Shown here: one piece after another, positions 1 to 64,000 of the stretch
Numbering within the stretch: position 1 is the first letter of the stretch
How the letters are laid out: each line of letters starts with the position of its first letter
NCBI RefSeq assembly: GCF_900106805.1
Contig: NZ_FNNP01000001.1
Span: 620,001-684,000, forward strand
Source of the DNA: Ruegeria halocynthiae
GTDB lineage: Bacteria; Pseudomonadota; Alphaproteobacteria; Rhodobacterales; Rhodobacteraceae
Direction of reading: 5' to 3'
DNA: 64,000 nt
Notes under the pieces: generated by a model
Told to the model about the DNA's origin: nothing
The model's input: the letters and a program-made list of their open reading frames with translations, nothing else
Database searches by the model: none
Translations under genes and position numbers: made by a program

Positions 1-956
1 AAATGCAAGAAATAGCATTGCCAAATGGGCATGAGGTACGGCTTTATCTGGGAACAAATCTCGGCACGTTGGAATTGAGTTTCGATCGACGACGCCTGTC
101 ACCGACGGCACCGCATCAGCTTATCGTAACGATGGTTTTCTTTGCGGCTCTGATCACCACGATCTCGTTTCTATATATGCGCAATCAATTGCGGCCAATC
201 ACCCGACTTGCAGATGCGGCTCAGGCGTTCGGTCGTGGGCGCGTGGTGCCATACTCACCCGGCGGCGCAATCGAGGTACGCGCAGCAGGCAATGCCTTTG
301 TCGACATGCGCGCCCGAATCGAACGGCAGATCGAACAGCGCACCTTGATGCTGTCTGGTGTCAGCCACGACCTGCGGACGCCTTTGACGCGGCTTAAGTT
401 AGGTCTGGCTTTGCTGCCGGAAGAAGAGGCAGCCCCGCTTCTGCAGGATGTGGACGAGATGCAATCGCTGCTGGATGCGTTTTTGGATTTTTCGCGGGGA
501 ACTGCGGAAAGTTCACCCGAGGAGGTAGAGCCTGAGTACTGGTTGAGCCAGATTATTGATGATGCGCAGCGCGCGGGCCAGAATGTCGAACTGGTTTCGG
601 TCGAAGGACAAGGCACCGCGATGGTGCGTCCGACCGCGATTCGCCGGGCAGTCGAGAACCTGATCGGAAACGCGATTCGCTATGGCTCTCGGGCCGAAGT
701 CAGTCTGTCGATGACCCCAAAATCGCTCCGCATTCGGGTCGAAGATGACGGTCCCGGTATTCCAGTTGAGCTGCGCACCGAGGCCGTCAAACCCTTCACG
801 CGTCTTGACCCGGCTCGAAACCAGAATCAGGGTAGCGGAGTTGGTCTGGGTCTTGCGATTGTCGCCGACATTGCACGTGTGCACGGCGGTATCTTGCGGC
901 TTGGCAGCAGTGAAAGATTGGGCGGGTTATGCGCGGATATCGTGATTGGGCGGTGA
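1..956 (+). CDS. EnvZ-like sensor histidine kinase, 5' end cut by the window
   Basis: Membrane sensor kinase of a two-component system, which would autophosphorylate on His and pass the phosphate to an OmpR-type regulator. The reading frame is open to the window edge, so the first membrane segment and most of the periplasmic part are missing. The ATG at base 3 is internal or accidental. Visible parts, counted from that ATG: a membrane segment around residues 42-59, a HAMP linker, a HisKA H-box (SHDLRTPLTRL, about residue 120), an N-box (NLIGNAIRYG), and G boxes (DDGPGIP, GVGLGLAI). This order is typical of EnvZ/OmpR-family kinases. The partner regulator is not in the window and probably lies upstream. 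The signal sensed cannot be told from the sequence. Confidence 0.9.
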   Translation, partial: MQEIALPNGHEVRLYLGTNLGTLELSFDRRRLSPTAPHQLIVTMVFFAALITTISFLYMRNQLRPITRLADAAQAFGRGRVVPYSPGGAIEVRAAGNAFVDMRARIERQIEQRTLMLSGVSHDLRTPLTRLKLGLALLPEEEAAPLLQDVDEMQSLLDAFLDFSRGTAESSPEEVEPEYWLSQIIDDAQRAGQNVELVSVEGQGTAMVRPTAIRRAVENLIGNAIRYGSRAEVSLSMTPKSLRIRVEDDGPGIPVELRTEAVKPFTRLDPARNQNQGSGVGLGLAIVADIARVHGGILRLGSSERLGGLCADIVIGR

Positions 957-958
957 TT

Positions 959-974
959 TGGTAGGCCCGGAGGG
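959..974. repeat. Direct repeat of a tRNA 3' end, distal copy
   Basis: These 16 bases (tggtaggcccggaggg) match exactly the last 16 bases of the minus-strand tRNA gene at 1474-1550, including CCA. The copy lies 3 bases past the stop codon of the kinase gene and is not part of an intact tRNA. Duplicated tRNA 3' ends are the usual footprint of site-specific integration, so this may be an attL/attR-like site. A chance 16-bp match this close is unlikely, but a partial tRNA duplication is also possible. Confidence 0.65.
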
Positions 975-1473
975 GCGTAGAAAATCATTTTGTAACAATC
1001 TGTTAAGTGGGCGCACCTCAACCCAAATGCATCTTCGAGTTGGCTAACCCAATAAGATCAACTTTGTGCTGTGTGGTGGTACATGATTAACAATCGAAGC
1101 CGTCAGTTGTGGGCTTTTTAGTTCCGCAACAGGCCAAAAGTCAGTTGAAATGGTACCTCCAGAGGTGGCCTGAGAAGCTGACCTCCGGAGGTACCCAGTC
1201 TGGAACAGTATACAGGCAAAACCTGTTCCTTTCCACGGCTGACAAAGCCACAAATCATCTTGGGAATTGATTTGCAATCCCAAGTTTAGTAAAAGGATAA
1301 TCTTTCTATATATGATTGTAGAATGGTCCTGAGAGATGGACAGAATGTGAGATTGAGTTCCTGATCGGACTGCACGCTAACGTTCAAGAAAGCTTACAAT
1401 TCAACAATATCAGTTGGTTAGCCACCATAGATTATGGCTAACCAGCGCGTAAGCGCTTGAAAAAACAGCAATA
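975..1473. other. Gene-free interval rich in inverted repeats, between tRNA-end repeats
   Basis: About 500 bases with no convincing gene, more AT-rich than the flanks. It contains several inverted repeats: arms at 1102-1112 and 1233-1243 (11 pairs, two of them G-U on the plus strand), 1152-1166 and 1181-1195 (15 positions, one mismatch), 1202-1208 and 1223-1229, 1259-1265 and 1278-1284, and 1417-1424 and 1435-1442. The first pair encloses the next two, so a branched RNA is possible. A 79-codon minus-strand frame (1044-1283) runs through the hairpins and resembles nothing known to me. It may be a remnant of a small integrated element. Confidence 0.5.
1152..1195. repeat. Long inverted repeat with self-palindromic arms
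   Basis: The arms ggtacctccagaggt (1152-1166) and acctccggaggtacc (1181-1195) are complementary at 14 of 15 positions across a 14-base spacer. Each arm is also nearly palindromic on its own, so a cruciform, a hairpin or a dimeric protein-binding site are all possible. There is no T-run after it, so it is not an ordinary intrinsic terminator. Confidence 0.7.
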
Positions 1474-1550
1474 TGGTAGGCCCGGAGGGACTCGAACCCC
1501 CAACCAAAGCGTTATGAGCGCTCTGCTCTAACCAATTGAGCTACAGGCCC
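1474..1550 (-). tRNA. tRNA with CAU anticodon (Ile2 or elongator Met)
   Basis: A 77-base cloverleaf with encoded CCA, read on the minus strand from GGGCCTG to CTACCA. The D-loop is AGCTCAATTGGTTAGAGC, the anticodon loop is CTCATAA, and the T-loop is GGTTCGAGTCC. The anticodon is CAU. The 1-72 pair is G-U, so it is not an ordinary initiator tRNA. I lean to the lysidine-modified tRNA-Ile2, because this body resembles alphaproteobacterial Ile2 as I remember it, but elongator Met cannot be excluded by eye. Its 3' 16 bases are repeated at 959-974. Confidence 0.93.
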
Positions 1551-1657
1551 GCCGATGCGCCTTGCGTATCACGATGGCTGCCCGCGTCAAGCCTGACCGT
1601 TGCAACATCGTCCACAATCGAATAACCCGCGCGCAAAGCACTCATGAGGGATTGGCC

Positions 1658-2704
1658 ATGACAGCGGGCAAGAACGGAATCACCTATGCCGACGCAGGTG
1701 TGGATATCGATGCAGGCAACGCTCTGGTCGACCGGATCAAGCCTGCGGCGAAGCGCACCAATCGCTCGGGTGTGATGAGCGGGCTGGGCGGTTTCGGCGC
1801 TCTGTTCGATCTAAAAGCAGCTGGGTATGAAGACCCGATTTTGGTGGGCGCTACCGACGGCGTGGGAACCAAGTTGCGAATCGCGATTGATACTGGCGTA
1901 GTTGATGGCGTTGGCATTGATCTGGTGGCGATGTGTGTCAACGATCTGATCTGCCAAGGGGCTGAGCCGCTGTTTTTTCTGGATTATTTCGCCACTGGCA
2001 AGCTGGACGCAGAAACAGCCGCGCGGATCATCGAAGGTATAGCCGAAGGGTGCGTTCAGTCTGGTTGCGCATTGATCGGCGGTGAGACAGCCGAGATGCC
2101 GGGCATGTACCCGGAGGGTGATTTCGATCTGGCCGGGTTCTCTGTTGGTGCGATGGAACGCGGAATGGCGCTGCCTGAAGGTGTGCAACAGGGCGATGTC
2201 CTGCTGGGGTTGGGCTCGAACGGTGTGCATTCCAACGGCTATTCACTGGTACGTAAACTGGTCGAGATATCTGGACTGGGTTGGGATGCACAATCTCCTT
2301 TTGGCGACGGCACTTTGGGCGAGGCGCTGCTGACACCGACGCGGCTGTATGTAAAACCCGCTCTGCAGGCGATCCGGGCAGGGGGCGTCCATGCTTTGGC
2401 CCATATCACTGGCGGGGGTCTGACCGAAAACCTGCCGCGCGTTCTGCCCGAAGGGCTTGGGGTCGAAATCGATCTGAACTCCTGGAATCTACCGCGTGTG
2501 TTTGAGTGGTTGGGTGAGACCGGCGGGATGGCCGAAGCCGAAATGCTCAAGACTTTCAACTGCGGTATCGGTATGATCGTTGTCTGCGCGGCAGAGCAGG
2601 CCGACGACCTGTCAAAGATGCTGACTGACGCGGGCGAAACCGTTGCCCGGATCGGGTCTGTTTCCGAAACACCGGGTGTGGCGTATTCAGGCAAGCTGCT
2701 GTGA
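1658..2704 (+). CDS. purM: Phosphoribosylformylglycinamidine cyclo-ligase
   Basis: AIR synthetase, the fifth step of de novo purine synthesis: it closes the imidazole ring of FGAM using ATP, in the cytoplasm. The 348-residue protein has the usual length and family motifs: [13 protein letters not shown] at the N-terminus, the glycine-rich [10 protein letters not shown] near residue 65, [13 protein letters not shown] near 140, and [10 protein letters not shown] near 190. The frame stays open upstream to 1562, but the ATG at 1658 has a GAGGG site about 8 bases before it and matches the normal PurM start. Its stop overlaps the GTG start of purN by 4 bases, so the two are translationally coupled. 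Confidence 0.97.
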
Positions 2705-3297
2705 GCCACAAGCGCGTCGCAATCCTGATATCCGGTGGCGGGTCAAACATGCTGTCGCTGGTCGACAGCATGATCGGAGATCACCCGGCGCGGCCGTGTC
2801 TGGTAATGTCGAACGAAGCGCAGGCGGGCGGTCTTAGAAAAGCGGCCGAGCGTGGCATTCCCACCGCAGCCATCGACCATCGGCCGTTTTGCGGCGATCG
2901 CGCCGCGTTTGAGGCTGAATTGCTTAAACCGCTGCTGGCAGCACAACCGGATATCATATGTCTGGCTGGGTTCATGCGCGTTCTGACCGGTGATTTTGTG
3001 TCACGATTCCATGGGCGAATGCTAAACATTCACCCCTCGCTGTTGCCTAAATACAAAGGTCTGAACACCCATGCCCGTGCCATCGAAGCAGGCGATGTCG
3101 AACATGGTTGCACCGTTCACGAAGTCACCGCCGCGCTGGATGACGGCCCGGTTCTGGGACAGGCGCGCGTGGAGGTAAGGGCAGGAGACACGCCCGAAGA
3201 CCTCGCCGCCCGTGTGTTGGTGCAAGAGCACAAACTCTATCCCGCCGTTCTGCGCCAGTTCTCTTTGGGCAACAAAGACCCAGTTCTGTTGCCCTGA
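2701..3297 (+). CDS. purN: Phosphoribosylglycinamide formyltransferase
   Basis: GAR transformylase: transfers a formyl group from 10-formyl-tetrahydrofolate to GAR, the third step of purine synthesis. The 198 residues begin with the nucleotide-binding strand [13 protein letters not shown], and the catalytic region reads [20 protein letters not shown], with the Asn-His pair and, further on, [15 protein letters not shown] containing the catalytic Asp. The start is a GTG inside the purM stop (GTGA overlap), the usual purMN arrangement. Confidence 0.97.
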
Positions 3298-3407
3298 CAC
3301 CAAGGGGTGATTTACACGCGCAGGGTATTCGTCTTATGGTCCGATATCGCTCGGGACGAGGACGGCACGGGCAGTCACAAGAACCAAAAACAAGAACAGC
3401 ACCGCGC

Positions 3408-4565
3408 ATGAAAACCTTGAAAACGACGCAAGAGCTGGCCGCATTCTGCACGGCTGCTGCACAATACCCCTATGTCACTGTAGATACCGAATTTCTGCGC
3501 GAACGAACTTATTATTCCAAACTCTGTCTGGTGCAGCTCGCGGTGCCATCCTCAGACGAAGATAGTGCCGTTCTGGTTGATCCCTTGGCTGACGGCCTGT
3601 CGCTGGAGCCTTTGTATGAACTGTTTCGGAATGAAAGCGTGGTCAAGGTGTTCCACGCGGCACGACAGGATCTGGAGATTTTCTGGGTCGATGCAGGCGT
3701 CTTTCCGACACCGCTGTTTGACACGCAGGTTGCAGCGATGGTCTGCGGCTTTGGAGAGCAGGTCGGCTATGAGACACTGGTGCGAAAGATCTGCAAGGAA
3801 GGCGTGGACAAAACATCCCGTTTTACTGACTGGTCGCGCCGCCCCCTGACGGAGGCGCAGAAGACCTATGCGCTGGCTGACGTAACCCATCTACGGAATA
3901 TTTACGAGCATCTGGCTGGTGAACTGAAGAAAACGCAGCGGGATCATTGGGTGGCGGAAGAATTGCGCATCCTCACACGTTCCGAGACCTACGACATCCG
4001 CCCCGAAGAGGCGTGGCGCCGGGTCAAGACCCGCACCAATTCTGCTAAGTTTCTGGCCGTGGTGCGCGAGCTGGCGCAGTTCCGCGAAGCTTACGCGCAG
4101 GAAAACAATGTGCCCCGCAGCCGAGTGTTCAAGGATGACGCATTGATCGAGTTGGCTTCGACCAAGCCCAAAACACCCTCGGATTTGGGTGGCTCACGGT
4201 TGTTGTTGCGCGAGGGGCGCAAAGGGGCGATTGCGGATGGTATTCTGGCGGCGGTGAAACGGGGTGTGAATTGCCCTCAGGATCAGTTACCCAAGATCGA
4301 CAACAGTCGCGACAAGTTGAAGGTCAATCCGGCACTGGCAGATTTGTTGCGGGTGCTGTTGAAATCCAAAACCGAAAGTGCAGGCGTTGCGGCGAAACTG
4401 ATCGCCTCCAGCGCCGATCTGGATCAGATCGCCGCCGGTGAGCGTGAGGTGCCAGCAATGTCCGGCTGGCGGTTCGAGGTGTTTGGCGAAGACGCACTAA
4501 AGCTATGCGAAGGCAAGATCGCGCTGGCCGCAAAGGGGCAGGCCGTACAGGTCGTCTCGCTTTAG
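3408..4565 (+). CDS. rnd: Ribonuclease D
   Basis: 3'-5' exoribonuclease that trims tRNA precursors and other stable RNA in the cytoplasm. The 385-residue length is typical. The N-terminal DEDD exonuclease domain shows VDTEFLRERTYY (Asp and Glu of motif I, residues about 24-26), the motif II region KVFHAARQDLEIF, and the motif III region TYALADVTHL. An HRDC domain follows (VVRELAQFREAYAQENNVPRSRVFKDD). The upstream in-frame ATG at 3336 gives a non-homologous tail, so ATG 3408 was chosen. The stop codon overlaps the stop of the convergent lipoprotein gene by 4 bases. Confidence 0.95.
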   Translation: MKTLKTTQELAAFCTAAAQYPYVTVDTEFLRERTYYSKLCLVQLAVPSSDEDSAVLVDPLADGLSLEPLYELFRNESVVKVFHAARQDLEIFWVDAGVFPTPLFDTQVAAMVCGFGEQVGYETLVRKICKEGVDKTSRFTDWSRRPLTEAQKTYALADVTHLRNIYEHLAGELKKTQRDHWVAEELRILTRSETYDIRPEEAWRRVKTRTNSAKFLAVVRELAQFREAYAQENNVPRSRVFKDDALIELASTKPKTPSDLGGSRLLLREGRKGAIADGILAAVKRGVNCPQDQLPKIDNSRDKLKVNPALADLLRVLLKSKTESAGVAAKLIASSADLDQIAAGEREVPAMSGWRFEVFGEDALKLCEGKIALAAKGQAVQVVSL

Positions 4566-5086
4566 CGGCGACGTGATTCCAGCGCATTTTGCTGGCCCTT
4601 AACCCGGACCAGACGAATGCCTTCCAGTTCCTGAGTGGTGACGTTGATAGCGTCTGACACCATGCGTGACCGTTCGGTGCCCTGCGCTGTGGCATATTCC
4701 GGATAATCCACGCGGAAAGTGAATTCCATAATGCCATCTTTCGCAAGTTCTTCGGAATTTACCCGCGAAAGCCGCGCATTGTAGGCGCCTTGTCGTGTTG
4801 CAGTCCCGGCAGAATAAATTATCGCACCCGCGGGGGTGGGATCGATCCGCAGCTCATTGATTACCGCGATCGAAACACTGTTATCCTCCGCATCCGGTTT
4901 GGCGAACAGCCCTTTTTCTTCAGCTTTATCGGGAAGCAACGCATTGGCATCATTGGGAGAGGTTTCGGTTGGGCTGGGTGTGCTGCTGCCAAACCAGTTT
5001 GATGGGTTCGCTCGTGAATTGCGCCAGCTGCTGCAAGCGGAGAGAACCATTGTGGAGATCAGAAGAACGGACAGAGTTTTGTGCAT
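4562..5086 (-). CDS. DUF3576-type lipoprotein
   Basis: A 174-residue predicted lipoprotein: the signal MHKTLSVLLISTMVLSAC carries a lipobox (LSAC), so the mature protein would start at Cys18 and be anchored to a membrane. A low-complexity Ser/Pro/Asn stretch is followed by a compact domain (INELRIDPTPAGAIIYSAGTATRQGAYNARL, then FTFRVDYP) that I associate with the alphaproteobacterial DUF3576 family. Its function is unknown. The start is set by the signal peptide; the frame extends upstream without sense. It converges on rnd with overlapping stops. Confidence 0.85.
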   Translation of the reverse strand: MHKTLSVLLISTMVLSACSSWRNSRANPSNWFGSSTPSPTETSPNDANALLPDKAEEKGLFAKPDAEDNSVSIAVINELRIDPTPAGAIIYSAGTATRQGAYNARLSRVNSEELAKDGIMEFTFRVDYPEYATAQGTERSRMVSDAINVTTQELEGIRLVRVKGQQNALESRRR

Positions 5087-5227
5087 GGACCCAACACTTT
5101 GCGCAACTTTACATGCATTGGGGTTATCGCAATTTCGACCACTTGAAAAGCCACGCAAAGGGGTGGACAGCCGGTTAAGCTGGACATAGTTCACATTTGT
5201 GACCGCATAACGCAAGGACAGCCCACT

Positions 5228-5638
5228 ATGGCAACGCCCGCCTTTGAAGAGATAGTCGAAGATTTCGAGTTCCTTGAGGACTGGGAAGACCGCTATCGCC
5301 ATGTCATCGAGCAAGGCAAAGCGATGGAGCCACTGGATGACGCGTTCAAGGTTCCTGCGACCAAAGTGAATGGCTGTGCCAGTCAGGTCTGGTTGCAGCC
5401 GACCATCGAGAATGGCCAGTTCCATTTTGACGGTGACAGTGATGCGTTGATCGTGCGGGGGCTGATCGCGGTTTTGCGGACCCTTTATAACGGCTTACCT
5501 GTGGGTGATGTGCCGAAGGTGGATGCCGGGGGTGAACTGGCGCGTCTGGGGTTGCATGACCACTTGTCGGCGCAGCGCTCGAACGGGCTACGTGCGATGA
5601 TTGATCGGATTCGCGAAGTGGCGCTGGCCAGCGCCTGA
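5228..5638 (+). CDS. sufE: Cysteine desulfuration protein SufE
   Basis: Takes persulfide sulfur from the cysteine desulfurase SufS and hands it to the SufBCD scaffold in iron-sulfur cluster assembly. The 136 residues match the family in length and show the acceptor-cysteine motif VNGCASQVWL near residue 45-55, preceded by the helix IVEDFEFLEDWEDRYRHVIEQG. The rest of the suf operon is not in the window, which is common for sufE in this group. An AAGGACAGCC ribosome site precedes the ATG. Confidence 0.96.
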   Translation: MATPAFEEIVEDFEFLEDWEDRYRHVIEQGKAMEPLDDAFKVPATKVNGCASQVWLQPTIENGQFHFDGDSDALIVRGLIAVLRTLYNGLPVGDVPKVDAGGELARLGLHDHLSAQRSNGLRAMIDRIREVALASA

Positions 5639-5641
5639 CCC

Positions 5642-6319
5642 TCAGTCTGGTTTGTCCGATGCTTTACGTGCCGCCCAATCAGACAGTGTGCTTTCCAGAT
5701 CGCCATAACCGGTCTGGCGGCGCTCAAACGCCAGTCCCATCCGTTCGGCGCAGTCCTGCGCCCGTCGGGTGAGGTCCGGATTGTCGGTTTGGGCCTGATA
5801 GACAAGTTTGGTATAGTTTCCGAAATACATCTCGCGCAGTTCGGGGTGCCGGTCCAGACCAAGCGGCTTCCAGACAAACGCATCAAATTGCCGAGCGAGA
5901 AAGTCAGTCAGATAAAAGGCCGTGATCTCTTCGTCGCTATGGGCGGCAAAGGTAAGATTCCCCTCGAAGAAAGAATAGCAGTGCGGGCCCTGGATCATCT
6001 CGACTCCCAGACGTTCACAAGCCGCCTGTAGCAGGCCGCCGGTTCCGCAATCAGCATAGACTACATAGATTCGGTCATATGTGTTCTGATGCTTGGCGAC
6101 GGCATCCTCAACCGCCTGAGTAATCTTTTCCGGGTGTACATGCAGAATCGCGGGCAAGCAGGTCAGCGCCATGTGATCCCAGCCATTGCGCTCTTTCAAA
6201 TCCAGAATTTCCCGCGCGAGTGCACCGCAGGCGATCAAAAGAATCGACTCAGCAGCGCGAGGCGCGACGTAACCCTGCTGGGTCAGGCTGTCATCATCTG
6301 GCATTTGGGTGTCTGTCAT
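5642..6319 (-). CDS. DUF1638 domain protein
   Basis: 225 residues with the features of DUF1638: SILLIACGALAREI near the N-terminus, a central YVVYADCGTGG, and EMIQGPHCYSFFEG. The conserved cysteines (in CGALA, DCGTG, GPHCYSF) could bind a metal or a corrinoid-related ligand. Its function is not established. It lies downstream of a corrinoid protein gene on the same strand, as such genes often do in methylamine or glycine-betaine utilising bacteria, so a supporting role in corrinoid-dependent methyl transfer is an inference. A strong terminator sits between the two genes. The ATG at 6319 was chosen over the longer frame because the extra N-terminus has no family likeness. Confidence 0.85.
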   Translation of the reverse strand: MTDTQMPDDDSLTQQGYVAPRAAESILLIACGALAREILDLKERNGWDHMALTCLPAILHVHPEKITQAVEDAVAKHQNTYDRIYVVYADCGTGGLLQAACERLGVEMIQGPHCYSFFEGNLTFAAHSDEEITAFYLTDFLARQFDAFVWKPLGLDRHPELREMYFGNYTKLVYQAQTDNPDLTRRAQDCAERMGLAFERRQTGYGDLESTLSDWAARKASDKPD

Positions 6320-6367
6320 CTGATCTCTCTGGCTGGCAAGTATCATACATGATTGCGGGCGTTGGAC

Positions 6368-6396
6368 AAAAAAGGCCGCCCCAAATAGGGCGGCCT
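6368..6396 (-). terminator. Intrinsic terminator after the corrinoid protein gene
   Basis: On the minus strand the stem AGGCCGCCC/GGGCGGCCT (arms 6388-6396 and 6373-6381, loop of 6) is followed by a run of T (plus-strand a-run 6368-6373). It lies 24 bases past the stop of the corrinoid gene and would cut transcription before the DUF1638 gene, unless there is read-through or a separate promoter. Confidence 0.85.
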
Positions 6397-6419
6397 GTCT
6401 CACGGTATGGTCTCGTGCT

Positions 6420-7118
6420 TTAGCCGGCCAGTTGGTTGTGCTTGCGCGACATGAAGTCTTTGGCCATCTCAACCGCGACGGCTGCATCACGGCAATAGCC
6501 ATCAGCGCCAATTGCCTTGCCGAACTCTTCGTTCAGTGGGGCTCCGCCAACCAGAACAGTGTATTCTTCGCGCAGGCCTTGTTCGACCAAAGTGTCGATC
6601 ACAACCTTCATGTAGGGCATGGTCGTCGTCAGAAGGGCGGACATGCCCAGAATGTCGGGCTGCTCGTTCTCTAACGCTTCAAGATAGTTTTCAACCGGGT
6701 TGTTGATGCCGATATCAACAACCTCGAACCCGGCGCCCTCCATCATCATGGCGACAAGGTTCTTGCCGATGTCATGGATGTCACCCTTGACGGTGCCGAT
6801 GACCATCTTGCCGACGCGCGGGGCACCGGTCTCGGCCAGCAGCGGCTTGAGGATGGACATGCCGCCTTTCATGGCGTTGGCGGCCAGCAGCACTTCGGGC
6901 ACAAACAAGATGCCATCACGGAAGTCGTGGCCAACGATAGTCATACCACCGACCAGCGCTTTGGTGAGGACGTCGTAGGGTACCCATCCGCGCTCTAGCA
7001 GGATGTTCACAGCTTCCTCGATCTCTTCCTTCAGACCGTCATAGAGGTCATCGAACATCTGTTCGACAAGTTCGTCGTCATTCAGTTCGGACAGGACGAT
7101 GTCTTCTTCATCGGACAT
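6420..7118 (-). CDS. Methyltransferase cognate corrinoid protein
   Basis: Carries a cobalamin cofactor that shuttles a methyl group between a substrate methyltransferase and a second methyltransferase. The 232 residues comprise an N-terminal helical methionine-synthase-cap-like domain (about 20-100: VPEVLLAANAMKGGMSILKPLL) and a B12-binding Rossmann domain starting VGKMVIGTVKGDIHDIGKN, with the DxHxxG motif whose His is the lower axial ligand of cobalt. The later SALLTTTMPYM and VGGAPLNEEF motifs also fit. A possible partner is the MttB-like protein at 34480-36024, about 27 kb away. The ATG at 7118 opens the acidic MSDEED terminus usual for the family. Confidence 0.95.
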   Translation of the reverse strand: MSDEEDIVLSELNDDELVEQMFDDLYDGLKEEIEEAVNILLERGWVPYDVLTKALVGGMTIVGHDFRDGILFVPEVLLAANAMKGGMSILKPLLAETGAPRVGKMVIGTVKGDIHDIGKNLVAMMMEGAGFEVVDIGINNPVENYLEALENEQPDILGMSALLTTTMPYMKVVIDTLVEQGLREEYTVLVGGAPLNEEFGKAIGADGYCRDAAVAVEMAKDFMSRKHNQLAG

Positions 7119-7413
7119 GGGTGTTTCCCTGAGCTGAGTGGGCCTGTGGCCCGGGTGGCATTTTTTCCGTTTTGGCCATTTCGTCGCAGTTATACTGAGA
7201 CGATTGCGACCTTGGTCGTTCCGAGACCGACCTATAGGCCGAATTATCGCACCCAGCGATATCGAATTTTGCAAGATCATCCTGCATTTGTTTCATCAGC
7301 CACGGCAAACTCGTCCTCTGTCAACTGCTTTGCCTGGCTTCGTATTCCGCGATTGTCGTTTGCAGGTCATGGAACTTGCCAGTGAACCGGGATTCGATTA
7401 CATCCAGTTTATG
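7119..7413. other. Intergenic region between divergent corrinoid and radical SAM genes
   Basis: Almost 300 bases with no convincing coding sequence; short frames on both strands look like chance. It must hold the promoters of the two divergent genes. A small inverted repeat ggtcg/cgacc is present near 7213-7231. The only clear regulatory signal is the SOS box at its right end. Confidence 0.5.
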
Positions 7414-7428
7414 GAACAAACTGTGAAC
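7414..7428. promoter_or_regulatory. Putative LexA (SOS) box at the radical SAM gene start
   Basis: GAAC (7414-7417), seven bases, GAAC (7425-7428). This is the exact complement form of the alphaproteobacterial LexA operator GTTC-N7-GTTC and the same spacing as the box in front of lexA in this window. It ends two bases before the ATG of the radical SAM gene, where bound LexA would block transcription or elongation. Unusually close to the start codon, so the true start may lie a few codons downstream. Confidence 0.6.
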
Positions 7429-7430
7429 AA

Positions 7431-8498
7431 ATGGCTGCCAACGTGAAGAATCCGGGGCGTGGTTCAGCCTCGAACGCGGTAGGCCGGTTCGAACGCTTTG
7501 CAACCGAAGCGGCCGATGATGGTTGGGATGGTCCCGACGATTTGCCGCCGCTGCGAACCGAGGTTCGAAATGAGATGGCCCGCAGCCTGATTACCTATAA
7601 CAAATCACCTGATCTGCCCTTTGATCGTTCGATCAACCCGTATCGAGGATGCGAGCATGGGTGTGTCTACTGCTTTGCCCGGCCAACCCATGCCTATCTC
7701 GGCCTGTCACCGGGTTTGGATTTTGAAACACGTCTTATCGCGCGCCCCAATTCTGCCGAGATACTGCGCCGAGAGCTTTCTGCGCGATCATACAAGGTGG
7801 CAACGATTGCTTTGGGCACCAACACCGACCCCTATCAGCCGATTGAGAAAAGTCACGAAATAACAAGGGGCTGCCTGCAAGTTCTCAGGGATTTCCGGCA
7901 CCCTGTCGGTATTGTGACGAAAGGCACGTTGATTGAACGTGATCTTGATATTCTGGCGCCGATGGCTCGGAAGGGCCTTGTGCGGGTCGGGATTTCTCTG
8001 ACCACATTGGATCCGGATCTGTCCCGGCGGATGGAGCCGCGCGCACCGTCGCCGCAGCGCAGGCTGCGCATGATTCGTAATCTAACCGGGGAAGGGGTGC
8101 CCGTGCGCGTCATGACCTCGCCCGTCGTACCAGGTCTGACCGATCATGAGCTTGAGAACCTGCTGGAGGCGGGAAAGCAGGCTGGTGCTGATTCCGCAAG
8201 CTGGATCATGTTACGGCTGCCGCGCGAAGTGTCTGATCTGTGGCGCGAATGGCTGGCCGAGCATCAACCGGGCAGGGCAGAGAAAGTCATGGCGCGGCTG
8301 CGTGAAATGCATGGCGGCAAAGAATATGATCCCCGTTGGGGGCACAGGATGCGCGGCGAAGGCAACTATGCCGAGATGATTGCACAACGGTTCAAGGCCG
8401 CTGTGAAACGTTTGGATTTGGCGGTCAATCTGCCGCCACTGAACTGCGATGCTTTTGCGCCTCCGCCTCAGCCCGGGGATCAGTTGTCGTTGTTTTGA
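7431..8498 (+). CDS. PA0069/Rv2578c-type radical SAM protein with C-terminal clamp-like motif
   Basis: A 355-residue radical SAM enzyme of the PA0069 family, distantly related to spore photoproduct lyase. The 4Fe-4S binding cysteines are in YRGCEHGCVYCFAR (CxxxCxxC, about residues 73-83), after the conserved SLITYNKSPDLPFDRSINPYRG. VATIALGTNTDPYQPIE and the arginine-rich middle are also typical. The last residues, GDQLSLF, resemble the bacterial beta-clamp binding consensus QL(S/D)LF. An SOS box abuts the start, so the protein may act in the DNA damage response; its reaction is unknown. No strong ribosome site is visible; the GTG at 7443 is an alternative start. Confidence 0.92.
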   Translation: MAANVKNPGRGSASNAVGRFERFATEAADDGWDGPDDLPPLRTEVRNEMARSLITYNKSPDLPFDRSINPYRGCEHGCVYCFARPTHAYLGLSPGLDFETRLIARPNSAEILRRELSARSYKVATIALGTNTDPYQPIEKSHEITRGCLQVLRDFRHPVGIVTKGTLIERDLDILAPMARKGLVRVGISLTTLDPDLSRRMEPRAPSPQRRLRMIRNLTGEGVPVRVMTSPVVPGLTDHELENLLEAGKQAGADSASWIMLRLPREVSDLWREWLAEHQPGRAEKVMARLREMHGGKEYDPRWGHRMRGEGNYAEMIAQRFKAAVKRLDLAVNLPPLNCDAFAPPPQPGDQLSLF

Positions 8499-8507
8499 TG
8501 CTGTTGA

Positions 8508-9449
8508 TCAAAAGCTGATCCCGATCCCTGCGGAAAATCCGTTTACTGTATCACTGCCATAATAACGGACCATGAAACGGGTTGTTGATACCCAGGGCAC
8601 CCAAGTATCAGACAGATCAACCTCGATCCCGCCACCAACGCGGGCCAGCCAATCGGTGCCCAAAACCAGTGACTGGTCCCCGATTAGATAAGACAGAGAC
8701 AGATCGCCAACCCAGCGGACCGGGCGCCCGAACATGCGTTTGCCTGTAGGAAAACGATACCGTGACCACAGAACCGCGTTTGCAGCGGTTGACTCGACCA
8801 GCAGGTCTTTACTGTCGCCGATGGGCCAGTATTCGATGTGTGTGTAACGCAGGCTCGCTTCAAAATCCCGATCATTGGACATCGGTTGCTCGTATGAGGC
8901 GGTCATCGAACCGCCCGCGCCACCCGCCCAAATGCCACCGCTTTCTAGAAAATCCCGATCAAGCCCCAGGCGGTTGGCGATGGCTTGCGCACCGACCGAC
9001 GCATCGGATTGAGTGCGCCCGACCGAGATATGGGCCATCGGAGTCAGTTTCCAATACTCGCCAATATCGAACTGATAGCCGACACCACCGGTGAGGGCGA
9101 GGCTGGTCCACTTCAGCGGAATGCGGGTCGTCTCGCCGGTGCCGCTGAAAGTCAAAACAGGGTCATAGCGCGCGTAGCCAATGTAACCTTCGAGATAAAT
9201 GGGAACACCTTCAGCCAGACGAAAACCACCACCCAACTGGGCGGATTTGAAATCATAATCGCGATTGTCGGTATTTGATCGCAACGAGATAGTACTGGCA
9301 GAATCGTCCGGAATGCCCGCCAGACCCAAAATCGCCAGTGACCCGGCAGCGTTTTCTTGCTGCTGCTTTTCAAAGGCCTTTTCAAGCAAGCTTTGTGCGG
9401 ATGCAGTCTGAGCGAACAACAATGATAAGAATATTAAGGCGAAACGCAT
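8508..9449 (-). CDS. Outer-membrane beta-barrel protein
   Basis: About 313 residues with a signal peptide (MRFALIFLSLLFAQTASAQ) and many alternating amphipathic strands (YLEGYIGYARYDP, LALTGGVGYQFDIGEYWKLTPMAHISVG, FEASLRYTHIEYWP, LSLSYLIGDQSLV), ending in Phe (FSAGIGISF), the outer-membrane insertion signature. It is therefore most likely a monomeric barrel in the outer membrane; the ligand or role is unknown. A TTG further upstream also opens the frame, but the ATG at 9449 gives the clean signal peptide. It converges on the radical SAM gene. Confidence 0.75.
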   Translation of the reverse strand: MRFALIFLSLLFAQTASAQSLLEKAFEKQQQENAAGSLAILGLAGIPDDSASTISLRSNTDNRDYDFKSAQLGGGFRLAEGVPIYLEGYIGYARYDPVLTFSGTGETTRIPLKWTSLALTGGVGYQFDIGEYWKLTPMAHISVGRTQSDASVGAQAIANRLGLDRDFLESGGIWAGGAGGSMTASYEQPMSNDRDFEASLRYTHIEYWPIGDSKDLLVESTAANAVLWSRYRFPTGKRMFGRPVRWVGDLSLSYLIGDQSLVLGTDWLARVGGGIEVDLSDTWVPWVSTTRFMVRYYGSDTVNGFSAGIGISF

Positions 9450-9570
9450 GAGGATTTGAAAACCATTCGTAGGACGCAGCAACCCTAGGCTGAGAGGGCA
9501 TTAGCAAAAAGAACGAACATCTTGATGGATAATGATTGCCTCTGAACGGTTTCATTTTGGTAACGCTTCG

Positions 9571-9602
9571 AAACAAAAGAAGGCCCCGGAAAACCGGGGC
9601 CT
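9571..9602 (-). terminator. Intrinsic terminator of gltA
   Basis: On the minus strand a GC stem AGGCCCCGG/CCGGGGCCT (9594-9602 and 9581-9589) with a 4-base loop is followed by a T-rich tail (CTTCTTTTGTTT). It lies 23 bases past the gltA stop. Confidence 0.88.
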
Positions 9603-9625
9603 ATTCGTTGAGTTCCAGTGGTGAT

Positions 9626-10921
9626 TCAGCGGTTCTCGATATCCATGTAATCGCGCGTAGTCGCACCCAGATAGAGCTGGCGCGGACGGCCGATCTTGTT
9701 CTGTGGATCGGCGATCATTTCCTTCCACTGGCTGACCCATCCAACCGTGCGCGACAATGCAAAGATCGGGGTAAACATCGAGGTTGGGAAACCCATCGCT
9801 TCCATCACGATGCCCGAATAGAAGTCGACATTCGGGAACAGCTTCTTTTCGATGAAATACGGATCTTCCAGCGCCTGCTTTTCCAGTGCCTTCGCGACCT
9901 GCAGCTTGGGGTTGCCCTCGATACCCAGCAAGTCAAGAACCTCATCCGCAGACTGCTTCATCACAGTCGCGCGCGGATCAAAGTTCTTATAAACGCGGTG
10001 TCCAAAGCCCATCAGGCGGAACGGATCGTCCTTGTCCTTGGCGCGTTCGATGAATTCAGGGATTCGATCTACGCTGCCGATCTCTTCCAGCATTTCAAGG
10101 CAAGCCTGGTTTGCGCCGCCATGCGCCGGCCCCCAGAGGCAGGCGATACCTGCCGCGATACAGGCAAACGGATTGGCACCCGATGACGACGCAAGACGAA
10201 CCGTCGAAGTTGAGGCGTTCTGTTCGTGGTCAGCCTGCAGCATGAATATACGATCCATGGCACGCGCCAGAATCGGGTTCACCTCGTAATCTTCGGCGGG
10301 AACCGCGAAACACATGCGCAGGAAGTTCGATGCATAGTCCAGGTCGTTGCGCGGGTACACGAAGGGCTGACCGATGTGGTACTTATAAGCCCAGGCCGCG
10401 ATGGTTGGCATCTTCGCGATCAATCGATGCGACGCGATTTCGCGCTGGCGCGGGTCCGAGACGTCGGTGGAATCGTGATAGAAGGCTGACATGGCTCCGA
10501 CCACGCCCACCATGATGGCCATGGGGTGCGCATCCCGGCGGAAACCGCGATAGAAATACTGCATCTGTTCGTGCAGCATCGTATGTCGGGTAATCGTGGT
10601 CTCGAAGTTCTCAAGGTCTTTTGCCGAAGGCAGTTCACCGTAGAGCAGCAAATAGCTGAGTTCCAGGAAGTGTGATTTCGAAGCGATTTGTTCGATCGGA
10701 TAGCCGCGGTGCAACAATTCACCTTTGTCGCCATCGATGAAGGTGATGGTGCTGTCACAGCTCGCGGTCGAGGTGAAGCCAGGGTCATATGTGAATACAC
10801 CGGCCTGACCATAGAGCTTGCGAATATCGACTACATCGGGACCCGCAGTCGGAGAAAACACCGGCAGTTCATAGCTTTCGCCGTTTACAGTCAGAGTGGC
10901 TGTTTTTTTGCTCTCGGTCAT
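9626..10921 (-). CDS. gltA: Citrate synthase
   Basis: Condenses acetyl-CoA and oxaloacetate to citrate, entry to the TCA cycle. The 431 residues have the length of the large hexameric Gram-negative type. The N-terminal small beta domain ([28 protein letters not shown]) and the catalytic motifs are present: [15 protein letters not shown] (active-site His), [11 protein letters not shown] (second His) and [15 protein letters not shown] (His-Arg pair), with the catalytic Asp in FYSGI preceded by NVD. Monocistronic with its own terminator. Confidence 0.98.
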
Positions 10922-11034
10922 GTTTATCCCTTCTTCATTCGTGCATGTGCCGGATCGCTGTCCGACAAAGCAGGCAACGACTGCGTTCGTCGCGCAGTCC
11001 GTTATTAACGGAGCAGCGTTACCCTAATGCGAAA

Positions 11035-12441
11035 CTAATCAGGGTTTGCTACATCAGAAAGCCGCGCCAGGGTTTCATCCCGCCCAAGCACGAGCATCAT
11101 GTCAAATACCGAAGGTGTTACTGCTCGGCCTGCCAGCGCCGCCCGCAGCGGGCCGGCTAATTTGCCGAACTTAACCCCATTCGCCTCTGCGTACGAATTC
11201 AGGGTCTCCTCCAGTTCGTTCCGAGACCAGCTAGCATTTTGCAACTGCGGCGTCAATTCTTTCAGTATACCATCGGATACTGATGCCAGTGCTTTAGCAG
11301 CTTTTTCGTCTGGTCGAATTGGGCGGGAAATCAGTGTAAAATGTGCTTTTTCAAGGAGTTCCGGGAAAATTCGTGCGCGATCCTTGAGGCAATACATCGC
11401 ACGGGCCAGATCACCAGATTGTGTGTCGGTCAAGGCTGGCAACTCTGCCGCAGCCAGGTAGGCCACGATTTCCTGCTGCAATGCAGCATCTTCCCCTACG
11501 GCAATATGCTGCCCGCACAGGTTTTCCAGTTTCTTTACATCAAACCGGGCAGGGCTCTTGCCGATGCCATCCAAATCGAACCATTCTTTGGCCTGCGCGT
11601 CAGTGAAAAACTCGTCATCCCCATGGCTCCAACCCAGTCGCGCCAGATAGTTGCGCATCCCGGCGGCGGGATATCCCATGGCCTGATACTCCTGCGCGCC
11701 CAAAGCGCCATGGCGTTTGCTAAGTTTTTTGCCATCCGGCCCATGGATCAGAGGAATATGGGCCCAGACCGGCACTTCCCAACCCATGGCCTCATAGATC
11801 ATCATTTGGCGTGCCGCGTTATTGAGGTGGTCGTCGCCCCGGATCACATGGGTGACGCCCATGTCGTGGTCGTCAACCACAACTGCCAGCATATAGACCG
11901 GAGTTCCATCCGAGCGCAGCAAGATCATATCGTCCAATTGATCATTGCGAATGGTCACATCACCTTGCACCTGATCGCCGATCACCGTGGTACTGTCCTG
12001 CGGTGCCTTAATGCGGATCACATAGGGTGCGTCAGGGTGCGATGCCGGATCAGCGTCTCGCCATGGGCTGCGGAACAGGGTCGATTTCCCTTCGGTTCGC
12101 GCCTGTTCGCGGAACGACGCGATCTCTTCCTGCGTTGAAAAACACTTGTACGCCTTGCCTTCAGACAGCAACTGATGCGCAACCTCGGCGTGTCGGAGGG
12201 CGCCTTCGAATTGGCTGATAACATCTCCATCATAATCCAACCCCAGCCATTCCATTCCCTGTAGAATTGCAGCCGTTGCCTCAGGGGTGGACCGTTCCCG
12301 ATCCGTATCCTCAATCCGCAACAAGAATTTGCCTCCGCGACCCCGCGCGTAGAGCCAGTTGAACAACGCGGTACGCGCGCCGCCGATATGCAGAAATCCG
12401 GTGGGAGAGGGGGCAAAGCGGGTGACGACCTGATCGGACAT
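11035..12441 (-). CDS. gltX: Glutamyl-tRNA synthetase
   Basis: Charges tRNA-Glu (and possibly tRNA-Gln, when a GatCAB amidotransferase is present). The 468 residues show the class I motifs: [22 protein letters not shown] (HIGH-like motif at about 17-20) and [10 protein letters not shown] (KMSKS-like, about 240), plus the anticodon-binding C-terminal helical domain. Many Rhodobacteraceae have two GltX copies; whether this is a discriminating or non-discriminating enzyme cannot be told by eye. Divergent from comEC. Confidence 0.97.
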
Positions 12442-12519
12442 TGTATGGATTAACCTTTTGGTAACCTAAGCGGGCATAGTTTGGCGACTATCTACCCAGC
12501 CCGAAGGACGGGGGCAACC

Positions 12520-14547
12520 ATGCGTGTTCTGACACGGGTCGAGACTGCGCTGCTGACCCAGCGGGGACATTTGTTTCCTTGGTCTCCGGTTGGTCTTGCG
12601 GTCGGAATTGGCTGCTATTTCAGCCTGAGGTTTGAACCCGGGGTCAATCTTTATGACGGGGTTTTGGCTTTTGCGTTGCTGGCAATTGTCATCACCCGCT
12701 GGTTGCGTGTGGCATGGGCACCATTGGCCATAGGTCTAGCCCTGATTGCTGTGGGTTTCCTGTTGGCGGGCGCACGGGCTCACAAGGTTGCAGAGCCGGT
12801 TCTGCAATGGCGCTATTACGGCCCGGTCGAGGGGAGGGTCGTGGCGCTGGACCGCTCTGCGTCGGATGCGCTGCGGGTAACACTGGATCAGGTACGCATC
12901 GGGGACGTTCCTGCTGATCAGAGACCCCGGCGCATCCGGCTGTCCATACACGGAGCAACCGTGAATCTGTCACCGGGGCAGAGAATTATGACCACCGCCC
13001 ATCTGTCACCGCCACAAGGGCCTGTCGAACCCGGAGGCTTTGATTTTCGCCGCCATGCGTGGTTTCAGGAGCTGGGCGCTGTCGGTTACACACGGGTTCC
13101 GGTTCTGAGCGTTGCGCCACCCTGGGCCGGGCGTGACGGAGTACATATCACGGTGTGGCGAATGGCGATCTCGGATCGGGTGCGTGCAATTTTACCCGGC
13201 GAGGTTGGGGGATTTGCCGCTGCCGTCACCACCGGTGATCGCAGTGGGATTGGTCAGACCTCATTGGAGGCATTGCGCGCCTCTAATCTGGCGCACCTTC
13301 TTGCGATCTCGGGTTTGCATATGGGTTTGCTGACGGGCTTCGTATTTATGGCCTGCCGCGTCGGACTGTCGGTGATCCCAGTCTTGGCCCTTCGATTGCC
13401 AGTACGTAAAGTGGCTGCAATCTGTGCACTGGTGGCCGCGACGGTCTATCTTTTCCTGTCCGGCGGCAACGTCGCAACCGAGCGTGCCTTTGTTATGGTT
13501 TGCGTCATGTTTGGCGCTGTGCTTTTGGATCGCCGTGCGATCTCGCTGCGGGCCGTGGCGTTGGCGGCGCTGATCGTGCTGGTGTTACGCCCGGAGACCC
13601 TGCTGAGCCCTGGTTTCCAGATGTCGTTCGCAGCAACGACGGCGTTGGTGGCGGCATTTGGCGGGCTGCGGGGTTACGGTCCGATGCCCGGCCCGAAATG
13701 GTTGCGACCTGTGTTGGCTCTGCTGATGTCCTCGGCTATCGCCGGGGTCGCGACGGCGCCGATCGGAGCGGCACATTTTAATACCATGTCACACTACGGA
13801 TTGCTGGCGAATCTGGTTTCTGTGCCAGTCATGGGTACGGTGGTGGTTCCGGCCGCGGTCGTCGCCGCACTTTTGGCGCCATTCGGGCTTGAAGCACTGG
13901 CGCTGCAGGTGATGGGCGCCGGTCTACGCTGGATACTGGCCGTCGCGCGTTGGGTTTCGGACCTGGATGGTGCGCGCGGTTATGTAGTGAGCCCAGCGGA
14001 TTTTGTTCTGCCTGTGCTGGCGATGTCTTTTCTTTGGTTGATGCTGTGGCAAGGGCGCGCAAGGTGGTTTGGGGTTGCGCCCGCAGTCATGGCAATTGCG
14101 ATGTGGGGGCCGGGGCATCGCCCGGACGTGCTAATTGCTGAAACCGGGGGGCTAGTTGGCGTAATGACCGAACAAGGGCGGGCTCTCAGCAAGCACAAGG
14201 GAAGTGGTTTCGTTGCATCGGTCTGGCTGGAGAATGACGGTGATGGTGCGGATCAACCAAAGGCGGCGCAGCGATGGCCGGATGCATCGGGCGGTGTTCA
14301 ACGCTACCTGATCGGCGGCAAAGAGCTTGTTCACCTGACCGGAAAGCGGGTCGCGCAGACCTTTGAGGAATGCAGGCCGGATCAGATCATTGTCGCATCC
14401 GTATCGCTGACCCTGAACGGAGAGTGCAGCGTGTACGATCCCGACACATTGCAGAAAACGGGCAGTCTGGCCTTGTCCAAAGGACGTATGTTCACCAGCT
14501 CCGAAGCCACGGGTCGCCGCCTATGGTCGCCGCACACGCGTCAGTAG
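12520..14547 (+). CDS. comEC: ComEC/Rec2 family DNA channel protein
   Basis: Inner-membrane channel protein that in competent bacteria passes single-stranded DNA into the cytoplasm. The 675 residues contain an N-terminal OB-like DUF4131 part (about 100-210: [24 protein letters not shown]), then the ComEC core with [17 protein letters not shown] (about residue 265-281), [24 protein letters not shown], and many membrane helices. The C-terminal region (from about 550, [13 protein letters not shown]) corresponds to the metallo-beta-lactamase-like domain but lacks an HxHxDH metal motif. ATG 12520 follows GAAGGACGGGGG; the longer frame starts at a TTG. Its stop overlaps that of lexA. Confidence 0.93.
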
Positions 14548-15239
14548 CTTCGGATCAGACCGACCAAGCGACCTTGTACCTTTACCTTGTCCTCGGGCAG
14601 CACACGGGTTTCATAGGCCGGATTTGCAGCTTCAAGTGCAATAGCCTGACCCCGGCGGAAGAACCGTTTCAGCGTGGCTTCCTGATCTTCGACCAATGCA
14701 ACCACGATATCGCCGTTATCGGCCGCTGTGGTCTCGCGGATTACTACTACATCCCCATCATTGATCCCGGCTTCGATCATCGAGTCGCCACGCACCTCAA
14801 GCGCATAATGTTCACCACTGCCCGATACCATCGACCCCGGTACGGCGACGTGGTGCGAGACATGGCTGATGGCTTCGATCGGCACACCGGCAGCGATCCG
14901 CCCCATGACCGGCAACTCCAAAGCGTCAACTCTTACAGGCTCGAAATTGGCCGGGCGTGGACCTTCCGGGCGATTCCCCTCGATCACGCGCGGTTTGAAG
15001 CCTGCGGTCGGTTCACCACCAAGGCTTTCGGGTAGCTTGACGATTTCGATAGCGCGGGCACGGTGGGCAAGGCGGCGGATAAAGCCACGCTCCTCCAATG
15101 CGGTGATCAGGCGATGAATTCCTGATTTCGATCGAAGGTCCAGAGCGGCCTTCATCTCGTCAAAACTGGGTGGAACACCGACCGCTTGAACGCGTTTGTG
15201 GATGAATTCCAGCAAATCCAATTGCTTCTTGGTCAGCAT
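14541..15239 (-). CDS. lexA: LexA repressor
   Basis: Represses the SOS regulon and self-cleaves on contact with RecA filaments. The 232 residues have the winged-helix DNA-binding domain ([51 protein letters not shown]) and the S24 peptidase domain with the Ala-Gly cleavage site in [12 protein letters not shown], the nucleophile Ser in [10 protein letters not shown] and the catalytic Lys in ATLKRFF. The ATG at 15239 gives the standard MLTKKQ start. An SOS box lies 34 bases upstream, so it is autoregulated. The gene overlaps the end of comEC by 7 bases on the opposite strand. Confidence 0.98.
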
Positions 15240-15272
15240 CGCTCGCACCTCATCGCTTATGCGTTTTCTTTT

Positions 15273-15287
15273 GTTCTACGCATGTTC
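15273..15287. promoter_or_regulatory. LexA (SOS) box upstream of lexA
   Basis: GTTC (15273-15276), TACGCAT, GTTC (15284-15287). This fits the alphaproteobacterial LexA operator GTTC-N7-GTTC exactly and lies in the 67-base gap between moeA and lexA, 34-48 bases before the lexA start codon, where autoregulation is expected. Confidence 0.88.
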
Positions 15288-15306
15288 ACGTTTTGTGTCA
15301 ACGGAT

Positions 15307-16482
15307 TTACTGGATGGGCAGGTAGGTGACCTCATCACCGGTTGTTCGTGCGGGATCGTGCGGTTGGCGGACCAGCAATGCATTTGCTTGCGCCAGCACA
15401 CTTAGCAACGCGCTGTCCTGATTGTCACAAGCCCGAATTCCATCATGGTTCACAATCGCGCGCATGTAGTGTTCGCGCCCACCATTTTCAGCGAGAGGTG
15501 CAATTAGTCGGGCCCGCTGCAGAGGGGGAAGCACTTGATCAATTCGCAGCATTCGGCGCACCATCGGGACCAGAAACAGATATCCACACACCATGGCGCT
15601 GACCGGGTTGCCAGGAAGGCCGACCATTGCGGCATCGCCGAGACGACCAGCCATCAGCGGTTTACCGGGGCGCATACGGATCTTGTAAAACGACCGTTCC
15701 AGCCCAACCCCCTCCGAGACGTCGGCGACCAGATCGTACTCGCCGACGGATGCCCCTCCGATGGTCACCACAAGGTCTGCACCCTGCGCCAAGTCAAAGG
15801 CTGTTTCCAGCGAGGTTACCGTGTCTTGAGCGATCGGTAGAACCCGTACATGTGCACCGTTTTGTTCAAGCAGTGCCTTAAGGCCAAAGGTGTTCGACGC
15901 GATGATCTGATCGGGCCCGGGCATTTCGCCGGGCATCACCAATTCGTTGCCGGTTGAAATCAGGGCGACCACAGGTTTTCGCGTCACGGGAACCGAGGCG
16001 ATGTTCATCGCTGCCATCAAGGCGACATCTTCGGGCCGGAGGAGACGAGGCGCGCTGATCCGTGCGCCGATCGTGAAATCAACACCAGCGGGACGAATAT
16101 TGGCCTTGGCTCCCGGGCCATCAGTGATGGTGATCAGATCGCCTCTGCGGTCGACATCTTCTTGAATGACGACAAAATCTGCTCCGTCGGGCACGGGCGC
16201 GCCGGTAAAAATTCGCACGGCCTGACCTGGCCCAACGGTCCCGTCAAAGCGCTGACCCGCCGCTGCTTCGCCCACCACCTTGAACATCGCGTGCAATTCA
16301 ACCTCAGTCGATTTGACAGCGTAACCATCCATCGAAGAAGCTGCAAAAGGTGGCTGATCGCGTGTCGCTTCAACGTCTTTGGCCAGGATGCGACCGGAAG
16401 CCTCGGACAATTGGGTCGTTTCTGCGGGCAGAGGTGCAACAAGATCGAAAAGCAGCGCCCGCGCTTCTTCTACTGTGATCAT
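15307..16482 (-). CDS. moeA: Molybdopterin molybdenumtransferase
   Basis: Inserts molybdate into adenylylated molybdopterin to form the molybdenum cofactor. The 391 residues are typical: [11 protein letters not shown] start, [13 protein letters not shown] near residue 45, [16 protein letters not shown] near 115, the MoCF-like domain with [19 protein letters not shown] and [26 protein letters not shown], and a small C-terminal barrel. Its ATG overlaps the moaC stop (ATGA), so it is the last gene of the trpGDC-moaC-moeA operon. Confidence 0.97.
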
Positions 16483-16952
16483 GATGCCTCGTAACGACCT
16501 GATTTACCGCCATCTTTCAGAAGAACGCGAATGCCGCTGATCTCCATAGATTTGTCTACGGCTTTGGCCATGTCATAAACTGTCAGGGCCGCAGTTGAAA
16601 CAGCAGTCAGCGCTTCCATCTCAACACCGGTCTGACCCGAGGTCTTGACTGTCGCCGCGATCTGCACACCGGGAAGATCGGGGTCCAGGGTCAATTCGAC
16701 TGCAACTTTAGTAACCGGCAGAGGATGGCAAAGCGGAATCAGATCCGGTGTCTTCTTGGCCCCCATAATGCCAGCAAGTCGGGCGACACCCAAAACGTCG
16801 CCTTTTTTGGCCCTACCTTCTGAAATGATATCAAAGGTTTCCTGCGCCATCCTAATGTGACCAGATGCAACCGCAACCCGGTCGGTGACAGCCTTGTCGG
16901 AGACATCCACCATATGGGCCTCACCCTTGGCATCAAAATGGGTCAGCGGCAT
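16479..16952 (-). CDS. moaC: Cyclic pyranopterin monophosphate synthase
   Basis: Second enzyme of molybdenum cofactor synthesis: converts the MoaA product (3',8-cH2GTP) to cyclic pyranopterin monophosphate. The 157 residues contain [18 protein letters not shown], the active-site region [13 protein letters not shown] (His of LCHPL) and [24 protein letters not shown]. Start ATG 16952 overlaps the trpC stop (TGATG); a GTG one codon earlier is an alternative. Coupling to trpC and moeA is by overlap on both sides. Confidence 0.97.
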
Positions 16953-17764
16953 CACATGACTCCGGGGATGAGCGGATTGGCCAGCAACGAGCGGGTGGCG
17001 GTGGCGACATCCTCTTGCCGCATCAGGCTTTCACCGATCAGAAAGCACCGTGCTCCATAACGGGCAATATCGGCAAGGTCAGCAGGGGTACTCAGGCCGC
17101 TCTCGCAAACAATTGTGCGGCCCTCGGGAACCAATTTGGATAGATCGCGCGTTGTATCAAGGCTGGTCTCGAAGGTTTTGAGATTGCGGTTGTTTATCCC
17201 GATCAAGGGGCTTTTCAGCTGCGCCGCGCGCTCCAGTTCTTCGGCGTCATGGACTTCGATCAGAACGTCCATACCCCAGTCAAAAGCCGTCTGCTCCAGC
17301 TCAGCGGCCTGAGCGTCGCTGACCGACGCCATAATGATCAGGATGCAATCGGCGCCCAATGCACGGGCCTCGACCACCTGATACGGGTCATACATGAAAT
17401 CCTTGCGCAACGCGGGCAGAGAACATGCTGCGCGCGCCTCGGTCAAATACTCTTTTGCACCCTGAAAGCTGGGTGTGTCGGTCAGCACTGACAGGCAGGC
17501 AGCGCCTCCCGTTTCATAGGCTTGGGCCAATTCCGGCGGGTTGAAGTCATCGCGGATAAGCCCTTTGGATGGGCTGGCTTTTTTGACCTCGGCGATCAGC
17601 CCATAACCGGTGCGGGTCGCATTGTGCAAAGCTTCGGCGAAGCCACGCACATCTGGTGCATTGCGGGCCTCAGATTCCAGCGTCTCCAGCGACACATTCG
17701 CTTTGTCTGAGGCAACTTCTTCCAGCTTGTAGGCTTTGATCCTGTCCAGAACGGTTTCGGTCAT
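16952..17764 (-). CDS. trpC: Indole-3-glycerol phosphate synthase
   Basis: Closes the indole ring from CdRP in tryptophan synthesis. The 270-residue TIM barrel shows the substrate motif [15 protein letters not shown] (about 55-69), [28 protein letters not shown] with the catalytic Lys, [12 protein letters not shown] and [11 protein letters not shown]. It is a monofunctional enzyme, without fused TrpF. Its start overlaps the trpD stop and its end overlaps the moaC start. Confidence 0.98.
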
Positions 17765-18780
17765 GCGGCTTCCTGTGTAATGCGCGCCAGAGCCGAGATC
17801 TTGTCCCGCGCGCTGCCGCTGTCGATGCTTTCGGTGGCCATGGCGACACCCTCGCGCAAATCTCCTGCCGAGTCGGCCACGACCAGAGCGGCGGCGGAAT
17901 TCAACAGCACCGCATCGCGGTAGGCTGATGGAGCCCCATCCAGCAGAGCGCGGAATGCGATGGCGTTTTCCTCAGGCGTGCCACCGATGATATCCTCGAA
18001 CGGATGCACCGGTAGACCTGCGTCTTCCGGGTGAAGTTCGGTCTCTTTGATGGTGCCGTCCTCGACCGATGCGACCCAACTGATCCCGGTGATGGTCAGT
18101 TCGTCGGTGCCGTCAGACCCGTGCACCAGCCATGCGTGTTCTGCGCCCAGCAAACCCAGAGTTTCGGCCATGGGACGGATCAGGTCCCGGCTGAAAGCGC
18201 CGGTCAGCTGGCGCTTAACACCAGCAGGGTTGGTGAGTGGGCCCAGAATGTTAAAAATAGTGCGCGTTCCAAGTTCCTGCCTCGAAGGCATGACATGGGC
18301 AATTGCCGGGTGATGCATCGGAGCCATCATGAAGCCGATACCGACCTCTTCCAGCGCTTTTTCAACCACTTCCGGCCCGACCATCACGTTGATGCCAAGT
18401 TGCCCCAACGCATCTGCTGCGCCGGATTTTGAACTCAGGTTTCGATTGCCATGCTTGGCGACAGTGACACCGGCACCTGCCACCACGAATGCGGTCGCGG
18501 TCGATATATTCAGTGTGCCTTTGCCGTCGCCACCGGTTCCGACAATATCCATCGCACCCGCTGGGGCGGTGACGGCATTGCACTTGGCGCGCATAACGGC
18601 TGCGGCTGCGGCGTATTCCTCCACCGTCTCTCCGCGGGTCCGCATGGCCATCAACAGCCCGCCGATCTGGCTGGGTGTTGCAGCGCCATCAAACAAGATC
18701 CCAAAGGCCTGTTCAGCCTCGGCCCGGGTCAGCGCGCGGTCGGCCGCAGCACCAATCAGCGGTTTCAAAGCGTCGCTCAT
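17761..18780 (-). CDS. trpD: Anthranilate phosphoribosyltransferase
   Basis: Joins anthranilate and PRPP, second step of the tryptophan branch. The 339 residues show the PRPP site [46 protein letters not shown] (glycine-rich loop about residue 79-85 and the KHGNR region), [37 protein letters not shown]. Overlaps trpG and trpC by 4 bases each. Confidence 0.98.
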
Positions 18781-19358
18781 GCGGGGACTTTCATTTCATT
18801 CAGGAAGTTCTTGAGCAGGGCGTGCCCATGTTCGGAGGCAATGGATTCAGGGTGGAACTGAACGCCATGGATCGGCAGATTCTTGTGTTGCAGGCCCATG
18901 ATTGTGCCATCTTCTAGTTCAGCTGTTATCTCAAGACAGTCGGGCAGGGTGTCCCGATCCACGATCAGCGAGTGGTATCGCGTCGCTTCAAACGGAGACG
19001 GTAAGCCCGCAAACACGCCTTTGTTGGTGTGATGCATGGTTCCCATTTTACCGTGCACGATCTCATGACAGCGCTCGACATTGCCGCCAAAAACCTGACC
19101 GATGGTCTGGTGGCCCAGGCAGACACCCATCAGCGGGGTCTGCGTCTCGGCTGCGGCTTCGGTCAGGGCCAGGCAGATGCCGGCCTGATCCGGGTCGCAT
19201 GGGCCGGGGCTGAGCAATATTCCGGCCGGGTTCATCGCCATCGCTTCCTGCACATCCAGCGCGTCGTTCCGGCGTACGACCATCTCGGCGCCCAGTTCGC
19301 CCAGATAGTGAACGAGGTTGTAGGTAAACGAGTCATAGTTGTCGATCAGCAGCAGCAT
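18777..19358 (-). CDS. trpG: Anthranilate synthase, glutamine amidotransferase subunit
   Basis: Supplies ammonia from glutamine to TrpE; in some bacteria the same protein serves PabB (folate pathway). The 193 residues show [17 protein letters not shown], the nucleophile Cys in [12 protein letters not shown] (about 79) and the catalytic His-Glu in [10 protein letters not shown]. First gene of the trpGDC-moaC-moeA operon; trpE lies 1.7 kb upstream behind a plus-strand gene. Confidence 0.97.
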
Positions 19359-19556
19359 TTAGGCACTTATCTTCCTGAGGGCATTTCAGGCTGGCGATGC
19401 AGCCCCTTGCCACGATATAATGTCGGGACATACATGCTCAGGCTTGTACGGCAGCGTCAAGAGGACATACCCAACTTGGCCCATGTGCAAGTGAGCGCCA
19501 CAGAAGATGGCACACGGGCGATTGAGGCACGAAACAACGCGAGAGGCGAGATTTCG

Positions 19557-21029
19557 ATGGGCGGATTTTATGGTGGACTGATCGCCGGGGCGGTCTCTGT
19601 ATTGGCACTGGGCGCGATCCTGTCGCTGAGCACCCCATTGTCGCGCAAACCTGAAGTTGCAGCCACGGCGCCCGAAGTGGCCGATGCGCCCGAACAGGTT
19701 CAGACGGCGCAGGTGGGTGAAGCCGGTGTTGATGCCGATTTGCTTGAACTGCCGCCCGCAGGCCCAGAAAGCCCGGCGCAATCGTCTGATTCTCTGGATA
19801 GCCTGGCCGATATCGAAACCGATCCGGGCGCGCCGCCGGCGGCGGGGCAGACGCCCACTGACACCGAAGCGCCGGTAAGCGTTTCATCGCCTGCCGTGGC
19901 CGTCCAGACCGATGCACCAACGGCGCCACCAGCGCCGCCCGCGACCCCGGAAACGCCACAGCAGGAGGCTGAGCCTGCGATTCTTGCAGACGCTCCGTCG
20001 CCATCAGAGCCTGTGGAAGAACCAGAACCGCAGGTGGTGGAAGAGACGCCTGAAGAAACTGCCCCTCAGGTCGCGGCCCTTCAGCCAAGGCCCGAACTAC
20101 TCCCCGATGTCGCGCCGGAAGCACCGGACGCTGAAACCGAACCCGAGCGCAACCCGATTGCCGTCGAAGGCGAAGAAAATACCCGCCCCGTACGCCAGCC
20201 ACGTGTGTTGACCCTGCCTCAGATCGACGGGGACGGCGCCACAAGCTCGGGCACATTGGTCGGAAAGCGTGTCATCCCGCTGACCGAGCGGGATGATCCG
20301 ATTGCCGAAGAGCCCGGGCTGGTGACGACAACGGTATCAAAACCGATCGAGGAACATGCGGCCACCTTCGAAAACACCGAGTCCAAACCGCTGATGTCGA
20401 TCATTCTGATTGACGATGTGGGTGCGTTTGGCGCCGAGGCCCTGCAGGACTTTCCATACCCGTTGAGCTTTGCCGTCAGCCCTTCCGACCCGCAAGCCGC
20501 CGAGAAGATGGCGCGTCATCGTGAAGCCGGATTCGAAGTGCTTGCCCTGATTGATCTACACGAAGCCGCCAGTGCACAGGATGCAGAAGTGTCATTGTCT
20601 GTGTGGTTGGATGAATTACCCCAAACGGTTGGCATTCTGGAAGGCGTCGAAAGCGGCATTCAAGGAAACAGAAAGCTGGCCGATCAGGTTGCTGCGATAG
20701 CCGGTGATACCGGACGGGGACTGGTGACGCAGGATAATGGATTGAACACCGTGCAAAAGCTGGCTGCGCGCAACGGAGTCCCGTCCAGCGTCGTATTTCG
20801 GGACTTTGACGGAGCTAAGCAAGACCCCAAGATCATGCGGCGTTTTCTGGATCAGGCCGCATTCCGCGCCGGTCAGGAAGGTGCTGTGGTAATGCTGGGC
20901 CGTCTGCGCCCCGAGACGATTTCGGCTTTGTTGCTCTGGGGGCTTGAAGATCGCGGCAACCGTGTGGCGATGGCACCGATCTCAGCTGTGATGATGCAAG
21001 AGGTCCAGCAGGACGACTCCGGGTCCTGA
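19557..21029 (+). CDS. Divergent polysaccharide deacetylase family protein
   Basis: 490 residues. An N-terminal membrane anchor (GGFYGGLIAGAVSVLALGAIL) is followed by about 220 residues of Pro/Ala/Glu-rich low-complexity sequence that probably spans the periplasm. The C-terminal domain (from about 280) begins SIILIDDVGAFGAEAL and continues PYPLSFAVSPSDPQAAEKMARHREAGFEVLALIDLH, the pattern of the divergent polysaccharide deacetylase (YibQ-like, DUF610) family, and includes LVTQDNGLNTVQKLA. Activity on cell-envelope glycans is plausible but unproven in this family. ATG 19557 follows GAGAGGCGAG; the open frame to 19029 crosses trpG and was rejected. It sits between trpE and trpG on the other strand. 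Confidence 0.82.
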   Translation: MGGFYGGLIAGAVSVLALGAILSLSTPLSRKPEVAATAPEVADAPEQVQTAQVGEAGVDADLLELPPAGPESPAQSSDSLDSLADIETDPGAPPAAGQTPTDTEAPVSVSSPAVAVQTDAPTAPPAPPATPETPQQEAEPAILADAPSPSEPVEEPEPQVVEETPEETAPQVAALQPRPELLPDVAPEAPDAETEPERNPIAVEGEENTRPVRQPRVLTLPQIDGDGATSSGTLVGKRVIPLTERDDPIAEEPGLVTTTVSKPIEEHAATFENTESKPLMSIILIDDVGAFGAEALQDFPYPLSFAVSPSDPQAAEKMARHREAGFEVLALIDLHEAASAQDAEVSLSVWLDELPQTVGILEGVESGIQGNRKLADQVAAIAGDTGRGLVTQDNGLNTVQKLAARNGVPSSVVFRDFDGAKQDPKIMRRFLDQAAFRAGQEGAVVMLGRLRPETISALLLWGLEDRGNRVAMAPISAVMMQEVQQDDSGS

Positions 21030-21036
21030 TGAACAA

Positions 21037-21057
21037 GCGGCGCCTATTATGCGCCGC
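21037..21057. terminator. Weak hairpin between convergent genes
   Basis: Stem GCGGCGC (21037-21043) and GCGCCGC (21051-21057) around ctattat, between the stops of the deacetylase-like gene and trpE. On the plus strand it is followed by cattatta rather than a clean T-run, so it is at best a weak or bidirectional terminator. Confidence 0.5.
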
Positions 21058-21062
21058 CATTA

Positions 21063-22574
21063 TTAGCTGTTTCCACTTCCGGTGAACCGTGCTGCATCAG
21101 CCGCGGCGCGCCGGATCGCGTTAGATTTATGGACGGTTTCCATATATTCAGCCTCAGGGTCGCTGTCATAGACCACGCCGCCGCCCGCCTGAATATAGAG
21201 CTTGTTGTCCTTCACGATGGCCGTGCGCAGGGCGATGCACATATCCATGTCACCACCCGCGCTGAAATATCCAACGCCGCCGCCATAGATGCCGCGTTTT
21301 TCGGGCTCCAACTCGTCGATGATCTCCATTGCGCGAACCTTTGGCGCGCCAGAAACCGTGCCTGCGGGCATCCCGGCAAAGAAGGCATCCAGAGCGTCTT
21401 TGTCCGCGGCCAGTTCTCCGATCACATTTGATACGATGTGCATCACGTGGCTATAGCGCTCGATGATGAACTCTTCGGTGGGGCGCACGGTTCCGATCTT
21501 TGACACACGACCCGTGTCGTTGCGGCCGAGATCAAGCAGCATGAGGTGCTCGGCCAGTTCCTTTTTGTCGGCCAGTAAATCGACTTCGTTGGCTTTGTCT
21601 TCCTCGGGCGTCGCGCCACGCGGACGGGTGCCTGCGATGGGGCGGATCGTGACCTCATCACCGAACACACGCACGAGGATTTCCGGGCTCGCGCCCACAA
21701 CCTGAAAACCGCCGAAGTTGAAATAGAACATGAATGGTGACGGATTCGTACGCCGCAGCGAGCGGTAGAGCGCAAACGGCGGTTGCGGAAAATCCTGTGT
21801 CCAGCGTTGGGCCGGGACGACCTGAAAGATGTCGCCCGCGCGGATATATTCCTTGGCCTTTTCAACAGCTTGCATATAGCCCGATTTGGTGAAGTTGGAT
21901 ACCGGAGTTCCAACTTCAATCGCATCGCCCAGATCACGTGTTTCTGCGGGCATTGCGCGTTCCAGATCGCGAACGGCGTCCATAACGCGTTCGGCGGCTT
22001 GCGCATACGCGGCCTTGGCGGATTGCCCATCGCTGACCCATGCGGGGGACACCACGGTGACCTCGCCTTTGACGCCATCCAGCACGGCGATGACCGAAGG
22101 CCGCAGCATGATCGCATCGGGCAGGCCCAGCGGGTCAGGGTTCACATCCGGCAGGTATTCTACCAGTCGCACCATGTCATAGCCCAGATACCCAAACAGC
22201 CCGGCAGCAGCTTGCGGCAGATCATCGGGTAGCGCGATGCGACTTTCGGCGAGCAGGGCGCGCAGATTATCCATCGGGTTGCCGTCTTGCGGCTGGAACG
22301 CGTCGGCATCAAACCGGGCCGATCGGTTCAGGGCAGATGTTTCGCCGTGGCAACGCCAGACCAGATCGGGCTTCATGCCAATGATCGAATAGCGCCCGCG
22401 TACTTCGCCGCCGGTTACCGACTCGAGCATAAAGGCGTCTTTCTGTGCGCCCGTCAGTTTGAGCATAAGGGACACTGGCGTATCCAGATCGGCGGCAAGC
22501 CGGGTGTAGACGACCTGGTTTTCACCCGCGTCATAGGCGCGTGCGAAGGTTTCGAATTCCGGGGTCAGGGCCAT
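21063..22574 (-). CDS. trpE: Anthranilate synthase component I
   Basis: Converts chorismate and ammonia to anthranilate with TrpG. The 503 residues show the tryptophan feedback motif FMLESV near residue 50, the FGYLGYDMVR segment, GDIFQVVPAQRW, the chorismate-binding core with PIAGTRPRGATPEEDKANEVDLLADKKELAEHLMLLDLGRNDTGRVSK, VMHIVSNVIGEL, PAGTVSGAPKVRAMEIIDELEP and IQAGGGVVYDSDPEAEYMET. It starts 11 bases after the ppiD stop and is probably transcribed with it. No leader peptide with Trp codons is visible. Confidence 0.98.
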   Translation of the reverse strand: MALTPEFETFARAYDAGENQVVYTRLAADLDTPVSLMLKLTGAQKDAFMLESVTGGEVRGRYSIIGMKPDLVWRCHGETSALNRSARFDADAFQPQDGNPMDNLRALLAESRIALPDDLPQAAAGLFGYLGYDMVRLVEYLPDVNPDPLGLPDAIMLRPSVIAVLDGVKGEVTVVSPAWVSDGQSAKAAYAQAAERVMDAVRDLERAMPAETRDLGDAIEVGTPVSNFTKSGYMQAVEKAKEYIRAGDIFQVVPAQRWTQDFPQPPFALYRSLRRTNPSPFMFYFNFGGFQVVGASPEILVRVFGDEVTIRPIAGTRPRGATPEEDKANEVDLLADKKELAEHLMLLDLGRNDTGRVSKIGTVRPTEEFIIERYSHVMHIVSNVIGELAADKDALDAFFAGMPAGTVSGAPKVRAMEIIDELEPEKRGIYGGGVGYFSAGGDMDMCIALRTAIVKDNKLYIQAGGGVVYDSDPEAEYMETVHKSNAIRRAAADAARFTGSGNS

Positions 22575-22585
22575 GTGCTGTCTCT

Positions 22586-24427
22586 TTAGTAGCTTGCCCG
22601 TACCGCGTTCAGCGCTTGCTGATCCAGCACAGGGCGCGCGCGTGTCCGGGCGTTGCGCACATAGATATCGAAGATGTTCTGTGCCAACGCCTGATCAAGC
22701 TGCGCGGCCAGAGCATCCTGCATCTGACGTTGTTCGTCGGTTTCGGCCGGTGGCAGTTCTTCTTCCAGACGAACGATCAGCGCAGTGCCGTTTCCTGGGA
22801 TGACGCGCAACTCACCTGGTTCCAGCTCAAAAACCTGCGTCATGAAATCTACTGGAGCATCCTCAAGGAACGCGGTTCGCGTCAGTGCATTTTCGACCCG
22901 GAAGGGCAGGCCTGTTGCAGTGAAATCGCCATCGGTCGCCAGCTGGGTCAGAACTGAGTTGGCTTGATTTTGCAGCGCCTTCGCGGTCTCTGCCCGTGTC
23001 CAAGCTGTGGCAACACGCGCCTGTGCGCTTTCCAATGGTTCCGGGCGTGGCTCCAGTACCTCGTTCAGGCGCAAGGCAAAGATCGAACCGTCCTCAAGAA
23101 ATGCGACTTCGGGGAAATCACCCTCTTGCACAGCTTCGGCGACAGAGCGAAAGCCGTCATATGCGGCAACGCCATCGTCGTTCTGCTGGGTCCAGTCGAT
23201 CTGGCCCAGTTCCAATTCGGTCTCACCGACCAGTTCTTCCAGCGTCGCGCCGCCGGCTAGCAAGTCGTTGATGTCTTCGGCCTGCGCTTCGATTTGGCGA
23301 CGCGCGCGGTCTGCGGCGAGTTCTTCACGCAACTCGGGCTCGGCGTCTTCAAAGCTTACGTTATTCTCGGCAAGCGACCCGTTGATACGGAACAAGGCTG
23401 GGCCAAATACCGAAGGAAGCGGGCCAACTACATCGTCGATCTCGGCTGCGAAAACAGCATCGGCGGCATCGCCCAGGTCTTCGCGCGTGACGTCACCCAG
23501 ATCAACGTCGCTCAGCTCAAGCTCCCGATCGCGGACCAATTGTTCGAAATCCGCTCCGCCGACCTCTAACTGAGCCAACGCTTCAGTCGCGGCTTCTTCG
23601 TTGGGATAGGTCAGGCGTTCGACCAAACGGCGTTCGGGCTGAAAGTACTGTTCGGCACGCTGATCGTAGAGGCGGCGCAATGAGTCTTCATCGACCTCAA
23701 TCGTATCAAGCAGCATCTCTGGCGACAAAATAGCGTATGTTAGTTGCTTGGTGCGGGGCAGGGTGAACTGATCAGTGTTTTCATCATAGAAAGTCTGGAT
23801 TTGATCTTCTGTCGGTTCTGCCACTGGGGACTCCAAGGCGTCGGCGGACAGGGTTGCAACGGTAAAGCTGCGGCGGGCGAGCACAAAGCTCGACAATGCG
23901 TCGGTCAGTGTGCGCGGCATTTCAACACCACCCATCACCGCGCCCTGTACGATCGTGCGGGCTGATTCCTTTCGCAAATCCGATTCGAACTCGGTATCGG
24001 ACATGCCGACTTGTTCCAGTTGAAAGCGATATGCCTCGCGGTCGAAGGTGCCATCCACGCCCTGAAAGGCCGGAATTTGGACGATTTCGTTTTGCAGGTT
24101 TTCATCCCCGATCGAGATGCCAAGCTGCCCGACCTCATTATCGAGCGCTGCCAGAGCGATCAGGCGGGACAAGGCCAGTTGGTCAAGGCCAATATCATGG
24201 GCTTGCGAAATCTGCATTGGCTGTCCGGTTTGCGCCTCAACCGCGCGGATTTCGCGTTGAAGTTCGCGAAAGTAGGCATCGACCGTTACGCTTTCATCAC
24301 CGACCTGCGCAACCGTACGCACGGTTCCGGTCAGGCTGGTGGCGCCAAAGCCCGCAAGGCCCAGCATCAGAAGGCCCATAAGAATCCAGACAAAGGTTTT
24401 GGATAGGTTTTTCATGCCTGCGGCCAT
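22586..24427 (-). CDS. ppiD: Peptidyl-prolyl isomerase PpiD-type periplasmic chaperone
   Basis: Inner-membrane-anchored chaperone that helps outer-membrane proteins fold in the periplasm. The 613 residues have an N-terminal anchor (FVWILMGLLMLGLAGFGATSL), a SurA_N-like helical domain (about 35-190), a parvulin-like region in the middle (YPNEEAATEALAQLEVGGADFEQLVRDRE, then LGDVTREDLGDAADAVFAAEIDDVVGPLPSVFGPALFRI), and a C-terminal helical part. The MAAGMKN start has two ATG options (24427, 24415). Confidence 0.9.
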   Translation of the reverse strand: MAAGMKNLSKTFVWILMGLLMLGLAGFGATSLTGTVRTVAQVGDESVTVDAYFRELQREIRAVEAQTGQPMQISQAHDIGLDQLALSRLIALAALDNEVGQLGISIGDENLQNEIVQIPAFQGVDGTFDREAYRFQLEQVGMSDTEFESDLRKESARTIVQGAVMGGVEMPRTLTDALSSFVLARRSFTVATLSADALESPVAEPTEDQIQTFYDENTDQFTLPRTKQLTYAILSPEMLLDTIEVDEDSLRRLYDQRAEQYFQPERRLVERLTYPNEEAATEALAQLEVGGADFEQLVRDRELELSDVDLGDVTREDLGDAADAVFAAEIDDVVGPLPSVFGPALFRINGSLAENNVSFEDAEPELREELAADRARRQIEAQAEDINDLLAGGATLEELVGETELELGQIDWTQQNDDGVAAYDGFRSVAEAVQEGDFPEVAFLEDGSIFALRLNEVLEPRPEPLESAQARVATAWTRAETAKALQNQANSVLTQLATDGDFTATGLPFRVENALTRTAFLEDAPVDFMTQVFELEPGELRVIPGNGTALIVRLEEELPPAETDEQRQMQDALAAQLDQALAQNIFDIYVRNARTRARPVLDQQALNAVRASY

Positions 24428-24508
24428 GGTGCCCTCTTGGTTTTGTCGGCAAGTGTCTGCCCTGTCGGTTGCGGCCCTGAATACGATGCGTGCAGCCGAG
24501 GGGCAAGC

Positions 24509-25684
24509 TTAGAAGGACAGGGCCTGCAATCGGTCGAACAACTGCGCGATTCCAGCGCGGTCGAGATTGGCGAATGCGATGCGAACCTGCCGCTTTCCTG
24601 CCGGATCTTCTGAGGGCGTGAACATAGTGCCCGGCAACAGCAGAATACCTGCCTCGGGCACCAATTGCCGTGCCAGATCGTCTGAAGCGATCTCAAACGG
24701 GTGTTCAAGATAAGCGAAATAGGCACCCAACCCCAGCAAGCGCCAGCCTTTTGCCTCTAGCCGTGGCATTCCTTCTGCAATTGCGGCCCGGCGGTCGAGA
24801 ATTTCATCCCTTTCGCCTGCAACCCACTGGGTCAGGTTTTGCATTCCCCATAAAGCGGCAAACTGGCCGATCTGGCCAGGGCAGATCGCAACAGTATCCA
24901 GAAATTTCTCAATTTCAGACAGAAGCGGTGAACCGGCGGCAATCGCGCCGACACGGTGCCCGGTTAGTCGGTAGGCTTTCGAGAACGAGTAGAGATGTAT
25001 AAAGGTATCGTCCCAATCCGCCTGTTGGAACAATTCATGTGGAGCACCGGATCGGCTGTCGAAATCGCGATAAGTTTCATCAACGAGCAGACGAATCCCC
25101 GTTTCCCGCGCCAGATCATAAAAGCGATGCACCAGATCCGAAGGGTATTCGACGCCGCCGGGATTGTTCGGCGTGACCAATGCAATGGCCCGCGTGTTTT
25201 CGTTGATAAGCGTGCGAGCTTTCTCGGGGTCTGGTAGTAAATCATCGCCAGCAGGCAGATCGATAGCTTTAACACCAGCCATATCAAGCCACATTTTGTG
25301 GTTGAAGTACCACGGCGTTGGCAGGATCACCTCATCACCTTGATCAGTGATTGCCGAGATCACGGCCGAAAAAGCCTGATTACAGCCTGAGGTGATCGCG
25401 ACCTGATCCGCCGAAACCTCTGCTGCATAATGGGCACTGATCTGAATAGCTAACTCGGACCGCAGGTCGTTGTTACCCAGAACCGGGCCATAAAGATGGG
25501 CGCTGTCCTGTTCGATTGCGAACTCGGCCATCGCCTGCCGCAGAGCCAATGGAGGAGGATCAACTGGTGCGGCCTGGCTAACATTGATCAGCGGACGGTC
25601 GGCAGTAAAAACAACCCCATCAAGCCAGCGCCGCGCCTCCATCACCGGAGGGGCAAAGGTGGCGTTGGTTCGAGTTGCTTTCAT
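24509..25684 (-). CDS. Class I/II aminotransferase
   Basis: PLP enzyme of fold type I, 391 residues. The PLP-binding motifs are clear: ITSGCNQAFSAVISAI (cofactor phosphate region), TPNNPGGVEYP (Asn), VDETYRDF (Asp and Tyr) and the Schiff-base Lys in SFSKAYRLTGHRVG. The C-terminus carries RIAFANLD, with the substrate-binding Arg. Family resemblance is to general amino-acid aminotransferases; the substrate cannot be assigned. It lies between ppiD and gpt on the same strand, with no operonic link that would reveal a pathway. Confidence 0.88.
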   Translation of the reverse strand: MKATRTNATFAPPVMEARRWLDGVVFTADRPLINVSQAAPVDPPPLALRQAMAEFAIEQDSAHLYGPVLGNNDLRSELAIQISAHYAAEVSADQVAITSGCNQAFSAVISAITDQGDEVILPTPWYFNHKMWLDMAGVKAIDLPAGDDLLPDPEKARTLINENTRAIALVTPNNPGGVEYPSDLVHRFYDLARETGIRLLVDETYRDFDSRSGAPHELFQQADWDDTFIHLYSFSKAYRLTGHRVGAIAAGSPLLSEIEKFLDTVAICPGQIGQFAALWGMQNLTQWVAGERDEILDRRAAIAEGMPRLEAKGWRLLGLGAYFAYLEHPFEIASDDLARQLVPEAGILLLPGTMFTPSEDPAGKRQVRIAFANLDRAGIAQLFDRLQALSF

Positions 25685-25724
25685 GGAAAGTCCGTGTTTT
25701 CAGCGTCCAAGCAAAAAGGCTTGA

Positions 25725-26234
25725 TCAGTCTGTGCCTCTGTAGGGCTCGACATATTGCAACGCCATGTCCCATGGGAAGAAGATCCAGGTGTCCTGGCTG
25801 ACCTCGGTGATGAAAGTATCCACCAGCGGGCGGCCTTTGGGTTTGGCGTATACGGTTGCAAAATGCGCATTGGGATACATCTCGCGGACCAGTTCCAGTG
25901 TTTTGCCACTGTCGACCAGATCGTCAATGATCAGGATGCCGGTTCCATCGCCCATCAGTTCGGCATTTGGGGCTTTGAGTACCTCAGCCTCACCCTGTGA
26001 CTGGTGGTGATAGGATCTCACGCTTACAGTGTCGACCGTACGGATATCCAGTTCACGGCTGACGATCATCGCAGGGGCCATGCCGCCGCGGGTGATCGCC
26101 ACGACTGCGCGCCATGCGCCATCGTCGGGCCCTTGTCCATCCAGACGCCAAGCCAATGCGCGCGAGTCGCGATGGATCTGATCCCAGCTGATATGGAATC
26201 CTTTTTCGTGCGGCAGACGGTCCTTAGCGCTCAT
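25725..26234 (-). CDS. gpt: Xanthine phosphoribosyltransferase
   Basis: Salvages xanthine and guanine to nucleotides with PRPP. The 169 residues show [13 protein letters not shown] near residue 44 and the PRPP loop [13 protein letters not shown] near 105, then [12 protein letters not shown], as in enterobacterial Gpt. Its stop-start spacing to fabI is 6 bases (fabI stop 26241), so the two are likely co-transcribed. Confidence 0.95.
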
Positions 26235-26240
26235 GCTTTC

Positions 26241-27047
26241 TTATCCCTTTTCAACGTCCGGCGCATCGACGGCTTTCATTCCGACGATGTGATATCCCGA
26301 ATCCACGTGCAGATTCTCTCCGGTCACGCCACTGCTGAGATCGGACAGCAGATATAGTGCCGATTTGCCAACATCATCAATGGTCACGTTCCGGCGCAGG
26401 GGCGAGTTATACTCGTTCCACTTCATGATATAGCGGAAATCGCCGATGCCGCTGGCGGCGAGCGTCTTGATCGGGCCTGCTGAAATCGAATTGACACGGA
26501 TACCGTCCTTGCCCAGATCTTCGGCCAGGTATTTCACGGACGCCTCAAGCGCTGCTTTGGCGACACCCATCACATTATAGTGCGGCATGACCTGTTCGGC
26601 GCCGTAATAGGTGAGGGTGACTGCGCTGCCGCCTTCGTTCATCATCTTTTCCGCGCGCTGCATGACGGCTGTGAACGAATAAACCGAGACATCCATGGTT
26701 AGATTGAAATTTGCGCGTGAAGTATCGACATAGCGACCACGCAGTTCGTTCTTATCCGAAAAGCCGATGGCGTGAACAACGAAGTCCAGTTTGCCCCATT
26801 TCTGTTCGAGCGCAGCAAACAGCACGTTGATCGAATCTTCGTTACTGACATCGCAGGGAAGCACGATTTCGCTGCCCAGTTGCGCGGCCAGAGGATCGAC
26901 GCGTTTCTTCAGTGCGTCTCCTTGATAAGAGAAAGCCAGCTCTGCCCCGGCGTCGGACAGGGCGCGGGCAATCCCCCAAGCGATTGATTTGTCATTGGCC
27001 AGTCCCATGATGAGGCCGCGTTTTCCGGCCATCAACTGATTTGACAT
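26241..27047 (-). CDS. fabI: Enoyl-ACP reductase
   Basis: NADH-dependent last step of each fatty-acid elongation cycle. The 268 residues show the Rossmann start LMAGKRGLIMGLANDKSIAWGIARAL, VHAIGFSDKNELRGRYVDTS, the catalytic YYGAEQVMPHYNVMGVAKAAL (Tyr-x6-Lys), and the C-terminal YHIVGM. The ATG at 27047 gives the normal N-terminus; the frame extends further but not into family sequence. Divergent from pdxH. Confidence 0.97.
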   Translation of the reverse strand: MSNQLMAGKRGLIMGLANDKSIAWGIARALSDAGAELAFSYQGDALKKRVDPLAAQLGSEIVLPCDVSNEDSINVLFAALEQKWGKLDFVVHAIGFSDKNELRGRYVDTSRANFNLTMDVSVYSFTAVMQRAEKMMNEGGSAVTLTYYGAEQVMPHYNVMGVAKAALEASVKYLAEDLGKDGIRVNSISAGPIKTLAASGIGDFRYIMKWNEYNSPLRRNVTIDDVGKSALYLLSDLSSGVTGENLHVDSGYHIVGMKAVDAPDVEKG

Positions 27048-27181
27048 CTTCGGTTCTCCGCCTGTCGTCGCATTGTGTTGGGTTGGTTTATGCCATTGAT
27101 TGTCCTGCGGCAAGGCCATGTGCTCTTGCCCGCAGCGGGTTCTCGCCTTAGGGTCGGGTTAATTATTTCCAGGGGATGGAA

Positions 27182-27787
27182 ATGAACGAGCATAGTGGCA
27201 TCTTTGCCGGGTCCGATCCGTTTGAAATCGCGGGGCGGTGGCTGGCTGAGGCTGAAAAGACCGAACCGAATGACCCTAACGCGATTGCTTTGGCAACCGT
27301 GGATTCAGATGGTTTGCCAAATGCTCGCATGGTATTGCTGAAAGAGATCGAAAAAGACGCGTTTGTCTTTTACACGAACTATCAAAGTGCCAAGGCGCAG
27401 GAGCTGGATAGCGCCCATAAAGCAGCCTTTGTGATGCATTGGAAATCTTTGCGGCGTCAAATCCGTGTTCGTGGTATAATTACCAAAGAAGAAGGGCCGC
27501 AGGCGGACGAATACTATGCATCACGTTCGCTAAAAAGCCGTCTGGGCGCCTGGGCATCGCACCAGTCGCAACCTTTGGATAGCCGAGCGTCCCTGATGGC
27601 TGAAGTGGCCAAGGTGACAGCCAAGCTTGGCACCAATCCGCCTCGGCCTGAGTTTTGGGGAGGGTATCGGATTTCGCCGGTCGAGGTAGAATTTTGGGCT
27701 GATGGTGCCTTTAGGTTGCATGACAGGTTTCAGTGGAAAAGGTCCAGCGCCGATTCCGACTGGCAAGTGCAGAGGTTGAATCCATGA
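27182..27787 (+). CDS. pdxH: Pyridoxamine 5'-phosphate oxidase
   Basis: FMN enzyme that makes pyridoxal phosphate from pyridoxine or pyridoxamine phosphate. The 201 residues contain [66 protein letters not shown] and [24 protein letters not shown], the expected FMN/PLP-binding pattern. ATG 27182 lies 6 bases after the AGGGG ribosome site; the in-frame ATG at 27176 touches that site and is less likely. Confidence 0.96.
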
Positions 27788-27908
27788 CGCTCGCGTATCG
27801 TGAAATGCAAATGGTTGCAAATAAAAGCTTTTTTCAGCTTGAATTTGCGGGCCAATGCCATAAACAACAGACCCTTAACGACTTGCGTATCATCGTAATG
27901 GGAAAACA

Positions 27909-28436
27909 GTGCCAGAAGATTTGAACAGCATGTATCGCGTCCGAGGACACGTAAAATGGTTCGATCCCGCGAAGGGATACGGATTTGTTGTGTCCGACGA
28001 AGGCGGTCCGGACATTCTACTGCATGTCAACGTGCTGCGGAACTTCGGGCAAAGCTCGGTCGCGGATGGCGCGGGCATAGAGATTATGACCCACAAAACC
28101 GACCGTGGTGTTCAGGCGGTCGAGGTGGTCAGCGTCGACCCGCCCGAACGGGCGGAAACGATGATGCTGGCCGATTTCGCCGAGCTTGATCCAGCTGTAA
28201 TTGGCAGCGCCCCGCTGGAGGCTGCGCGCGTCAAATGGTTCGACAAGGGCAAGGGGTTCGGTTTTGCCAATGTCTTCGGCAGCAGCGAAGACGTGTTCTT
28301 GCATATCGAGGTTTTGCGCCGCTCGGGCCTGGCTGATCTGCAACCGGGCGAGGCGTTGGCCATGCGGGTGATCGATGGCAAGAGAGGCCGGATGGCTGCG
28401 CAAGTTCTGGCTTGGGAATCCGCTCTGAACAACTAG
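27909..28436 (+). CDS. Cold-shock protein with two CSD domains
   Basis: RNA/DNA-binding protein, up to 175 residues, with two cold-shock domains joined by an acidic linker. Domain one: VKWFDPAKGYGFV..DILLHVNVLR; domain two: VKWFDKGKGFGFA..DVFLHIEVLRRSG. The RNP-1-like (KGYGFV, KGFGFA) and RNP-2-like motifs are intact. Two-domain CSPs are common in Rhodobacterales. A GTG at 27909 follows GGGAAAA; the ATG at 27930 is an alternative start giving 168 residues. Confidence 0.92.
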   Translation: MPEDLNSMYRVRGHVKWFDPAKGYGFVVSDEGGPDILLHVNVLRNFGQSSVADGAGIEIMTHKTDRGVQAVEVVSVDPPERAETMMLADFAELDPAVIGSAPLEAARVKWFDKGKGFGFANVFGSSEDVFLHIEVLRRSGLADLQPGEALAMRVIDGKRGRMAAQVLAWESALNN

Positions 28437-28443
28437 GTTCCGA

Positions 28444-28911
28444 ATGATGAGAACAGCATTAGTATTGGTGATCCTGACACTGTTGTCCGGCGGGGTCGCA
28501 CAGGCTGAATGCCGTCTGGATCGCGTCGAACTGCGGAATGATCTGGCACAGATTCGTTTCGACATCGAACTGGCATTGACCCACGAAGATCGATCCCGCG
28601 GTTTGATGTTCCGCGAAAGTATGCCCGGCAGGTCAGGGATGTTGTTCGTTTTTGATCCCCCGCAGCCTGTGGCGTTCTGGATGAAGAATACTCTGATTCC
28701 ACTTGATATGATTTTTGTAGATCGCGCAGGTACGGTGACACGTGTGCATGAGGGCGCGATCCCGGGTGATCTGAGCCCGATCGAGGGTGGCGATTCGGTC
28801 TATGCGGTTCTGGAAATCAACGCAGGGCTTGCCGAGCGCTATGGTATTCGAGCCGGAACGCAGATGCGCCATGAAGTTTTTTCGCAAGGGCCCGCTATTT
28901 GGCCCTGTTAG
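28444..28911 (+). CDS. DUF192 family exported protein
   Basis: 155 residues with a signal peptide (ALVLVILTLLSGGVAQAE) and a DUF192 domain: FDIELALTHEDRSRGLMFRESMPGRSGMLFVFDPPQPVAFWMKNTLIPLDMIFVD, EGAIPGD and AVLEINAGLAERYGI. The family is widespread in the periplasm and of unknown function. It follows the cold-shock gene by 7 bases, so the two are probably one operon. Confidence 0.9.
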   Translation: MMRTALVLVILTLLSGGVAQAECRLDRVELRNDLAQIRFDIELALTHEDRSRGLMFRESMPGRSGMLFVFDPPQPVAFWMKNTLIPLDMIFVDRAGTVTRVHEGAIPGDLSPIEGGDSVYAVLEINAGLAERYGIRAGTQMRHEVFSQGPAIWPC

Positions 28912-28954
28912 GGCTTTTCAAATCAGATTGGCACGTTTAGGAAGGCGCACGGTC

Positions 28955-29031
28955 CGGGGCGTGGCGCAGTCTGGTAGCGCACCTGTTTTGGGTACAGGGG
29001 GTCGTAGGTTCGAATCCTGCCGCCCCGACCA
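28955..29031 (+). tRNA. tRNA-Pro (UGG)
   Basis: A 77-base cloverleaf from CGGGGCG to CCCCGACCA with encoded CCA. The anticodon arm is CCTGT-TTTGGGT-ACAGG, anticodon TGG; the T-loop is GGTTCGAATCC. The C1-G72 pair is typical of bacterial tRNA-Pro. Confidence 0.96.
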
Positions 29032-29039
29032 TTTCCTCT

Positions 29040-29474
29040 CTACACCGGTGTCCCACCATAATCGGTGTAGAGTCTGGAAAAATCCCTGTCCAATTGCTCG
29101 CTTTCGATGGGTATCCGCAGAGTGGACCCATTTTTCTGCGGCACCAGAAAAAACAGTTCTGCATCGACGCGATATCCCGCCTGATTCTTTGTTGATTTCA
29201 GCTGCGTCACAATTTGCGGAAGGTTTTGTGGATATCCGTCAAAACTGAGAATCAGATAGGCTGTTGCCTCGGGCGAAAGGGTCTCGCGGCATTCAAAACT
29301 GCCTGCTGCGGTCTTGATGTATTTGTCACCGGGGCCGGCGCAGTCTGTCTTGAAGGAATTGAACAGATTCTGCGGGTATCCTGTGAATTGCGCACTGCGA
29401 GACGCAGGAGGGCTTTCCTGTGATGTGCAAGACACGATCACGACCAGAATAGTTAACAATGAAAACAAACGCAT
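29040..29474 (-). CDS. Small hypothetical lipoprotein
   Basis: 144 residues with a lipoprotein signal (MRLFSLLTILVVIVSC; lipobox IVSC). The mature part contains two similar segments, FTGYPQNLFNSFKTDCAGPG near residue 30 and FDGYPQNLPQIVTQLK near 80, each with GYPQNL. I do not recognise the family. The start is chosen for the signal peptide. Its stop lies 9 bases past the tRNA-Pro 3' end on the opposite strand. Confidence 0.7.
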   Translation of the reverse strand: MRLFSLLTILVVIVSCTSQESPPASRSAQFTGYPQNLFNSFKTDCAGPGDKYIKTAAGSFECRETLSPEATAYLILSFDGYPQNLPQIVTQLKSTKNQAGYRVDAELFFLVPQKNGSTLRIPIESEQLDRDFSRLYTDYGGTPV

Positions 29475-29776
29475 GTTGAACAGAATTCCCATCCAGAAAT
29501 GTCGTGGCATTCCAATTATGACATGCGCTGCATCGTCGTGACGATGATTCTCTGAAAGGGTCCTTAACGTTAGCCCAGTTGATCAATTGCTTCTAACTGT
29601 GGCGGAAAAAAAGAGAATTCACGGTGGCCCTTTTGTAGACCGCTGCGGTGCAGCCCTAAACTTGTCAGATCGGGAATCGCGATCTGGCGGAAATCCGCCG
29701 GAATTCTAAATCGGGTCAAGCTAAAAGATTCCCTAATTGGCTGAAAAAGCCCGTTGACCAACTATGGAAATATACG
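29475..29776. other. Intergenic region upstream of the nrdJ leader
   Basis: About 300 bases with no convincing coding sequence and lower GC than its surroundings. The nrdJ promoter is expected near its right end, but I cannot pick clear -35/-10 elements. Confidence 0.4.
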
Positions 29777-29980
29777 CCAGATTGTATGGGCCGAATGACG
29801 AGCCACTAAATCTGGTAGACAATGACCGGAAAGGGGCATCGGGCTAGGGACGGAAAGCAAACCAGTAAGACGTGAACCCGTAATTACGGTTCCGCGCTGC
29901 TGCGGGCAGCGCCCGGTCGCTTTCGTCTTGATTTTAACGGCAATGTGGGCGGCACCCCACGTTATCTGAGATTGGTGCCG
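29777..29980 (+). promoter_or_regulatory. Structured nrdJ leader, candidate riboregulator
   Basis: Complementary segments seen directly: CCAGATT/AATCTGG (29777-29783, 29809-29815); a closing helix AAGACG/CGTCTT (29867-29872, 29924-29929) that encloses two hairpins, GAACC/GGTTC (29874-29878, 29888-29892) and GCGCTGC/GCAGCGC (29894-29900, 29906-29912); then GTGGG/CCCAC (29945-29949, 29956-29960). CGGCACC (29950-29956) could instead pair with GGTGCCG (29974-29980), excluding the last hairpin. This is the layout of a cis-regulatory RNA. I do not find the conserved core of a cobalamin riboswitch. The ligand, if any, is unknown. Confidence 0.5.
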
Positions 29981-30020
29981 AGAATAAAGATTTGGACAGA
30001 TCGAAGCTGGGGCAGCGGAT

Positions 30021-33000
30021 ATGAAGATTGAAAGAAAATTCACCAAACCGGGACAGGATGCATATGACGATCTGGACTTTGTGTCTGCGACGTCTGAAAT
30101 CCGTAATCCCGATGGGACCATCGTATTCCGCCTGGACGAGATTGAGGTTCCCGCAAAGTGGAGCCAGGTTGCCAGCGATGTCATCGCACAGAAGTATTTC
30201 CGCAAAGCTGGCGTCCCGTCCAAGCTGAAGAAAGTCAAAGAGAAAGACGTTCCTGAGTTCCTGTGGCGTTCAGTTCCTGCGGAAGATGCAGAATTTGATG
30301 GCGAGGCGTCTTCCAAGCAGGTGTTTGACCGTTTGGCTGGTGCCTGGGCTTATTGGGGCTGGAAGGGCGGATACTTCTCGACCGAGGAAGATGCGCGCGC
30401 CTATTTTGACGAGATGCGCTATATGCTGGCGACCCAGCGCGCGGCTCCGAACTCGCCGCAATGGTTTAACACTGGCCTGCACTGGGCCTATGGAATCGAC
30501 GGTCCTGCACAGGGGCACCACTATGTAGATTACAAAACCGGCAAGCTGACCAAATCGAAATCCGCCTACGAACATCCGCAGCCGCACGCGTGCTTCATTC
30601 AGTCGGTCGATGATGATCTGGTGAACGAAGGCGGCATTATGGACCTGTGGGTGCGTGAGGCGCGCCTGTTCAAATACGGCTCGGGCACCGGCACCAATTT
30701 CAGCCATTTGCGTGCAGAGGGCGAAGCGCTTTCGGGTGGCGGCAAATCCTCGGGCCTGATGGGCTTTCTCAAGATCGGCGACCGCGCCGCTGGCGCGATC
30801 AAATCAGGCGGCACAACCCGTCGAGCAGCAAAGATGGTAATCGTCGATGCTGATCACCCTGACATCGAGAAATTCATCGAATGGAAGGTGATCGAAGAGC
30901 AGAAGGTGGCCTCGATCGTTGCCGGATCGAAGATGCACGAAAAGATGCTGAACGGCATTTTCGAGGCCATCCGCACATGGGACGGAACGCAGGACGACGC
31001 GTATGACCCCATGAAGAATGACGCCCTTAAAGCCGCCGTTCGCGAGGCGAAAAAGGTTGCGATCCCAGAAACTTACATCAAGCGCGTTCTGGATTATGCC
31101 AAACAGGGCCATGACAGCATCGAATTCCCGACCTACGACACAGATTGGGATTCGGAAGCCTACAGCTCGGTTTCGGGCCAGAATTCAAACAACTCGATCC
31201 GTGTGACGAATGCGTTCCTGACGGCTGTTGAAAAAGACGCCGATTGGGAGTTGATCAATCGTAAGGATGGCAAGGTTGCCCGGACCGTAAAGGCGCGGGA
31301 TCTGTGGGAAAAGGTCGGCCACGCGGCATGGGCCTGTGCCGATCCGGGGATCCAGTTCCACGACACTGTCAACGAATGGCACACGTGCCCCAAAGACGGT
31401 GAGATTCGCGGCTCGAACCCGTGCTCGGAATATATGTTCCTTGATGATACGGCCTGTAATCTGGCGTCGATGAATCTGCTGACATTCCTGAAGGATGATG
31501 AATTCCAGGCGGCGGACTATATGCACGCCTCGCGCCTGTGGACTCTGACACTGGAAATTTCAGTGACGATGGCGCAGTTCCCGTCGAAGGAAATCGCGCA
31601 ACTGTCCTATGACTTCCGCACCTTGGGTCTGGGCTATGCCAATATCGGCGGTCTGCTGATGAACATGGGCTACAGCTACGACTCGGACGAGGGCCGGGCG
31701 ATCTGTGGCGCACTGACTGCGATCATGACAGGCGTGGCCTATGCGACCTCGGCTGAGATCGCTGGCGAACTTGGCCCATTCAAAGGCTATGAGCGCAATG
31801 CAGACCATATGCTGCGGGTCATCCGGAACCACCGCCGTGCGTCGCAGGGCGTGACCGACGGATACGAGAAGCTGGCCGTAAAGCCCGTGCCTCTGGATCA
31901 CGGCAACTGCCCGGACAAGCGTTTGGTTGATCTGGCTATGTCGGCCTGGGATGAGGCGCTGAGTCTTGGCGAAAAGAATGGCTACCGCAACGCGCAGGCC
32001 ACAGTGATCGCCCCGACCGGCACCATCGGTCTGGTGATGGATTGCGATACCACCGGGATCGAGCCTGATTTTGCATTGGTGAAGTTCAAAAAGCTGGCCG
32101 GCGGTGGCTACTTCAAGATCATCAACCGCTCGGTTCCTGCGGCGTTGGAAAAGCAGGGCTATTCCTCGTCTCAGATTGAAGAGATCGTTGGATATGCGGT
32201 TGGTCACGGCACCATCGGCAACGCGCCGGGCATCAACCATACTTCGCTGACGGGCCATGGTTTTGGTCCGAACGAGCTGGCCAAAGTGGATGCTGCATTG
32301 GAAAGCGCCTTCGACATCCGGTTCGTCTTCAACCAGTGGACGCTGGGCGAAGAGTTCTGCACCGGCGTTCTAGGCATCCCGGCGACCAAATTGAGCGACC
32401 CGACGTTCGACCTGCTGCGCCATCTTGGCTTTACCAAAGCGGATATTGACGCGGCCAACGATCACGTTTGTGGAACCATGACGCTGGAAGGGGCGCCGCA
32501 TCTGAAAGAAGAGCACTATTCGATCTTCGATTGCGCCAACCCGTGCGGCAAAAAGGGCAAGCGTTTCCTTGAGGTCAATAGCCACATTACCATGATGGCA
32601 GCGGCGCAAAGCTTCATCTCTGGCGCGATCTCGAAAACGATCAATATGCCGAATGATGCAACCATCGAGGATTGCCAGAAGGCATACGAACTGTCGTGGT
32701 CGCTGGGTGTGAAGGCCAACGCCCTGTATCGTGATGGCTCGAAACTGTCGCAGCCACTGGCGGCGGCACTGGTTGAAGATGACGACGAAGCGGCGGAAGT
32801 GCTGGAAAGCGGATCGCCTCAGGAAAAAGCCCTCGTTCTCGCCGAGAAGGTGATCGAAAAGGTTGTGGTCAAAGAAATCATCCGCAGCCACCGCGAGAAA
32901 CTGCCGCATCGCCGCAAGGGATATACCCAAAAGGCAATCGTCGGGGGCCACAAGGTCTATCTGCGCACAGGTGAATTCGAAGACGGCCAATTGGGTGAGA

Positions 33001-33638
33001 TCTTCATCGACATGCACAAGGAAGGCGCTGGCTTCCGGGCGATGATGAACAACTTTGCCATCGCGGTGTCTGTTGGCCTGCAATATGGTGTGCCGCTGGA
33101 AGAATTCGTGGATGCCTTCACCTTCACCAAGTTCGAACCGGCTGGGATGGTGCAGGGCAACGACTCGATCAAGAATGCGACGTCGATCCTGGATTACATC
33201 TTCCGCGAGTTGGCCGTGTCCTACCTTGATCGCACCGATCTGGCCCATGTGAAACCCGAAGGCGCAAGCTTTGACGATTTGGGGCGTGGTGAAGAGGACG
33301 GTCTGTCAAACGTCTCGGAGATCAGTGACAGTGCCGCAACCAAGTCTTTGGAAGTGCTGAAACAAATCAGCTCGACTGGCTATCTTCGTAAGCGTTTGCC
33401 TCAGGATCTGATGGTGTTCAATGGGGGTCAGTCTGACACGACCGGAATGGCAGAAACCGCGGCGCCGTTCGAAGCGCCCGCCGAAACTGCAGTGGCAACC
33501 GGAATGGACGCCCGCATCAAAGCGAAGATGCAAGGTTATGAAGGTGACCCCTGCGGAGAATGCGGAAACTACACGCTGGTGCGCAATGGCACCTGCATGA
33601 AATGCAACACCTGCGGTTCCACAAGCGGGTGTAGCTGA
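30021..33638 (+). CDS. nrdJ: B12-dependent (class II) ribonucleotide reductase
   Basis: Reduces ribonucleotides to deoxyribonucleotides using adenosylcobalamin to start the radical, so it works with or without oxygen. The 1205 residues match the long alphaproteobacterial form. Recognisable parts: [88 protein letters not shown] (active-site Cys region), [30 protein letters not shown] and the C-terminal [28 protein letters not shown] with paired CxxC motifs. A ggggcagcgg ribosome site precedes the ATG. A structured leader and a structured 3' region flank it. Confidence 0.98.
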
Positions 33639-33908
33639 GTTAAACGCCCCGGCAAACCGGGGTGCAGGGGTCGGATGCTGCCGCAGTAACCGGCCCCGAC
33701 GAATACGGAGCAAGGCGCTGAGACTTACCTTCAATGCCTTGATCCACTCGGCCGACATGCCCGTGTTGGCCGGGAACAGGGTGGGGCGGAATATTTGCTC
33801 TTTCCCACTCTCTCACGGGGCGGGTGCGCTCGCCCCATGCGCAGTCCAGGCCGCAGGCAAAAAAATACCGGGCGGTCAACGAAATGAGCCTGGAGGGCGA
33901 AACTGACA
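33639..33908 (+). ncRNA. Hairpin-rich 3' region of nrdJ, possible small RNA
   Basis: About 270 bases without a convincing gene before a strong terminator. Helices seen: CCCCGG/CCGGGG (33648-33653, 33658-33663), GGGGTCGG/CCGGCCCC (33668-33675, 33691-33698, one G-U) with an inner TGCTG/CAGTA, CAAGGC/GCCTTG (33712-33717, 33737-33742), GGCCGACA/TGTTGGCC (33751-33758, 33765-33772, one G-U), GTGGG/CCCAC (33781-33785, 33804-33808) and GGGGCG/CGCCCC (33817-33822, 33831-33836). The G-U pairs fit a plus-strand RNA. It does not show the conserved core of tmRNA, RNase P RNA, SRP RNA or 6S RNA as far as I can tell. A short open frame from 33757 is an alternative reading. Confidence 0.35.
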
Positions 33909-33934
33909 GGGGGCTTCGGCCCCCTTTCTTTTTT
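33909..33934 (+). terminator. Strong intrinsic terminator
   Basis: Stem GGGGGC (33909-33914) and GCCCCC (33919-33924) with a TTCG tetraloop core, followed by tttctttttt. It would end transcription from nrdJ or from a small RNA in the preceding 270 bases. Confidence 0.93.
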
Positions 33935-34180
33935 CAACTCCGAGTCGGGTTTTGAGCAGGGCTTTGCCGGATCATCCAGTTTGGATCGGGCAAGAGTCGC
34001 CGAAACCGTACCTGTCCATTTTGTCCGGCAATCCTTCGCATATGCGACTCTGCCAAACACGCGGAGATTGGCGCGAATGCTGCGAAATCAATCTGTGCGG
34101 GTGACGCGGCTGGCAGGTGGCGCTTATCTGGCGCCTGTCCGGACACAAACACTTAAGAAAATGCAATCAGGAGGCATAAC

Positions 34181-34426
34181 ATGAAACCGCAAAAACTGGC
34201 CGTAATCTCGGCATTGGCACTAGGTCTGCCGACATTGGCGATCGCCCAGAGCGCAGCCGACACCAACGGCGATGGCGTACTGACGATTGACGAAGTTCAG
34301 GCGGTCGTTCCAGAGGTCGATGCCGAAGGTTTTGCGTTGATGGACGCAAACGGCGACGGCGCGTTGGATCAGGATGAAATCACCATAGCTCAGGAAGCAG
34401 GGCTTCTACCGCCTTCAAACGGTTGA
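34181..34426 (+). CDS. Small exported EF-hand protein
   Basis: 81 residues: a signal peptide (MKPQKLAVISALALGLPTLAIAQ, cleaved near 23), then two calcium-binding EF-hand loops, DTNGDGVLTIDE (27-38) and DANGDGALDQDE (55-66), each with Asp/Asn at positions 1, 3 and 5 and Glu at 12. It probably binds calcium in the periplasm; a partner is not evident. AGGAGG lies 7 bases before the ATG, an unusually strong ribosome site for this region. A hairpin follows it. Confidence 0.88.
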   Translation: MKPQKLAVISALALGLPTLAIAQSAADTNGDGVLTIDEVQAVVPEVDAEGFALMDANGDGALDQDEITIAQEAGLLPPSNG

Positions 34427-34440
34427 TCGCGTAAGACATC

Positions 34441-34467
34441 AGACGGCCCGAATGTCTCGGGCCGTCT
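34441..34467. terminator. Hairpin between convergent EF-hand and MttB-like genes
   Basis: Perfect 11-bp stem AGACGGCCCGA (34441-34451) and TCGGGCCGTCT (34457-34467) with a 5-base loop, followed on the plus strand by attatcag. It lies between two converging genes and may terminate both. Confidence 0.75.
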
Positions 34468-34479
34468 ATTATCAGTATC

Positions 34480-36024
34480 TTACGCGGGTAGGTAAATGTT
34501 GAATCTGCTGCGTATTTCAGCATCCAAAAGCGCATCGAACCGCGCTGGAGATGGGATCGCCAAGATCTCTTCCTTCCGGTTTATCGCTTTTTCGATCAGG
34601 CCCGGCTTGCCTAGCTCCACCCATTCTTTCGGAGACGACCGGTCACCAAAGGTAGGATAAACATAATCTGCCTGCATTCGGCCCAAAGTCGCGCTCGTCC
34701 CAAGATAGTGGCCCGGGCCACCCAAACAAACCTCGGCCATCTGATCCAGTGCCAAGGTCTCGTCCGATACCTCGATTCCACGTACGCATCGCTGTGCCTG
34801 CCCAATCAGGTCATCGCTTAGAATCAGGCTTTCATGGCAGAACCCCAGCAATGAGGCGTGCATACCTGCGGCCTCATACACCATGTTGAGACCTGAAAGA
34901 CCCGCCATGACGTTTGAACACATCTGCTCCCACCCGGCTTGCATGTCCGGCAGTTTCGCGTCCGAGGCACCGGCGGCAGCACCGCCGGGAAGATCGTAGA
35001 AATGGTGCATCTGGGCGCAACCGGCGGTCAGCAGTGCTTGCTCGCCCGAACCGATTGACATCGCACCTGTGCGCAGATCAAGACCGAAGGGCCAAGTGCC
35101 AAAAATTGCGGGAGCACCGGGCTTTACGGCGTTTACATAAACCAACCCGGCCAAGCATTCGGCTGTGGCTTGAGCGATCGCCCCAGCGACTGTCGAAGGC
35201 GCTGTCGCCCCGGCCATGCCAGCAGAGAGCAGCAATACCGGCATACCGGCCTTAATACATTCCTCCATCACTTCGCAGCTTTCGGTGGCGAATTTCATCG
35301 GCGGCACGACAAAGCAGTTGGAGTTGGACATGAAAGGTCGCTCGCGCCACTTGTCCTCTCCACCCGCGATCATGTGCAGCATTTCGATGGCGGGGGCCAC
35401 ATGGCTGGGTTCAGTGAAGGACGTGCCTATATGTTTGAACGTACCGCATGTGGTGGCGTAGACGGTGTTCAGGTCCATTTCAAGATTGTCTGCAATATCG
35501 CGGCACACCATAGGGCGTTGAACAAAGTGAATATTTTCAAGCTGTTCGCAGATGCGACTAGCATCATGGAGATCCTGAAGAGTCGAATCGCGATATTCCT
35601 GCCCGTGCACGTCGACCATACTTACGGCCGCCCCGGCGGTGCCATAATGGACACGGTTACCCGATAGCTCCAGATCGGATTTTCCGTCCCGACTGTGCAG
35701 CGTGATCGAGCGATTGGCCTTGGCAATAGTGTCTTCGACCAAAGCACGTGGGAATCGAATGCGGCCATCGTCGCCCAAGGTGCAGCCAGCGGCGACGAGA
35801 TAATCGATACCGCTTTGCGGTGCGTCAGCCAGGCCGATGGTTTCCAGTGCGGTCAGGGCAGCCTCGTGGATGCGTTCGATCTGTGTCTGGGTCAGAACTT
35901 TAAGAGTTCCGCCTTCCATGCCAGACCGAATGGGCCGCAGATGTTCCGGTAGTGCCGTGGCGCGCGCTGCTCGGCGCGCGGCGCGTCCGCCGCTGCGCGA
36001 TGAGTTTCGGGTTTGTTCGTTCAT
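34480..36024 (-). CDS. MttB-family trimethylamine/betaine-type methyltransferase, non-pyrrolysine
   Basis: 514 residues of the trimethylamine methyltransferase (MttB) superfamily: RIHEAALTALETIGL near the N-terminus, VHYGTAGAAVSMVDVHGQEYRDSTLQDLHDASRI, CGTFKHIGTSF, the core PSTVAGAIAQATAECLAGLVYVNAVKPGAPAIFGTWPF, GCAQMHHFYDLPGGAAAGASDAKLPDMQAGWEQ. There is no in-frame amber codon, so this is a non-pyrrolysine member. Such members demethylate quaternary amines such as glycine betaine and pass the methyl to a corrinoid protein; the substrate here is unknown. ATG 36024 gives an Arg/Ala-rich N-terminus (RSGGRAARRAARATALPEHLRP) that is common in Roseobacter homologues as I recall. No corrinoid protein gene is adjacent. 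Confidence 0.92.
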   Translation of the reverse strand: MNEQTRNSSRSGGRAARRAARATALPEHLRPIRSGMEGGTLKVLTQTQIERIHEAALTALETIGLADAPQSGIDYLVAAGCTLGDDGRIRFPRALVEDTIAKANRSITLHSRDGKSDLELSGNRVHYGTAGAAVSMVDVHGQEYRDSTLQDLHDASRICEQLENIHFVQRPMVCRDIADNLEMDLNTVYATTCGTFKHIGTSFTEPSHVAPAIEMLHMIAGGEDKWRERPFMSNSNCFVVPPMKFATESCEVMEECIKAGMPVLLLSAGMAGATAPSTVAGAIAQATAECLAGLVYVNAVKPGAPAIFGTWPFGLDLRTGAMSIGSGEQALLTAGCAQMHHFYDLPGGAAAGASDAKLPDMQAGWEQMCSNVMAGLSGLNMVYEAAGMHASLLGFCHESLILSDDLIGQAQRCVRGIEVSDETLALDQMAEVCLGGPGHYLGTSATLGRMQADYVYPTFGDRSSPKEWVELGKPGLIEKAINRKEEILAIPSPARFDALLDAEIRSRFNIYLPA

Positions 36025-36336
36025 AGTATGGGTCCGGTCGAAATAGTACGTGTAGGGTTGAGTGTACTCAGACCGCCATTGGTCGCCCACGTGCCGCACG
36101 ACCACGATCCGCACCAATGGTGCGGCTGATCAGACAGATTTTCCAAACCTCGTTTTGCATCAACTTCCTCAGTTCGATGCAGCAAGTGTTTCAAGCCTTT
36201 TCGTCACAATCTATTCCATTTGCGACCTGCGCTCGTTTTTCTTTCGGGGTCACCTACATTGAATTCATCGCAAAACCCCGCTCATAAATGTTTTTTTCAC
36301 GTCATGACAAGAATCTGTTAACCTGCTCTTAGGTAT
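36025..36336. other. Intergenic region between divergent genes
   Basis: About 310 bases with no supported gene between the MttB-like gene and the beta-barrel gene. It must hold the promoter of the MttB-like gene; no operator is recognisable to me. Confidence 0.4.
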
Positions 36337-36366
36337 TTGAATAAGGACCCTAAGTTTATATATAAT
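36337..36366 (+). promoter_or_regulatory. Sigma-70-like promoter of the beta-barrel gene
   Basis: TTGAAT (36337-36342) and TATAAT (36361-36366) with an 18-base spacer. The -10 box is a perfect consensus and lies 73 bases before the start codon at 36439. Confidence 0.55.
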
Positions 36367-36438
36367 TCGGGGCTTGCTGACCAATGATCACGGCCCCTCA
36401 GATGTGCCCAAACCGGCATCGATTGTTTGGAGGTCTGC

Positions 36439-36957
36439 ATGAAGTCAATTACGACCGTTCTCGTCGCTGCACTAGTAACAAGTGCCGGGTCGGTCGTGGC
36501 GGAAGACTGGACTGGACCATATGCCGGTTTCAGTTTTGGCTATGCAGATACCGATGGATCCGGCGGGGTAGGCGGCAGCAGCGCCAGCTTTGGCCCTTTG
36601 ATTGGGTATGATCATGATTTCGGTAGTTTCGTGTTGGGTGGCGAACTGGAGTATAACCGCCTGAACCTTGATCTGGGCCAGTCAGAAGGTAGCCTTGACA
36701 GCCTTTCACGTCTCAAGCTTCGGGGAGGCTACGATTTTGGCTCGGCCCTTGGTTATATTGTGTTGGGGACCGCACGGGCCAGTACATCTGGCGACAGCGA
36801 TACGGCCGCCGTTTATGGGATCGGTGTTGCCTATCCAATTGGCGATCGGTTTGTCATCAGTGGCGAGGCTTTGCGGCAGGACTTCGACAATGTTCCACAG
36901 TCCGGCGGAAGCCTCGACACAAGTGTTTTCAACCTGCGCACGACATTTCGTTTCTGA
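36439..36957 (+). CDS. Small outer-membrane beta-barrel protein
   Basis: 172 residues: a signal peptide (MKSITTVLVAALVTSAGSVVA), then alternating strands with WTGPYAGFSFGYADTDG, FVLGGELEYNRLNLDLG, SRLKLRGGYDFG, YPIGDRFVISGEALRQDF, and a C-terminal Phe (FNLRTTFRF). This is the OmpA-like eight-stranded porin fold seen in many Rhizobiales and Rhodobacterales surface proteins. Start ATG 36439 follows GGAGG; an in-frame ATG at 36427 is less likely. Confidence 0.82.
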   Translation: MKSITTVLVAALVTSAGSVVAEDWTGPYAGFSFGYADTDGSGGVGGSSASFGPLIGYDHDFGSFVLGGELEYNRLNLDLGQSEGSLDSLSRLKLRGGYDFGSALGYIVLGTARASTSGDSDTAAVYGIGVAYPIGDRFVISGEALRQDFDNVPQSGGSLDTSVFNLRTTFRF

Positions 36958-36975
36958 CCCACAGCTTTCGGACGA

Positions 36976-38154
36976 TCAGCGCGACTCTGCAAGCTGTGAT
37001 GCGAAATCACAGAGCTTCTGCAGGGATGCGACGAATTTTTCATCTGCGATCGTCATGGCGACACGGATATGACCCGCAGCAGCGGCACCAAAGCTCTCAC
37101 CGGGCATCACCGCGATCGCGTGTGTATCCAGCAAGGCGTTGGCGAAGGATTCTCCGCTGAGGCCGGTCGCGCGGATATCCAGCATCAGATACATAGCACC
37201 TTGTGCCGGGATCAGGCTGACAGTCTGCTGCGCGGCAAGAACTTCAACCGCAAGGGCCCGCCGACGGCGAAACGGTTCAGCGATCTTGTCCTCCAGTGAT
37301 TGGCCCGCGCTCAGCGCAAAGTTTGCGGCATCCTGAATAAAGCCGGGTACGCCATAAGTTGTATGCGTCGCTAGGGTGATCAGATGCTCAATGACGCTTT
37401 CGGGCGCCACGATCCAACCGCAGCGCGAACCGGTCATTGCGTGGGATTTTGACATCGACCCAACGACCAGAGTGCGCTCGACCATGTTCGGCAAAGCACG
37501 GGGCGACAGATGTTCGCCCTCCCAAACCTGTGTGTCATATACCTCATCCGAGATCAGCCAAAGATCCCGGTGCTGGCAGACGTCAGCAATAGCGGAAAGC
37601 GTTTCAGGGGAATACACCACCCCCGTCGGATTGCTCGGGGTATTGATGAGCAATGAGACCGCGCCATGAGCTGCGGCATCGATATCTGATGCGCGGGGTT
37701 GAAAAGCGTCCTCGGCTCGCGTCTCGATGCGTTTTGCCACGGCACCGGCACCGCGGATCGTACCGGGGTAGGTGGCATAGTACGGGTCCAGATACAGGCC
37801 GGTATCGCCCGGATCACAAACCGCTGTGTGCGCTGCAAACAGCCCTGCCTGACCGCCCGGAGTGATGATTACATTATCGCGGGTCGTTGGGACACCTGTT
37901 CTCAGCTGGATGCGCGCAGCCACGGTGTCGCGCAGCAGATCGATGCCTGGGACCATTGCGTATCCGGTGTGCCCGGCGCGGGCCGAAGCCTCCATCACCG
38001 CCAGTATCGAGGGGTCAGTTCGCGTGTCATGCTCGCCGATGGTCAGCTCGGTTATCGCATGGCCCGCGTCAATCATGCGTCGTGCGCGATAGAATACTTC
38101 CCAGCCGTCCGAACTGCTGCCGGTCAGATGCCTGATGCGATGTGATAGGTTCAT
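36976..38154 (-). CDS. Class I/II aminotransferase
   Basis: 392 residues, PLP fold type I. Motifs: TPGGQAGLFAAH, the NTPSNPTGVVYSPET Asn region, ISDEVYDTQVW (Asp and Tyr), the Schiff-base Lys in GSMSKSHAMTGSRCGW, and a C-terminal HIRVAMTIAD with the substrate Arg. Its substrate is not defined by the sequence. It converges on the beta-barrel gene and is divergent from cysS. Confidence 0.9.
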   Translation of the reverse strand: MNLSHRIRHLTGSSSDGWEVFYRARRMIDAGHAITELTIGEHDTRTDPSILAVMEASARAGHTGYAMVPGIDLLRDTVAARIQLRTGVPTTRDNVIITPGGQAGLFAAHTAVCDPGDTGLYLDPYYATYPGTIRGAGAVAKRIETRAEDAFQPRASDIDAAAHGAVSLLINTPSNPTGVVYSPETLSAIADVCQHRDLWLISDEVYDTQVWEGEHLSPRALPNMVERTLVVGSMSKSHAMTGSRCGWIVAPESVIEHLITLATHTTYGVPGFIQDAANFALSAGQSLEDKIAEPFRRRRALAVEVLAAQQTVSLIPAQGAMYLMLDIRATGLSGESFANALLDTHAIAVMPGESFGAAAAGHIRVAMTIADEKFVASLQKLCDFASQLAESR

Positions 38155-38432
38155 GGCGCCTTCCCAACCAGCCCTTGTGCCGAATGGGTCAGAGCACCAC
38201 AATTTTGTCAATCAGCTTCGGGCTGATAGGCAAGAGCGGTGCAAACTCAAGTCTTGGCTCAGATGCAAACCCGTGATATCGGATGTGCATGAACCCGAAT
38301 ACCTGCATCATTATCTGCTGCATTACCTGCTGATTTCTCAAGCGGGCCGGTTTCTTTCGTTTTCTTCCCTGAGACAAGTTGCTAAGCCCGCGCCAACGCG
38401 TGACGTATATGCTGTTTCAGGAGCACGACCCG

Positions 38433-39881
38433 ATGACGACAATCAAACTGCACAACACAAGGACTCGGACGAAAGAGGATTTCGTTCCGATCGATCCAGA
38501 TAATGTGCGGATGTATGTCTGTGGGCCGACGGTTTATGACCGTGCCCATCTGGGGAACGCGCGCCCTGTTGTTGTGTTCGACGTCCTTTATCGTTTGTTG
38601 CGGTATGCGTACGGGCCGGATCACGTAACCTATGTGCGCAATTTCACGGACGTGGACGACAAGATCAACGCAACCGCTCTGGCGCGCAAACGGGCCGGGG
38701 CTGAGGGTTCGCTGGAGCAGCTGGTTCAGGAGCGGTCGAACGAAACCATTGGATGGTATCTGCACGACATGGGTGCGCTGGGGGCGATGGAACCTAATGC
38801 CATGCCGCGCGCCACGGAATACATCGCCCAGATGATTGCCATGATCGAGGATCTGATTGCCAAGGGTCATGCCTATGCCGCCGTGGGTCATGTGCTGTTT
38901 GCGGTGGATAGTTGGAAGAACCATTACGGAGCGCTGTCCGGTCGGTCAGTAGATGACATGATTGCCGGTGCCCGGGTTGAGGTCGCTCCTTATAAGAAAA
39001 ATCCGATGGATTTTGTTCTGTGGAAACCTTCGACGGATGAGCTGCCCGGTTGGGACAGCCCGTGGGGCCGGGGTCGTCCGGGTTGGCATATTGAATGCTC
39101 GGCGATGGCAGATGATTTGTTGTGGAAGCAACCGTTGGCTGTGGGCGCTTTGTCTGAACAAGCGCTGCAACATCCTCATGTCATCGATATTCATGGTGGG
39201 GGCAACGATTTAATGTTTCCTCACCATGAGAACGAGATTGCCCAGAGCTGCTGCGCAAATGAGCAGGACGTTTTTGCAAATTACTGGCTGCACAATGAGA
39301 TGCTGCAGGTCGAGGGCAAGAAGATGTCCAAATCACTGGGCAATTTCTTCACAGTGCATGACCTGTTGGAACAGGGTGTTCCGGGTGAGATCATCCGGTT
39401 CGTTTTCCTGCAGACCCATTACCGCAAGCCGATGGATTGGACCGAGAAGAAGGCGCGTGAGGCCGAGGCAACTTTGCGCAAGTGGCGGGCGCTGACGGCG
39501 GACATCGAGCCCGCCGTCACCGCAGCCCCTGCGGTGGTCGACGCGCTTGCGGATGACCTGAACACAGCAGGCGCCATTGCCGAACTTCACCGATTTGCTG
39601 CGGGTGGCGACGCTGCGGGACTGCTTGCAGGTGCTCGGCTACTTGGGCTTTTGACGGACGAGCTTGCGGGTTGGGCCGAGACAGGTGCCATTGATCTGTC
39701 CTCATATGCCGATCGATTGGCTGATGCACGAGCAGTGGCAATGCAGAGCAAGGACTTTTCGGAAGTAGATCGACTTAAGGCCGCATATGTCGCGGCGGGC
39801 CTGGAGGTCCGGATGAGCAAAGACGGCATCGAGCTGGTCCCGGTTGCAGGTTTCGATGCTGCAAAGCTCGGATGCGTCTGA
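38433..39881 (+). CDS. cysS: Cysteinyl-tRNA synthetase
   Basis: Charges tRNA-Cys. The 482 residues show the zinc-binding Cys in [17 protein letters not shown] (also the HIGH-like HLGN), [47 protein letters not shown] (Zn-binding Cys/His), KMSKSLGNF, and a DALR-type C-terminal domain. GGAG lies 9 bases before ATG 38433; an in-frame ATG at 38409 is upstream of that site. Confidence 0.97.
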
Positions 39882-39951
39882 TGACAGGTTCCAACTTTGA
39901 AACTGCCCTGTTCGGGCGCAGCAGTTAATGGAAAGCCAGCGGGAGCGAGCG

Positions 39952-41586
39952 ATGAATAAGGAACGCCTCTACCTCTATGACACTACGCTGCGGGACGGGC
40001 AGCAAACGCAGGGTGTGCAGTTCTCGACCGCAGAGAAGGTACAGATCGCGCGGGCGTTGGATTCGCTGGGTCTTGATTACATTGAGGGTGGCTGGCCCGG
40101 GGCCAATCCGACCGATAGTGCTTTTTTTGAAAACGTTCCCAAGACAGCGGCCTGTATGACCGCGTTTGGGATGACAAAGCGCGCGGGCCGGTCGGCAGAG
40201 AATGATGATGTACTGGCCGCAGTGATGAATGCCGGAACGCCTGCCGTGTGTTTGGTGGGCAAATCGCATGATTATCACGTAACCCAAGCGCTTGGCATTG
40301 CGCTGGAGGAGAACACCGAGAACGTTCGTGCTTCGGTTGCGCATATCGTGGCGCAGGGCCGGGAAGCTTTGTTCGATGCCGAGCATTTCTTTGATGGCTA
40401 CAAAGACAATCCGGAATACGCGGTAGAGGTATGCCGAGCCGCTTTGGAAGCAGGGGCGCGGTGGGTCGTATTGTGCGATACCAATGGCGGTGCGTTACCG
40501 GCCGAGGTTGGTCGGATCGTTTCCGAAGTGATCGCAGCTGGTCTGCCCAGTGATCGTCTTGGCATTCACACGCATAATGATACCGAAAACGCAGTGGCGT
40601 GTTCACTGGCCGCCGTTGATGCAGGGGCGCGGCAGATTCAGGGCACTTTGAACGGGCTGGGTGAACGGTGTGGTAATGCCAATCTGACCGCTCTGATCCC
40701 GACGCTGATGCTGAAGGAACCCTATGCATCGCGCTATGAGGTCGGGATCAAATTTGACGCTTTGGCCAGTCTGACGCGCATCAGCCGGATGCTGGACGAT
40801 ATCCTGAATCGTGTACCCCGTAAGCAGAGCGCCTATGTCGGTGCGTCGGCGTTTGCGCATAAGGCCGGATTGCACGCCAGTGCGATTCTTAAGGACCCGG
40901 CCACTTATGAGCATATCGACCCGGCAAGCGTCGGAAACACGCGCATCATACCGATGTCCAACCAAGCCGGTCAGTCGAATCTGCGCAAACGTCTGACCGA
41001 TGCGGGGCTGGCGGTTGACGCGGGTGACCCGGCACTGGGGCGTATCCTTGAGCGGATCAAACTACGTGAGGCGGAGAGTTATTCCTATGACACCGCGCAA
41101 GCCAGTTTCGAGCTGTTGGCGCGCGATGAATTGGGTCAGCTGCCCGAGTTCTTCGAGGTAAAGCGGTATAAGGTGACCGTTGAGCGCCGGAAAAACAAAT
41201 ACAACCAAATGGTCAGCCTGTCAGAGGCGGTTGTTGTCGTGAAAGTGGATGGCGAGAAGAAGCTGTCGGTTAGTGAATCACTTGATGAGAGCGGTAATGA
41301 TCGCGGCCCGGTGAACGCACTTGCCAAGGCTTTGGCCAAGGATCTTGGGCAGTATTCGCAGATATTATCGGATATGCGGCTAGTTGATTTCAAAGTGCGC
41401 ATCACTCAGGGCGGGACCGAGGCGGTGACCCGCGTGATTATCGACAGCGAGGACGGGCAGGGGCGGCGCTGGTCTACCGTTGGCGTGAGCGCCAACATAA
41501 TCGATGCATCTTTCGAGGCTTTGCTGGATGCAATCCAGTGGAAACTGGTGAGCGATTGTGCCCCACACTCGGCGGCTGCCGAATAA
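39952..41586 (+). CDS. cimA: (R)-Citramalate synthase
   Basis: Condenses acetyl-CoA and pyruvate to citramalate, the threonine-independent route to 2-oxobutyrate and isoleucine. The 544 residues begin with YLYDTTLRDGQQTQGVQFSTAEKV (the metal-binding Asp and catalytic Arg of the HMGL/IPMS family) and LDYIEGGWPGANPTDSAFF, which marks the citramalate-synthase subfamily. LGIHTHNDTENAVACSLAAVDAGA supplies the metal-binding histidines, and QGTLNGLGERCGNANLTALIP and SAFAHKAGLHASAILKDP follow. A C-terminal LeuA dimer domain (about 405-535) gives isoleucine feedback. GGGAGC precedes ATG 39952. Confidence 0.95.
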   Translation: MNKERLYLYDTTLRDGQQTQGVQFSTAEKVQIARALDSLGLDYIEGGWPGANPTDSAFFENVPKTAACMTAFGMTKRAGRSAENDDVLAAVMNAGTPAVCLVGKSHDYHVTQALGIALEENTENVRASVAHIVAQGREALFDAEHFFDGYKDNPEYAVEVCRAALEAGARWVVLCDTNGGALPAEVGRIVSEVIAAGLPSDRLGIHTHNDTENAVACSLAAVDAGARQIQGTLNGLGERCGNANLTALIPTLMLKEPYASRYEVGIKFDALASLTRISRMLDDILNRVPRKQSAYVGASAFAHKAGLHASAILKDPATYEHIDPASVGNTRIIPMSNQAGQSNLRKRLTDAGLAVDAGDPALGRILERIKLREAESYSYDTAQASFELLARDELGQLPEFFEVKRYKVTVERRKNKYNQMVSLSEAVVVVKVDGEKKLSVSESLDESGNDRGPVNALAKALAKDLGQYSQILSDMRLVDFKVRITQGGTEAVTRVIIDSEDGQGRRWSTVGVSANIIDASFEALLDAIQWKLVSDCAPHSAAAE

Positions 41587-41587
41587 C

Positions 41588-42364
41588 GTGGAATTCGACG
41601 ATGACATAAAGGCCTGTGCGGCGCTGGTGCATCGGGCTGATCCAGATCGGTTCATGGCCGCCATGGCTGCACCAGTGGCTGCGCGGGCGGTTCTATTCCC
41701 CATTTATGCGTTAAATGTCGAGGTAGCCCGCGCACCATGGGTAACGCAAGAGAGCATGATCGCCGAGATGCGCCTGCAATGGTGGCGGGACGCCTTGCAG
41801 GAGATTGTTGAAGGTCCAACGGTTCGACGGCACGAAGTGGTCACGCCGTTGTCACGCGTTCTCTCGCCGCATCTAGCTGCGCAATTGGATGAATATGTGG
41901 CCGTAAGGCGTTGGGATATTTATCGTGATCCGTTCGAGGATGAAGAGCATTTTGACGCCTATATTGACCACAGCGCCGGTACGCTGATGGTGGTGTCCGG
42001 GCAGGCCTTGGGCGCGGCAGATGAGTTTGTGCTTCGGGATTTTGGTTATGCCTCAGGGATTGCGAATTGGTTGCGCGCTGCTCCTGAGCTTGAGGCGCGC
42101 GGCCGTATCCCGTTGCTTAATGGGACGCCAGAGGGGGTGCAGGCACTGGCGCAGAGAGCGTTGGAACGACTGGAGCGTGCGCGATCTGCGCGTGGTGATG
42201 TATCGGCCAAAGCACGGCCTGCGCTCTATACAGGGTGGCAGACGGAATGGGTGTTGCGGGCGGCTTTGACACGGCCGGGCCGTGTGGCCGCGGGTGCCTT
42301 GGCGCAGGGTGAGATTCGCCGCCGGTTTTCTTTGATGAAGACCGCAGCGACGGGGCGCTGGTAA
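41588..42364 (+). CDS. Squalene/phytoene synthase-family protein, NDUFAF6-like
   Basis: 258 residues of the trans-isoprenyl synthase fold: ACAALVHRADPDRFMAAMAAPVAARAVLFPIYALNVEVARAPWVTQESMIAEMRLQWWRDALQEI, then DAYIDHSAGTLMVVSGQALG. The Asp-rich substrate motifs of true squalene and phytoene synthases are not evident. The NVEVA..E..I.EMR.QWW signature resembles NDUFAF6, the mitochondrial complex I assembly factor of this fold, so a role in respiratory complex assembly is more likely than carotenoid synthesis (inference). GTG 41588 directly follows the cimA stop and is taken as start; a GTG at 41558 overlapping cimA is an alternative. Confidence 0.75.
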   Translation: MEFDDDIKACAALVHRADPDRFMAAMAAPVAARAVLFPIYALNVEVARAPWVTQESMIAEMRLQWWRDALQEIVEGPTVRRHEVVTPLSRVLSPHLAAQLDEYVAVRRWDIYRDPFEDEEHFDAYIDHSAGTLMVVSGQALGAADEFVLRDFGYASGIANWLRAAPELEARGRIPLLNGTPEGVQALAQRALERLERARSARGDVSAKARPALYTGWQTEWVLRAALTRPGRVAAGALAQGEIRRRFSLMKTAATGRW

Positions 42365-42365
42365 G

Positions 42366-43592
42366 TCAGGCAGCCTGAGGGTCTGACGACCTCAGAACCA
42401 GCCATAGCAGCGCGCCGCCTGCCAACGTCAGCAGTGGAATCATGGCGAGGTTTACGGCCGTCCAGCCCTCGACGGCGGAGCCGCCCGAGCAGTTCATCAA
42501 CCCGCCAGAGGCCAGCGAAGCGAAGGTCACACCTCCAAAGACCAGTAAGTCGTTCAGGCCCTGCATCCGCCCACGCTCGTGCACCTCATGCGAGGCGGCG
42601 AGCATACTGGTGGCGCCGATGAAGCCGAAATTCCAACCGATGCCCAGCAAGATCAGGGCGATGAAGAAGTTGCCGAGATCAACGCCCTGAAGGGCCACAA
42701 CGCCCGCCCCGCCCAGAATCGCCAATCCGAGGGCAACGATCTTCTCTACACCAAACCGTGCGATCAGGTGGCCGGTGAAAAAGCTGGGAATGTACATCGC
42801 CAGCACATGGCTGGTCACGATATCTGCCGCATCGCCTTCGGTGAAGCCACACCCGACAACGGCCAGCGGAGTCGAAGTCATCACAAGGTTCATCAGCGCA
42901 TAAGAGACCATGGCGCAGATGATCGCCACAGCGATGCGCGGAGTTTTCAGCAGCTCCAGCCGGGTCCGACCTTTGGGTTCGTCCTCGGTTGGTTTCGGCG
43001 GCGTGGGGATGTCGAGGAAGAAGAACAGGGCCGAGCCGATTACGTTGATCGCGATCACGGCCAGATAGGTGCCCAGGAATGGGATCACATAGGCCTGTGA
43101 GGTCAGCTTAACGATCTGCGGGCCAATGATGGCCGCTGCGAGACCTCCGGCCATAACGTAGGATATCGCCTTGGGCCGGAACGCATCGGATGCGGTGTCG
43201 GCGGCGGCGAAACGATAAAAGCCATGCGCGCTCATGTAGATGCCGGTCAAAAAGCTGCCAGCCAAGAAGATCGGGAACGATCCCAGAAACAGACCGTAGG
43301 CCCCGATAATGCCGCCCGCAGCGCCTGCTGTCGATCCGACAAGGAACCCGGCGCGACGTCCCCAGCGTTGCATAATCGCCGAAATCGGTGTGGCCGCCAG
43401 CATTGAACCCAGAACGATCAGCGAAATCGGCAGCGTCGCGAGGCAGGCATTACTGGCCAGCGATTGCCCGGCCAGGCCACCGACGATGAACATTATCGGC
43501 ATCTGCGCGCCCAAAATCGCCTGCGCCGCCACCAATACGGTGACGTTGCGTCTGGCCCGACTGTCGTCAGGGGTGGCGGCGATCATTGTCAT
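42366..43592 (-). CDS. Major facilitator superfamily transporter
   Basis: 408 residues with about 12 membrane helices. The MFS hallmarks are MQRWGRRAGFLVGS after helix 2 and, at the start of the second half, HLIARFGVEKIVALGLA. A cytoplasmic loop (PTPPKPTEDEPKGRTRLELLKTPR) separates the two six-helix bundles. The substrate cannot be told. The ATG at 43592 is at the expected start of helix 1; the longer frame has no family likeness. Converges on the phytoene-synthase-like gene with one base between stops. Confidence 0.88.
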   Translation of the reverse strand: MTMIAATPDDSRARRNVTVLVAAQAILGAQMPIMFIVGGLAGQSLASNACLATLPISLIVLGSMLAATPISAIMQRWGRRAGFLVGSTAGAAGGIIGAYGLFLGSFPIFLAGSFLTGIYMSAHGFYRFAAADTASDAFRPKAISYVMAGGLAAAIIGPQIVKLTSQAYVIPFLGTYLAVIAINVIGSALFFFLDIPTPPKPTEDEPKGRTRLELLKTPRIAVAIICAMVSYALMNLVMTSTPLAVVGCGFTEGDAADIVTSHVLAMYIPSFFTGHLIARFGVEKIVALGLAILGGAGVVALQGVDLGNFFIALILLGIGWNFGFIGATSMLAASHEVHERGRMQGLNDLLVFGGVTFASLASGGLMNCSGGSAVEGWTAVNLAMIPLLTLAGGALLWLVLRSSDPQAA

Positions 43593-43690
43593 AGGCGAAT
43601 GGTTATCTACGATTGAGACTTGGCACAAGCGGGTTGCATATGCGGCACATCCGCCTAACGTGCGGACAAGGATCACCTATCGGAGAGCGC

Positions 43691-44323
43691 ATGTCCGTCG
43701 GACGTATCATCGAAACACCGGACTGCGTGACCGAAGGGGCCGAATGGCTGGCCAAGGCTTGCCCAAGGATGGCCTATGCTATTGAGCAAACCGGTCCTTT
43801 GCCGTTGCGGCGCAAGCCCGATGGGTTTGCTCAGCTACTGAGTGCAATCGTCAGCCAACAGGTCAGCGTGGCCTCGGCCAATGCGATCTGGAAGCGGCTG
43901 CAGGATGCCAAACTGAACGGCCCGCGCAAGATCATGTGGGCCACGGATGATGACCTGCGGGCCGTGGGTCTCAGCCGTCAGAAAATCCGCTATGCCCGCG
44001 CATTGGCCGAGGCGCGGATCGACTACCCGGCTTTGCGAGACGCCCCGGATGACGAAGTTGTGGCTATCCTGACCGAGGTGCCGGGCATCGGTGTCTGGAC
44101 CGCCGAGATTTATGCCATGTTTTCGCTGGGCCGTGCCGATGTGATCGCACCAGGTGATCTGGCCCTGCAAGAAGCTGCACGCATCCTTTATGACTTGCCA
44201 AAACGACCAACCGACAAAGAGTTACGCCAGATGGCTGAGGCTTGGTCGCCTTGGCGATCGGTTGCAGCTCGGGTTTTGTGGGCCTATTACCGGGTCGCAA
44301 AGGACAGAGAAGGGATCAGATGA
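43691..44323 (+). CDS. AlkA-type DNA-3-methyladenine glycosylase
   Basis: Removes alkylated bases from DNA in base excision repair. The 210 residues are the catalytic core of the HhH-GPD family: FAQLLSAIVSQQVSVASANAIWKRL, the helix-hairpin-helix LTEVPGIGVWTAEIYAMFSLGRADVIAPGDLALQEA with the catalytic Asp in APGDLAL. It lacks the N-terminal extension of E. coli AlkA. GGAGAG precedes ATG 43691. The stop overlaps the next ATG (ATGA). Confidence 0.93.
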   Translation: MSVGRIIETPDCVTEGAEWLAKACPRMAYAIEQTGPLPLRRKPDGFAQLLSAIVSQQVSVASANAIWKRLQDAKLNGPRKIMWATDDDLRAVGLSRQKIRYARALAEARIDYPALRDAPDDEVVAILTEVPGIGVWTAEIYAMFSLGRADVIAPGDLALQEAARILYDLPKRPTDKELRQMAEAWSPWRSVAARVLWAYYRVAKDREGIR

Positions 44324-44985
44324 CACGGGTTTTGAATGCGCTGAGGAAAGAACCGGTTTCGGGCGATACACGCTCGGTCGTGGTGTTCGTGCATGGCTAT
44401 GGCGCCAACGGGGCTGATCTGCTCGGGCTTGCCGATCCATTGGCGGAACATTTGCCGGATACGCTGTTCGTGTCCCCTGACGCGCCTGAACAGATCCCTG
44501 GCATGCCCAACGGCTTTCAGTGGTTCCCGATCCCATGGATCGATGGCTCGTCCGAGGAAGAAGCGCGCCGGGGTATGGAAATGGCGGTCGAGGATTTCAA
44601 CGCATTCTTGGATGCCCTGATGGTGGACGAAGATGTGCTGCCCGAGCAGGTTGTGCTGTTCGGCTTCTCACAGGGCACAATGATGAGTCTTCACGTTGCG
44701 CCACGCCGTGAAGACCCCGTAGCCGGGATCGTCGCCTTTTCTGGCCGGTTGCTGGAACCCGATCTGTTGCCCGATGAGGTGGTCAGCCGGATGCCGGTTC
44801 TGCTGGTCCATGGCGATGCTGACGATGTGGTGCCGCCACAATCGTTGCCCGAAGCTGCCGAGGCACTTCAGACCGCTGGTTTCAAAGAAGTTTACGCCCA
44901 TGTGATGAAAGGTACCGGCCACGGGATTGCACCAGATGGCCTGAGCGTGGCGCTGGCCTTCATGCGGGACAAGCTGAGTTTCTGA
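44320..44985 (+). CDS. Alpha/beta hydrolase, phospholipase/carboxylesterase type
   Basis: 221 residues of the carboxylesterase/thioesterase (PF02230-like) group: VVVFVHGYGANGADLLGLADPLAEHL, the nucleophile Ser in LFGFSQGTMMSL, the acid in LVHGDADDVVPP and the His in GTGHGIAPDGL. All three catalytic residues are present. Translationally coupled to the glycosylase gene by a 4-base overlap; any functional link is not known. Confidence 0.92.
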   Translation: MTRVLNALRKEPVSGDTRSVVVFVHGYGANGADLLGLADPLAEHLPDTLFVSPDAPEQIPGMPNGFQWFPIPWIDGSSEEEARRGMEMAVEDFNAFLDALMVDEDVLPEQVVLFGFSQGTMMSLHVAPRREDPVAGIVAFSGRLLEPDLLPDEVVSRMPVLLVHGDADDVVPPQSLPEAAEALQTAGFKEVYAHVMKGTGHGIAPDGLSVALAFMRDKLSF

Positions 44986-45011
44986 CCTTTGCGCGTTGAT
45001 CCGAGGAGCAC

Positions 45012-45317
45012 ATGATGCTGATCGTGACAGGAGTGGTGGAAGTTTCTGAAGCAGGGGTCGAGAAAGCCTCGACCGCTGCACAGGAAATGGTTGCGGAGAC
45101 CCTGAAAGAGCCCGGATGCCTAGTCTATGAGTTCAGTCAGCTTCTGGGGCAAAAAACTCGGTTTCGGGTTTATGAAGAATGGCAGGATCAGGCCGCGCTA
45201 GAGGCCCATTTCGCGACTCCGCATATGGCAAAATTTCAAGCCACTTTGGGCGAGGTCGGTGTGATCTTCAGCGAAGTCTATCGCGTGGTCAGGGGCGAGA
45301 AGCAACCGCTGCGCTAA
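45012..45317 (+). CDS. Antibiotic-biosynthesis-type monooxygenase (ABM) domain protein
   Basis: 101 residues of the dimeric alpha-beta-barrel ABM fold: VTGVVEVSEAGVEKASTAAQEMVAETLKEPGCLVYEFSQLLGQKTRFRVYEEWQDQAALEAHFATPHMAKFQA. Such small proteins include quinol monooxygenases and unclassified stress proteins. GGAGCAC precedes the ATG; the next codon is also ATG. It lies 26 bases behind the esterase gene and may share its transcript. Confidence 0.88.
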   Translation: MMLIVTGVVEVSEAGVEKASTAAQEMVAETLKEPGCLVYEFSQLLGQKTRFRVYEEWQDQAALEAHFATPHMAKFQATLGEVGVIFSEVYRVVRGEKQPLR

Positions 45318-45321
45318 TCGA

Positions 45322-45747
45322 TCAATCCCACAGCCTGCTTTCTGAAAACTCGACCGAGTTTCCAGCGGGGTCACACACATAAAGAGACCGGGCCCCGTTA
45401 GGCCAGTCGAACTCGGCATCAACGGGAATATTCCAATCCAACAGATGTTTGCGCATCAAAGAAATTTCATCGCGGGTCAGGACAAGACAGACATGGCCTG
45501 GTCCACGTGCGCCATGCGGTGGTACAGGCAGGTCCGGGTTGCTTGGCGGTTTCTCGGTCTCGTCAGCAACGAATAACAACAGAACCGACTCACCGATCCG
45601 ATAGAATACATGACGGTTGGGTACGCGTTGGATTTTTTCCAATCCCAGTATCTGGCCATAGAACTCTTCAGCCGCGTCCAGATCGTCGACGTAAAGTGCG
45701 GCTTCAAGAATTGCCGATGGGGCAGGAATGTCCGGAGTGACTTTCAT
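45322..45747 (-). CDS. VOC (glyoxalase/dioxygenase) superfamily protein
   Basis: 141 residues with the vicinal oxygen chelate fold: AALYVDDLDAAEEFYGQILGLEKI, VFYRIGESVLLLF, GPGHVCLVLTRDEI and SLYVCDPAGNSVEFSE. Possible metal ligands are the His in GHVCL and the Glu in VEFSE. The reaction is not predictable by eye. Only 4 bases separate its stop from that of the convergent ABM gene. Confidence 0.88.
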   Translation of the reverse strand: MKVTPDIPAPSAILEAALYVDDLDAAEEFYGQILGLEKIQRVPNRHVFYRIGESVLLLFVADETEKPPSNPDLPVPPHGARGPGHVCLVLTRDEISLMRKHLLDWNIPVDAEFDWPNGARSLYVCDPAGNSVEFSESRLWD

Positions 45748-45778
45748 GCCGTAAGTGTATCACATCACGCTGTTTTTG

Positions 45779-46384
45779 TCATCGGCGCTGGCGCCGGTCC
45801 CGTTTGCGCGATGGCGTGGCGCTTATTGCTGGTACCGGCAGGCTGTCCCACTGGCCGGGATTGAGCCCGTCCAGAGACCAGTCTCCGATCCGGGATCGGA
45901 TCAGGCGCAGGGTTGGGTGCCCGACTGCTGCTGTCATTCGGCGTACCTGACGATTGCGACCTTCGCGTATGGTCAGTTCTACCCAACTGTCCGGTACTGT
46001 CTGGCGGACACGGATGGGTGGGGTGCGCGGCCACAAGTTCTCGGGCTCATCAATCAGGCGCGCCTTGGCGGGACGTGTCATCCCGTCCTTCAGATCAACT
46101 CCATCCCGCAGAGCCTTAAGCGCCGTCGCATCCGGGATACCTTCAACCTGCACCCAGTAGGTTTTGGCCATCTTGTGTTTGGGGTCGGAGATCTGGGCCT
46201 GCAAGCGACCGTCGTCGGTCAAAAGCATCAAGCCTTCGCTATCTCGATCCAGTCTGCCCGCCGGGTAGACACCTGGCAGGTCGATGAAATCCGATAAAGT
46301 ACTGCGAGGCGAATCTGTGTTCGCGCGGTCGGTAAACTGCGGCAGTACATTGTACGGTTTGTTGAAGCGGATGAACCAGGACAT
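45779..46384 (-). CDS. Ribosomal pseudouridine synthase, RsuA/RluE family
   Basis: About 200 residues without an S4 domain, as in RluE, which makes a pseudouridine in 23S rRNA. Motifs: [14 protein letters not shown], the catalytic Asp in [33 protein letters not shown], and [23 protein letters not shown]. The C-terminus is basic (RKRDRRQRR). The ATG at 46384 was preferred; an in-frame ATG four codons upstream (46396) is also possible. Confidence 0.92.
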
Positions 46385-46597
46385 GGACCTCGCCATAGCC
46401 CGCCAGTCAAATCAGTGCAACCTGTGGATAACTGTCACTTATCTGTTACTGAACAGGCCTAATCAATACTCGAGATGTTGTGTAAACTCGGGACTTGTCA
46501 GAGATTTAACACGATATATAGTTGAATAAAGGTCGGGGCGGGTGTTCCCCGCTCTGATGTCACAAACGGGCAGTACAGAGTGAGGAGCGATTCTGTT

Positions 46598-47185
46598 ATG
46601 GACGGAGACTTCAGGACCGAGTTTGTCAGGGAAACCGGTGCGCTCAAGCATCATCCGGCATTGGTTTTGAACGCCGATTATCGCCCGCTATCCTATTACC
46701 CGCTGTCTCTCTGGCCTTGGCAAGAAGCAATCAAAGCCGCGTGGCTGGACAGGGTGGACATCGTTGCCGAATACGACGAAGTGGTCCGAAGCCCGAGTAC
46801 CGAGATACGAATACCCTCGGTCGTTGTCCTTAAAGATTATGTAAAACCCAGAAAGCGCGTGGCCTTCACGCGCTTTAATTTATTTCTGAGGGACGAATTT
46901 CGTTGCCAGTACTGTGGCAGCCGCGAAAACCTGACCTTTGACCACGTGGTACCACGTGCTGCGGGTGGCGTCACAAGTTGGCAGAACGTGGTGGCGGCCT
47001 GCAGCCCCTGTAACCTGCGCAAAGGGTCTAAATCGTTGAGGCAGGCGCGAATGTCGCTTAACAAACCGCCCCGCCAACCCGATGCCGAAGCGTTGCGGAA
47101 CATCGGGCGGAAATTTCCACCCAACCACCTGCATGACAGCTGGATCGACTTCCTTTACTGGGACGCCGAACTGGATCAGCAATAA
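46598..47185 (+). CDS. HNH endonuclease family protein
   Basis: 195 residues, N-terminal conserved block ALKHHPALVLNADYRPLSYYPLSLWPWQEAIKAAWLDRV, then an HNH nuclease domain: FRCQYCG..LTFDHVVPRAAGGVTSWQNVVAACSPCNLRKG, with four zinc cysteines and the HNH residues. It is a chromosomal family of this type common in alphaproteobacteria, not linked to a mobile element here. GAGGAG lies 9 bases before ATG 46598. Confidence 0.92.
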   Translation: MDGDFRTEFVRETGALKHHPALVLNADYRPLSYYPLSLWPWQEAIKAAWLDRVDIVAEYDEVVRSPSTEIRIPSVVVLKDYVKPRKRVAFTRFNLFLRDEFRCQYCGSRENLTFDHVVPRAAGGVTSWQNVVAACSPCNLRKGSKSLRQARMSLNKPPRQPDAEALRNIGRKFPPNHLHDSWIDFLYWDAELDQQ

Positions 47186-47188
47186 CGC

Positions 47189-47650
47189 CTATCGCGCCCG
47201 CCAGGCCGCAATCCAGACCAGGACCAAGCCGGCCGAAAGCAAAGCGTTCCAACCTGCCATTGAAACCCCGAACATCTCCCATGGGATTTCATCGCAGCGC
47301 GCGAGTGGGGCGGACATGATCTGATTCATCAATTCCTCGGCATTCAATCCGCCGATATCGCCTGACGTGCAGGTCGATGGACCCTCCCACCAGCTTTGCT
47401 CGACCCCTGCATGATAAATGCCAATCCCGGCGGTTGCGGAAACGGCCAGTGCGCCCAGCAGAGGTAGCGGGCGAATTCCGGGAAACGCGAATGCGAGCAC
47501 ACCCAGAACGACTGCAGCACCATGCGGATAGCGTTGCCAAATGCACATCTTGCAGGGCGCCAGCCCACCGATGTACTGAAAGCCCCAGGCGCTCAGCAAC
47601 AGAACTGCCGAGCCTGCGGTCGCGATCAGGATGAGTGTTTTCTTCGTCAT
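47189..47650 (-). CDS. dsbB: Disulfide bond formation protein DsbB
   Basis: Inner-membrane quinone reductase that reoxidises DsbA. The 153 residues have four membrane helices. The first loop holds the redox pair APCKMCIWQRYPH (CxxC), and the second periplasmic loop carries cysteines in PSTCTSGDI and ARCDE. Its ATG overlaps the stop of the YqaA-type gene (ATGA), so the two are co-expressed. Confidence 0.92.
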   Translation of the reverse strand: MTKKTLILIATAGSAVLLLSAWGFQYIGGLAPCKMCIWQRYPHGAAVVLGVLAFAFPGIRPLPLLGALAVSATAGIGIYHAGVEQSWWEGPSTCTSGDIGGLNAEELMNQIMSAPLARCDEIPWEMFGVSMAGWNALLSAGLVLVWIAAWRAR

Positions 47651-48225
47651 AGGTATCTCACCAAAAAGAAACTCCCGATCAGCAGCACGACGAACAGGGT
47701 AAAGACCAGACCCAGCCGTTTTTCAATGAAGCCTCGGATCGGTTCACCAAAACCCCAGAGCAGCCCGGCGACAACGAAAAACCGCAACGCACGCGCCAGG
47801 ATCGAAGTCGCGATGAACGTGCCCAACGGCATTCCGGTCCAGCCCGACATGATGGTGATAACCTTGTAAGGAAAGGGGGTCACGCCGGCCGCAAGCACGG
47901 CCCAGAACCCGAAATCATTGAAACGCTCATTGAACTCTTCCATCGCATGGGCTTTGCCCATGGCTTCAAGAATGGGTTGTCCGAGGCTTTCGTAGAAAAA
48001 TGCGCCAATGGCATAGCCCAGCATCCCGCCCAACACTGACGCGACCAGTGCCACGGTAGCAATCAGCCACGCGCGCGATGGTCGCGCGATGATCATGGGG
48101 ATCATCAGAACATCGGGTGGGATCGGAAAAACCGAACTTTCGACAAAGGCCACGATTGCCAATGCCCAGAGCGCATGAGGGTGTTCGGCCAGACGAAGCG
48201 TCCAAGCATAAAGTGATCGCAACAT
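47647..48225 (-). CDS. YqaA/DedA family membrane protein
   Basis: 192 residues with several membrane helices and the SNARE-associated (VTT) core: ALWALAIVAFVESSVFPIPPDVLMIPMI, LGGMLGYAIGAFFYESLGQPIL, GFWAVLAAGVTPFPYKVITIMSGWTGMPLGTFI. DedA-family proteins are linked to lipid carrier flipping and proton-motive force; the specific role of the YqaA branch is not established. It is followed by dsbB with a 4-base overlap. Confidence 0.9.
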   Translation of the reverse strand: MLRSLYAWTLRLAEHPHALWALAIVAFVESSVFPIPPDVLMIPMIIARPSRAWLIATVALVASVLGGMLGYAIGAFFYESLGQPILEAMGKAHAMEEFNERFNDFGFWAVLAAGVTPFPYKVITIMSGWTGMPLGTFIATSILARALRFFVVAGLLWGFGEPIRGFIEKRLGLVFTLFVVLLIGSFFLVRYL

Positions 48226-48370
48226 AAAGAACAATTGTCCCGGTAACAGTTGCAGCAAGCCAAACCATGCACCTGCCTGACGGTCAACCTCTGGCGCGGA
48301 AACAATCGACAGGGTGGTTGTTTTTTGCCTCTGGACCTTCCTTCGGTTGAGCGCTAATCCAGTGATCGTG

Positions 48371-48456
48371 GCCCAAGTGGCGGAATGGTAGACGCAGGGG
48401 ATTCAAAATCCCCCGCCTTCACGGGCGTGAGAGTTCGAATCTCTCCTTGGGCACCA
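48371..48456 (+). tRNA. tRNA-Leu (CAA)
   Basis: An 86-base class II cloverleaf from GCCCAAG to CTTGGGCACCA with encoded CCA and a long variable arm. The anticodon loop is TTCAAAA, anticodon CAA, in a GGGGA/TCCCC stem. T-loop GTTCGAATC. Confidence 0.96.
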
Positions 48457-48698
48457 CATCAACCCTTTTTGATCTGTAATACTTGAAAATAAGGGTCCTG
48501 GGCTTGCCTCCTGACACACGAGCAGGACACAGCCACGAATCTTACTGTGAAATTGAAGCGTATTGATCGACGTTCGAACAGGAAACAGCGATTCCACCGA
48601 AGGTCCGCAATGAGGACAATTTGGTTCTTTTCTGTCGACTTGATCAACAGAAGTCGTTCACAGAGAAACTGACGAGAATTTTTATGCTGAAAGCAGAT

Positions 48699-49313
48699 TC
48701 AAGCCGGGGCCGCAGACCTTGTGCGTACAAGCTTTGGGCTCATCCGTTGAAGTCCTGCAAGACCCAGAAGTGCCCCCATAAGCATGAGAACGGACGCAGG
48801 AAGCGGGACTGGCGCGATGGTCACGCTGGTAATAGTTGGCCTTTCAGTGATTGACCCATCGGAACCCAAGTTCCCAGAGTCTCCAAATGTGCGGACTCTT
48901 AGGTCTGCAAGGTCAAAATTGTATGCAGCGCCAGCGGATGTTGAAGTGACCAAGAAAGTGAAACGGCCATCAATGGTTCCGTCGGCTACGCTTGAATAAT
49001 CGGTGCTCGTCCCAAAGGGAACTGAGGCAAAGAAAGATGCGGGATCAAAAAACCGCCCCCCGAGAAGATCGGTTACTGTATGAGAGGCAAGTAGCGTTGT
49101 CCCATCATATAGGGAAGCAATCCCGGTAAGGCTTCCGATTCTTGACACAGTATCAAATGAAAACTGAATAGCGTTGTGTGATGCAGGCTGGCTGGGCACA
49201 GAGAATCTGAAATCCAGGAAATTGTCAGTCGCGTTCAAAGTGGCGGCGGACGCTCCGGTTCCTAAAACTGTAAGACACATAGCAGCCGCTATAGACTTGA
49301 TACCCATCATCAC
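48699..49313 (-). CDS. VPLPA-CTERM sorting-domain protein
   Basis: 204 residues: a signal peptide (MMMGIKSIAAAMCLTVLGTGASA), a mainly beta domain with many Ser, Thr and Asp, and a C-terminal VPLPASVLMLMGALLGLAGLQRMSPK: the VPLPA motif, a membrane helix and a basic tail. This is the sorting signal recognised by exosortase-type enzymes (rhombosortase and others are separate systems). The protein is expected to be processed at VPLPA and exported to the cell surface or matrix. No exosortase gene is in the window. Its main domain is unknown to me. The two first ATG codons (49313, 49307) are both possible starts. Confidence 0.85.
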   Translation of the reverse strand: MMMGIKSIAAAMCLTVLGTGASAATLNATDNFLDFRFSVPSQPASHNAIQFSFDTVSRIGSLTGIASLYDGTTLLASHTVTDLLGGRFFDPASFFASVPFGTSTDYSSVADGTIDGRFTFLVTSTSAGAAYNFDLADLRVRTFGDSGNLGSDGSITERPTITSVTIAPVPLPASVLMLMGALLGLAGLQRMSPKLVRTRSAAPA

Positions 49314-50116
49314 TCTCCAACAAAGTCACTGTCCAACGAAACTTGTATTATTTTAGCATATTCTCTGATTTTGTACACACCTCAACAGATGCAGAAACCT
49401 ATTCTGAGGTCTGAGTAAATTCATCTCGGGCCTGCTAAAGTTGAATAGCAATCAAGAAACTCGAAGACTTCAGATACCGATCCCAGAGATCCGCGTTTAA
49501 ATCATGTGCGTCGCGTTGGCGTGCGGGGTGGTGTGCAGGTGGATTTCACTTGAATCCACGACAGGATTCTCAGTGCTGAGACACTAGAAAGAAAGCGTCG
49601 AAAAGGCCGTGGTGCCATGAGCCCTGTTGTTTCAAATGGGCGGTTTTGTTTGAGGCCGGCGTGCTAGGCGCAAAGCGACATGATCAGTTCCCAAAGGAAG
49701 CTCAAACTGGGAATTCCTGCTGCCCGAAGCACAAATGTCGCGAGAATAAGAATAAATACACCCAAGGACAGGTAAGATACCGCAAGAACAAAAGTGATCT
49801 CCGGGTCTCTGGTGCGGAAACACTTCTCCAGCTTTGGTCCAACTATGATGTAATCGGAAAGCACGACATCTGCCTTTGCCTGTTTGCGGCTTCGAACAGT
49901 GTGTGTGGAAGAATTTAGCAAGAGTACGGCCTGATAGTGAAATTATAAAGTCGCCCGAACCGTACCTGGCGCCCTTAGCGATTCAAGGTGGCTGCCACGG
50001 CCCTTTAGACTCTTGGCGGTATGTTGCGTGTGCAGCAACTAAGTCAGCAAAATTCTGCCCTCGATACTGGGCGAATGGGATTGAACTTCTGCATGACAAA
50101 CCACAGGAAACGCACC
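49314..50116. other. Gene-poor stretch between the VPLPA-CTERM and AttH-like genes
   Basis: About 800 bases of lower GC content. No tRNA, terminator of note or repeated element was seen. The only frame with protein-like composition is the minus-strand 49664-49921, listed separately with low confidence. The rest may be decayed sequence or a promoter region. Confidence 0.4.
49664..49921 (-). CDS. Possible small membrane protein, doubtful
   Basis: An 85-codon frame that starts at a TTG. The second half, ITFVLAVSYLSLGVFILILATFVLRA, is a convincing membrane helix, followed by AGIPSLSFLWELIMSLCA. There is no ATG start and no clear ribosome site, and I do not recognise the family. It may be a real small protein, the remnant of a longer gene, or chance. 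Confidence 0.25.
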   Translation of the reverse strand: MLNSSTHTVRSRKQAKADVVLSDYIIVGPKLEKCFRTRDPEITFVLAVSYLSLGVFILILATFVLRAAGIPSLSFLWELIMSLCA

Positions 50117-51151
50117 TTAGTATCCGGTCATTTCAAGATATCCGCGTCCCTCATGGCTGCCCGAGATGCTAACCGGACCTTCCCAATATTCGAATCGGGT
50201 TCCCATCCAGGCCTTGGATGTGATGGCAGAAACTTCGACATCTACTCCGCGATCGGGCAATGACACCTGCCATCTGGTCGGAACATCGCGTTGTTCCACG
50301 CGTGTGGTTTCAAGCGGCGTCAATGCCACAGAACCGTCGGGCAGGGGTGTTGCGTGGCCGTTAGGTTCTATCCACGTGGCAGCGGTAAAGTCTCCTCGAT
50401 CCCCACGCAGACGGAAGGCCATCAACTTGTCTCCACCGTCAAAACTGAGCGAAAACCAATCCCAGCCGCTTTGATCTTCGGCCAGTGGCTGCGAGGACCA
50501 CTCGCGATCCAGCCAGCCCTGGCCGGATACTTCAATGTCCCGGTCAGGCAGGTGAAGTGTGCCTTCGACTGCGTAGAAAGGTTGCGAATAGTAATAGCTC
50601 GCCTGACCGTCAGCGGATTTCACCGAATAGCCCGCGTCGCCGTGAAATATCAATGAACCCTGGGCCTGCAGGTCAAGATCATAGCCGAAATCCGCGCCAT
50701 TTGCGGTCAGGTTCAGGGTGTCCAGATCATCACCGCGCATGTGCCACTCATCAATCCATGCCTCGAATGGTTGTGCTGTAACTCCGGCCTGTCCGACGCC
50801 ACCGCGCGAAAGGCGTTCTGCAAAATAGTGGTTATCCGGCGTTGTCACCGCGGCGTGTCCCATCCAAATCTGTGGGCTTTGCCAGCCGTCAGTCTCAGAG
50901 GGTTTCAAGGCAGATCGGAACAACGTCCATTGGATACCATAGTCTTGACCCTCAGAGTCTTTGAGATTGGCGGTCAGATACCACCATTCGATCCGATAAG
51001 TCGGGTGTGGGCCATGATCCCTTGGAAACTCAAAACTGTACCTGGGCATCGGTCGAGAGAACCCCTCGGCGCTGCCGCCAAGCCCGGCAAAACCCTGCGC
51101 CCAACTGGTTATTGGGATCAAGGCAAACAGGATGAACGCTCTAATGCTCAT
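50117..51151 (-). CDS. AttH-like / lipocalin-type (CrtC-like) exported protein
   Basis: 344 residues: a signal peptide (MSIRAFILFALIPITSWAQ), then the double-lipocalin fold of the AttH/carotenoid 1,2-hydratase family: RIEWWYLTANL, GIQWTLFRSAL, MGHAAVTTPDNHYFAERLSRGG, QGWLDREWSSQPL..GWDWFSLSFDGG. Family members include AttH of the AttEFGH ABC system and CrtC; the neighbouring ABC genes favour the former. It overlaps the permease gene by 11 bases. The cargo or ligand is unknown. Confidence 0.87.
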   Translation of the reverse strand: MSIRAFILFALIPITSWAQGFAGLGGSAEGFSRPMPRYSFEFPRDHGPHPTYRIEWWYLTANLKDSEGQDYGIQWTLFRSALKPSETDGWQSPQIWMGHAAVTTPDNHYFAERLSRGGVGQAGVTAQPFEAWIDEWHMRGDDLDTLNLTANGADFGYDLDLQAQGSLIFHGDAGYSVKSADGQASYYYSQPFYAVEGTLHLPDRDIEVSGQGWLDREWSSQPLAEDQSGWDWFSLSFDGGDKLMAFRLRGDRGDFTAATWIEPNGHATPLPDGSVALTPLETTRVEQRDVPTRWQVSLPDRGVDVEVSAITSKAWMGTRFEYWEGPVSISGSHEGRGYLEMTGY

Positions 51152-53555
51152 TGGCGAAAACCCTCAGCAAGGCAGCTGGTGGCAGGCGTAGCAACCGCCA
51201 GGCCGGCAGTGCGGCGGCAAGAAAAGCGGCAATCTGGGTCAATACGAACAGGCCTAGCCAATCTGCGGGAAACAGGTTCATGGGCAGGCGCCAACCGAAG
51301 GCCTGAACGTTGATCACGGCTAGCAGAACCCAAGCGAGAATCAGGCCCAGTGGAAGTGCCAGAAAGGCCGTCATCGCTGCGAGCAGGACACTGCGCAGAA
51401 GCTCCAGCCGGGCCAATTTCGCGCGCGTCAGGCCTAGCGCCCAAACCGGCGCGACCTGTGGCAGACGCTGGGTCCACAACGTCAGCAGGCTGGTCAGGAT
51501 CGCAAAACCCGCCACGCCCAACGTCAACACGTTCAGCGCTGAGGTGATCACGAAGGTTTTTTCGAATATCGCCAAAGATTGCGCTTTCATGGCTGTTTGC
51601 TGCACCACTGCCGAGGGGGCCAGATCGAATCTATCGCGCAGCGCCTGAGCTAGATCAGAGGCCCGATCGGGCGTGATGCGGATACCAAAGCGTCGGGTTT
51701 GCGTGCCGGGTGCAATCTCATCCAGCACAGACATTGAGACAATCGCCTGGCCAGTCGGATTGCCATAATCGGAATACACGCCCGCGATCGGTAGTGTATG
51801 CCTTGGTGTAATCGCGACCGTATCTCCGGGCCACAGATCCGCACGGCGTGCGAGTTGTTCGTTGATCAGAACCGCGCCACGGTTCAGGACGTGATCCCAG
51901 GCATCCGGCCCCTCGTCGATCAGCGGCCAGTTTCGGCGGTAACTTTCGTGATCAATGACCCCATAAAGGAACAACGGCCCCGTTTCGTGGGTCAACTCGG
52001 TGCTGCGGATGGGCAGAATTGCCGAGGTCTGCGGGGTCAGCCATGCGGTTATGAATTCTGCCTGTTGATCATCGGCGGCGGTCAGATAAAGCTCGGAGGT
52101 CAGGCGTTGATCCAGCCAGCCAGTAAAGGTTAATCGAAAGCTCGAAACCATTGTTCCGACACCGATATTCGCGGCCAGAGCCAGCAGCAAAGCCATCAGC
52201 GCGAGCGATAAACCGGGGAGCTGGGCGCGCATATCGGCCAATACCCACTGGCCAACGGGTGTATTTGACCGCTTTTGCAGAAACGCCAATACGCCTGACA
52301 AAACAATCGGTAGCAATAGTGCCGCCCCGGTCAGTAACCCGGCAAGCAGGGCAAACCCGCCGATCAATCCCTGGAAAGCATAGAACGCAAGGATGCCTGC
52401 AACAAGCAGACCAAAACCCAACGCGCCAGTGATACGAGCGGGGGTCTTTCCTCCGCCCCAAGCTTGCAGGCCCGGTCCGGTGAGTATGGGCATGTTTGAA
52501 AGCCGCCAAAGGGCGTGACCGCTAGCCCCCAGCGTACCGCCGATCGCCATAGAAAGCCCTGCTGCAACCCATTCCGGACGCAACGACATCTGGCCGTCAA
52601 TGGGCGCTGCGTATAGGCCGCGCAGGGTGGCCGCGACATCCGGCAACAATGCGCCTGCAAGAAAGTACCCCAGACCCAGTCCGAACAAACCTCCGATCAG
52701 GGCCAATAAAAGCAGCTCAACCAGAACGATCCCAATCAGATGCCTCATCGGAAGGCCCAATGCGCGCAGCGTTCGGATCGTCCCGCGTCTCTGTGCAAAG
52801 GCGAGCCCAACGGTCCCATGCACGATGAATAGACCAACGGCGAATGAGAGCAGGCCGAAGGCGGACAAGTTCAGGTGAAAACTGTCGGTCAGTTGCGCAG
52901 TATCCAACTGCGCTGACGGGCTGATCCGTTGAAGGTCAGGCGCAATATCTGAAAGGGGTGGCAGGTCACGAGGTTGATCGGGCAGGACCACCAGCCGGGA
53001 AATCTGACCAAAGCGGTTAAGAAGATGTTCTGCCACGCCGATATCAGTCAGCACCAGATCAGGAGGGAGCGCCATGCTGGTTAGGATTGGTGGAAATTCG
53101 TCATCGGATTGAAAGTGAGGCGCAAGCTCGGGTGACATCAACAGCCGTCCCGGTGCGGTCAGGATATCGGCAGGGTTTGGGGCATCCGCGCCTTGTTCGA
53201 TCTGAGTAATCGCGGGCAGAGCAGGATAGGCTACCATATCCACACCCATCAGGCGCACCGATCGGCCATCTACGCGCAGCGATCCGTCAAGCACCGCCGC
53301 AACCTGCCAGCCTGCACGCCTGAGTTCTGCGTAACGCGACAGGGGGATCATGGAACCAGTTGCGCGTAGTTCGTCAAACTGCCCGATGGCAAGCTGCGCG
53401 TTAGCGCGTTTATAACTGGCGCGCGCCTCGGCATTGATGGCTTGTACGGCCGACCAAAGGCAGGTTGCCAATGCGATGCCAGTCAGTAGGGTCACCAATT
53501 GTAGAGGATGCGTTCGCCAATGGGACAGCAATGCCTGGATCGCTGGAGGTATCAT
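51141..53555 (-). CDS. AttFG-like ABC permease, fused
   Basis: 804 residues with two FtsX/MacB-like permease halves. An N-terminal helix (LVTLLTGIALATCLW), a large extracytoplasmic domain, then helices LSAFGLLSFAVGLFIVHGTVGLAFAQRRGTIRTLRALGLPMRHLIGIVLVELLLLALIGGLFGLGLGY; a middle helix cluster; a second domain; and LNVLTLGVAGFAILTSLLTLWTQRLPQVAPVWALGLTRAKLARLELLRSVLL, ending with four more helices. Its ATG at 53555 overlaps the ATPase stop. The AttF and AttG subunits of the AttEFGH system appear here as one protein. Confidence 0.9.
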   Translation of the reverse strand: MIPPAIQALLSHWRTHPLQLVTLLTGIALATCLWSAVQAINAEARASYKRANAQLAIGQFDELRATGSMIPLSRYAELRRAGWQVAAVLDGSLRVDGRSVRLMGVDMVAYPALPAITQIEQGADAPNPADILTAPGRLLMSPELAPHFQSDDEFPPILTSMALPPDLVLTDIGVAEHLLNRFGQISRLVVLPDQPRDLPPLSDIAPDLQRISPSAQLDTAQLTDSFHLNLSAFGLLSFAVGLFIVHGTVGLAFAQRRGTIRTLRALGLPMRHLIGIVLVELLLLALIGGLFGLGLGYFLAGALLPDVAATLRGLYAAPIDGQMSLRPEWVAAGLSMAIGGTLGASGHALWRLSNMPILTGPGLQAWGGGKTPARITGALGFGLLVAGILAFYAFQGLIGGFALLAGLLTGAALLLPIVLSGVLAFLQKRSNTPVGQWVLADMRAQLPGLSLALMALLLALAANIGVGTMVSSFRLTFTGWLDQRLTSELYLTAADDQQAEFITAWLTPQTSAILPIRSTELTHETGPLFLYGVIDHESYRRNWPLIDEGPDAWDHVLNRGAVLINEQLARRADLWPGDTVAITPRHTLPIAGVYSDYGNPTGQAIVSMSVLDEIAPGTQTRRFGIRITPDRASDLAQALRDRFDLAPSAVVQQTAMKAQSLAIFEKTFVITSALNVLTLGVAGFAILTSLLTLWTQRLPQVAPVWALGLTRAKLARLELLRSVLLAAMTAFLALPLGLILAWVLLAVINVQAFGWRLPMNLFPADWLGLFVLTQIAAFLAAALPAWRLLRLPPAALLRVFANEH

Positions 53556-54211
53556 TCGATACACCCGCCCGTCAGATGGGCGCGTCGGTCAAGTCGGCTG
53601 GCGATCTCGGTTGAATGCGTAACCAGCAAGAGGGCGGCATCGGTATCTGCAACCAGCGAGAGCATCAGGTCCAGCACCACAGCGCTGGCCGTCTCGTCCA
53701 GATTGCCCGTCGGCTCATCTGCCAACAGCAGCCGTGGTCGAATTGCCATCGCACGTCCGATTGCGACCCTCTGCTGTTGTCCTCCCGAGAGGTTTTCGGG
53801 ATACCGATCCTGTAGATCGATCAGACCCAGACGCTCGGTCAGGTGCGTGATCCATTCCGGATTATCCCGACCTGCAAGTCGTGCGTGAATTGACAGATTC
53901 TGGGCAACGGTCAACGACGGGATAAGATTGAACTGCTGAAACACCAGCGACAGGGTGTTGCGACGCAGGGCTGCACGCGCAGCATCGTCCAGTGGTGACA
54001 TGGGCCCACCATCCAGAGTGATTTCTCCGCTGTCAAAACCGTCCAGCGCGGCAACCAGATGCAGCAGAGTGCTTTTTCCGCTGCCGCTTTCTCCGGTCAG
54101 CGCCAAGGTCTGTCCCTGTTCCAATGTCAGCGAGACATCGTTCAGCACGGGCCTCCCGCCGGGATAGGATTTTCTAACGTGTTCAATCGATAGCAGCATG
54201 TGAATTCTCAT
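53552..54211 (-). CDS. AttE-like ABC transporter ATP-binding protein
   Basis: 219 residues of the LolD/MacB-like ATPase group: Walker A GESGSGKST (about 38-46), Q-loop VFQQFNLIPSLT, signature LSGGQQQR, Walker B LLLADEPTGNLDE and switch HSTEI. It pairs with the following permease to move or mechanically work on an envelope substrate. ATG 54211 follows AGGAAC; ATG 54199 is an alternative. The order ATPase-permease-AttH matches AttEFGH operons. Confidence 0.93.
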   Translation of the reverse strand: MRIHMLLSIEHVRKSYPGGRPVLNDVSLTLEQGQTLALTGESGSGKSTLLHLVAALDGFDSGEITLDGGPMSPLDDAARAALRRNTLSLVFQQFNLIPSLTVAQNLSIHARLAGRDNPEWITHLTERLGLIDLQDRYPENLSGGQQQRVAIGRAMAIRPRLLLADEPTGNLDETASAVVLDLMLSLVADTDAALLLVTHSTEIASRLDRRAHLTGGCIE

Positions 54212-54326
54212 CTGTTCCTGTCACAATGTGCAACGTGGCGCAGCTGTGTCCAGAGCGGGGTTGTCGACAGCGCGCGAAAGCCCCATGCTTGCGGTGTCAT
54301 CCGTGATCAGAACAAAGGCCGTTTTC

Positions 54327-54761
54327 ATGACATTGTCGCAGCAGATCATATGGGGCAGCTTCTATCTAGGTATTTGTTTTCTGATCGAAATCATGCTGTT
54401 GACATGGTGTGTTCTGGTCATCCGCAAACTGGTCGAAAAATGGGAGGTTCGCAGCACCATACTTGCGACCGCCGGCCCAATTTCGGTGGCGCTTTTATTC
54501 ATCGTTCTGACCCATACTGTGCAGGTCTGGATATGGGCGATTGTCTGGGTGATGGGTGATGTGCTGCCCGATTGGAATTCGGCGCTCTACTTCTCATTGG
54601 TGACTTTCACGACACTGGGTTACGGCGATATTGTGCTTGGCGAAGGGCTGCGTATCTTCGGTGCGTTCGCCTCGGTCACCGGGCTGTTGGCATTCGGGCT
54701 TTCCACAGCGTTCCTCGTGGCCCTCATGACGCGCGTATTCGAAGAGCGGTTCTTGAATTAG
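54327..54761 (+). CDS. Potassium channel-type protein (2-TM pore)
   Basis: 144 residues with membrane helices at about 8-33 and 45-77 and after the pore (103-130). The pore loop holds the potassium selectivity filter TTLGYGD at 95-101. It is a minimal channel with no regulatory RCK domain, probably a tetramer in the inner membrane. ATG 54327 follows AAAGG; ATG 54285 is an in-frame alternative. Its stop overlaps that of the convergent cardiolipin synthase. Confidence 0.88.
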   Translation: MTLSQQIIWGSFYLGICFLIEIMLLTWCVLVIRKLVEKWEVRSTILATAGPISVALLFIVLTHTVQVWIWAIVWVMGDVLPDWNSALYFSLVTFTTLGYGDIVLGEGLRIFGAFASVTGLLAFGLSTAFLVALMTRVFEERFLN

Positions 54762-56170
54762 AGGATCGGGGCAAACAGACGAGCAAGCGGCGCGCCAAAC
54801 CGGATATAGATCGGTTGTTGGGGCAGGGTGCGGGTCAATTCGTAGCTCGACGAGAAATCGGTTTCCAGCATAGCCGCCGCCGCATTCGCTGCGCGGGCGT
54901 CAAAGAACAGGGCCATCGCCTCGAAATTCAGGCGGAAGGATCGGTTGTCCAGATTGGTAGTGCCAACAGCAGCAAGCGTATCGTCGACGACAAACACCTT
55001 CTGGTGCATGAAACCATCCGTATATCGAAACACGCGGGCACCGCAGTCGCGGATGTCGTCGAAATAAGCGAAAGCGGCCAGCCATGGTAGGCGATGGTCG
55101 ATCACATCTGGCACAAGAATACGTACATCCACACCACGCAAAGCCGCGTGTTGCAGTGCAGTCATGATGTCGATGTCCGGCACAAAATACGGCGAGGCGA
55201 TCCACAGACGCTCTTTTGCTTCGGTGATGGCCGAGAAGAACATCATCGCGCCCGTTTCCGTGTCGTCACCCGGACCTGTTGCCACCAATAATGCGTTCAT
55301 ATCCTGATCAGACTCGCTGCCTGCCCAATCAAGCTGGTCGATCAGGTCTTCGCTGCGCGCCCAATGCCAATCCTCGCAGAAAATCAATTGCAACTGACGA
55401 ACCATATGGCCAGTCATCCTGATATGCGTATCGCGCCAGTTGCCAAACCGGCGGCTTTGTCCCAGATACTCGACCCCGATGTTGTGACCCCCGATGAACC
55501 CGGTCTCGCCATCCACGATTACGGTCTTTCGGTGATTGCGGTAGTTGAGCTGAAAACGGAAATTTGGACCGCGCTGCTTGCGGGGATTGGCGACATCAAC
55601 ACCGGCCTCGCGCATTTTATCAAGATAGCTTGTAGGCAGACCGTAGCTGCCTACCGCGTCGGTCATGAATCGCACATGCACGCCCCGCTTGACTGCGGCG
55701 ATCAACCTGTCTTGTACCTTTCGCCCAAGATCATCGTCGCGGACGATGTAGAACTGAATCAGTACATAGTTCTTCGCAGTGTCGATAGCATCGAGAATTG
55801 ACTTGAATGTCGCGTCTCCGTTGATCAGCAGCTCTGCACCGTTTCCGCGCGAGACGGGTAAATGCGCCAGCGCTTCGAACGGGCGGGGGTTGATCCGCAT
55901 CGTATCGGGATCAGGCTTGGAGTAATCGGCAAAGGTCTTGATCCCTTCGACTACGCGCTCGCTTTCCTGACGGGCGATGCGATACCCCGCAAAGCGGTGG
56001 TGCCCCAGAAACAGATAAAACGGAACACCAAACATTGGGGCGGACAGCAGGAACACAACCCAGCCAACCGCGCCCTGCGGAGTGCGCGCAGTTTGCGCGG
56101 CACGTATCGCAAAGATGACCGCTACACAGTAGAGAGCAAACAGAAAAAACGAGACGAGCAATGCCCACAT
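54758..56170 (-). CDS. cls: Cardiolipin synthase
   Basis: Makes cardiolipin from phospholipids in the inner membrane. The 470 residues have two N-terminal helices and the two phospholipase-D HKD motifs: HRKTVIVDGETGFIGGHNIG near residue 215 and HQKVFVVDDTLAAVGTTNLDNRS near 400. The frame is open upstream to a TTG at 56239, but ATG 56170 opens directly into the first helix and is preferred. It lies 22 bases behind the HAD gene on the same strand. Confidence 0.93.
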   Translation of the reverse strand: MWALLVSFFLFALYCVAVIFAIRAAQTARTPQGAVGWVVFLLSAPMFGVPFYLFLGHHRFAGYRIARQESERVVEGIKTFADYSKPDPDTMRINPRPFEALAHLPVSRGNGAELLINGDATFKSILDAIDTAKNYVLIQFYIVRDDDLGRKVQDRLIAAVKRGVHVRFMTDAVGSYGLPTSYLDKMREAGVDVANPRKQRGPNFRFQLNYRNHRKTVIVDGETGFIGGHNIGVEYLGQSRRFGNWRDTHIRMTGHMVRQLQLIFCEDWHWARSEDLIDQLDWAGSESDQDMNALLVATGPGDDTETGAMMFFSAITEAKERLWIASPYFVPDIDIMTALQHAALRGVDVRILVPDVIDHRLPWLAAFAYFDDIRDCGARVFRYTDGFMHQKVFVVDDTLAAVGTTNLDNRSFRLNFEAMALFFDARAANAAAAMLETDFSSSYELTRTLPQQPIYIRFGAPLARLFAPIL

Positions 56171-56192
56171 TGATGCGTGCCGATCGGGTTGT

Positions 56193-57167
56193 TTAGTTTG
56201 CTCCAGTGTAGATGCGAGACCAGTCGTTGGCCATATCAACCATGACCCAGCCCATTTCCGGACCTTTGTCCAGCCCGTCGACTAGTCGTCCCACGGCGCT
56301 TTCACGGTCATAGGCCCATTCGCGATCCGCGTCCGTATGATGGATCAAAACACCAAGCCTTGGCCCTTCGCCTGCGGTGGTCCATTCCATCATGGCAAAG
56401 TCTCCGTCCGAGTTCCCTCCGGCAAGAATAGGACGCCTGCCTATGGTGCGCTCAATATTGATCGGTTTGCCGTCCTTGTCGTCGACAAAGGCGATACCGG
56501 GGGTTTTGTTGATCACCGGAGAGCCGCCCGAGGCGTCATAGGTGGTCTCGCCATAGGTGCCCAGTATCTGTTCTGGCGGGATGCCGTAGGCATGGTCTGC
56601 AAAGACACGCATAAAATGCAGTCCTCCGCCCGAAACGATATAGGTCTTGAAATCTTCGTCGCGCAGATAACGCAGCAATTCGACCATCGGTTGATAGGTC
56701 ATTTGGTCATAAGGCAAATTGGTCTCGGGATGCCGGGCGATTTCAAGCCAAGTGGTCACCGAATCCTGAAACGCATCAACGCTTACCCCGGAATGTGAGG
56801 CATTCACGACCTCAATCAGTGCGTCATGGCCGCCGTCCAGCACGGTCGCTACATCGCCTTTGGCCGCGGCCTTAAGGGCCGGGGTTGTCAGTATGGATGG
56901 GTCCTGTTCGGCCATCTCAGTTAAGCGATCCATTGCAAAAATGAACTGAAAATAGACCGGCTGCTCGGCCCAGAGCGTGCCGTCATTGTCGAACACCGCT
57001 ATCCGTTCGGCGGGGGTCACATAGTCCTTGTTCGCCGGATCAGTGACCGCTTCGACAAAACCTATGATCTGCTGTTTCGAATCCGATTCAGTCCAACTGG
57101 GCAGGGGATCTGCCAATGATGCGAATGGGACAGTGGCGATAAATGCGCTTAGCTTGAGAATGCTCAT
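56193..57167 (-). CDS. Exported HAD-family phosphatase-like protein
   Basis: 324 residues: a signal peptide (MSILKLSAFIATVPFASLA), then a haloacid dehalogenase domain with the nucleophile motif AVFDNDGTLWAEQP (Asp59 region), YIVSGGGLHFMRVFA, and the late Asp motif LAGGNSDGDFAMMEW. It is therefore likely a periplasmic phosphohydrolase; the substrate is unknown. It follows the sulfatase gene by 61 bases, with a hairpin between them. Confidence 0.88.
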   Translation of the reverse strand: MSILKLSAFIATVPFASLADPLPSWTESDSKQQIIGFVEAVTDPANKDYVTPAERIAVFDNDGTLWAEQPVYFQFIFAMDRLTEMAEQDPSILTTPALKAAAKGDVATVLDGGHDALIEVVNASHSGVSVDAFQDSVTTWLEIARHPETNLPYDQMTYQPMVELLRYLRDEDFKTYIVSGGGLHFMRVFADHAYGIPPEQILGTYGETTYDASGGSPVINKTPGIAFVDDKDGKPINIERTIGRRPILAGGNSDGDFAMMEWTTAGEGPRLGVLIHHTDADREWAYDRESAVGRLVDGLDKGPEMGWVMVDMANDWSRIYTGAN

Positions 57168-57192
57168 GAAAGGCCTCGGATTGTGTAGGCTT

Positions 57193-57216
57193 GGGGCCGC
57201 ATCATTGCGCGGCCCC
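57193..57216 (-). terminator. Hairpin between sulfatase and HAD genes, likely partial
   Basis: Perfect 8-bp stem GGGGCCGC (57193-57200) and GCGGCCCC (57209-57216), 8-base loop. On the minus strand no T-run follows it, so it may only reduce read-through or protect an mRNA end. Confidence 0.45.
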
Positions 57217-57228
57217 GCTTGCTTTGTC

Positions 57229-58839
57229 TCAGTTGGACGTGGGTGATGAAAGTTTTTCCATCACCTGATTCAGACTGAAGCTCGCGGCCTCCTGCCTGGG
57301 CGGGAATTCCTGAAATGTGCTCAGGAACTGACCGACATATTGCTGGGCAGGCACCAAGAAGTAGGCACGATCGATTATCCAATCGTAGTAGGTGTTGGAC
57401 GTGCGGTAACCACGCTCATAGGGGTCACGACGCAGATTGACGATGATCGGCACGCGGAGCTCAGTGAACGGTTCCATCCACGCGCGGAAGGTGGCCCAGG
57501 CTTTTTGCTCAAGGAAGATCAGCTTCCAGTCATCGAAACGCAGCGCCGATAGATCGCCATCGTCAGTGAAATAGAATATCTCGCGGCGCGGGCTTTCCTT
57601 GGTTTCACCCGTTAGCAGCGGCAGAATATTGTAACCGTCCAGATGCACCTTGTAGTCGCGCGCCATTGCGGGTGACGAATATCCGGCCTTCAGCTTTTCC
57701 TTGATCTCGCTGTCTCCGGCTATGGCCAGATAGGTTGGTAGCCAATCCATGTGATGCACGATCTCGTTCGAGACCGAGCCCGCTTCGATCTTGCCGGGCC
57801 AGCGCACCATGGATGGCACGCGCCAGCCACCTTCCCAATTGGTGTTCTTTTCGCCCCAGAACGGCGTCGAGGCAGCATCCGGCCACGTGTTGTAATGCGG
57901 GCCATTATCGGTTGAGTAGTGCACGATGGTGTTGTCGGCAATGCCTAACTCATCAATAAGATCAAGCAGTTGACCCACTTGCATGTCATGTTCGATCATA
58001 CCAGCGGTGTATTCATCAGCAGGGCCGCCGTAGATTTCGTTTGCGCGTTCGCGCATTTCATCGCCTACGTGGGTGCGAAAATGCATCCGTGTGCCGTTCC
58101 ACCAGACATAGAAGGGCGTTCCGCTTTGATTTGCCTCGCGGATAAATTCCACGGCAGCTTCAAGTGTTTCCTGATCGACCGTCTCCATGCGTTTCCGTGT
58201 CAATGGACCAGTATCCTCGATCGCACCGCCCGCTTTGGATTTGATTACGCCACGAGGACCATATGCCTCGCGAAACGTGCGTCCGTCTGGCAGAAGGGCG
58301 TCTCCTGGATAGTCTTCATGTTCGGGTTCTTCTTCGGCATTTAGATGGTACAGGTTTCCGAAAAACTCATCAAATCCGTGGTTTGTCGGAAGATGTTCAT
58401 CCCTGTCGCCCAGATGGTTTTTGCCGAATTGACCAGTGACATAGCCTTGGTCCTTCAGCAGGCCGGCAATTGTGGGGTCTTCAATCTGCATTCCCTCTTT
58501 GGCGCCGGGCAGACCGACCTTGGAAAGACCGGTCCGGAACACTGATTGCCCCATGATGTAAGAGGATCGCCCCGCGGTGCAGGATTGCTCGGCATAATAA
58601 TCGGTAAAGATCATGCCCTCGTCGGCGACGCGATCAATATTGGGGGTTCTGTAACCCATCATACCCATCGTATAGGCCGAAATATTGGACTGGCCGATAT
58701 CGTCGCCCCAAATGACCAGAATGTTTGGCTTTTGATCCTGCGCCCACGCAGGTAGGGCCATCACAATTGCGATTGATGCAGCTGAGGCGCGTCGCAGTCC
58801 AGCGCGCCAGCTTTCCAAGAACCGTGTGTTGGGTAACAT
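57229..58839 (-). CDS. Arylsulfatase-family sulfatase, exported
   Basis: 536 residues. An N-terminal signal region (AASIAIVMALPAWAQ) is followed by the alkaline-phosphatase-fold sulfatase: metal-binding ILVIWGDDIGQSN, the formylglycine site SCTAGRSS (Cys near residue 87; C-x-A-x-R type), FGKNHLGDRDEHLPTNHGFDEFFGN, and HYSTDNGPHYNTWPDA..FWGEKNTNWEGGWRVPS. The Cys form needs a formylglycine-generating enzyme, which is not in the window. The substrate is a sulfate ester, not further defined. ATG 58839 opens the signal sequence. Confidence 0.92.
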   Translation of the reverse strand: MLPNTRFLESWRAGLRRASAASIAIVMALPAWAQDQKPNILVIWGDDIGQSNISAYTMGMMGYRTPNIDRVADEGMIFTDYYAEQSCTAGRSSYIMGQSVFRTGLSKVGLPGAKEGMQIEDPTIAGLLKDQGYVTGQFGKNHLGDRDEHLPTNHGFDEFFGNLYHLNAEEEPEHEDYPGDALLPDGRTFREAYGPRGVIKSKAGGAIEDTGPLTRKRMETVDQETLEAAVEFIREANQSGTPFYVWWNGTRMHFRTHVGDEMRERANEIYGGPADEYTAGMIEHDMQVGQLLDLIDELGIADNTIVHYSTDNGPHYNTWPDAASTPFWGEKNTNWEGGWRVPSMVRWPGKIEAGSVSNEIVHHMDWLPTYLAIAGDSEIKEKLKAGYSSPAMARDYKVHLDGYNILPLLTGETKESPRREIFYFTDDGDLSALRFDDWKLIFLEQKAWATFRAWMEPFTELRVPIIVNLRRDPYERGYRTSNTYYDWIIDRAYFLVPAQQYVGQFLSTFQEFPPRQEAASFSLNQVMEKLSSPTSN

Positions 58840-59003
58840 GTCTTGCTCCTGAATTTATGAACATTTATCCTTGCGAGTTACGAAAAATCTGCGGCCGAAA
58901 CAGGATCAGTTACAGTCGATATGCTGTGCATTTCCCGTTCAAACTAATTGGTTTTTGGAAACGCTTGGCAGTAATGTAGTTCAGCCTGGCTGATAGGAAC
59001 TCA

Positions 59004-59027
59004 ATATATATAATAAAGCTTATATAT
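59004..59027. repeat. AT-rich inverted repeat
   Basis: atatata (59004-59010) and tatatat (59021-59027), perfect complement across a 10-base spacer, in a very AT-rich stretch 16 bases past the end of the AI-2E gene. It might be a weak terminator or a binding site; evidence for either is thin. Confidence 0.4.
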
Positions 59028-59042
59028 CTAGATGACAATAAC

Positions 59043-60119
59043 TTAGGCTGACTGTTCATCTTCACCCAAGCGCCCGTCAAGGGACATCAGGATAGCTACT
59101 GGACGCAATGCGGGGATGTGGCTGAAGATGATCAGGATACATACGGTCAGAGGCACGCTGAGAAACGCGCCGATCAGGCCCCAGACTGTGGTCCAGAACG
59201 TAAGTGCCAAAATGACAAGGAAGGTCGACATATTCAGAGACCGGCCCAGCATTGCGGGGTCCAGAAAGTTACCGATGGCAAACTGGAGTGTGCCGCAACC
59301 CAGAACGATGATCAGAAACGGGCCGATGGTGTCAAACTGAACCAGAGCGATCATCGCAGGAAAGATGACCGCGATGATCGACCCGATTGAAGGGATAAAG
59401 TTCAGGGCAAAAGTCAGAACGGCCCAGGTCTCGGCATATTCCAAGCCCAAAGCTTTGAAGACAGCATAGCTTATGGTTGCGGTGATCAAGCTGATGAATG
59501 TCTTCACGCCAACGTAACGTTGCAGGCTGAACGAGATCGCATCCAGAACCGTTGCAAGGTCTGCGCCAAGCCGGGGATTGCCTGCAGCAAGCTGGATTTT
59601 CTTACGAAACGCCAACCGTTCGGCCATCAGAAACGCGACGTAGAGGCTGATTAGAAAGAACTGGTTCAGCAGCGAGGTGGCGCTACCCAGAATGACCCGC
59701 GCGACATAGGACATGTCGATGCTGACCAAATTGTCCCGGATAAAGCTGGTGACGTCATTGCCGACCAATCCGGTAATCCTGTTAACCGCCCCATCGAACT
59801 GGCTTTCATACGTGTTGATCGAGCGGGCAAACTGTGTGGCCTGACTGCCAAGAATGTACATGATCATGAATAACCCAGCCAGAACGACCGTGACGCCCGC
59901 CAAGTTTGCCAGCCAGATCGGTGCTCGAGTCACCGCAATGACCCGGTCGCTGAGGGCCAGGATCAGCACATTGACCAGCAACGCCATGGTCAGCGGCACC
60001 AGGAAATTGGCCCCCGCATAAAGGCCGAGCACAACCAGAGTGGCCACGATCACGACGTCCCGCAGTACGCTCAGCTGCAGGCGGGCTTTGGATGGGCTGC
60101 TTTGTGGGTCAGAGGTCAT
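59043..60119 (-). CDS. AI-2E (PerM/TqsA-like) family membrane transporter
   Basis: 358 residues with an N-terminal pair of helices (VVIVATLVVLGLYAGANFLVPLTMALLVNVLILALSDRVIA), a long extracytoplasmic or cytoplasmic helical section, and a second half with ETWAVLTFALNFIPSIGSIIAVIFPAMIALVQF, the family's most conserved part, then GNFLDPAMLGRSLNMST and VWGLIGAFLSVPLTVCILIIFSHIP. The transported substrate of this family is mostly unclear. ATG 60119 gives MTSDPQSSPS; the longer frame has no family likeness. Confidence 0.92.
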   Translation of the reverse strand: MTSDPQSSPSKARLQLSVLRDVVIVATLVVLGLYAGANFLVPLTMALLVNVLILALSDRVIAVTRAPIWLANLAGVTVVLAGLFMIMYILGSQATQFARSINTYESQFDGAVNRITGLVGNDVTSFIRDNLVSIDMSYVARVILGSATSLLNQFFLISLYVAFLMAERLAFRKKIQLAAGNPRLGADLATVLDAISFSLQRYVGVKTFISLITATISYAVFKALGLEYAETWAVLTFALNFIPSIGSIIAVIFPAMIALVQFDTIGPFLIIVLGCGTLQFAIGNFLDPAMLGRSLNMSTFLVILALTFWTTVWGLIGAFLSVPLTVCILIIFSHIPALRPVAILMSLDGRLGEDEQSA

Positions 60120-60286
60120 GTGATGGCCTTGCTCTGGATGCCGTTCTTGGGTGTTTTTGGCGTTTGACACGATCCTGCACAGGCTGACGGGTTTATGCAA
60201 TCCATACAGAAGGTTAAGTACGCGAAATTAACATCCTCGGCTGATTGGCGGTTCTGCCCGGGGAAAAGGCAGGCTAGTCTTGGGTG

Positions 60287-61144
60287 ATGTCACGTGTTTC
60301 GATTCCTTCATCCAACCAGTTCGTCCGCGCTCTATGGCTTGCCGTTCGCCGCTTCAACGACAAGGACGGCTTTGTCATGAGCAGCCACGTTGCAATGTCG
60401 CTGATGATGGCACTGTTTCCCTTTGTTTTGTTCACCGTTGCGCTGGCAGGAACGCTGTCGCAAGGATATGTGACGGACGAATTGATCGATCTGATTTTTG
60501 GTGCCTGGCCGAAAGACGTGGCCGATCCCATTGTCGCAGAACTGCGTGCCGTTCTGGCCAGTGCGGGCTCTGGTGTGATCACTTTGGGTGGCTTGTTAGC
60601 GATTTATTTTGCCTCTAACGGGGTTGCTGCAGTGCGCCGCGCGATGACGCAGGCCTATCATGACAAAGACAGCTGGCCGTTCTGGAAGACTCGTCTGTTG
60701 TGTTTTGCGCTTGTGATCATCGGTGGCGCCGCCATCTTGACGATCGCCGCAGTCGAAGTTGTTTTGCCGGTTTACACGCGTCTGGTTTCAGAGAAAACAG
60801 CAGTGGATGTTGACAATTGGCTGTCGGTGGACCGCTTGCGATGGACCTTCACTGTTGCGGTCCCTGCTGGCACCGTCCTTCTGGCCCATCTGATCTTGCC
60901 CACCCGGCGGCACAGTTTGCTGCAAATTCTGCCGGGTGTGATCCTGACTTTGGCATTGTGGGCAGCGGGGGGATGGGGTTTCTCGATCTACATCGCCCAG
61001 TTTGCCACCTATAGCGCAACCTATGCCGGGCTTGCGGGGGCGATGGCGGCTTTGATTTTCCTATACCTGTGTTCCGCCATGCTGATCCTCGGTGCCGAGT
61101 ACAATGGTGCCCTGATTGATCTTCAAAATTCTGAAATCAAATGA
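60287..61144 (+). CDS. YihY/BrkB family membrane protein
   Basis: 285 residues with six membrane helices: SHVAMSLMMALFPFVLFTVALAGTL, ITLGGLLAIYFASNGVAAVRRAMTQAY, FALVIIGGAAILTIAAVEVVLP, WTFTVAVPAGTVLLAHLILP, LLQILPGVILTLALWAAGGWGFSIYIAQFATYSATYAGLAGAMAALIFLYLCSAMLILGAEYNGAL. Function unknown; formerly misannotated as ribonuclease BN. ATG 60287 is preferred over an in-frame GTG at 60284. Its stop overlaps the ATG of the cytochrome gene (ATGA). Confidence 0.92.
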   Translation: MSRVSIPSSNQFVRALWLAVRRFNDKDGFVMSSHVAMSLMMALFPFVLFTVALAGTLSQGYVTDELIDLIFGAWPKDVADPIVAELRAVLASAGSGVITLGGLLAIYFASNGVAAVRRAMTQAYHDKDSWPFWKTRLLCFALVIIGGAAILTIAAVEVVLPVYTRLVSEKTAVDVDNWLSVDRLRWTFTVAVPAGTVLLAHLILPTRRHSLLQILPGVILTLALWAAGGWGFSIYIAQFATYSATYAGLAGAMAALIFLYLCSAMLILGAEYNGALIDLQNSEIK

Positions 61145-63048
61145 TGTTTACCCGGATAGCATTGCTTGCCGCGACATTGTGGGCGATGGCACAGGAAGGC
61201 CGTGCGCAGGATTATGTCGGGTCCGAGGTTTGCGCGGATTGCCATCACGAGCAGACCGAGGCCTGGCAAAACTCGCATCACGCACTCGCCTGGACCGAAG
61301 TGGAAGACGGTCATGTCCTTGCAGATTTTGATGGCACCAGTTTTTCCCACGATGGGATGCGCGTAGCTTTTGTGGATCAAATGGGCGTTCTGTCGGCGCA
61401 AGTCACTGAAAAGGATGGCACCACCACAGAATATCCGGTTCATTCGGCGGTCGGCATAGCACCGCTGCAGCAGTACCTGTTTGAAACCCAGCCGGGTAGG
61501 TTGCAGAGTTTCGATGTCGTTTGGGACACGGAAAAGGGCCGCTGGTACCATCTCTACCCCGAGCAGGACCTGCCTCCGAATGACGGGTTGCACTGGACGG
61601 GGCCGTACAAAAACTGGAATGCGCGCTGTGCCGAGTGTCACGCGACAGGTTATGTGAAAAAGTACGACGCAGACACTAAGAGCTATAACTCGACGCAAGT
61701 TGAAATTGGCGTGGGTTGCGAAGCATGTCATGGGCCGGGGTCTGCGCATCTGGAGTGGACGACAGGAAAAGCGTTGCAGGACGGTTTGGGCACGTTCGGA
61801 TTCCCGATGAACTGGGGCAGGGGGCAAACCGAAGCCGAGGTACAGCAATGCGCAGGCTGCCACTCTCGGCGTGAGGCACTTGAGGATGGCAACCCAGACC
61901 CCGGCACACCGTATCATGACGCCTACAATCTGGCAGTGTTGCGACCGGGTCTCTATCATCCTGATGGCCAGATTTTGGATGAGGTCTACGTTTACGGCTC
62001 GTTCCTGCAGTCGCGTATGTATGCGCAGGGCGTCGGATGTATGGATTGCCATGATCCACACCGCGCAGAGGTGAAAGCCGAGGGGAATGGCCTTTGTACC
62101 CAATGCCACTCACCAGCTGGGAACCCGGATTTCCCAACCCTGCGGCAAGCCAGTTACGACACGCCAGAACATCACAACCATATCGAAGACACCGAGGGTG
62201 CCCAGTGCAAAAGCTGTCACATGATCGAACGCGCCTACATGGGGGTGGATGGCAGGCGCGATCACAGCTTTCGCATTCCCCGGCCTGATCTGAGGCTTGG
62301 AACCGACGCCTGTACGGATTGTCATGCGGACGAAGGGCAGCCCTGGGCCGCGCAACAGATCGCAAGTTGGTTTCCGGACTCCACGCGAAGAACCGCGCAT
62401 TATGGAACTGCGTTTGCTGCCGTTGGCAGCGGTGAACTAGACGATCCTGAGACCTTGATCGCGATCGCGCTGGATAATGGGCAGGCGGGTATCGTCCGGG
62501 CGACTGCGTTGTATCTGCTGCAACCCTTTGCCACGCCTGATCTGGCAGATCGGCTTGCACCGCTTCTAGCCGATTCCGACCCGCTGGTGCGGGCGAACGG
62601 GCCAGTGCTGCAACGGCCCGCGCCTCTGGACCAGCGGATTTCCCGGCTCGAGTCGCTTTTGTCTGACCCAACTCGCAATGTTCGCGTATCGGCCGCCAAA
62701 GAGTTTCTGGCCATTCCCGCGCAGGCCATGACGCCGGAACAGCGCGTAAGCGCACAGCAAGGAATGGCCGACTGGCAGCGCAGCATCTCGCATCGGTTGG
62801 ACTTTCCTGAAATCCACATGGTGCTTGGCGGTTGGGCGCTGACGCTCAGAAACGCACCCGCTGCAGAGCGGGCGTTCCGCGAAGTCGTGACATTGGACCC
62901 TCAACGCGCCGAAGCCTGGCCGATGCTGGTTCAATTGGCCCATATCAATCGCGGACCTCAGGCAGCGCAGGCGGTACTGATCGAGGCTCTGTCATTGCTT
63001 CCGGACGATCCGAATCTGAGGCAATTGGCGCAGGAATTTGAACGTTGA
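61141..63048 (+). CDS. Octaheme c-type cytochrome with C-terminal helical repeats
   Basis: 635 residues: a signal peptide (MMFTRIALLAATLWAMAQEGRAQ), then eight CxxCH heme sites (CADCH, CAECH, CEACH, CAGCH, CMDCH, CTQCH, CKSCH, CTDCH) up to about residue 400, in the pattern of the cytochrome c554/DmsE-type multiheme family, with VYGSFLQSRMYAQGVGCMDCHDPH typical. The last 230 residues are helical: HEAT-like (TALYLLQPFATPDLADRLAPLLADSDPLVRANG) and TPR-like (AERAFREVVTLDPQRAEAWPMLVQLA). It is likely a periplasmic electron-transfer protein; partner and substrate are unknown. Coupled to the YihY gene by a 4-base overlap. Confidence 0.92.
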   Translation: MMFTRIALLAATLWAMAQEGRAQDYVGSEVCADCHHEQTEAWQNSHHALAWTEVEDGHVLADFDGTSFSHDGMRVAFVDQMGVLSAQVTEKDGTTTEYPVHSAVGIAPLQQYLFETQPGRLQSFDVVWDTEKGRWYHLYPEQDLPPNDGLHWTGPYKNWNARCAECHATGYVKKYDADTKSYNSTQVEIGVGCEACHGPGSAHLEWTTGKALQDGLGTFGFPMNWGRGQTEAEVQQCAGCHSRREALEDGNPDPGTPYHDAYNLAVLRPGLYHPDGQILDEVYVYGSFLQSRMYAQGVGCMDCHDPHRAEVKAEGNGLCTQCHSPAGNPDFPTLRQASYDTPEHHNHIEDTEGAQCKSCHMIERAYMGVDGRRDHSFRIPRPDLRLGTDACTDCHADEGQPWAAQQIASWFPDSTRRTAHYGTAFAAVGSGELDDPETLIAIALDNGQAGIVRATALYLLQPFATPDLADRLAPLLADSDPLVRANGPVLQRPAPLDQRISRLESLLSDPTRNVRVSAAKEFLAIPAQAMTPEQRVSAQQGMADWQRSISHRLDFPEIHMVLGGWALTLRNAPAAERAFREVVTLDPQRAEAWPMLVQLAHINRGPQAAQAVLIEALSLLPDDPNLRQLAQEFER

Positions 63049-63139
63049 CCGGCACCGAACCGGCAGATTTGCGCCACGTTACAGACCCAATGTCCAGTTA
63101 GATATCCACAGTAAGATCTCGGATTTTCTAGGGTGATGC

Positions 63140-63334
63140 ATGACGGATCGCACAGCAACGTTTACAAACTCGCCAATGGCCGCACGAAAATCGACACTGG
63201 ATCAGCGTATCAAGGAACTGCGCGCGCGTGAGCCAGTCGATATCAATCACGGCGAGGCGCTGTTGTTACAAGGCATCGCCACGGCGTCTTTGCGAAAGCA
63301 ACTTATCGCGCAAAGAAAGATTGATCTGGACTAG
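63140..63334 (+). CDS. Small conserved-looking hypothetical protein
   Basis: 64 residues, charged and helical: DQRIKELRAREPVDINHGEALLLQGIATASLRKQLIAQRKIDL. No signal peptide or membrane helix. A GGTGATGC stretch precedes the ATG. I do not recognise the family; the composition looks real rather than random. Confidence 0.6.
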   Translation: MTDRTATFTNSPMAARKSTLDQRIKELRAREPVDINHGEALLLQGIATASLRKQLIAQRKIDLD

Positions 63335-63340
63335 TCTTGT

Positions 63341-64000
63341 TTAACCGCGGAAACCGGTCGCGATCACGAATTTCTCGGAACTGTCCGAGCGTGACGCAGG
63401 GGGCTTTACATTGGCGACCTTGGTAAATTTCTGCTTAAGCAGTTTTTGAAGGTCACCCTCGGCTCCGCCTGCAAGAACTTTGGCAACGAATGTGCCGCCT
63501 TCTTCCAGTACATCAAACGCGAAATAGGCCGCTGTTTCGCACAGTGCCATGATCCTCAAATGATCGGTCTGCTTGTGACCCGAGGCCGAGGCCGCCATGT
63601 CGGACATGACAACTTCCGCTTTGCCGCCCAGCCAGTCTTTGACCTTCTGATCGGCGTCATCTTCCATGAAATCAAGCACATGGGCCGTTGCACCAGCAAC
63701 TGGTTCAACTTCCTGGATATCAATTCCCAGAACCGTGCCTATACGTTTGCCGCTTTTCTCACCCAGAGCGTTGACGCGATTCACTGCCACCTGCAGCCAA
63801 CCGCCAGGGGCGCACCCAAGATCAACCACACGTGCGCCCGGAACAAGGAACCTGAATTTATCGTCTAGCTCCAGTATTTTGAATGCCGCGCGCCCACGAT
63901 ATCCTTCGACCTGTGCCCGCTTGACATAAGGGTCGTTCAACTGCCGCTCAAGCCAGCGGGTCGAGCTGATCTTGCGCCCGCGTGCGGTCTTGACTTTGAC
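63341..64000 (-). CDS. rlmE: 23S rRNA 2'-O-methyltransferase RlmE (FtsJ), 5' end outside the window
   Basis: Methylates the 2'-O of U2552 (E. coli numbering) in 23S rRNA. The frame runs to the window edge, giving at least 220 codons; the annotated TTG at 63940 is internal. Motifs: [19 protein letters not shown] (catalytic Lys), [16 protein letters not shown] (SAM site), [32 protein letters not shown] (catalytic Asp) and [14 protein letters not shown] (catalytic Lys), then [11 protein letters not shown] at the end. Confidence 0.96.

Follow-up and report, generated by a model that had tools for sequence, protein, structure and literature searches.

A PA0069-family radical SAM protein with a conserved LexA-type box and a beta-clamp-type C-terminus, probably an SOS-induced enzyme acting on DNA

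Main

The window analyzed here is a 64,000-nt stretch of the Ruegeria halocynthiae genome, and one of its genes probably codes for a radical SAM enzyme that is induced in the SOS response and is tethered to the beta sliding clamp as it acts on DNA. A LexA-type box stands directly before the gene and is kept upstream of its homologues in a form that changes with the lineage, and the protein ends in a peptide of the type that binds the clamp. The features on which this reading is built, together with the box at lexA, are as follows.

7414–7428, forward strand: predicted LexA box of the alphaproteobacterial type (GAAC-N7-GAAC), read from the sequence; an exact box lies upstream in 68/80 and 29/30 homologues
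7431–8498, forward strand: PA0069-family radical SAM gene, 355 amino acids (NF033668, 510.5 bits against a cut-off of 360; PF04055)
7650–7673, forward strand: radical SAM cluster motif C74-x3-C78-x2-C81 (CEHGCVYC), cysteines invariant in 63/63 aligned sequences
7815–7832, forward strand: GTNTDP loop, with Thr130 aligned at the place of the hydrogen-donor cysteine of spore photoproduct lyase (SPL); Thr in 56/63, Cys in 0/63
8481–8495, forward strand: C-terminal QLSLF, predicted beta-clamp-binding motif, present in the last 10 residues of 80/85 non-redundant homologues
15273–15287, reverse strand: predicted LexA box at lexA, with the same form and the same orientation relative to its gene as the box at the radical SAM gene

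Results

Family of the window protein

The window protein is a member of the PA0069 family (NF033668, PA0069 family radical SAM protein, a hypothetical equivalog) and does not differ from it: the match is full length, spanning positions 2–348 of 348. A Pfam search at E 0.001 returned only PF04055, the general radical SAM domain (E 6.9e-23). We know of no reaction for this family; of the 299 phylum genomes sampled, 144 contain a match above the cut-off. PA0069 itself presumably belongs to the LexA regulon of Pseudomonas aeruginosa, and Rv2578c to that of Mycobacterium tuberculosis; a literature search on either protein with LexA found nothing, most subscription papers being beyond its reach. 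In a 63-row alignment of the window protein and 62 of 80 homologues (18 were omitted as near repeats or as cut or odd-ended sequences), many polar residues are invariant along with the three cluster cysteines.

The Rv2578c family (NF038135) is a related group. Residues 50–302 of the window protein match its profile at 247 bits, below its cut-off of 430, and its Tsukamurella member lacks, by inspection, the N-terminal GRGA...DDGW region. A profile search of solved structures with E up to 1 gave seven weak partial matches, the best being SkfB (E 0.007) and NifB (E 0.011), with no SPL among them. Relatives also occur on viral contigs, which were considered with a phage origin in view: three of ten loci showed 49–52% identity (one of them spanning residues 6–109 only) and seven gave weak or short matches. 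On haloarchaeal and Nostoc plasmids (four loci), distant radical SAM relatives are paired or lie beside TcmP (three-Cys-motif partner); these constitute a different system.

The LexA box in the window and in the genome

The box, GAACAAACTGTGAAC, occupies 7414–7428 on the forward strand as GAAC-N7-GAAC and is followed by AA and then by the ATG at 7431. The first-pass annotation had placed such a site two bases 5' of the start codon and likened it to the box at lexA, and both readings were borne out, the second also for gene-relative orientation (lexA occupies 14541–15248 on the reverse strand). By itself the motif is not rare and is weak evidence: the window contains four GAAC-N7-GAAC sites versus 2.03 expected, and at least four were found in 18 of 100 shuffles. 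One of the other two sites (3247–3261) lies within a formyltransferase (purN-like) gene. The last (30257–30271, reverse strand) falls within the start of a class II ribonucleotide reductase gene (30021–33638) and is probably a chance occurrence.

Across the whole genome, GAAC-N7-GAAC was counted 87 + 87 times versus 46 + 58 for the reversed pattern, and a stricter pattern, GAACAWWNNNNGAAC, matched 11 sites versus 4 for the control. Strict-pattern sites precede the window radical SAM gene, uvrA, an ImuB-like gene, an ImuA-like gene and an MmcB-like DNA repair gene. The available fragment of the uvrA product matches the UvrA model below the whole-protein cut-off, and the ImuA-like gene scored below the NCBIfam cut-off; the ImuB-like (Y-family polymerase-like) and MmcB-like genes scored above their Pfam cut-offs. 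The ImuB-like and ImuA-like genes lie on separate contigs, each with a box of its own (C11:79593 and C17:978496). The remaining six of the 11 strict sites are in or near genes, that for release factor 3 among them, with no recognised tie to the SOS response; chance thus accounts for part of the strict sites. A promoter scan upstream of the window gene found no sigma-70-like site.

Conservation and exchange of the box among homologues

What raises the box at 7414–7428 above chance is its conservation upstream of homologues, which were assembled in three sets. The first comprised the best 80 of 585 relatives found, with titles nearly all alphaproteobacterial (the exceptions being one labelled Lysobacteraceae and one Enemella); the second, the 30 best-scoring loci from the sample of 299 phylum genomes, all of the window's class; and the third, 40 of the 49 phylum genomes of other classes over the NF033668 cut-off, from which nine, mostly repeats of genera already included, were omitted. 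The stretch searched for boxes began 260 nt before the match start and ended 20 nt past it, and a 280-nt stretch inside each gene served as control.

An exact alphaproteobacterial box (GTTC-N7-GTTC or GAAC-N7-GAAC) was present upstream in 68 of 80 and 29 of 30 loci (97/110), compared to none of the 110 intragenic controls; dinucleotide-shuffled upstream stretches gave means of 0.68 per 80 (maximum 4) and 0.26 per 30 (maximum 2). The two sets are not fully independent, since three locus pairs have identical ends and two of these pairs span both sets. With one mismatch allowed, the box was found in 105/110 loci versus 19/110 control stretches. In the classes outside the Alphaproteobacteria, the gamma-type box CTGT-N8-ACAG takes its place, occurring upstream in 26 of 40 homologues (shuffles, 0.18). 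No gamma-type box was found in the 110 loci of the first two sets and no alpha-type box in the 40 of the third. An exact box of their own class was not found in 13/110 and 14/40 homologues, respectively; among these 14, one has TTAG-N6-TACTA, which we take to be the Xanthomonas LexA type, one has a gamma-type box with one mismatch and the other 12 have neither. That the box type switches with the LexA of the lineage is hard to account for unless LexA acts on the gene.

Other box forms were seen at more distant relatives. A plasmid-borne relative in Aeromonas carries CTGT-N8-ACAG. Four plasmid-borne actinobacterial loci, related to the Rv2578c family, were inspected, and GAAC-N4-GTTC stands before the start in two of the four (Streptomyces and Nonomuraea), with imperfect forms in Tsukamurella and Arthrobacter. 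None of the searched forms was seen by eye at the Legionella, Gemmatirosa, Runella and Nostoc loci, and none was found at the clostridial, Bacilli or archaeal loci.

SOS control of the window gene, as proposed in the first pass with a search of homologue promoters as one check, is therefore well supported at the sequence level. The absence of a box from homologues that would have spoken against it was not what the comparison showed: a LexA-type site at the promoter is kept in orthologues and is swapped for the corresponding box elsewhere. We consider such control very likely.

This control is not a new prediction. A 2012 study (PMC3323433) predicted it for alpha- and beta-Proteobacteria for a gene named 'splB', termed a photolyase, whose product is described there as an SPL homologue with reference to 'photoreactivation'; the gel-shift passages of that paper concern Vibrio parahaemolyticus, and its splB passages make no mention of the C-terminus. 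Two species of that study, Sinorhizobium meliloti and Paracoccus denitrificans, have a homologue with both box and tail (the former annotated as PA0069 family), and the 'splB' predicted there is therefore very probably of the PA0069 family. In passages of other papers, a radical SAM protein is named for both the Gram-positive core and Balneolaeota (PMC7739468), SplB (COG1533) is listed in Bacteroidetes (PMC8565304), a radical SAM gene of unspecified family is tabulated for the Streptomyces venezuelae LexA regulon of DNA damage (PMC9380542) and SplB-like proteins are reported in operons with ImuB-C (PMC3765255).

A clamp-type peptide at the C-terminus

The window protein ends in PGDQLSLF, and QL[SD]LF is the consensus of beta-clamp-binding peptides. 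Across the three sets (150 loci), Qxx[LMI][FLW] was found within the last 22 residues in 75/80, 30/30 and 38/40 proteins. The seven misses include one cut contig and five close variants (QLSLI, QLEFF, QLSFF, QMSLI and QMGLDF). Clustering of the 149 complete proteins at 75% identity gave 85 representatives, 80 of which carry Qxx[LMI][FLWI] in the last 10 residues, compared to a mean of 1.53 and a maximum of 7 in 500 rounds of shuffled tails, for a motif defined only after the C-termini had been inspected. Ten windows farther from the C-terminus contained the motif in 0 or 1 representative each. At Q, L and F of the tail, information content is high partly because the search pattern imposes it; the linker positions are mostly much less conserved than the motif, except for F at −9 and P at −6. 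Within the window, 2 of 218 mechanically called open reading frames of at least 60 amino acids have the motif in their last 10 residues, namely the radical SAM protein and a 76-amino-acid frame at 36381–36611.

Among more distant relatives, the actinobacterial proteins end in QESLF, QLTLL, QLRLL and QEPLF, all four of which fit the motif. The three clostridial ones end in EQLGF, EQLSFF and QQSLFD, with a strict fit for QQSLFD alone, and the Gemmatirosa relative ends in QLSLGI. The motif was not found in the SPL and two SPL-like proteins compared, nor in the Priestia, two Paenibacillus, three haloarchaeal, Runella and Nostoc relatives or protein B of the mobile pair. Archaea do not have the bacterial clamp, and the haloarchaeal absence fits with this.

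The clamp-like C-terminus remarked on in the first pass is thus a real, family-wide feature, with the conserved QL[SD]LF-like peptide that a beta-clamp client would have. Judged from this peptide, the radical SAM protein likely docks on the beta clamp. Such docking is new as far as our literature search reached: in the papers within its reach, which left out most subscription papers, no radical SAM enzyme tied to the beta or sliding clamp was found, nor any report of the conserved tail of the PA0069 family. A clamp motif is not, however, proof that DNA is the substrate.

Discussion

Proposed mechanism

We propose that LexA bound at 7414–7428, near the transcription start, would repress the gene, and that DNA damage would switch it on through RecA-driven self-cleavage of LexA. 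Docking of the last five residues (QLSLF) on the beta clamp would then deliver the enzyme to lesion-containing replication forks or gaps, where the 4Fe-4S cluster would cleave SAM and the resulting 5'-deoxyadenosyl radical would abstract hydrogen from a damaged nucleotide or a cross-link. The DNA-damage role suggested in the first pass is well supported in that a conserved LexA-type box and a family-wide clamp-type tail both point to it, and DNA is the probable substrate. As is generally known, the clamp-bound SOS proteins Pol IV and Pol V share LexA control and recruitment through a short clamp-binding peptide; they are polymerases, whereas the window protein is a radical SAM enzyme. More tentatively, the family may constitute a pathway not described before, in at least Pseudomonadota and Actinomycetota, in which a clamp-recruited, SOS-induced radical SAM repair enzyme other than SPL acts on a lesion or cross-link encountered by replication forks, by reversing or trimming it.

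Passages of SOS papers file such genes as SplB or photolyase (PMC3323433, PMC8565304 and PMC3765255). Should the protein instead prove to be a radical enzyme that binds the clamp, these papers would have misread a component of the DNA-damage response that is widespread in bacteria. Removal of the five tail residues would provide a clean separation-of-function mutant.

Alternative functions

The name splB implies a true SPL, or a UV dithymine lyase, under SOS control, and the first-pass annotation likewise drew on kinship to SPL. That kinship held up as a remote and weak profile likeness (107 columns, 42% probability) within a common superfamily: the two share the radical SAM cluster, weakly the barrel and a Tyr beside the cluster. 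It did not extend to SPL identity, as PF20903, the SPL family to which SplB of Bacillus belongs, is unmatched in the window protein at E 0.001 and the catalytic cysteine is missing. When the window protein is aligned by sequence with an SPL of the same bacterial class (272 bits to PF20903), the SPL C-Y-T-D-P falls over T130-N-T-D-P, with TDP common to both. In B. subtilis SPL numbering (taken from passages of PMC5368176), the column of the hydrogen-donor cysteine C141 holds Thr, Ser, Val, Ile, Gly or Ala in all 63 rows and the place of the relay tyrosine Y99 is taken by Phe in 60/63, although Tyr80, present in 63/63, does hold the place of Y97. One clostridial SPL has its cysteine at another place (PMC5368176), yet in the 63-row alignment cysteine reaches at most 37% in any column apart from those of the cluster. 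PF20903 was detected in 2 of 150 sampled phylum genomes, and the one SPL locus compared has none of the searched boxes and no clamp motif, in contrast to the window family. The window protein fails these sequence tests for SPL, from which its chemistry should differ, and we regard an SPL function as improbable despite the published descriptions of an SPL homologue and of 'photoreactivation' (PMC3323433).

The substrate of an SOS-induced enzyme might instead be RNA, tRNA, a clamp-bound protein or the clamp itself. RNA or peptides are well-known substrates of numerous radical SAM enzymes, and the window protein is weakly similar to MoaA; the familiar clamp-bound SOS proteins, however, act on DNA, and an RNase HII gene lies downstream in 40/107 loci. 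Passages of published work also place SplB-like genes, perhaps not all of the PA0069 family, with polymerase and glycosylase genes (PMC8565304 and PMC3765255). We consider a substrate other than DNA unlikely, if somewhat less so than an SPL function. It is also conceivable that the box is incidental and that the gene is paired with the divergent gene for a B12-binding (corrinoid) protein at 6420–7280. This gene adjoins the radical SAM gene in the window, and a divergent gene for such a protein stands beside it in 35 of the 80 first-set loci, but those 35 are nearly all titled Rhodobacteraceae or its genera. A functional pairing was set aside as barely credible because neighbors differ outside that family while the box and tail persist. 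Our preferred reading therefore remains a clamp-tethered enzyme acting on DNA.

Downstream gene and placement of the box

The RNase HII count was obtained by a motif search within 500 nt downstream on the same strand in the 107 alphaproteobacterial loci of the first two sets with sufficient sequence, and two of the 40 cases were confirmed by profile. As RNase HII follows on the same strand, one box perhaps controls both genes.

The box of the window gene leaves scant space for a ribosome-binding site, and the messenger may accordingly be leaderless or nearly so. The GAAC orientation is found at all five Ruegeria loci, four of which have an in-frame ATG starting 2–4 nt after the box, as in the window. 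At 30 loci with the GTTC orientation, mostly Rhodobacteraceae by title, an in-frame ATG lies 11–14 nt past the box in 27, a constant gap suggesting that the messenger is leaderless and that the box overlaps the −10 region. Ruegeria marisrubri has both a GTTC-type and a GAAC-type box, 30 bp apart, upstream of position 3001 of its locus; the other four Ruegeria loci have the GAAC type only, the GTTC type is found at most of the loci from other Rhodobacteraceae, and the double box possibly records the replacement of one LexA site by another with inversion.
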